Shown piece by piece: positions 1 through 21,432 of a stretch of DNA of 21,432 bases; position 1 is the first letter of the stretch; each line of letters begins with the position of its first letter. Location: the IMG/VR virus record IMGVR_UViG_3300048091_000048, positions 1 through 21,432 of that record; one strand, given 5' to 3'. The translations under genes and the position numbers were made by a program. The notes under the pieces are model-generated. The model did no database searches, was not told the origin of the DNA, and was given only the letters and a program-made list of their open reading frames with translations. This DNA comes from a virus.

Positions 1-3000
1 CCTACAACCTCCCGCTCATGGGCGTGGATGCGCTGTCGCTGAAGCAGGCTCCTGAAGACCAGAAGAAGGCCTTCCTCTTCCTGCTCGATAACTTTGAGAA
101 GGTTGACTACTCGTGGGCCGGTGCTGGCCGCTTCGCCAAGTATGCCGCGCTCGACCCGACCAACTATGTAGGCCTCGGCACGCTCGGTGTCGGTGCTGCT
201 GCGGCTGAAGGCGCTCGCCTGACGACCGCCGCTGGCATCAAGGCTGCGCTGAAGGTCGGCCTCATCGGCGGCATGGAAGGCGCTGCCTACGGCGGTGCCC
301 AACAGCGCATGGAACAGGAAGCCCGTGTCAACACAGGCGGACAGGATGCTGTCGATTACGGCAAGGTCGCCCTCGGCGCAGGTGTCGGCGGCGGCTTAGG
401 TTTCGTCCTGGCTCCGCTCATCACGGTCGGAATGAACGGTCTTGGCAGAAATGTGGCCAAAGATGCAGCCAAAGAGGGCGATGGGGCAATCACGTCCATA
501 CTGCATAGCCCTACCGACGTTCCACATACTGAGTACACCACTCAGCCGTCTCTGGACCTCGGGAACATGGCTAACCCCAATCAGGCCGCTCAGGCCTCTG
601 CCGACGCCGCAGCCCGCAACGGCCAGCTCGGTGTCCCTGAGACCGCCACCCAGCCAACCCTCCCCGGCTTCGCCCAGAACGACCTGTCCAAGGCAGTCCC
701 GTTCAACGAGCTGCCGCTGGAAGGCCGCGTGGACGCCCGTCCCGACTTCCTCATGCCTGCCCCACAGACCACGATCACCGAAGAGGCTGACCGCCTCATG
801 GCGAAGTGGAAAGTGCAGGAACAGGCTGACCTCTTCCCCAACCACACCCCCGATCCCCGGCTCCCGGCGTCTGCCAAAGATGGCACGATCAAGCTGGAGA
901 GTTCGACGGCGCAAGGCTCCCTGTTCGACCGCCTCCCCGAAGTCACCAGCACGTCCATCGACGACGCAGTGTCTAAGGCGGCTGAACTCAACACCGCCAC
1001 TGCTGGCTCTCCGCTGTCCCCAGCGAAGGGCGTCTTCGAAAGCGTCCCCAAGCCCAAGCCGACCGAGAAGATCGGCGGCACCGAAGGCCCGAACCTGATG
1101 GATCTCAAGCGCCTGCTCAACGATGTGGGCAGCACCATCAAGGACGAGGTCGCTCGAGGCTGGACACAGCTCACCGATGTCAGCGACCCGCTGGCTCGTG
1201 CGCTGATGCATATGACGCCTGAAGATGCTCGCAACCTCGCTCGCCAGTTCTCACACTCCGCGATGACGCAGGACGAGTTCAAGGGCTACACCGCCGCTGC
1301 CATCAATGCGCAGAACTCCATCAAGCGTTATGTCGATGGCCTGCTCTCCGACCGTGCGCTCTCCACGACTCCTGAAGCCAAGAAGTTCTTCACCGACAAG
1401 ATCGTCGTTGCTGAACGGATCATGGACCCGTTGAAGACGCTCGCGAAGGAAGCTGGCACCACGTCAGGCACCTCGCTCGTGATGCACCGCCAGAACCTGT
1501 TCAAGGGTCTCCAGCGTGACATCAACCTCGACAGCGTCCTGAAGGACATGGGCCTCGACCGGCTCCTGGCTACGGACGACCAGAAGGCCGACGCGATCCA
1601 GAAGTGGTTCACGGACATGGTCGATAAGACCGAACGCCTCGAGAAGATCGACAAGCTCGTCAACCTCAAGCGCGAGCTGTCCGACGCGATCACACCGCAG
1701 GACTACACCACTCTAGCAGAGGCCTACCATCTGGCCCTCGCTGACGTGAAGCGTACAGAGCTGGGCGGCATGTCCGCCGCTGGCCAGTTCAACGAAGCTC
1801 GCAAGCGTTGGATGGCCGACACCGGCTCCTTCCTCGCGCACACCGTCCTCTCGCCGTCGTCCCTCACTGTCGGCGCTATCTCCAACTCCGCTATGGTCTT
1901 CTCCCGCCCAACCCTCGACTTCATTGCGAGGGGCGCGGACAAGATCGCGTTCAAACAGATGACCTCCACCTACGGAGCGATGTTCCGCGTTTCAAACACG
2001 GCGTTCGCTCAGGCTCGCCTCGCATTCGAAACGGAGCGTGCCCTGCTAACCGGCCTCGACCCCAAGTGGGTGGAGAACGGCATCAAGAGCATCGAGAGCG
2101 AAACCGGCCAGAGCAACATCACCAAGTTCATGGGCCGCAACGCTGTCCGCATCTGGACCCGCTTGCTCAACGCCACGGACGAGTTCTTCCAAGTCGTATC
2201 GTACCAAGGCTTCGTCGAAGGCAACGCAGTGGCTAAGGCCATGCTCGCCGCGAAGGACCAAGGTCTCGACAAGGCGGCTACTGATGCGCTCGTGAAGGAC
2301 TACGTCAAACTCGTCCTCGACAACGCCTACACCAAGAACCCCGACAACCTGACCATCGGCATCCTCCGCGAGACCGGGATCAAGAAGGGCTACTCTGGTG
2401 ACAACCTGAAGCTCTACATCCAGAACCAGCTCGACGAGAACCCCAAGCTCCTGCGACGGGCAACCGACGAGGAAGGCATCAGCTACACCAACGATCTCCT
2501 GTTCAAGCGGGAGTTCTCCGGTGATAACACCGCCTCGACGCTGGCCAAGAACTATGAGGCCGCGATCCGCGCTCACCCAGAGCTGCGTATCATGGGACAG
2601 CTCTTCTTCCGAACGCCTGTCCGCGTGTTCGAAGCTGGCATGCGGCTCACGCCGGGTGTCCAGTATGTCGTCCCGAAGTTCTGGGATGACCTCGCAGGCA
2701 AGAACGGTATGGCTCGCGAGTTGCGTGCCCGTGGTGAGATGCTCGTCTCCTACGGTGTCGCCACCTCGATCATCACCGCATTCGCTACCGGCACTCTCAC
2801 CGGCTCAGGCTACAACCTGAGCGCCCCGCAGAAGGATAAGCTCACAGCCGCTGGCTGGCGTCCTTACTCCCTGAAGGTCGGTGAAAAGTACGTCAACTAT
2901 CGCAACTACGATCCAATCGCGACCCCGGTCAAGATCATCGTCAACGCGATGGAGCGTTTGCAGAAGATGGACATCCGCATCGCGCAGGGCGAGATCGAAC

Positions 3001-3824
3001 ACAAGACCGTCTTCGAAGACGTGTTCGCCTACGTCGGCCTCGCTACCGCTTCTATCCTCCAGTCCGTGCAGGACGCCAACCTCACCTCAGGCATCACCGA
3101 TGCCGTGAAGGCATTCGAGATGGCGGCTGACCCGGAGCGCAAGGAGAACAGCTTCAAGCAGTTCGTCGGCAGCAAGGCCCAGCTACTGGTGCCTAACGCG
3201 GTTCGACGTGGTGTGAAGTTCTTCGGCGAAGGCCAGAACGTGCAGACCGACGCCTCGACGATGAGCCAGGTTATGGAAGCCATCATCAACCCCGCTAGTG
3301 ACCGTGTCACAGACAAGTTCGACGCGCTTGGCAACAAGGCCTCGACGCAACAGCAGGGCTTCTTCCCGTACATCGGTATCGACGCTCAGGGCCGCGAGGC
3401 TCGCAGTCGTGGACTAGGTGAACGCGATGTGAAGACGCTCGACAAGATCGCCAACCTGACCTTCAAGACCGGCCAGACGTTCACTCCCTCCCCCAAGATC
3501 GGCAACATCGATCTGAAGGAAGAGATGACGGCTGACGGCACCAGCACGCTGTTCAACAAGGTCATGCGTGAGTTCAACAAGAACATGCCTGACGCAGCCG
3601 CCTCCTTCTTTGAGAAGGCTGGCCATCTGCCGATCGGTCGTAAGGGTACTAGCCCACAGGGCGACGCATTCTCCCGCGTCAGCGCGGCGCAGTGGAAGGC
3701 AGCAATAGCTGTCACCGCACGCACCGAACCCTCGATCAACAAGGCTGTGCTGGATCAGCTCGGCATCAAGCAGGATGTCCAACGCGGCAACCGCGAAGTC
3801 GGCACTCCGTCATTTCTCCAATAA
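1..3824 (+). CDS. Internal virion protein, T7 gp16-like (5' end outside window)
   Basis: The reading frame is open at the left edge, so the true start lies upstream; about 1273 C-terminal residues are visible, against about 1318 for T7 gp16. The assignment rests on size, position directly before a T7-type tail fibre gene, and composition: an Ala/Gly-rich N-terminal part with hydrophobic stretches, a Pro/Thr-rich linker roughly between residues 155 and 370 of the visible part, then a long mainly helical, charged C-terminal region. In T7, gp16 is ejected into the cell and forms part of the DNA channel across the envelope; its N-terminus carries a transglycosylase domain, which here would be outside the window. 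A 23-bp promoter-like motif lies inside the gene at 485-507. No catalytic motif is visible in this part. The gene ends 9 bp before the tail fibre start. Confidence 0.75.
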   Translation, partial: YNLPLMGVDALSLKQAPEDQKKAFLFLLDNFEKVDYSWAGAGRFAKYAALDPTNYVGLGTLGVGAAAAEGARLTTAAGIKAALKVGLIGGMEGAAYGGAQQRMEQEARVNTGGQDAVDYGKVALGAGVGGGLGFVLAPLITVGMNGLGRNVAKDAAKEGDGAITSILHSPTDVPHTEYTTQPSLDLGNMANPNQAAQASADAAARNGQLGVPETATQPTLPGFAQNDLSKAVPFNELPLEGRVDARPDFLMPAPQTTITEEADRLMAKWKVQEQADLFPNHTPDPRLPASAKDGTIKLESSTAQGSLFDRLPEVTSTSIDDAVSKAAELNTATAGSPLSPAKGVFESVPKPKPTEKIGGTEGPNLMDLKRLLNDVGSTIKDEVARGWTQLTDVSDPLARALMHMTPEDARNLARQFSHSAMTQDEFKGYTAAAINAQNSIKRYVDGLLSDRALSTTPEAKKFFTDKIVVAERIMDPLKTLAKEAGTTSGTSLVMHRQNLFKGLQRDINLDSVLKDMGLDRLLATDDQKADAIQKWFTDMVDKTERLEKIDKLVNLKRELSDAITPQDYTTLAEAYHLALADVKRTELGGMSAAGQFNEARKRWMADTGSFLAHTVLSPSSLTVGAISNSAMVFSRPTLDFIARGADKIAFKQMTSTYGAMFRVSNTAFAQARLAFETERALLTGLDPKWVENGIKSIESETGQSNITKFMGRNAVRIWTRLLNATDEFFQVVSYQGFVEGNAVAKAMLAAKDQGLDKAATDALVKDYVKLVLDNAYTKNPDNLTIGILRETGIKKGYSGDNLKLYIQNQLDENPKLLRRATDEEGISYTNDLLFKREFSGDNTASTLAKNYEAAIRAHPELRIMGQLFFRTPVRVFEAGMRLTPGVQYVVPKFWDDLAGKNGMARELRARGEMLVSYGVATSIITAFATGTLTGSGYNLSAPQKDKLTAAGWRPYSLKVGEKYVNYRNYDPIATPVKIIVNAMERLQKMDIRIAQGEIEHKTVFEDVFAYVGLATASILQSVQDANLTSGITDAVKAFEMAADPERKENSFKQFVGSKAQLLVPNAVRRGVKFFGEGQNVQTDASTMSQVMEAIINPASDRVTDKFDALGNKASTQQQGFFPYIGIDAQGREARSRGLGERDVKTLDKIANLTFKTGQTFTPSPKIGNIDLKEEMTADGTSTLFNKVMREFNKNMPDAAASFFEKAGHLPIGRKGTSPQGDAFSRVSAAQWKAAIAVTARTEPSINKAVLDQLGIKQDVQRGNREVGTPSFLQ
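485..507 (+). promoter_or_regulatory. Candidate phage RNA polymerase promoter, copy 1 (inside the virion protein gene)
   Basis: This 23-bp sequence begins GGCAATCACG and ends ACTGCATA. It matches three intergenic copies (16908, 19630, 19680) at 22 of 23 positions. It is on the same strand as the genes. Here it is read as codons for Ala-Ile-Thr-Ser-Ile-Leu-His inside a poorly conserved-looking linker of the internal virion protein. T7 also has promoters inside genes, so a late-gene promoter is plausible. Confidence 0.55.
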
Positions 3825-3833
3825 GGAACCTTA

Positions 3834-5615
3834 ATGTCTCTCTACAACACCTACGTCGATTATGTAGGTAACGGGACGACCACGGATTTCCCGGTCCCGT
3901 TTACCTACCTCGACGTGAAGGATGTTGACGTAACGGTGGGTGGCAGCGATGCCACCTTCTCGTTCCTCAATCCTAACACTGTCCGCATCCTGCCGACCCC
4001 GGCAGCGGGTGTGGGCGTGCGCCTCTCGCGCAGCACCGCTATCGCTACCCCTCGGGTAGTCTTCTCCAACGGCAGCTCGACCACTGCTAAGCAGCTCAAC
4101 ACCTCTGCCCGACAGCTTCTCTTCGCTCTACAGGAAGCCATCGACCGCGCTACCTCCACTATCGGTACCATCGCTGGCGGTCTCGGCTGGGACATGCAGA
4201 ACAAGCGTGTCGCAAACGTCGGCTATCCTGAAAGCCTGACCGACGCGGTCACCAAGGCCTACGTCGATGTGGCCGTGAAAGTCCCCGGCCCCGTTGGTCC
4301 CATTGGTCCCACTGGTCCGAAGGGCGATCAGGGTGTCCAAGGTCCGCAAGGTAACCTCGGCCCTACTGGCCCCATGGGCATCAAGGGCGACACGGGCACA
4401 CAAGGCCCACAGGGTGTGCAGGGCACACAAGGCCCACAGGGTGTGGAAGGTCCGACAGGTCCGCAGGGTCCAGAGGGCAACTCCTTCGTCCCTGATATCG
4501 TCGGCGCTAACTCCCTCCGCGTAGGATACGACACTAGGCCGACAGGCTTCTCCTTCCTCGCAACCGACCTCGGCGCACTCTCGTTCAAGAACAGCAACGC
4601 CACTGCTGACTGGTCAGACTGGATACCGTTTGGTCGTGGTCCTACTGGACCGACCGGCCCACAGGGTCCGCGAGGCATTCAGGGTAACCAAGGTCCGCAG
4701 GGCATTCAGGGCGTTGACGGCCCAGCCGGTCCTGTAGGCTTCACCTTCCGGGGTGGCTACGACAACGCTGCAACCTACCTACCGCGCGACGGCGTCTATC
4801 ATCAGGGCTGCATGTGGGTGAACATCTCGGCAAGCGCGGCTGAACCCCCGCCGACCCTGCCGGTGTTGAACAACGCCCGGTGGACAATCGCCACGATGGG
4901 CTACAACGGCAACGCAGTGAGCGTCCCGTTCACCCCGACCGGCAACATCGGCTCTGCTACCGTGCAGGGCGCCATCGCTGAACTCGACGCTGAGAAGGCT
5001 CCGCTGTCGCACACGCATCCGCAGAGCGACATCACCGGCCTGACAACCGCCATCAACGACGCTACGAACGGCAAGCTGGACAAGGTTGGCGGCACGATGA
5101 CCGGCAAGCTCACGATCACCGCCGCTGGTTACGACGTTACCGGCAACTCGATTGTAAGAGGTGATCTGACGGTGTCGGGTAATTTCGCCACTAACACTAT
5201 CAGTGGTACCCGCATCAATGCGTCGAATGATATCGTTGTCCATCGTGGTAGCGCCGTTGGTGCGATCTTCTTTGGCAACGCCGCGCAGTCGAACATCACC
5301 TTCGATGGCACGAACTTCACTTGCCCATCGTGGATCATTAGTCCACGCGGCGCTCGCTATGCCGACACTGCGGACATCCCCGCCGTTCCGAACATCTCGG
5401 GCTGCGTCATCAATGCTCGCTGGATCTACGGCGGTGACGTTACCAGCGGTTGGGACGTAATTGAGTGGAACCCCAACGTGCTTACAGGTGCGTGGGCACG
5501 TCAGGGCACTGACTACGAAGGCAACTATGCCCCTTCGTGGCCGCTCTCTATGCGCCTCCGCTATCTCCAATTTCAGAACGCCGCCGGTGGTTGGTGGAAT
5601 ATCGGCTACGGCTAA
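3834..5615 (+). CDS. Tail fibre protein, T7 gp17-like N-terminus with collagen-like repeats
   Basis: Host-recognition fibre of 593 residues. Residues 1 to about 145 match the T7 tail-fibre N-terminal attachment domain (start [10 protein letters not shown], then a [12 protein letters not shown] segment and a helical [14 protein letters not shown] stretch), which binds the fibre to the virion. Two Gly-X-Y collagen-like blocks follow, about residues 152-215 (21 triplets) and 269-302 (11 triplets), separated by a short globular segment. Around 305-355 is a small Trp/Tyr-rich module resembling carbohydrate-binding modules; then a fibre repeat typical of phage fibres ([20 protein letters not shown]) and a C-terminal aromatic-rich tip, presumably the receptor-binding end. 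AAGGA about 7 bp before the ATG supports the start. The N-terminal assignment is firm; the tip specificity is unknown. Confidence 0.92.
4394..4445 (+). repeat. Tandem DNA repeat within the collagen-like block
   Basis: A 25-bp unit beginning GGGCACACAAGG occurs exactly at 4394-4418 and 4421-4445, a period of 27 bp or nine residues (three Gly-X-Y triplets). Identity at wobble positions points to recent duplication or slippage, which would change fibre length in frame. Confidence 0.85.
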
Positions 5616-5627
5616 CAGGATAACTAA

Positions 5628-6224
5628 ATGAACTTCATTAAGGACCACGGGACTTGGGTGCTTTACACTCCGGCCACGATCCCGCCCGACGCCCCTGCTG
5701 GCACTGTCTTCTCACGCCGTGTCTCTGATGGTGTCGATTGGTATGACTACGTCAACTCCCCGACTAGCTTTGGCAAAACCACGCTGAAGATCAATGTCTT
5801 CGTTGAAGACGGCATCACCGTCGTCAAGAGGGCATTCCGCGATAAGAACATGGCGTGGCAAATGAACATGCAGATCATCGAACTTGATGATGGCCGCGTC
5901 GATGAGGGACCGATTTGGGATTACATTGGTAAGCAGTACAATCCCGCCACTCATACCATCTCTGAGATCCCTCCGAAGGTCACCCCCGTCACCATCCCCA
6001 CCTCCGCAAGCAAGCTCGGCCTCAAGCGAGCCTTAGCCGAACTAGGCTTGTGGGTGACAGCTCGGGCTATGATCGCCGCGAACCCTGACACACAGGAAGA
6101 GTGGGATCTGGCAATCGAGATCAAACGCACCGACATCCTCACGCAGGGGCTGATCACTGCAATGGCCCTCACGTCGGTTCAGGTTGACAACATCCTGATC
6201 CGCGCGAAGGAGCTAACCGCGTGA
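5628..6224 (+). CDS. Tail-fibre-associated protein (assembly or accessory fibre protein)
   Basis: 198-residue protein directly after the tail fibre gene, with an AGGA ribosome-binding site about 8 bp before the ATG. The N-terminal two thirds are beta-rich and have no motif I can name. The last 70 residues (SASKLGLKRALAELGLW onward, with a conserved-looking NPDTQEEWDLAIEIKR stretch) resemble a helical C-terminal domain often seen in small proteins encoded downstream of phage fibre genes, many annotated as fibre assembly proteins. The function is inferred from that similarity and from position. The stop overlaps the GTG start of the next gene. Confidence 0.55.
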   Translation: MNFIKDHGTWVLYTPATIPPDAPAGTVFSRRVSDGVDWYDYVNSPTSFGKTTLKINVFVEDGITVVKRAFRDKNMAWQMNMQIIELDDGRVDEGPIWDYIGKQYNPATHTISEIPPKVTPVTIPTSASKLGLKRALAELGLWVTARAMIAANPDTQEEWDLAIEIKRTDILTQGLITAMALTSVQVDNILIRAKELTA

Positions 6225-6439
6225 AACCAACTCCAGAGCTTTTCCTAGATCCCCTCTCGGAAAGGCTCGCCAACTACGGAGCTGTCGGCGCTGTCGCCAG
6301 CCCGTGGTGGCTCCCGTCCGTCAGTGATCTCTCTCACTGGTGCGGCGATTGGCTCCCCATCGTCGGTATGGCGTGGCTGCTGATCCAGATCGGCTTCAAG
6401 GCCTACGACCGCTACTTCCGAAACATCAAAGAGGACTAA
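6221..6439 (+). CDS. Putative holin
   Basis: 72-residue protein beginning at GTG, overlapping the previous stop (GTGA). One clear hydrophobic segment lies at about residues 44-60 (LPIVGMAWLLIQIGF) and a weaker one at about 18-34. The C-terminus is charged (YDRYFRNIKED), as in many holins. It directly precedes the lysozyme and spanin genes, so by position it should permeabilise or depolarise the inner membrane to trigger lysis. With a SAR-type lysozyme downstream, a pinholin-like role is possible. There is no family-specific motif; the call rests on size, membrane segment and context. Confidence 0.6.
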   Translation: MKPTPELFLDPLSERLANYGAVGAVASPWWLPSVSDLSHWCGDWLPIVGMAWLLIQIGFKAYDRYFRNIKED

Positions 6440-6441
6440 CA

Positions 6442-6936
6442 CTGTTCAACGCTCTGTCTGCATTCAAGTCAGTGGGGAAACCCGCTGGCCTGACTGCGGG
6501 GGTGGTCGCTCTCGCGCTTACATCCATCACGGCCTTTGAAGGCTTTCGATCCGTAGCCGTCCACGACCCTATCGACCCCAAGGGGGTCAATACGGTCTGC
6601 TACGGCTACATCGATGACGTGAAGGTTGGCGACCGATACACCAAAGCCCAATGCGAGGAGATGCTCAAACGTGACATCCCTCGGTACGACGCGATGGTCA
6701 CGAAGGCCATCAAGGTTGACATGCCGCCTCACCGGCATGCTGCCATTCTCTCCTTCACCTACAATGTAGGCGGCGGTGCGCTCGCGAAGTCGAGTGTAGC
6801 TCGCCACCTCAACAACGGCGATGTCCGCAAGGGCTGCGATGCCCTGCTGCTCTACGTCTATGCCAACGGCAAGAAGCTGCGTGGGCTGAAGAACCGCCGG
6901 GAGAAGGAACGCGAGTGGTGTCTAAGGACTGACTAA
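6442..6936 (+). CDS. Endolysin, GH24 (T4-type) lysozyme with N-terminal signal-anchor, probable CTG start
   Basis: Muramidase of about 164 residues that cleaves peptidoglycan. Counting from CTG at 6442, Glu33 is followed after eight residues by Asp42, and Thr51 opens TVCYGY, the signature of the P22/P21 lysozyme family; the Asp-Thr spacing is three residues longer than usual. A weakly hydrophobic segment at about 15-32 (GLTAGVVALALTSITAF) directly before the catalytic Glu looks like a signal-arrest-release anchor. No ATG lies near the expected start. GAGGA at 6431-6435 sits 6 bp before CTG 6442, which I therefore choose. Alternatives are GTG 6472, with no ribosome-binding site, or ATG 6340, which would run 100 bp through the holin gene in an unlikely frame. 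The gene overlaps the Rz start (TAATG). Confidence 0.88.
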   Translation: MFNALSAFKSVGKPAGLTAGVVALALTSITAFEGFRSVAVHDPIDPKGVNTVCYGYIDDVKVGDRYTKAQCEEMLKRDIPRYDAMVTKAIKVDMPPHRHAAILSFTYNVGGGALAKSSVARHLNNGDVRKGCDALLLYVYANGKKLRGLKNRREKEREWCLRTD

Positions 6937-7175
6937 TGTTCCTCATCTCATTCATCTTCTCACCGCTCGGCAAGTTCATCTCTGCCGCGCTAGCCATCCT
7001 GGCCCTGTTCGCCGTGATCTACGGTAAGGGCCGTGTCGATGGCACCACCTCAATCAAGGAGACCATTCAACGTGAAAGTAACAAAGCCGTTGCGAAGTCT
7101 GACGACGCTCGGGCTACTGCTGTCCGTAAGTTTGACAGCGGCGGGCTGCGCGACGACGGCTTCCGTCGAGACTAG
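6936..7175 (+). CDS. Rz-like i-spanin
   Basis: 79-residue protein with an N-terminal membrane anchor (about residues 2-29, FLISFIF to LFAVIYGKG) and a charged, probably helical periplasmic tail. It contains the nested start of a lipoprotein gene in another frame (7072), the classic Rz/Rz1 arrangement. Together the pair would link inner and outer membranes and fuse them in the last step of lysis. It is shorter than lambda Rz, but short i-spanins are common. The sequence alone is not diagnostic; the arrangement is. Confidence 0.7.
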   Translation: MFLISFIFSPLGKFISAALAILALFAVIYGKGRVDGTTSIKETIQRESNKAVAKSDDARATAVRKFDSGGLRDDGFRRD

Positions 7176-7326
7176 CAACAAGCACGTCGCGTGTGACACC
7201 TTCCGCGCCGTCCGCTGGTCAAAGGCGGACACCCGTGACACCCAGCGACAGGTAGTCGGCCACAACGCGGCTGGCACCAAGCTCTGTGGCACTGCGCATC
7301 CCAATTGGAAGCCCAATGGCCGGTAA
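7072..7326 (+). CDS. Rz1-like o-spanin lipoprotein
   Basis: 84-residue lipoprotein. From GTG 7072 it has a basic start (MKVTKPLR), a hydrophobic stretch and a lipobox-like LTAAGC with Cys26 as the acylated residue; the -3 residue is Ala rather than Leu. The mature part, with ACDTFRAVRWSKADT and HNAAGTKLC, resembles small lipoproteins common in phage lysis cassettes. AAGGAG at 7056-7061 supports this start rather than the upstream in-frame ATG. It overlaps the Rz gene by about 100 bp and the small terminase gene by 11 bp. Confidence 0.75.
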   Translation: MKVTKPLRSLTTLGLLLSVSLTAAGCATTASVETSNKHVACDTFRAVRWSKADTRDTQRQVVGHNAAGTKLCGTAHPNWKPNGR

Positions 7327-7561
7327 GAAGCGCGCTGAAGACGCAGTCCTCGGCGAGCTACACATCGCCATGGCCAAGGTTCTGCTAGCCCGTGTCAACT
7401 CTCCCGACGCAACGCCAGCCGATCTGAACGCCGCCATCAAGTTTCTACAGAACAACAAGATCGAGGTGGACACTGTCGCTGACAGTCCCATCGACCGTCT
7501 CTCAAAGGGCCTGCCCACGTTTAACGACGAGGACCAGGACGAACATACGGCTACGCATTGA
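7316..7561 (+). CDS. Terminase small subunit (T7 gp18-like)
   Basis: 81-residue acidic helical protein (start MAGKKRAEDAVLGELH) ending just where the large terminase begins; T7 gp18 is 89 residues. The stretch NSPDATPADLNAAIKFLQNNKIEV is typical of small terminases of this group. It would recognise the packaging site and load the large subunit on concatemeric DNA. GGAAG just upstream favours ATG 7316 over GTG 7286. Its stop is overlapped by the TTG start of the next gene. Confidence 0.8.
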   Translation: MAGKKRAEDAVLGELHIAMAKVLLARVNSPDATPADLNAAIKFLQNNKIEVDTVADSPIDRLSKGLPTFNDEDQDEHTATH

Positions 7562-9258
7562 CCGACAACCCTCTCGCGAGGGACTTCCGCCTATTCCTCT
7601 ATGTCCTCTGGAAGCACCTGGGTCTCCCCGACCCCACCCCGCTCCAGTACGACATCGCCTACTACATGCAGCACGGGCCTTCGAAGCAATGCATCGAAGC
7701 GTTCCGTGGTGTAGGCAAGTCCTTCATCGCCGCAGCCTTCGTGCTGTGGCACCTGTGGAAGAACCCACAGCTCCGCATCCTAGTCGTCTCCGCATCCAAG
7801 ACCCGCGCTGACGCCTTCTCCACCTTCTGTATGCGCCTCATCCAAGAGGTCGATCTGCTGGCAGAGCTTCGCCCCGGCGAGGACCAGCGCAACTCCCGCA
7901 TCGAGTTCGATGTCGGGCCAGCCATCGCTGACCAGTCTCCCTCGGTTAAGTCCGTGGGCATCACCGGCCAGATCACGGGCACCCGTGCCGACATCATCAT
8001 CGCCGACGACTGCGAGGTGCTGAACAACTCAGCCACTTCGGAGATGCGCGAGAAGCTGTTGGAACGGACCAAGGAGTTCTCGGCTGTTATCAAGCCGCTG
8101 AAGACCTCCCGCATCATCTACCTCGGGACACCTCAGACAGAGGACTCAATCTACAACAAGCTCCCTACCACCTTCAACACTGCCATCTGGCCTGCTCGCA
8201 TTCCTTCCAAGGAAGAAGCAGAGAAGTATGGGGACAAGCTCGCCAAGTACATCCGCAAGCTGATGAAGACCGGCCTGCCGGGGCTTACCACGGACCCACA
8301 GAGGTTCAGTGATGAAGACCTGCTAGCCCGTGAGAGCGAGTATGGCCGTTCCGGCTTCATGCTCCAGTTCATGCTCAACACCCAGCTCTCCGACGAAGAT
8401 CGCTTCCCTCTCAAGGTGAAGGATCTGATCATCATGGACCTCGACCAAGAGAAGGCACCCATGAAGGTCAACTGGCTCCCCGACATCAAGAGGGAGCTGA
8501 AGGAGCTGCCCAACCTCGCCATGCATGGAGACAAGTTCTACAGCGTGGCTTCCTACGACGAGACCTTCGCCCCTTACACCGCCTCCGTCATGGCCATCGA
8601 TCCCTCGGGACGCGGCAAGGACGAGACCGGCTATGCAGTCGTGAAGTCCCTCAATGGCTTCCTCTTCGTCACCAGATCCGGTGGCCTGCCCGGTGGCTAT
8701 GATAACGCGACCTTACAGAGGCTCGCCATGATCGCCCGTGAAGAGAAGGTCAACCAGATCATCATCGAAGCCAACTTCGGTGACGGCATGTACACCTCCC
8801 TCTTTGAACCAGTGGTGTCGAAGATCCACCCCTGCGCTATCGAAGAGGTGAAGCACCACACCCAGAAGGAACGACGGATCATAGACACGCTCGAGCCGGT
8901 GATGAACCGACACAAGCTGATCCTCAATCAGTCGATCATTCAGGAAGACTACCGGACTGCACAGGCCTACGAGGCTGACAACAAGTTCGCCAAGACCCTC
9001 ATCCATCAGATGACCCGCATCTGCACCGACAAGGGGAGCCTGAAGCATGATGACCGACTGGACGCCCTGGCTATCGCCGTGGCCTACCACACGGAAGCCA
9101 TGGCTCAGGACGCCGACAGAGGCATCTCCCATGAGAGGCAACAGGCCCTACACAAGGAGCTGGATCGGTTCATGGAACATGCCAGAGGCTCGGCCAACCG
9201 GACGGACCATGGCTCAGCCCGGTTCAGCTTCGGGTTAACAGGGGCCAGCCTTCGCTAA
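7558..9258 (+). CDS. Terminase large subunit (T7 gp19-like)
   Basis: 566-residue packaging motor and nuclease. The ATPase half shows Walker A FRGVGKS (49-55), Walker B DIIIADDCE (145-153) and a coupling motif LGTPQ (189-193). The nuclease half shows a metal-binding Asp in AIDPSGRGKDETG (Asp348), Glu404 in IIEANFGDG, and HDDRLDALA (497-505). All are in family order and at family length. It starts at TTG, overlapping the small subunit stop (TTGA). As in T7 it is the last gene before the genome end region. It translocates DNA into the prohead and cuts concatemers at the terminal repeats. Confidence 0.97.
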   Translation: MTDNPLARDFRLFLYVLWKHLGLPDPTPLQYDIAYYMQHGPSKQCIEAFRGVGKSFIAAAFVLWHLWKNPQLRILVVSASKTRADAFSTFCMRLIQEVDLLAELRPGEDQRNSRIEFDVGPAIADQSPSVKSVGITGQITGTRADIIIADDCEVLNNSATSEMREKLLERTKEFSAVIKPLKTSRIIYLGTPQTEDSIYNKLPTTFNTAIWPARIPSKEEAEKYGDKLAKYIRKLMKTGLPGLTTDPQRFSDEDLLARESEYGRSGFMLQFMLNTQLSDEDRFPLKVKDLIIMDLDQEKAPMKVNWLPDIKRELKELPNLAMHGDKFYSVASYDETFAPYTASVMAIDPSGRGKDETGYAVVKSLNGFLFVTRSGGLPGGYDNATLQRLAMIAREEKVNQIIIEANFGDGMYTSLFEPVVSKIHPCAIEEVKHHTQKERRIIDTLEPVMNRHKLILNQSIIQEDYRTAQAYEADNKFAKTLIHQMTRICTDKGSLKHDDRLDALAIAVAYHTEAMAQDADRGISHERQQALHKELDRFMEHARGSANRTDHGSARFSFGLTGASLR

Positions 9259-9265
9259 CCCCTGT
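9238..9265 (+). terminator. Hairpin overlapping the end of the large terminase gene
   Basis: ACAGGGG (9238-9244) pairs perfectly with CCCCTGT (9259-9265), with a 14-nt loop that contains the stop codon; CTTCC follows. It closes the late transcription unit. The T-tract is weak, so it may be a pause or processing site rather than a full terminator. Confidence 0.5.
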
Positions 9266-9760
9266 CTTCCATTACTGGCACCTTTTCCAGCACCGGCCTG
9301 CATCAGCATACCCCTGCCATGCGTGCCGGTGCTGGCTCTATGTCGAGCTATGCGGGAAAGGGAGTCCTCGGGCTAGCAGCCGTGAGCCGTGGCTCGTTAT
9401 TTCGGACCCGGAGCTACCAAGGGCCAGCCAGAGGTCAGAACGGCTGTACGAGGCTCGCAGGGGCCTTACAATCGATCCTTAGATTTTGGAGCAAAAATCC
9501 GTTGGGGTTGCTATCGATGGGCCGGGGCCAGTATCCCCCTCGGGGTGCCCTCGAGCCTGCCCAGCGGGGCCTGCCGACCGGGCCACGGCCTGCATCGTTG
9601 GCACGCCGTTGGCACAAATCGACCAAAAGCCCAATGATTTCAACGATACGCGCAGGTTCGGGCAACCGCCGCGTAGCTGGCCAGTGCCGACACCATGCCT
9701 ACCGGGCAAGCCAAGGCCAGCAACCGGCCAGCATCGCCAGCCAGTCCGGCTGTCAGTCCG

Positions 9761-9789
9761 TTGTGGGGTATTTTATCGTTTCCTATCCT
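9761..9789 (+). promoter_or_regulatory. Weak candidate host-type promoter
   Basis: TTGTGG (9761-9766), a 17-bp AT-rich spacer and TATCCT (9784-9789) lie in the only AT-rich island of the genome-end region, upstream of the early genes. Matches to the sigma-70 consensus are 3/6 and 4/6. The early operon needs a host-read promoter, but this one is a guess. Confidence 0.2.
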
Positions 9790-10018
9790 GATCCTGTACC
9801 GGACCATTGCCAGCCAGTGCCGACCATCGCCAGCCAAGGCCAGCCGACGCACGCTACCTGCCAGCCCTGCCAGCCATCGCCAGCCAGTGCCGACCGATGC
9901 ACGCCATGCCAGCCGATGCACGCCACCTGCTAGCGCAATAAAGTTGCGGCGGGACATTTAGTGTCAGGATGACAGTAAGCGGCCAGGCATCAAGCCAGCC
10001 ATCGCCAGCCCTGCCAGC

Positions 10019-10102
10019 CTAAGCAAACATCACTAGCAGGTAGGCAACCGCCACCGCTGCGAACAGGCCATACCAAACGCCTTTTGCCGCTTCATTCGTC
10101 AT
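10019..10102 (-). CDS. Possible small leftward membrane protein (27 residues)
   Basis: On the minus strand an ATG at 10102 opens a 27-codon frame starting MTNEAAKGVWYGLF, followed by a strongly hydrophobic stretch (AAVAVAYLLVMFA) and TAG. Purine-rich AGGG and GGAAGAGG precede the start. A short charged N-terminus plus one membrane span is typical of small phage peptides. It would be the only leftward gene in the window and it sits inside the repeat region, so chance is a real alternative. Confidence 0.3.
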   Translation of the reverse strand: MTNEAAKGVWYGLFAAVAVAYLLVMFA

Positions 10103-10294
10103 CGCCCTAGCCTCTTCCTGTACCTAAGCCAGCCCAATGCCAGCGCGGCCAGCCTCTATATGCACGCGCTGCAAGCCATGCAAGCGGCGCATGCCAGATC
10201 TGCATTCTTCACGCTTGCGCAATCGTTACGGTATCGACGATAAGCAATCCAACGCTTACGCAATCGCAACCGACTAACATTTGGGATCGTTACC

Positions 10295-10984
10295 ATGACG
10301 TTCACTTCGCAGGCCGCCGCTAAGTCCACCGCTGGCGGGATCTCTTCTCGCAATAGCAAGATGCCCGGTTCTAGCTGGGCAATCTCGCCATCGCTTTGCA
10401 AGGCTGGCAGCAAGCTTGCCACCGTTGAGGGTTCGGTATGTCACAAGTGCTACGCCATGAAGTCAGAGGCAATGTACCCATCGGTTAAACAGGGATGGGC
10501 GGCAAACTACCTCAAGGCCAGCACCATGATTGCAAGCCAGCCCGACCGATGGGCGGTGGCCATGGCCTATCAGATCCGCCACCACGCAAAGAAGAGCGGC
10601 CAGCCATATCACCGTTGGTTTGATGCTGGCGATTTGCAGGACGTGGCCATGCTGGTTGCTATCGTCAAAGCTTGTGAGTTGACGCCTGAGATTAATCACT
10701 GGCTCCCTACTCGCGAAGCCAAGATTGTTGCTGACTGGCGCAAGGCTGGCGGTGTTGAGCCTGCAAACCTCGTTATCCGCATTAGCTCAACAATGGTTGG
10801 CGATGGTCCGCGCAATGCCAGCCATACCTCAACAGTGCATCGCAAAGGCCAAACGATTGAAGGCCATGCATGCCCATCGCAATCAGCACGCCACCGCGAT
10901 GCCAATGGTGGCAAGGCGTTCTGCCATGACTGCCGCGCCTGTTGGTCTCGCGAAGTCACCAATGTGTCTTATGGCCTGCACTAA
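10295..10984 (+). CDS. GP88-like cysteine-rich phage protein of unknown function
   Basis: 229-residue first gene of the early operon. It resembles the phage 'gene product 88' family (first described in mycobacteriophages): VCHKCYAMK with Cys49 and Cys52 (and Cys35 upstream), a central HRWFDAGDLQ (106-115), HWLPTRE (135-141), and a C-terminal cysteine cluster with Cys193, Cys210, Cys213 and Cys216. The cysteine spacing suggests a metal or Fe-S site, but no activity has been assigned to the family that I know of. The family call is from recalled motifs. GGGAT about 9 bp before the ATG may be the ribosome-binding site. Its place next to the genome end suggests expression straight after DNA entry. 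Confidence 0.7.
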   Translation: MTFTSQAAAKSTAGGISSRNSKMPGSSWAISPSLCKAGSKLATVEGSVCHKCYAMKSEAMYPSVKQGWAANYLKASTMIASQPDRWAVAMAYQIRHHAKKSGQPYHRWFDAGDLQDVAMLVAIVKACELTPEINHWLPTREAKIVADWRKAGGVEPANLVIRISSTMVGDGPRNASHTSTVHRKGQTIEGHACPSQSARHRDANGGKAFCHDCRACWSREVTNVSYGLH

Positions 10985-11010
10985 TCGTTACGCTTAGGGA
11001 AGATCTGCAA

Positions 11011-11121
11011 ATGTCAGCATTGTTCAATGTCTCCTATCGCAAGGTTGGTGGTCTCCGGTTCTTCAAACTTGGACGCCTGAACCTCTCCTTTTCCGTCTCC
11101 CGTTCCTACAAGCCACTGTGA
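11011..11121 (+). CDS. Small basic phage protein (36 residues)
   Basis: The frame starts MSALFNVSYRKVGG, continues LRFFKLGRLNLSFSVSRSY and ends before TGA at 11119-11121. The YRKVGGLRF...GRL.FSFSVSR pattern is one I recognise from very small proteins in early regions of other phages. AGGGA lies about 10 bp before the ATG. The sequence AGATCTGC precedes both this start and that of the next gene. The function is unknown; the basic and aromatic composition might suit nucleic-acid or membrane association. Confidence 0.65.
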   Translation: MSALFNVSYRKVGGLRFFKLGRLNLSFSVSRSYKPL

Positions 11122-11129
11122 GATCTGCC

Positions 11130-11783
11130 ATGATGCTACCTCAGACCGATAAGCCTATGCGTGTTCTCGTTGCTTGCGAGTTCAGCGGCACTGTTCGCAA
11201 TGCCTTCGCCGCCCGTGGCCATGATGCATGGTCCTGCGATCTACTGCCCAGTGATGACCGATCAAACAAACATATCATCGGTGATGCACGCGACCTGTTG
11301 AACGATGGCTGGGATCTTCTCATGGTCGCCCATCCGCCTTGCACTCGCTTGTGCAATAGCGGTGTGCGCTGGCTGAACGTGCCACCACCGGGCCGCACGC
11401 TCGAGGCTATGTGGTCAGAGCTAGACGAAGCGGCGGCGTTGTTCTCCGCGTTCTGGAACGCTCCTATCCCGCGTGTCTGTATCGAGAACCCGGTCATGCA
11501 CAAGCATGCCAAGGCACGCATCCAGAACTATGCCGACTTCACGCAATCCGTTCAGCCTTGGCAGTTTGGCCATGGTGAGTGCAAGCGCACCTGTTTCTGG
11601 CTGCGCAACCTCCCGCCATTGACGCCCACCGATGTTGTTGAGGGCCGCGAACAACGCATCCACATGCTGCCGCCCGGTCCTGAGCGATGGCGCGAACGCT
11701 CCCGCTTCTTCAAGGGCATTGCCGACGCCATGGCTGACCAATGGTCGGACCTGAACAACCTCCCTGAACTGATCGCCGCATAA
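11130..11783 (+). CDS. DNA cytosine-methyltransferase-like protein
   Basis: 217 residues from ATG 11130. An N-terminal AdoMet-binding-like motif (LVACEFSGTVRNAF, 13-26) is followed by AHPPCTRL with a Pro-Pro-Cys (Cys71) as in motif IV of C5-cytosine methyltransferases, and by CIENP (118-122), like the ENV/ENP of motif VI. It is much shorter than typical C5 methyltransferases and has no obvious large target-recognition domain. It belongs to a group of short phage proteins usually annotated as methyltransferase-like. Possible roles are protection from host restriction or another base-modifying reaction. ATG 11157 is an alternative start with a poor ribosome-binding site. Confidence 0.65.
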   Translation: MMLPQTDKPMRVLVACEFSGTVRNAFAARGHDAWSCDLLPSDDRSNKHIIGDARDLLNDGWDLLMVAHPPCTRLCNSGVRWLNVPPPGRTLEAMWSELDEAAALFSAFWNAPIPRVCIENPVMHKHAKARIQNYADFTQSVQPWQFGHGECKRTCFWLRNLPPLTPTDVVEGREQRIHMLPPGPERWRERSRFFKGIADAMADQWSDLNNLPELIAA

Positions 11784-11795
11784 GGAACGATGACC

Positions 11796-12059
11796 ATGAA
11801 CACCTACCAGATTTGGGTTGCTGGCCAGATGGCTGCGACCGTCTACACCAAAGACTTTGATAGCTCGTTCTCCGCGCGGCGATGGATGGCTGAACGCTAC
11901 GACCTGCACGTCACTGACATTGTGGCACGTCGCGTCTACAGCGGCGACTACAACCCGGTAGCTGTTGACCACGCTATCGCCGCGTCGAACCGCTCGGGCC
12001 GTCGCATTGGTTCTCGCGAGGCACGCGCAATCCACGCACTGTTGAAGGGGCACGACTAA
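11796..12059 (+). CDS. Hypothetical early phage protein
   Basis: 87 residues starting MNTYQIWVAGQMAATVYTK. AAGGA at 11782-11786 fits this ATG better than ATG 11790. The pattern of an ...FSARRWMAERYDLHVTDIVARRV segment is reminiscent of small proteins in other phage early regions, but I know no function. There are no membrane segments and the C-terminus is basic (RSGRRIGSREARAIHALLKGHD). The stop overlaps the next ATG (TAATG). Confidence 0.6.
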   Translation: MNTYQIWVAGQMAATVYTKDFDSSFSARRWMAERYDLHVTDIVARRVYSGDYNPVAVDHAIAASNRSGRRIGSREARAIHALLKGHD

Positions 12060-12289
12060 TGGCCCGCTTCACCAAAGCAATCGACATCTGGGCCGCTGAT
12101 GCATCGAAGCTACAGCCCGGCCAGTGGGTCTACGCTGGCCATGATGATGGCCCCGGCTCACCTACTCGAGGCCGGTTCTTCGGCGTCAAGCGCAGTGGCT
12201 CCATCGTGGTCGCGTGGCTGGGCAATGCCCGCTCTGATCGCAGTGTGGCTGGTTACTTCACCGCTCATCGCAAATACGCAAAGGCCTGA
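12059..12289 (+). CDS. Hypothetical early phage protein
   Basis: 76 residues, beta-rich, with the centre LQPGQWVYAGHDDGPGSPT and RGRFFGVKRSGSIVVAWLGNAR, a pattern that looks like a small beta-barrel. The start overlaps the previous stop and AAGGGG lies about 8 bp upstream, indicating coupled translation. Function unknown. Confidence 0.6.
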   Translation: MARFTKAIDIWAADASKLQPGQWVYAGHDDGPGSPTRGRFFGVKRSGSIVVAWLGNARSDRSVAGYFTAHRKYAKA

Positions 12290-12290
12290 C

Positions 12291-12494
12291 ATGCTTACCA
12301 ATGAAGAGATCCAGAAGCTTCTGCCAGATGGCAGCTTCGTCATCGCTCGCTTGCTCACCGCCGTGCTGGTCAAGCACAGCGTGGGTGACTTCCCCTTCGC
12401 GACCTATCGCGTGGGTGATGATGGTGCCTGCTCTCATGGTCGCGCCTTCGGCACCCATAACGCCGCCGTCGAAGATCTGATTGCGAGGGTGTGA
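12291..12494 (+). CDS. Hypothetical early phage protein
   Basis: 67 residues starting MLTNEEIQKLLPDGSF, beginning 2 bp after the previous stop; a longer in-frame start at 12099 would run through the upstream gene and is unlikely. It has a helical start, a short hydrophobic run (VIARLLTAVLV) and a C-terminal AVEDLIARV. Function unknown. It ends in an overlap with the next start (TGATG). Confidence 0.5.
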   Translation: MLTNEEIQKLLPDGSFVIARLLTAVLVKHSVGDFPFATYRVGDDGACSHGRAFGTHNAAVEDLIARV

Positions 12495-12688
12495 TGTTCG
12501 GCACCTATACCCGCCTTCGCCTGCACGTCTCAGCATCGGATATCCGCGTCGTTCGCGAAGCACGCCGCAAGCTCAACACCAAAGCGCAGCGAGACCCTAA
12601 AGCTCGCGATGCTCGCAAGGCCTTCTATCGCCAGATGTTGGCCTACCACCACCAAGCACAATCCCTGTTTTCAAACGCGAGGTTCTGA
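12494..12688 (+). CDS. Hypothetical small basic protein
   Basis: 64 residues from ATG 12494 (GAGG about 6 bp upstream). It is strongly basic and helical: LRLHVSASDIRVVREARRKL followed by RDPKARDARKAFYRQMLAYHH. The charge suggests nucleic-acid binding, which is inference. It is coupled to both neighbours by overlapping stop and start codons. Confidence 0.55.
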   Translation: MFGTYTRLRLHVSASDIRVVREARRKLNTKAQRDPKARDARKAFYRQMLAYHHQAQSLFSNARF

Positions 12689-12963
12689 TGTCCTACGATT
12701 ACGCCACATACCGCACCTACCAGCCCCGTGAACTAGCCTCGACCCATCACACCTACGCTGGCCACTACACGCTGACCCGCCTCAGTGATGGCTTCCGCGT
12801 CAAGCGTATCCGGTTCTTTCTCGACCGCCAGCACATGGAGGTGAAGCTGGCGCAGTACAACGCCCAGCAGCCGAAGGATTGGCACTACGAAGCGGCACCC
12901 ATGCCCGTCTACAGCATCGGCCAGGATGAGATCGATCGTGCGCTGCGCAGTGAGGCCGCGTGA
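12688..12963 (+). CDS. Hypothetical early phage protein
   Basis: 91 residues starting MSYDYATYRTYQPREL, rich in Tyr, His and Arg (RLSDGFRVKRIRFFLDRQ). No family is recognised. The start overlaps the previous stop and the stop overlaps the next ATG, so it belongs to the same translationally coupled operon. Confidence 0.55.
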   Translation: MSYDYATYRTYQPRELASTHHTYAGHYTLTRLSDGFRVKRIRFFLDRQHMEVKLAQYNAQQPKDWHYEAAPMPVYSIGQDEIDRALRSEAA

Positions 12964-13184
12964 TGGTCACCAAGGTTGATGGGTGGCTGAGCCGAACAGG
13001 CCGCGTGTTCGATAGCCACGCCGCTGCCTCTAAGGACGAGGAAGAAGCGGCCATGCGGAAAGAGCTGATGGCGTTCTATGGCAAGGCTCAATCGATGGGC
13101 TACGTCTACCCGCTTGAAATCACTGAGTACACGATGCAGCGGCGCGATGAGTTGCTCGCCATACTCGGCGGGAGGGATGCGTGA
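12963..13184 (+). CDS. Hypothetical early phage protein
   Basis: 73 residues starting MVTKVDGWLSRTGRVF, with an acidic helical middle (KDEEEAAMRKELMAFYGKA) and a helical end (MQRRDELLAILGGRDA). Function unknown. ATG 12963 overlaps the previous stop; a GTG 3 bp earlier is an alternative. It ends in GTGA with the next gene. Confidence 0.5.
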   Translation: MVTKVDGWLSRTGRVFDSHAAASKDEEEAAMRKELMAFYGKAQSMGYVYPLEITEYTMQRRDELLAILGGRDA

Positions 13185-13330
13185 CGCCGGTCCACTACTG
13201 CAAGCAACTCCGCGCCCTGTTGGTCCGCATTGGTCCGCTTGGCTTCGACCTGTACCGCAGCGGCCTGACGCTGTGGCTCTTCACCCGCAACAAACAACAC
13301 GCAATCGACTTCGGAAAGGTCGGACAATGA
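13181..13330 (+). CDS. Small hypothetical protein (49 residues)
   Basis: The GTG at 13181 has an excellent ribosome-binding site (GGGAGGG, 13170-13176) and overlaps the previous stop. The product starts MTPVHYCKQLRALLVRIGPL, has a mixed hydrophobic middle (LGFDLYRSGLTLWLFTR) and ends at TGA 13328-13330, overlapping the ligase ATG. This chain of overlaps is the main evidence that it is translated. Function unknown. Confidence 0.55.
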   Translation: MTPVHYCKQLRALLVRIGPLGFDLYRSGLTLWLFTRNKQHAIDFGKVGQ

Positions 13331-14013
13331 CTGACTACATCAAAGCCAAGGCATGGAACGGTAAGGCCCTCAAGGGCAACTGGTTCGTCACCACCAAGCG
13401 TGATGGTGTTCGCGCTATCTGGAACGGCACTGAGTGGCGCAGCCGCGCTGACAAGCCGCTCTACAATATCCCAGCATGGGACTACGACCTCGCGACCGAT
13501 GTTGAGGTGTTCGTCGGATCTTTCCGCGACACCATCCGCGCCACTCGCACCAAGCACCTGAAGGCGGACACGCCAGCCATCAAGCGTGAGCATCTGTTTG
13601 AACTGTCATGCATCGACGTTCGTAATGTCCGCGATGTGTGGACAGATCCCACCGCCGAGCAGATCAACGCTGAGCTGGCGCTGGCGCTCGATGAGGGGCA
13701 CGAGGGGCTGGTGCTACGTCAGGGTCTCAAGTGGCTTAAGGTGAAGCCCGAAGACACCACCGACTTGCTGATCACTGGCGCTGTCGAGGGTGAAGGCAAG
13801 CATGTCGGTCGCCTCGGCGCGATCATGACCAACCTGGGTGAGATCGGTACCGGCTTCTCTGATGACGAACGTGAAGAGCTGTGGCTCGACTTCAACACCG
13901 GCAAGCTGATCGGCCAGACTGTTGAGTGTAGCTACATGCACCTGACCGACGACGGCAAGATGAGGCACGCACGGTTCGAACGTATGCGCCCTGACAAGGT
14001 GGCTGACCGATGA
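13327..14013 (+). CDS. Compact ATP-dependent DNA ligase
   Basis: 228-residue nick-sealing ligase. Motif I is KRDGVR with the adenylated lysine at Lys24; motif III contains Glu60 (TDVEVFVG); motif IV is EGLVLR (126-131); motif V is LKVK (137-140). The C-terminal part, with RLGAIMTNLGE and HARFERMRPDK, fits the small OB-fold domain. T7 ligase has 359 residues, so this is close to the minimal catalytic core plus OB fold, like other small phage ligases. It would join Okazaki fragments and repair nicks. The ATG at 13327 is coupled to the preceding stop (ATGA) and has a purine-rich GGAAAGG upstream. In T7 the ligase gene follows the polymerase gene; here it lies before the integrase. Confidence 0.92.
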   Translation: MTDYIKAKAWNGKALKGNWFVTTKRDGVRAIWNGTEWRSRADKPLYNIPAWDYDLATDVEVFVGSFRDTIRATRTKHLKADTPAIKREHLFELSCIDVRNVRDVWTDPTAEQINAELALALDEGHEGLVLRQGLKWLKVKPEDTTDLLITGAVEGEGKHVGRLGAIMTNLGEIGTGFSDDEREELWLDFNTGKLIGQTVECSYMHLTDDGKMRHARFERMRPDKVADR

Positions 14014-14030
14014 GCGAGGGGAGCAAGACC

Positions 14031-14270
14031 ATGTCCACTCCTGTACCGCTCGACAACCCAACGAGCCGTTTAGAACGGGTCAAGATTGGCGCGCGAGAGA
14101 CCACAACATTCCTCGCCACGGTAGACGACCTCATCATCTACCCTACTACCAATGGAGGGGTAGTCGTGGAGTTCGTCGTTCACGGAGCGAACGGCAAGCC
14201 TCGCGAGAGCTACCGCATGACCGCCTGCCCTGAGGATGCCGACCGGCTAGCAACATTCAGAAACCGTTGA
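14031..14270 (+). CDS. Hypothetical early phage protein
   Basis: 79 residues starting MSTPVPLDNPTSRLERVK. GAGGGGAG at 14017-14024 favours ATG 14031; ATG 14010, overlapping the ligase stop, would add seven residues. It is beta-rich (TTFLATVDDLIIYPTTNGG, VVVEFVVHGANG). No function recognised. Last sizeable gene of the early operon. Confidence 0.55.
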   Translation: MSTPVPLDNPTSRLERVKIGARETTTFLATVDDLIIYPTTNGGVVVEFVVHGANGKPRESYRMTACPEDADRLATFRNR

Positions 14271-14274
14271 GCAA

Positions 14275-14343
14275 ATGAAAGATATCCACTGGTGTCTCGC
14301 CCTCTGTTTCATCGGTTCCTTTGGGATCGCCTGCCTCATCTAA
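14275..14343 (+). CDS. Possible 22-residue membrane peptide
   Basis: A short frame reading MKDIHWCLALCFIGSFGIAC then LI and TAA. A short charged start is followed by one membrane-length hydrophobic segment. It begins 4 bp after the previous stop. There is no clear ribosome-binding site, though translation could be coupled. Confidence 0.35.
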   Translation: MKDIHWCLALCFIGSFGIACLI

Positions 14344-14348
14344 ACCAG

Positions 14349-14368
14349 AGGTTTCGATAATGGAACCT
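14349..14368 (+). terminator. Candidate terminator at the end of the early operon
   Basis: AGGTTTC (14349-14355) pairs with GGAACCT (14362-14368) with one G-T wobble, a 6-nt loop and TTTACTCTT following. The stem is short, so termination would be partial. It lies between the early operon and the promoter and operator of the winged-helix gene. Confidence 0.35.
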
Positions 14369-14374
14369 TTACTC

Positions 14375-14414
14375 TTGACGTTTAGCTACACATACGTAAG
14401 AAATACGAATGTGT
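14375..14414 (+). promoter_or_regulatory. Promoter-like element with an 11-bp inverted repeat (candidate operator)
   Basis: TTGACG (14375-14380), a good -35 match, is followed by an inverted repeat: ACACATACGTA (14388-14398), a 5-bp centre, then TACGAATGTGT (14404-14414); 10 of 11 positions are complementary. A -10 would fall inside the repeat (TAAGAA at 14397-14402, 16-bp spacing, poor match). A palindrome over a core promoter, about 100 bp before a winged-helix gene, is the usual layout of an autoregulated repressor. This is the longest intergenic space in the early region apart from the genome end. Confidence 0.55.
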
Positions 14415-14515
14415 GGGGAACTTCAGATACCTTTCCAACTTAGCTTCCCACCATAGGCACTCAGAAATATGAGCATTAGGCTTCAACGGTTTTCAAAGCG
14501 CAGGAGATTTACATC

Positions 14516-14839
14516 ATGTCGGTACACAGCCTTACCCGGTCCCTCGAGCTGGTCGCCAAGGATCTCGGTGGGGAGATGCAAGTCAACACCATGCTGGTCT
14601 TCCTCTTCGTTGCAAAGCGGGGGAAATGCACCCAGAAGGATGTGGAACTCGACCTGAAGATCAGTAACGCCGCCGCCTCCCGCAACGTGAGCTACTGGAC
14701 TGACCGCCGGTATGATCGTCAGGAGGGTCTAGGCTTCATAGACCGCGTCGAGGGTGACCACGACCGCAGGTTCAAAGAGCTGACCCTCTCTCCGCGCGGC
14801 AAGGACTTCTACAAGAAACTATTGGCAGCAGCAGCATGA
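14516..14839 (+). CDS. MarR-like winged-helix DNA-binding protein (candidate repressor)
   Basis: 107 residues. The fold is read from the sequence: helices around LELVAKDLGGEMQVNTMLVFLFVAKR, a helix-turn-helix KCTQKDVELDLKISNAAASRN, then a wing and C-terminal helix (FIDRVEGDHDRRFKELTLSP, then RGKDFYKKLL), as in MarR-family regulators. GGAG 9 bp before the ATG supports the start. It sits between a palindromic promoter-like element and the integrase, which suggests a lysogeny regulator controlling itself and perhaps the integrase. The short length implies one winged-helix domain with little dimerisation surface. An activator or architectural role is the alternative. Confidence 0.7.
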   Translation: MSVHSLTRSLELVAKDLGGEMQVNTMLVFLFVAKRGKCTQKDVELDLKISNAAASRNVSYWTDRRYDRQEGLGFIDRVEGDHDRRFKELTLSPRGKDFYKKLLAAAA

Positions 14840-15045
14840 GCATCGTTCTCGCATTCGCTGGCGTCATCGCCCTCAAGTTCATCCTCGTGAGCCTGATCGG
14901 CAGCGGTGTGCGTCGTGTGACAACCTCTCAGGGAGACACCAATGGCAAGACCCCGGAACGACGGGTGGGAAGCGGACGGCGTGGATCGCCACGGCAAGCG
15001 GCGGCGCGTTATGTTCAAGACGGAGGAACGCGCAGTAGACTATGA
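14836..15045 (+). CDS. Possible small membrane protein overlapping the integrase start
   Basis: The ATG overlaps the stop of the winged-helix gene (ATGA). The 69-residue product has one hydrophobic N-terminal segment (MSIVLAFAGVIALKFILVSL) and a basic tail that overlaps the integrase gene by 104 bp in another frame. The coupled start and membrane span favour a real peptide; the low-complexity tail, probably dictated by the integrase sequence, and the lack of a ribosome-binding site argue against. Confidence 0.35.
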   Translation: MSIVLAFAGVIALKFILVSLIGSGVRRVTTSQGDTNGKTPERRVGSGRRGSPRQAAARYVQDGGTRSRL

Positions 15046-15922
15046 GCGGAACGTCCTATCCCATCGCAGCACCAACACAATCGGTCACCTGTTCCCTATC
15101 TGGCAGGAGATCCTCTGGCCTAAGGACATCAGCCGCGACCCCTGCGTCCGCAGCCGGGTCAAGGAAGTGACCGAGCTGCTGGGCAAAGACCTGACCATCC
15201 GCTCCATCGACAGCGCCAAGATCGAGGAACTGCGCCTGGCCCTGACCGCCAAGGGGAACAAGATCAACACCGTGGCCAACAAGCTGAACGCCCTGTCGAA
15301 GCTGTTGACCCACGGCGTCAAGACCAAGCAGATCGACTACGTCCCCCACTTTGAAGTTCCACGGGACCACTCGGTGGACCGGACCTACGTCCTGACGGAG
15401 GAAGAGGAAGACCGGCTGATCTCAGCCCTACCGTTGCGGTGGCAGGCCTTCGCCATCTTCCTGTCGGACACCGCCAGCCGGGGGTTCACGGAGTGTCAGG
15501 CCCTCAGGTGGCAGAACATCAACTGGGAGACGCGGGACTGCACGTTCCACAAGACCAAGACGGGAAAGCCTCGGACCATCCGCCTGTCCGCCGACGCCCT
15601 CGCCATCCTGCGGGAGCTGCAACGGCAAGGCTGGGAAGCCCCATGGGCGATCCTCGGGACTGAGGGCTACTCGACCCGGATCTGGCACCAGACGTGGCAG
15701 CTCGCGCTCGCCAAGGCTGGCCTGCCCAAGGGTGAAGTGGTTCCCTATACCTTCCGTCACACTCGGGCCACGCGGCTCGCCAGAACCAAGATGGACGTGC
15801 TGAAGTTGGCGGACTACCTCGGCCACTCCAACCTCACTACAACCAGACGTTACGTCCATCAGGACGCTTCGGATCAGGATGAGTTCGTCAAAAAGCTCGA
15901 ACGCAAACGCAACATTGGCTGA
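14942..15922 (+). CDS. int: Tyrosine-recombinase integrase
   Basis: 326-residue site-specific recombinase. A basic N-terminus (about 1-35) is likely the arm-binding region, a core-binding helical domain spans about 45-135, and the catalytic domain follows. Visible catalytic residues are Arg180 (DTASRGFTECQALRW), a Lys in HKTKTGKPR (Lys206), Arg272 in PYTFRHTRAT, His295 in YLGHSN and nucleophile Tyr304 in TRRYVH. The first His of the usual HxxR box is Tyr269, a tolerated change. GGGAG 6 bp before the ATG fixes the start. Next to the attP-like tRNA half at 16074 and near the polymerase gene, it fits temperate T7-like podoviruses such as integrase-bearing pelagiphages. It should mediate integration into a host tRNA gene. 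Confidence 0.95.
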   Translation: MARPRNDGWEADGVDRHGKRRRVMFKTEERAVDYERNVLSHRSTNTIGHLFPIWQEILWPKDISRDPCVRSRVKEVTELLGKDLTIRSIDSAKIEELRLALTAKGNKINTVANKLNALSKLLTHGVKTKQIDYVPHFEVPRDHSVDRTYVLTEEEEDRLISALPLRWQAFAIFLSDTASRGFTECQALRWQNINWETRDCTFHKTKTGKPRTIRLSADALAILRELQRQGWEAPWAILGTEGYSTRIWHQTWQLALAKAGLPKGEVVPYTFRHTRATRLARTKMDVLKLADYLGHSNLTTTRRYVHQDASDQDEFVKKLERKRNIG

Positions 15923-15948
15923 CCCTGAAGATCCTTGTAGACATACGC

Positions 15949-15986
15949 AGAACATCGAACTAAGAGAACGCATACAGAACAAGAAC
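15949..15986 (+). repeat. Four AGAAC repeats, candidate integrase arm-binding sites
   Basis: AGAAC occurs at 15949, 15965, 15976 and 15982 in an A-rich stretch between the integrase stop and the tRNA-like half. Composition is unlike the surrounding GC-rich DNA. Short direct repeats flanking a core are typical arm sites of tyrosine integrases; the role is inferred. Confidence 0.4.
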
Positions 15987-16033
15987 AAAGTGACACAGTG
16001 GCAAATACCTTCGCGATATCGTCACGATTGGCC

Positions 16034-16062
16034 TTGCTCTAAGTCTCGGAAATGTCTATCAC
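16034..16062 (+). promoter_or_regulatory. Candidate promoter directly upstream of the tRNA half
   Basis: TTGCTC (16034-16039), a 17-bp spacer and TATCAC (16057-16062) match sigma-70 boxes at 3/6 and 4/6 positions. The tRNA-like sequence starts 12 bp after the -10. If the phage supplies the 5' half of the tRNA at integration, it must also supply a promoter, and this is where it would be. Confidence 0.35.
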
Positions 16063-16073
16063 AACCGCTATGG

Positions 16074-16111
16074 GGCCATGTGGCGGAATGGTTACGCGCC
16101 GGTCTGCAAAA
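16074..16111 (+). other. Candidate attP core: 5' half of a tRNA-Cys (GCA) gene
   Basis: The sequence follows tRNA-Cys numbering from base 1 to base 39: acceptor strand GGCCATG (16074-16080), T8 and G9, D-arm GCG...CGC with AATGGTTA in the loop (16083-16097), anticodon stem CCGGT (16099-16103), and loop CTGCAAA with anticodon GCA at 16106-16108. After 16111 the expected complementary strand ACCGG is missing, and no T-arm or matching acceptor strand follows, so it is not a working tRNA gene. A tRNA fragment ending in the anticodon arm beside an integrase gene is the standard signature of an attachment core. Here the phage carries the 5' rather than the usual 3' half. Confidence 0.75.
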
Positions 16112-16192
16112 GCAAGGTTTAGGCCTACCAAAGGCCGACCCGCTGACCCCGCAAACCCTGTGAATTAAGACGTTTCCAAGGCGAATTAATTT

Positions 16193-16213
16193 GCACACGA
16201 TCATACCGTGTGC
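16193..16213 (+). repeat. Perfect 7-bp inverted repeat in the attP right arm
   Basis: GCACACG (16193-16199) and CGTGTGC (16207-16213) with a 7-nt centre. It lies just before the strong terminator. It could be an integrase or accessory-factor site, or part of an RNA structure. Two GAATTAA copies (16162 and 16183) lie upstream. Confidence 0.45.
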
Positions 16214-16220
16214 GAAAGCG

Positions 16221-16262
16221 CACCCACTCCGCTAGCGCAAGTAATGCGGATGTGGGTGTTTT
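16221..16262 (+). terminator. Strong intrinsic terminator downstream of attP
   Basis: The left arm CACCCACTCCGC (16221-16232) pairs with GCGGA and GTGGGTG (16246-16258), with a single bulged T at 16251, giving twelve base pairs. Four T residues follow directly. It stops rightward transcripts coming from the integrase and attP side before the membrane-protein and polymerase genes. Confidence 0.85.
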
Positions 16263-16280
16263 AACCTTGAAGGAAACGTG

Positions 16281-16907
16281 ATGCTATTGACGGACTTAAT
16301 ATCCCTCTGCAAACGTCCTTGGGGCCGGGTCCGCGTGACCTGTACCGAAGTGACCGGCGATGGCCTCGCCAAGTTGACGTTCAACCTACGGTCGTTTGAT
16401 GGCTCGCTTATGACAGGCGAGCGGACCTTCCCCATCGACACCAAGTTCGACACCTTTGAGCAGTTCGAGGAACAGCTTTGGGAGGGTCAGCTCTTTGAGA
16501 CGACGCCTGCTGAGTGCTGCGGGGAGACGCCTAGCTTGTGGTGGGCTGTGGGCGGGGTTGCGCTGGCCTCGGCGCTCGATTTGGTGATGTATGAGGTCTT
16601 CGGCGCCAATGTCACTACGCCCTTCGCGACCGGGGTGGTCATCCTGGCTATCGTCTTCGGCACCGCCCACGCGCTGCTGATGGCCTGCTGTGGCCCCATC
16701 CTGCACAACGTCCTGACCATCAAGCCCTACCTCACGCTCACCCCGTTTACGCCAAGAGAGTATTTCCTCGCCGCGCTGTGCGTCGTGCTGGCCTTGGTGG
16801 TCCCGGCGCTGATCGACCGTGGGGCCGCTCTCCGGGGCTGGTGTCATCGGGTGGAGTTCTATATCTATGACTGGATGGACTACCTAGCCACTAAATGTGG
16901 TAGGTAG
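16281..16907 (+). CDS. Membrane protein of unknown function with three transmembrane segments
   Basis: 208 residues. Residues 1-80 are a soluble domain (KLTFNLRSFDGSL, DTFEQFEEQLWEG). Predicted membrane segments lie at about 86-106, 117-140 and 161-178, with several Cys residues near them (CC at 79-80 and 136-137). AAGGAA 6 bp before ATG 16281 sets the start; a GTG at 16278 is an alternative. It is isolated between a strong terminator and a hairpin-promoter pair, so it is probably its own transcription unit. In the integrated order it would lie next to the host junction, where lysogenic-conversion or superinfection-exclusion genes are often found; this is speculation. No family recognised. 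Confidence 0.7.
   Translation: MLLTDLISLCKRPWGRVRVTCTEVTGDGLAKLTFNLRSFDGSLMTGERTFPIDTKFDTFEQFEEQLWEGQLFETTPAECCGETPSLWWAVGGVALASALDLVMYEVFGANVTTPFATGVVILAIVFGTAHALLMACCGPILHNVLTIKPYLTLTPFTPREYFLAALCVVLALVVPALIDRGAALRGWCHRVEFYIYDWMDYLATKCGR
16880..16907 (+). terminator. Hairpin covering the membrane-protein stop codon, directly before a promoter motif
   Basis: CTACCTA (16880-16886) pairs with TAGGTAG (16901-16907), and CCAC (16888-16891) with GTGG (16897-16900); one bulged G, loop TAAAT. It ends at the stop codon and abuts the promoter motif at 16908. There is no T-tract, so an RNA-processing role, as with RNase III sites near T7 promoters, is as likely as termination. Confidence 0.55.
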
Positions 16908-16930
16908 GGCAATCACGTCCATTCTGCATA
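16908..16930 (+). promoter_or_regulatory. Candidate phage RNA polymerase promoter, copy 2 (upstream of the polymerase gene)
   Basis: Exact 23-bp motif (begins GGCAATCACG, ends TTCTGCATA), identical to copies 3 and 4. It lies about 140 bp before the polymerase start codon and reads toward it. The core CACGTCCATTCTGCATA is 17 nt long and ends in CATA, comparable to the TATA that precedes +1 in T7 promoters. Confidence 0.7.
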
Positions 16931-17072
16931 CGTCCCGTTTGCCTTACATACACCCACACAGGCTCTGCCACCGTCCGCTTCGGGGACACCTGATCTGCCA
17001 GCAGTGGGGATCGGGTCCGGCATGTGCCCTCTCTTTTTTCCTAATCGTTACGCAACAGTGAAGGTCCAACAA

Positions 17073-19577
17073 ATGCTGATGTCGATCCAGACTGACATTG
17101 AGAATGCCATGGCCACCGAAGCCAAGGCTCGCCAAGACGCTGACAATGCAAAGACCACTGCTCGCGGTGTCTGGTCCGAGAGCAAGACCGGCACCCGTTA
17201 TCAGAAGTCCCTCACTCAGGCCTTCACCGACGTGGTGAGGGAGAAGCTGGCAGGGTTCGCACCGGGTAAGGCCGGGTCCAACATCCGTGCCATCAAGATG
17301 CTGGCCCAGACTGAGATCGAACCGGAGCTGCTGTCCCACCTCTTCGTGAAGGCCCTCCTGAACTCCCTGCCCCTCAAGAAGGGACGCCGCCTGCTACGCT
17401 CCAGCCTGTCCATCCGTGCTGGGGATCTCATCCATGACGAGCTGCGTATCCGGTTCTTCAACCAAACGAAGGAGCGAAAGGCCCTGCTGAAGAAACTGTT
17501 CAAGCAGTTCGACAAGCGGACCTACCCTCGCGACTGGCGTAAGCGGACCATCAAGAACTACTTCGATGCTGAGCAGATTAGCTGGACCCAGTGGGATGAT
17601 GGCCAGAAGCAGATGGTGGGCTATGCCCTCATGCTCTGGTTCCGTGACAGCACCGGCCTGATCGAGGCTCCATCCAACAGCCAGTATGTGGACCCTACCC
17701 AGGACTTCATCGACCACATCCAACAGATGATGGTGAAGCGTGTCCTCGACTACACGCTCTACAAGCCGATGGTGGTGAAGCCTATCCCATGGTCGCTCGA
17801 TAACCTCTTCCGTGGGGGCTACATCAACGACAGTGTGAAGCACTACCCGCTGGTGAAGCGTACCGGCGTGAAGGATGCTGCCGAGCTGATGACCCGTGAC
17901 TGGTCGCAGATCATCCCGGCAGTGAACGACCTGCAAGAGACGCCCTACCGTGTCAACAAGACCATGCTCAGCGTCCTACAGTGGGCGATGAACGAACGTC
18001 GTGGTGACATGGCTGGCCTTCCTCCCGCCGATCCCCGCCCTCTCCCGCCTGAGCCATTCGGCTATCGCGAGAACGAGGAAGTCACCAAGGCGCACAACCT
18101 CGTCTGCTTCAAGATCCACACGTTCAACCGTGAGATCAAGTCGAAGCGTCAGGCCGTGCTGATGACCATGGCGCTCGCAGCTAAGTACAAGGAGTTCGAC
18201 GCCATGTACTTTCCTCACAACCTCGACAGTCGTGGTCGCGCATACCCCATCGCTAGCTACCTTTCACCACAGGGACCAGATGCTACTAAATCCCTGTTGG
18301 AGTTTGGTCGCGGTGAGATCATCACGACTGAAGAGCAGGCGTGCTGGCTCGCCATTGCTTGCGCTAATGCTTACGGAAACGACAAGGTCTCTCTTCAGGA
18401 GAGAGCTGACTGGACCGTGGACAATGAAGAACTGATCGTCTCCGTTGCTAACAATCCGTACTCGGATGTTCGCTGGACCCACGCTAGTGAGCCGTTCCAG
18501 TTTCTGCGAGCCTGCCTCGAGTGGGCTGGCTTCCTGAAGACCGGCATCGGCTACATGACGCACATGGTCATCCCGGTAGACGCAACTTGCAGCGGCCTCC
18601 AGCACTACGCTGGCATGCTGCGTGATGAAGTCGGCGGTCAGGCTGTCAACCTCGTGCCCGGTCTGCCTCGGCAGGACGTGTACAAGGATGTCGCTGAAGT
18701 AACGATCCGCAAGCTGATGGAGACCAAGCCTGCCGACATCGCGATTGGTGAAGGCTCTAGCTTCATCATCAACTCGACCGACGTGGCGAAGAACCTGCTC
18801 AGCATCGGTATCGACCGCAAGATCACCAAGCGTCAGGTGATGGTCGTTCCTTATGCTGGCACCTACGCATCGTGCATGGCCTACACCCGCAAGGCGCTGG
18901 AAGACGAACGCTGGAACGAAGGCGTCGTCTGCCCGTGGGACTTGGAAGACCGGGAGATGGACCTCATCCACAACAACACGCTGTCTCAGCACATCTGGCA
19001 CAGCATCGACGAGGTGGTGGTCAAGGCAAAGGAAGCGATGAAGTGGATGACCACGGCAACGCGCGCCTACGTCAAGATCGCCAACCAGATGCCCGGTACC
19101 GCTAAGCAACGGGCTATCACCTGGGTGACGCCTGACGGCTTCCTCGTGACCCACTACAATGTGGACATGAAGAAGAAGCAGATGGCCACCTACCTAGACG
19201 GGCGGGTGGATCTTGTCCGCTATGAGCCGACCGAGAAGCTGGACGCGGGAGATATGGCCTCGGCTGTGGCTCCCAACTACGTCCACTCCATGGATGCCTG
19301 CCTGCTGCGCATGTCGGTGATCAAGGCGCGGTCGCTTCCTGTACCCATCACCTCGTTCTGCATGATCCACGACAGCTTCGGCGTCCACGCCACCCGCATG
19401 GGCGAGTTCCTGTCAGCCTGCATCCGCCCCAGCTTCGTCAAGATGTACGAGCGGGACGTGCTGGCCGACTTCCGGGACCGCCTGCTCATGACCCCTGAGC
19501 TGGAGCTGAACCCGCTGCCGACCAAGGGCACCCTCGATCTACAGGGCGTCCTCGATAGCGAGTTTTTCTTTTCCTGA
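17073..19577 (+). CDS. Single-subunit phage RNA polymerase (T7 gp1-like)
   Basis: 834 residues from ATG 17073 (AAGG 8 bp upstream), against 883 for T7. Catalytic residues are present: Asp503 in VDATCSGLQHY, Arg582 and Lys586 in DRKITKRQVM, Tyr594, and Asp767 in MIHDSFGVHA; they correspond to T7 Asp537, Arg627, Lys631, Tyr639 and Asp812. The Gly after T7 Tyr639 is Ala here. PNYVHSMDACLLR also matches. The promoter-specificity loop region (between TPDGFLVTHY and APNYVHS) differs strongly from T7, agreeing with a different promoter sequence. The C-terminus DSEFFFS is hydrophobic, like the T7 C-terminal foot. It transcribes middle and late phage genes. Its leader holds a promoter motif and a T-rich run (17029-17038) after a weak stem. 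Confidence 0.97.
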   Translation: MLMSIQTDIENAMATEAKARQDADNAKTTARGVWSESKTGTRYQKSLTQAFTDVVREKLAGFAPGKAGSNIRAIKMLAQTEIEPELLSHLFVKALLNSLPLKKGRRLLRSSLSIRAGDLIHDELRIRFFNQTKERKALLKKLFKQFDKRTYPRDWRKRTIKNYFDAEQISWTQWDDGQKQMVGYALMLWFRDSTGLIEAPSNSQYVDPTQDFIDHIQQMMVKRVLDYTLYKPMVVKPIPWSLDNLFRGGYINDSVKHYPLVKRTGVKDAAELMTRDWSQIIPAVNDLQETPYRVNKTMLSVLQWAMNERRGDMAGLPPADPRPLPPEPFGYRENEEVTKAHNLVCFKIHTFNREIKSKRQAVLMTMALAAKYKEFDAMYFPHNLDSRGRAYPIASYLSPQGPDATKSLLEFGRGEIITTEEQACWLAIACANAYGNDKVSLQERADWTVDNEELIVSVANNPYSDVRWTHASEPFQFLRACLEWAGFLKTGIGYMTHMVIPVDATCSGLQHYAGMLRDEVGGQAVNLVPGLPRQDVYKDVAEVTIRKLMETKPADIAIGEGSSFIINSTDVAKNLLSIGIDRKITKRQVMVVPYAGTYASCMAYTRKALEDERWNEGVVCPWDLEDREMDLIHNNTLSQHIWHSIDEVVVKAKEAMKWMTTATRAYVKIANQMPGTAKQRAITWVTPDGFLVTHYNVDMKKKQMATYLDGRVDLVRYEPTEKLDAGDMASAVAPNYVHSMDACLLRMSVIKARSLPVPITSFCMIHDSFGVHATRMGEFLSACIRPSFVKMYERDVLADFRDRLLMTPELELNPLPTKGTLDLQGVLDSEFFFS

Positions 19578-19588
19578 TCGTTCCCATA

Positions 19589-19620
19589 CCGTAAGTGTTG
19601 CAGATATGTGACACTTACGG
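19589..19620 (+). terminator. Perfect 10-bp hairpin after the RNA polymerase gene
   Basis: CCGTAAGTGT (19589-19598) pairs perfectly with ACACTTACGG (19611-19620), with a 12-nt loop. It starts 11 bp after the polymerase stop and ends 9 bp before a promoter motif. No T-tract follows, so it may be a processing site or a partial terminator separating host-read and phage-read transcription. Confidence 0.65.
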
Positions 19621-19629
19621 GCCGGGAGG

Positions 19630-19652
19630 GGCAATCACGTCCATTCTGCATA
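19630..19652 (+). promoter_or_regulatory. Candidate phage RNA polymerase promoter, copy 3
   Basis: Exact copy of the 23-bp motif, preceded by the G-rich sequence GGGAGG. First of two tandem copies, 50 bp apart, between the polymerase gene and the DNA-metabolism genes; T7 likewise has tandem promoters (phi1.1A and phi1.1B) just after gene 1. Confidence 0.75.
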
Positions 19653-19679
19653 CCCAAACGCAACCATTACGCTTCGGGA

Positions 19680-19702
19680 GGCAATCACGTCCATTCTGCA
19701 TA
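19680..19702 (+). promoter_or_regulatory. Candidate phage RNA polymerase promoter, copy 4
   Basis: Exact copy of the 23-bp motif, preceded by CGGGA. It ends 24 bp before the ATG of the next gene, leaving a short 5' leader with GGGA as a weak ribosome-binding site. Confidence 0.75.
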
Positions 19703-19726
19703 CCGAAACGCTCACCGGGACAGCCC

Positions 19727-19882
19727 ATGACCGACTTAGACCAAATCCGCGAGATCGTCCTCGACGCAGCCAGCGATGGCCTGCTGGGCGATCTGACGCC
19801 TGACGCGATCCGCGACGAGCTGGACCTGCTCAGCCCCGGCAAGCGTGAAGACTACCTCCAGACACTCTGGGACGAGCTGTGA
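19727..19882 (+). CDS. Small acidic protein (51 residues)
   Basis: Starts MTDLDQIREIVLDAASDGLL and ends LQTLWDEL. It is acidic and helical and is the first gene after the tandem promoters. An in-frame upstream start would run back through the promoters, so ATG 19727 is preferred. Small acidic proteins in this position in T7 relatives often inhibit host enzymes (for example T7 gp2 on host RNA polymerase); no such similarity is visible here. The stop overlaps the next GTG. Confidence 0.55.
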   Translation: MTDLDQIREIVLDAASDGLLGDLTPDAIRDELDLLSPGKREDYLQTLWDEL

Positions 19883-20037
19883 ACCGACTCGCCCAGATCA
19901 TGAAGGAGATCGTCGATATCGACACCCAACTGACCGCGCTCCGGTCTGAGCGGGTAGTCGCCTTCGACAGTCTCCGCACACTCAGAACGCGGCGCTCCGA
20001 CATGGTGCGTTCGCTCCAATCATCAGCAGAGAGATAA
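19879..20037 (+). CDS. Small coiled-coil-like protein (52 residues)
   Basis: GTG start overlapping the previous stop (GTGA); TAA lies directly before the SSB ATG. The product starts MNRLAQIMKEIVDIDTQLTA and continues with regularly spaced Leu/Ile/Val and charged residues (LRSERVVAFDSLRTLRTRR), which suggests a single long helix or coiled coil. Function unknown. Seamless coupling on both sides argues that it is translated. Confidence 0.5.
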   Translation: MNRLAQIMKEIVDIDTQLTALRSERVVAFDSLRTLRTRRSDMVRSLQSSAER

Positions 20038-20679
20038 ATGGCCGCAGCAGCCAAGAAGAAATACGTCAAGTACAAGACCCCGGTCGGCACCGCCGTCTAC
20101 CCGAAGCTCCACAAGGCTTACAAATGGGACGACGCATCCGAACGCTCACTGCCCAATCCTGACGGCGACCTGACCACTCGTCTCCGTCTGTCCAACAAGG
20201 ATGCGCAGGGTCTACTCAACGACATCAAGACCGCCATCAAGGACAGCGGCGTCAAGCCGAAGCACCTGCCCTACGAAGACGAAGTCGTCGATGGCAAGAA
20301 GACCGGCAACGTCCTGATCAAGCTCAAGGCCTATGGCAAGACCAAGGAAGGCGAGATCAACAAGATCAAGTTCTACGACAGCGCAGGCACTCCGCTGCGT
20401 GGCGTGATCAACGTGACCCCCGGCTCGACCATTGCTTTGCAGGGTTGGATCTCGGTCGCGAAGATGGGCGCTCGTATGAACATCCGTGAATGTCAGATCA
20501 TCGATCTCGCAGAGATGCAGGGCGAAGGCTTCGCCGCGCATGCAGGCGGCAGCTTCAAGGCTGACGACCTCGACGACGATGAGCTGGAAGAAACCGAAAC
20601 CAAGACCGCCGACACGACCGGCGAGGACACCGAAACTGAAACTGAAGAAACTTCCGACGCCAGCGACGACGAGTTCTAA
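20038..20679 (+). CDS. Single-stranded DNA-binding protein (T7 gp2.5-like)
   Basis: 213 residues with a basic start (MAAAAKKKYVKYKTPVGTAV) and an OB-fold-like body. The C-terminal tail of about 40 residues is highly acidic and ends SDASDDEF with a terminal Phe, the hallmark of gp2.5, whose tail contacts DNA polymerase and helicase-primase. It coats single-stranded DNA during replication and promotes annealing. The position after the polymerase gene and before endonuclease I is as in T7. The tail-coding DNA overlaps the probable start of the next gene. Confidence 0.9.
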   Translation: MAAAAKKKYVKYKTPVGTAVYPKLHKAYKWDDASERSLPNPDGDLTTRLRLSNKDAQGLLNDIKTAIKDSGVKPKHLPYEDEVVDGKKTGNVLIKLKAYGKTKEGEINKIKFYDSAGTPLRGVINVTPGSTIALQGWISVAKMGARMNIRECQIIDLAEMQGEGFAAHAGGSFKADDLDDDELEETETKTADTTGEDTETETEETSDASDDEF

Positions 20680-21076
20680 GGAACACGGCTACCGCTCTGG
20701 TCTTGAAGAGAAGATTGCTCAAGATCTGTTTGATGCGGGTGTGAACTTCGATTACGAAGAGTACCCGATCAAGTACGTCAAGCCTGAGAAGGCTGCTAAG
20801 TACACTCCCGACTTCGTTCTGCCCAATGGTTTGATCATCGAGACGAAAGGTCGCTTCCTCACCGACGACCGCCAGAAGATGATCCTCATTAAGCAGCAGC
20901 ACCCGGACCTCCCTATCAGGTTCGTCTTCTCGAACAGCCGTCAAAAGATCGGCAAGAAGTCGAAGACGACCTACGGGATGTGGTGCGAGAAGCACGGCTA
21001 TCCCTACGCCGACAAGGTGATCCCGAAGTCTTGGCTCACTGAGCCGAAGCACCCGAACAAACTGATTGATGAGTAG
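20636..21076 (+). CDS. Endonuclease I, Holliday-junction resolvase (T7 gp3-like), probable CTG start
   Basis: Resolves branched DNA and helps degrade host DNA. Counting from CTG 20636, it has 146 residues (T7: 149). The sequence GYRSGLEEK carries Glu24; Asp39, Asp59, Glu69 and Lys71 match T7 Glu35, Asp55, Glu65 and Lys67 with a constant offset of four. PDFVLPNG, ETKG and FCEKHG-like WCEKHGYPYADK are conserved. No ATG, GTG or TTG lies near the expected start: the nearest in-frame ATG (20579) would add a basic proline-rich stretch read from the SSB acid-tail DNA. GAGGA at 20623-20627 lies 8 bp before CTG 20636. An unused AAGGA also lies at 20678-20682. The call is firm, the start is inferred. 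Confidence 0.9.
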   Translation: MKLKKLPTPATTSSKEHGYRSGLEEKIAQDLFDAGVNFDYEEYPIKYVKPEKAAKYTPDFVLPNGLIIETKGRFLTDDRQKMILIKQQHPDLPIRFVFSNSRQKIGKKSKTTYGMWCEKHGYPYADKVIPKSWLTEPKHPNKLIDE

Positions 21077-21407
21077 TCGCTGTCGAGACTTTCGACGGCG
21101 CTACGGAATTACACTTGCAGAGCGGAATGCGATGATACACGCGCATCCGTTCTGCGAGACGTGCGGAACTGCGTTCGACATGAGAAACCCTCGGTCGAGT
21201 TCCGCACCCACAGTAGATCACGATCACAAGACGGGCATCGTTCGCGGACTGCTTTGTCAGCTCTGCAACCGTGGCCTCGGCAACTTCAAAGACAACACCG
21301 ATCACCTACGCAACGCAATCCGCTACCTCCAGCGAAAGAGAACCCATGTCCGAAAAGCAGCTCGACCTGTTCGAGCCAGAAGACCTAAAAGGCACAGGCG
21401 ATCTTGA
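21069..21407 (+). CDS. Recombination endonuclease VII-like HNH protein
   Basis: 112 residues. CETC (Cys29, Cys32) and CQLC (Cys63, Cys66) form the zinc site, and VDHDHKTGIVRGLLC with GLGNFKDN is the endonuclease VII signature (T4 gp49 family), acting on branched DNA. ATG 21069 overlaps the endonuclease I stop. The basic C-terminal tail after about residue 88 runs 62 bp into the next gene in another frame. It could be the actual resolvase, a nicking enzyme for host DNA, or a homing-type HNH nuclease. Confidence 0.85.
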   Translation: MSSRCRDFRRRYGITLAERNAMIHAHPFCETCGTAFDMRNPRSSSAPTVDHDHKTGIVRGLLCQLCNRGLGNFKDNTDHLRNAIRYLQRKRTHVRKAARPVRARRPKRHRRS

Positions 21408-21432
21408 TGACGGCTACAAGCTGAACGTCAAC
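21346..21432 (+). CDS. Start of an unidentified gene (cut at the right edge)
   Basis: ATG 21346 opens a frame starting MSEKQLDLFEPEDLKGTGDL that runs to the end of the window (29 codons). A purine-rich GAAAGAGAA precedes it. In T7-like phages primase-helicase or DNA polymerase genes follow here, but the visible part has no diagnostic motif. Confidence 0.5.
   Translation, partial: MSEKQLDLFEPEDLKGTGDLDDGYKLNVN

Follow-up and report, generated by a model that had tools for sequence, protein, structure and literature searches.

Predicted promoters for a phage's own T7-type RNA polymerase are repeated around the polymerase gene

The window is the whole stretch of DNA that was analysed, an entire virus record of 21,432 bases (IMG/VR record IMGVR_UViG_3300048091_000048) that is probably a fragment and is without a capsid region. 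Its left part encodes, in order, an internal virion protein, tail fibre, endolysin, spanin, small and large terminase, a DNA methyltransferase and a ligase. Its right part comprises genes for a MarR-like regulator, a tyrosine integrase and a DUF4118 protein, one copy of a repeated motif, an RNA polymerase (RNAP) gene, two more copies of the motif, two short open reading frames (ORFs), and genes for an SSB, endonuclease I and endonuclease VII. An Rfam search of the window returned no match. The features discussed here are the following.

3..3824, + strand: gp16-like internal virion protein gene, 5' end cut (PHROG 6651)
485..507, + strand: putative promoter copy within the internal virion protein gene, matching at 22/23 positions (predicted +1 G503)
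14516..14839, + strand: MarR-like regulator (Pfam MarR_2, E 5e-5, just under the curated cut-off; conserved in the relatives G001, G003 and G004)
14942..15922, + strand: tyrosine integrase (PHROG 1; Pfam Phage_integrase, E 1.5e-20)
16880..16907, + strand: predicted RNA hairpin directly before the putative RNAP promoter (-16.3 kcal/mol, z -2.9)
16908..16930, + strand: putative promoter copy before the RNAP gene (exact 23-mer; predicted +1 G16926)
17073..19577, + strand: T7-type single-subunit RNA polymerase gene (PHROG 414, E 5e-199; Pfam RNA_pol, E 8e-86; aligned to T7 RNAP structures)
19589..19620, + strand: predicted RNA hairpin with a perfect 14-bp stem, after the RNAP stop and ahead of the tandem copies (-31.4 kcal/mol, z -6.7)
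19630..19652, + strand: first tandem putative promoter copy after the RNAP gene (exact 23-mer; predicted +1 G19648)
19680..19702, + strand: second tandem putative promoter copy after the RNAP gene (exact 23-mer; predicted +1 G19698)
20038..20679, + strand: Gp2.5-like SSB gene, downstream of the tandem copies (PHROG 112, E 7e-12)

The motif GGCAATCACGTCCATTCTGCATA is found exactly at 16908-16930, 19630-19652 and 19680-19702, and a fourth copy, at 485-507, matches it at 22 of 23 positions, with a T-to-A change. A scan of both strands re-found these sites exactly where an earlier sequence-only reading of this DNA had placed them. All four are on the + strand, and the minus strand of the window contains no copy of the 23-mer. 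ORF positions also bear out the claim of that reading that the copies lie on the coding strand and that three are intergenic. The 16908 copy directly follows the DUF4118 ORF, which ends at 16907, and precedes the RNAP ATG (17073). The tandem copies come after the RNAP stop (19577) and ahead of the next ATG (19727), whereas the 485 copy is within the internal virion protein gene. At up to three mismatches, the 17-nt core matches the window four times, compared with a mean of 0.02 in dinucleotide shuffles, and in a weight-matrix scan of the window the four sites score 42-43 bits, with the next best site below zero. The motif is asymmetric, and its orientation always follows the direction of transcription. 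Both in the window and in its relatives, it is thus a directional motif of about 23 bp that is repeated before phage genes, as is characteristic of T7-type phage promoters.

PHROG 414, Pfam RNA_pol and alignment to T7 RNAP all identify the product of the gene between these copies as a full-length single-subunit polymerase, the kind of enzyme to which T7-type promoters belong. It aligns to T7 RNAP across most of its length, including the stretches that hold D537, K631, Y639, H811 and D812 of the T7 enzyme. No sigma-70-like site was found before the RNAP gene. A sigma-70 promoter for this gene was rejected, because the single match in a scan of 14000-20100 is weak and lies inside the RNAP gene, and shuffled sequences contain more matches than this.

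An exact scan of IMG/VR for the 23-mer found no match. Because the motif is too lineage-specific for such a scan, relatives were gathered through the RNAP; bacterial genomes scanned with the window RNAP yielded no relative. The 31 relatives tested have at least 100 nt before and at least 350 nt after the RNAP gene, and in 25 of them a 20-mer is common to both flanks of this gene, above the maximum of 20 shuffles. In most cases this shared motif precedes the gene by 50-200 nt and follows it by 5-60 nt. Where the window has its 16908 copy, relatives carry their lineage's own motif. The same place is occupied by phi1 in Pseudomonas phage LUZ100, whose phage-specific promoters phi1-phi8 were mapped by ONT-cappable-seq (PMC10134795).

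Individual relatives illustrate how the motif varies. In G002, whose RNAP fragment is 94% identical to that of the window, the same tandem pair is present and both copies read CCCCTCCATACTGCATA, which means that they changed together; the G002 core is CCCCTCCA, versus CACGTCCA in the window. G001 (RNAP 66-68% identical) has ATTACCCCTTCCATACCGCACC before and ATTATCCCTTCCATACAGCACC after its RNAP gene, and its 45.8 kb contain no further copies at up to 6 mismatches. The Roseobacter phages CRP-403, CRP-804 and CRP-118 have good minus-strand copies directly upstream of a minus-strand glutaredoxin/thymidylate synthase cluster, as expected of promoters. The copies of the window are all on the + strand, and the minus-strand copies of the CRP phages occur only before minus-strand genes. 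The predicted promoter is lineage-specific in sequence and constant in anatomy.

The predicted promoter of the window comprises an A-T-containing element, GCAAT (-17 to -13), the core CACGTCCA (-12 to -5), TTCT (-4 to -1), which would be the melting region, and a G at +1 within GCATA; the start is preceded by the 17-nt sequence GCAATCACGTCCATTCT. The most likely +1 is this G (503, 16926, 19648 and 19698). Alignment to the promoters of LUZ100 (AATTA CCACACAG TCTT G) and T7 (TAATA CGACTCAC TATA G) places the start there, and L042 and L043, which have CACTATA or CACTACA, then A or G, then CACC, were also aligned for register. T7-type promoters start at a purine 17-18 nt from the 5' edge; here the alignment favours G+1, with an ambiguity of one nucleotide. 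The sequence-only reading had considered a +1 after CATA, a register that is off by five bases, and had worried about an unusual start base. With an ordinary G as the predicted start, this concern is removed. A start after CATA was rejected on two grounds: it would place the A-T element near -20 and the bases that covary with the polymerase (see below) around -14 and -16, and it fails to align with the mapped starts of LUZ100.

In T7 RNAP, a specificity loop at residues 739-770 reads bases -11 to -7, with N748 at -10/-11, R756 at -9 and Q758 at -8 (PMC5937735). Changes in the motif accompany changes in this loop. The RNAPs of L031 and L033 are 98.9% identical, and of their 9 differences in 807 residues three are in the loop (741, 746 and 758; p = 0.003); the core is CAACACCC in L031 and CCGCCACC in L033. 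The RNAPs of L031 and L039 are 81% identical, yet they have the same core. Within the L039 clade, whose promoter reads ACTTA-N8-ACTAGAAGG, residue 746 determines base -7 (R with C; H, L or Q with A) and is alone in doing so among 60 variable columns. This rule is not universal, as it fails in L044 and is not followed by the CRP phages. More broadly, the residue aligned with T7 758 predicts base -8 in 17 of 18 lineages (R with C, Q with T, N or S with A), and none of 200,000 permutations matched this, although these lineages are in part related to each other and the same data had suggested the rule.

In the family of the window, the 758 rule fits at -9, in three of three cases (G002, R with C; L022, Q with T; L027, N with A), and the window itself has D with G. 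Because of this fit at -9, the family may be offset by one base pair, or +1 may be one base upstream of the predicted G. The start is thus uncertain by one nucleotide. Between the window and G002, enrichment of substitutions in the loop is not significant (4 of 29 sites, p 0.10). For the window enzyme, we infer that the core, at about -11 to -7, is matched to the specificity loop, with the shift of one base that is seen in its family.

The repeats could conceivably be operators, and not promoters, through which a phage regulator such as the MarR-like protein encoded at 14516 controls the RNAP region. That gene is present upstream, and for temperate T7-like phages it has been proposed that MarR sites flank the promoter of the RNAP gene (PMC10134795). 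However, operators would not account for an asymmetric motif that is always aligned with transcription and whose core covaries with the RNAP specificity loop. Moreover, the equivalent LUZ100 sites are mapped promoters, and separate dyads near the promoters of CRP relatives fit operators better, all of which makes this reading very improbable. Alternately, because the RNAP gene is flanked by direct repeats, and because polymerase lineages with swapped specificity exist, the repeats might be sites of recombination, replication or packaging that bracket an exchangeable RNAP cassette. Against this stand near-identical RNAPs that have different motifs and matching loop changes, the presence of tandem copies on one side only, the copy within a virion gene at a conserved codon, and a strand that follows gene direction. 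Such a role has hardly any chance of being the correct one.

The repeats are very probably promoters recognized by the phage's own T7-type RNA polymerase. This is what the sequence-only reading had proposed, and the proposal is supported by the conserved placement around the RNAP gene, by the covariation of the motif with the specificity loop and by strand. We infer transcription from the repeats, their exact +1 and the feedback outlined below on the basis of this placement and covariation and of lineage-specific conservation.

The copy at 485 deserves separate consideration, because it sits within an open reading frame. Perhaps only the RNAP-flanking copies are promoters, and the 485 copy is an inactive coding coincidence or relic. 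Consistent with this, no copy was recognized at that place in the gp16-like gene of G001, and the gp16-like gene of LUZ100 has no mapped promoter. However, codon-order shuffles of the 3-3824 gene reach at most 17/23, compared with the 22/23 observed. In addition, G004, in which a 127-nt end overlap indicates a complete genome, encodes a gp16-like protein to which that of the window is 54% identical (672/1247), and the third G004 copy is inside this gene, at the same alignment column and codon as the 485 copy. It is G004's own version of the promoter (GGGGCACCTACACCCATACAGC against GGGGCAATCACGTCCATACTGC), retained even though the peptides at this place differ (GAITSILH versus GAPTPIQQ in the window/G004 comparison). 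The 485 copy is therefore unlikely to have arisen by chance or from coding constraints alone, and we consider it improbable that it is inactive.

Strong copies number three in G004 and in G003, and two in G001 and in G005. They bracket the RNAP gene in all four genomes, and the third copy of G003 follows terminase, as does phi8 of LUZ100. By analogy with T7, the sequence-only reading led us to expect strong copies before the capsid gene, an expectation that did not hold: none above the scan thresholds is found there in G001, G003, G005 or the complete genome G004, each scanned throughout. Capsid-operon copies are a common trait of the T7 family, and not one that strictly defines it. Weaker copies in front of late genes are found in the CRP phages by a weight-matrix scan. 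Presumably, transcripts that start at the post-RNAP promoters are long enough to cover the structural genes.

It is quite possible, if somewhat short of probable, that integrase-bearing T7-like phages as a group combine a self-activating RNAP gene and very few promoters with a specificity that switches through one or two loop residues, in a simple residue-to-base code that is shifted by one base pair from the start in the window's family. The few-promoter part of this reading is based on the four relatives scanned in this lineage, whose strong copies number two or three; in the window's family, one copy is embedded in a virion gene.

For the window, read-through by host RNAP from upstream, on the integrase side, would make the first polymerase. 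This enzyme would then transcribe its own gene from the 16908 copy, which would constitute positive feedback, as has been proposed for LUZ100. The tandem pair at 19630/19680 would serve transcription of the replication genes, and the 485 copy that of the distal late genes (the rest of gp16, tail fibre, lysis and terminase). Such an arrangement would extend the LUZ100 finding that the RNAP gene of a temperate T7-like phage lies behind its own promoter, and models of lysogeny must keep the resulting loop silent.

Several predicted RNA or DNA structures are found near the repeats. The 16880-16907 hairpin is a possible terminator or processing site. The 19589-19620 hairpin, which may serve as a terminator or as a site of RNase III-type processing, is kept in G002, where the outermost C-G pair is replaced by G-C. 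The RNAP leader (16926-17072) includes a hairpin, weak in the window, followed by TTTTTT at 17034-17039. The same arrangement occurs in G001 (rc 2500-2613) and G004 (rc 41939-42026), which makes three of three full members of the window's family, and it is absent from all other relatives inspected; it may terminate or attenuate transcription in the self-activating loop. Dyads of the type GTTACGNTANCGTAAC are found in CRP-118, L052, L053, L055 and L056, upstream of the RNAP promoter and just past the RNAP stop, and are perhaps candidate operators for the MarR-like regulator. In L023, L025, L043 and L044, the transcripts predicted to start at the post-RNAP promoter begin (C)ACCAAAACG-C/T-CTTTGGT(G), with a 5' stem-loop at the start that we take to be reminiscent of the T7 gene 10 leader.

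The G001 record (L005) opens between integrase and RNAP: the integrase gene ends at rc 45801 of 45810, and the RNAP gene starts at rc 2611, as if from a prophage integrated between these genes. Integration there, if it is real, would cut the RNAP gene off from read-through of the integrase operon, and would help to silence a self-activating gene.

Although this kind of element is already known, the natural set of covarying pairs is unusually informative. The window would contribute a new RNAP-promoter pair, probably orthogonal, with GGCAATCACGTCCATTCTGCATACCC as the cognate template form of the promoter. About 20 natural polymerase-promoter pairs are available for comparison, and the T7-type recognition code is testable with them residue by residue (746 with -7, 758 with -8). 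Literature searches of open-licence papers found no published promoters in the window's lineage.

Among known systems, the nearest named genomes by RNAP (37-38% identical) are those of CRP-403, CRP-804 and CRP-118, which share with the window the MarR-integrase-RNAP order and motif copies that flank the RNAP gene. In contrast to the window, their motif is of the type ATTAATCACCCTTNCTAGAA, and additional copies precede primase and, on the minus strand, minus-strand genes. The word 'promoter' is absent from the CRP genome paper (PMC11092137). LUZ100 (OP329100), a temperate-type T7-like phage, has the same order of MarR, integrase, promoter, RNAP, tandem promoters and SSB, with phi1 directly before the RNAP gene and the tandem promoters phi2 and phi3 between this gene and that for SSB; the window reproduces this layout, with MarR and integrase upstream. 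Its promoters also resemble those predicted here in having 17 nt upstream of the start, an A-T element, a core and a G start. Unlike the window, LUZ100 has the motif AATTACCACACAGTNTTGGA and an RNAP that is only 32% identical, and one of its eight promoters is before the capsid gene. When LUZ100 was used as a positive control, a weight matrix seeded from the RNAP flanks only recovered seven of the eight experimentally mapped phage promoters at 30-35 bits, with the next site at 9.5. In a related phage, this approach therefore identifies genuine phage promoters. T7 (NC_001604) differs from the window in its core, CGACTCAC, in having TATA, in the absence of a promoter directly before gene 1 and in having many promoters per genome. 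In common with the window, it has the -17 to +6 architecture, the 739-770 specificity loop as reader and, as the sequence-only reading correctly stated, tandem promoters just after the RNAP gene (phi1.1A and phi1.1B, at 5848 and 5923).
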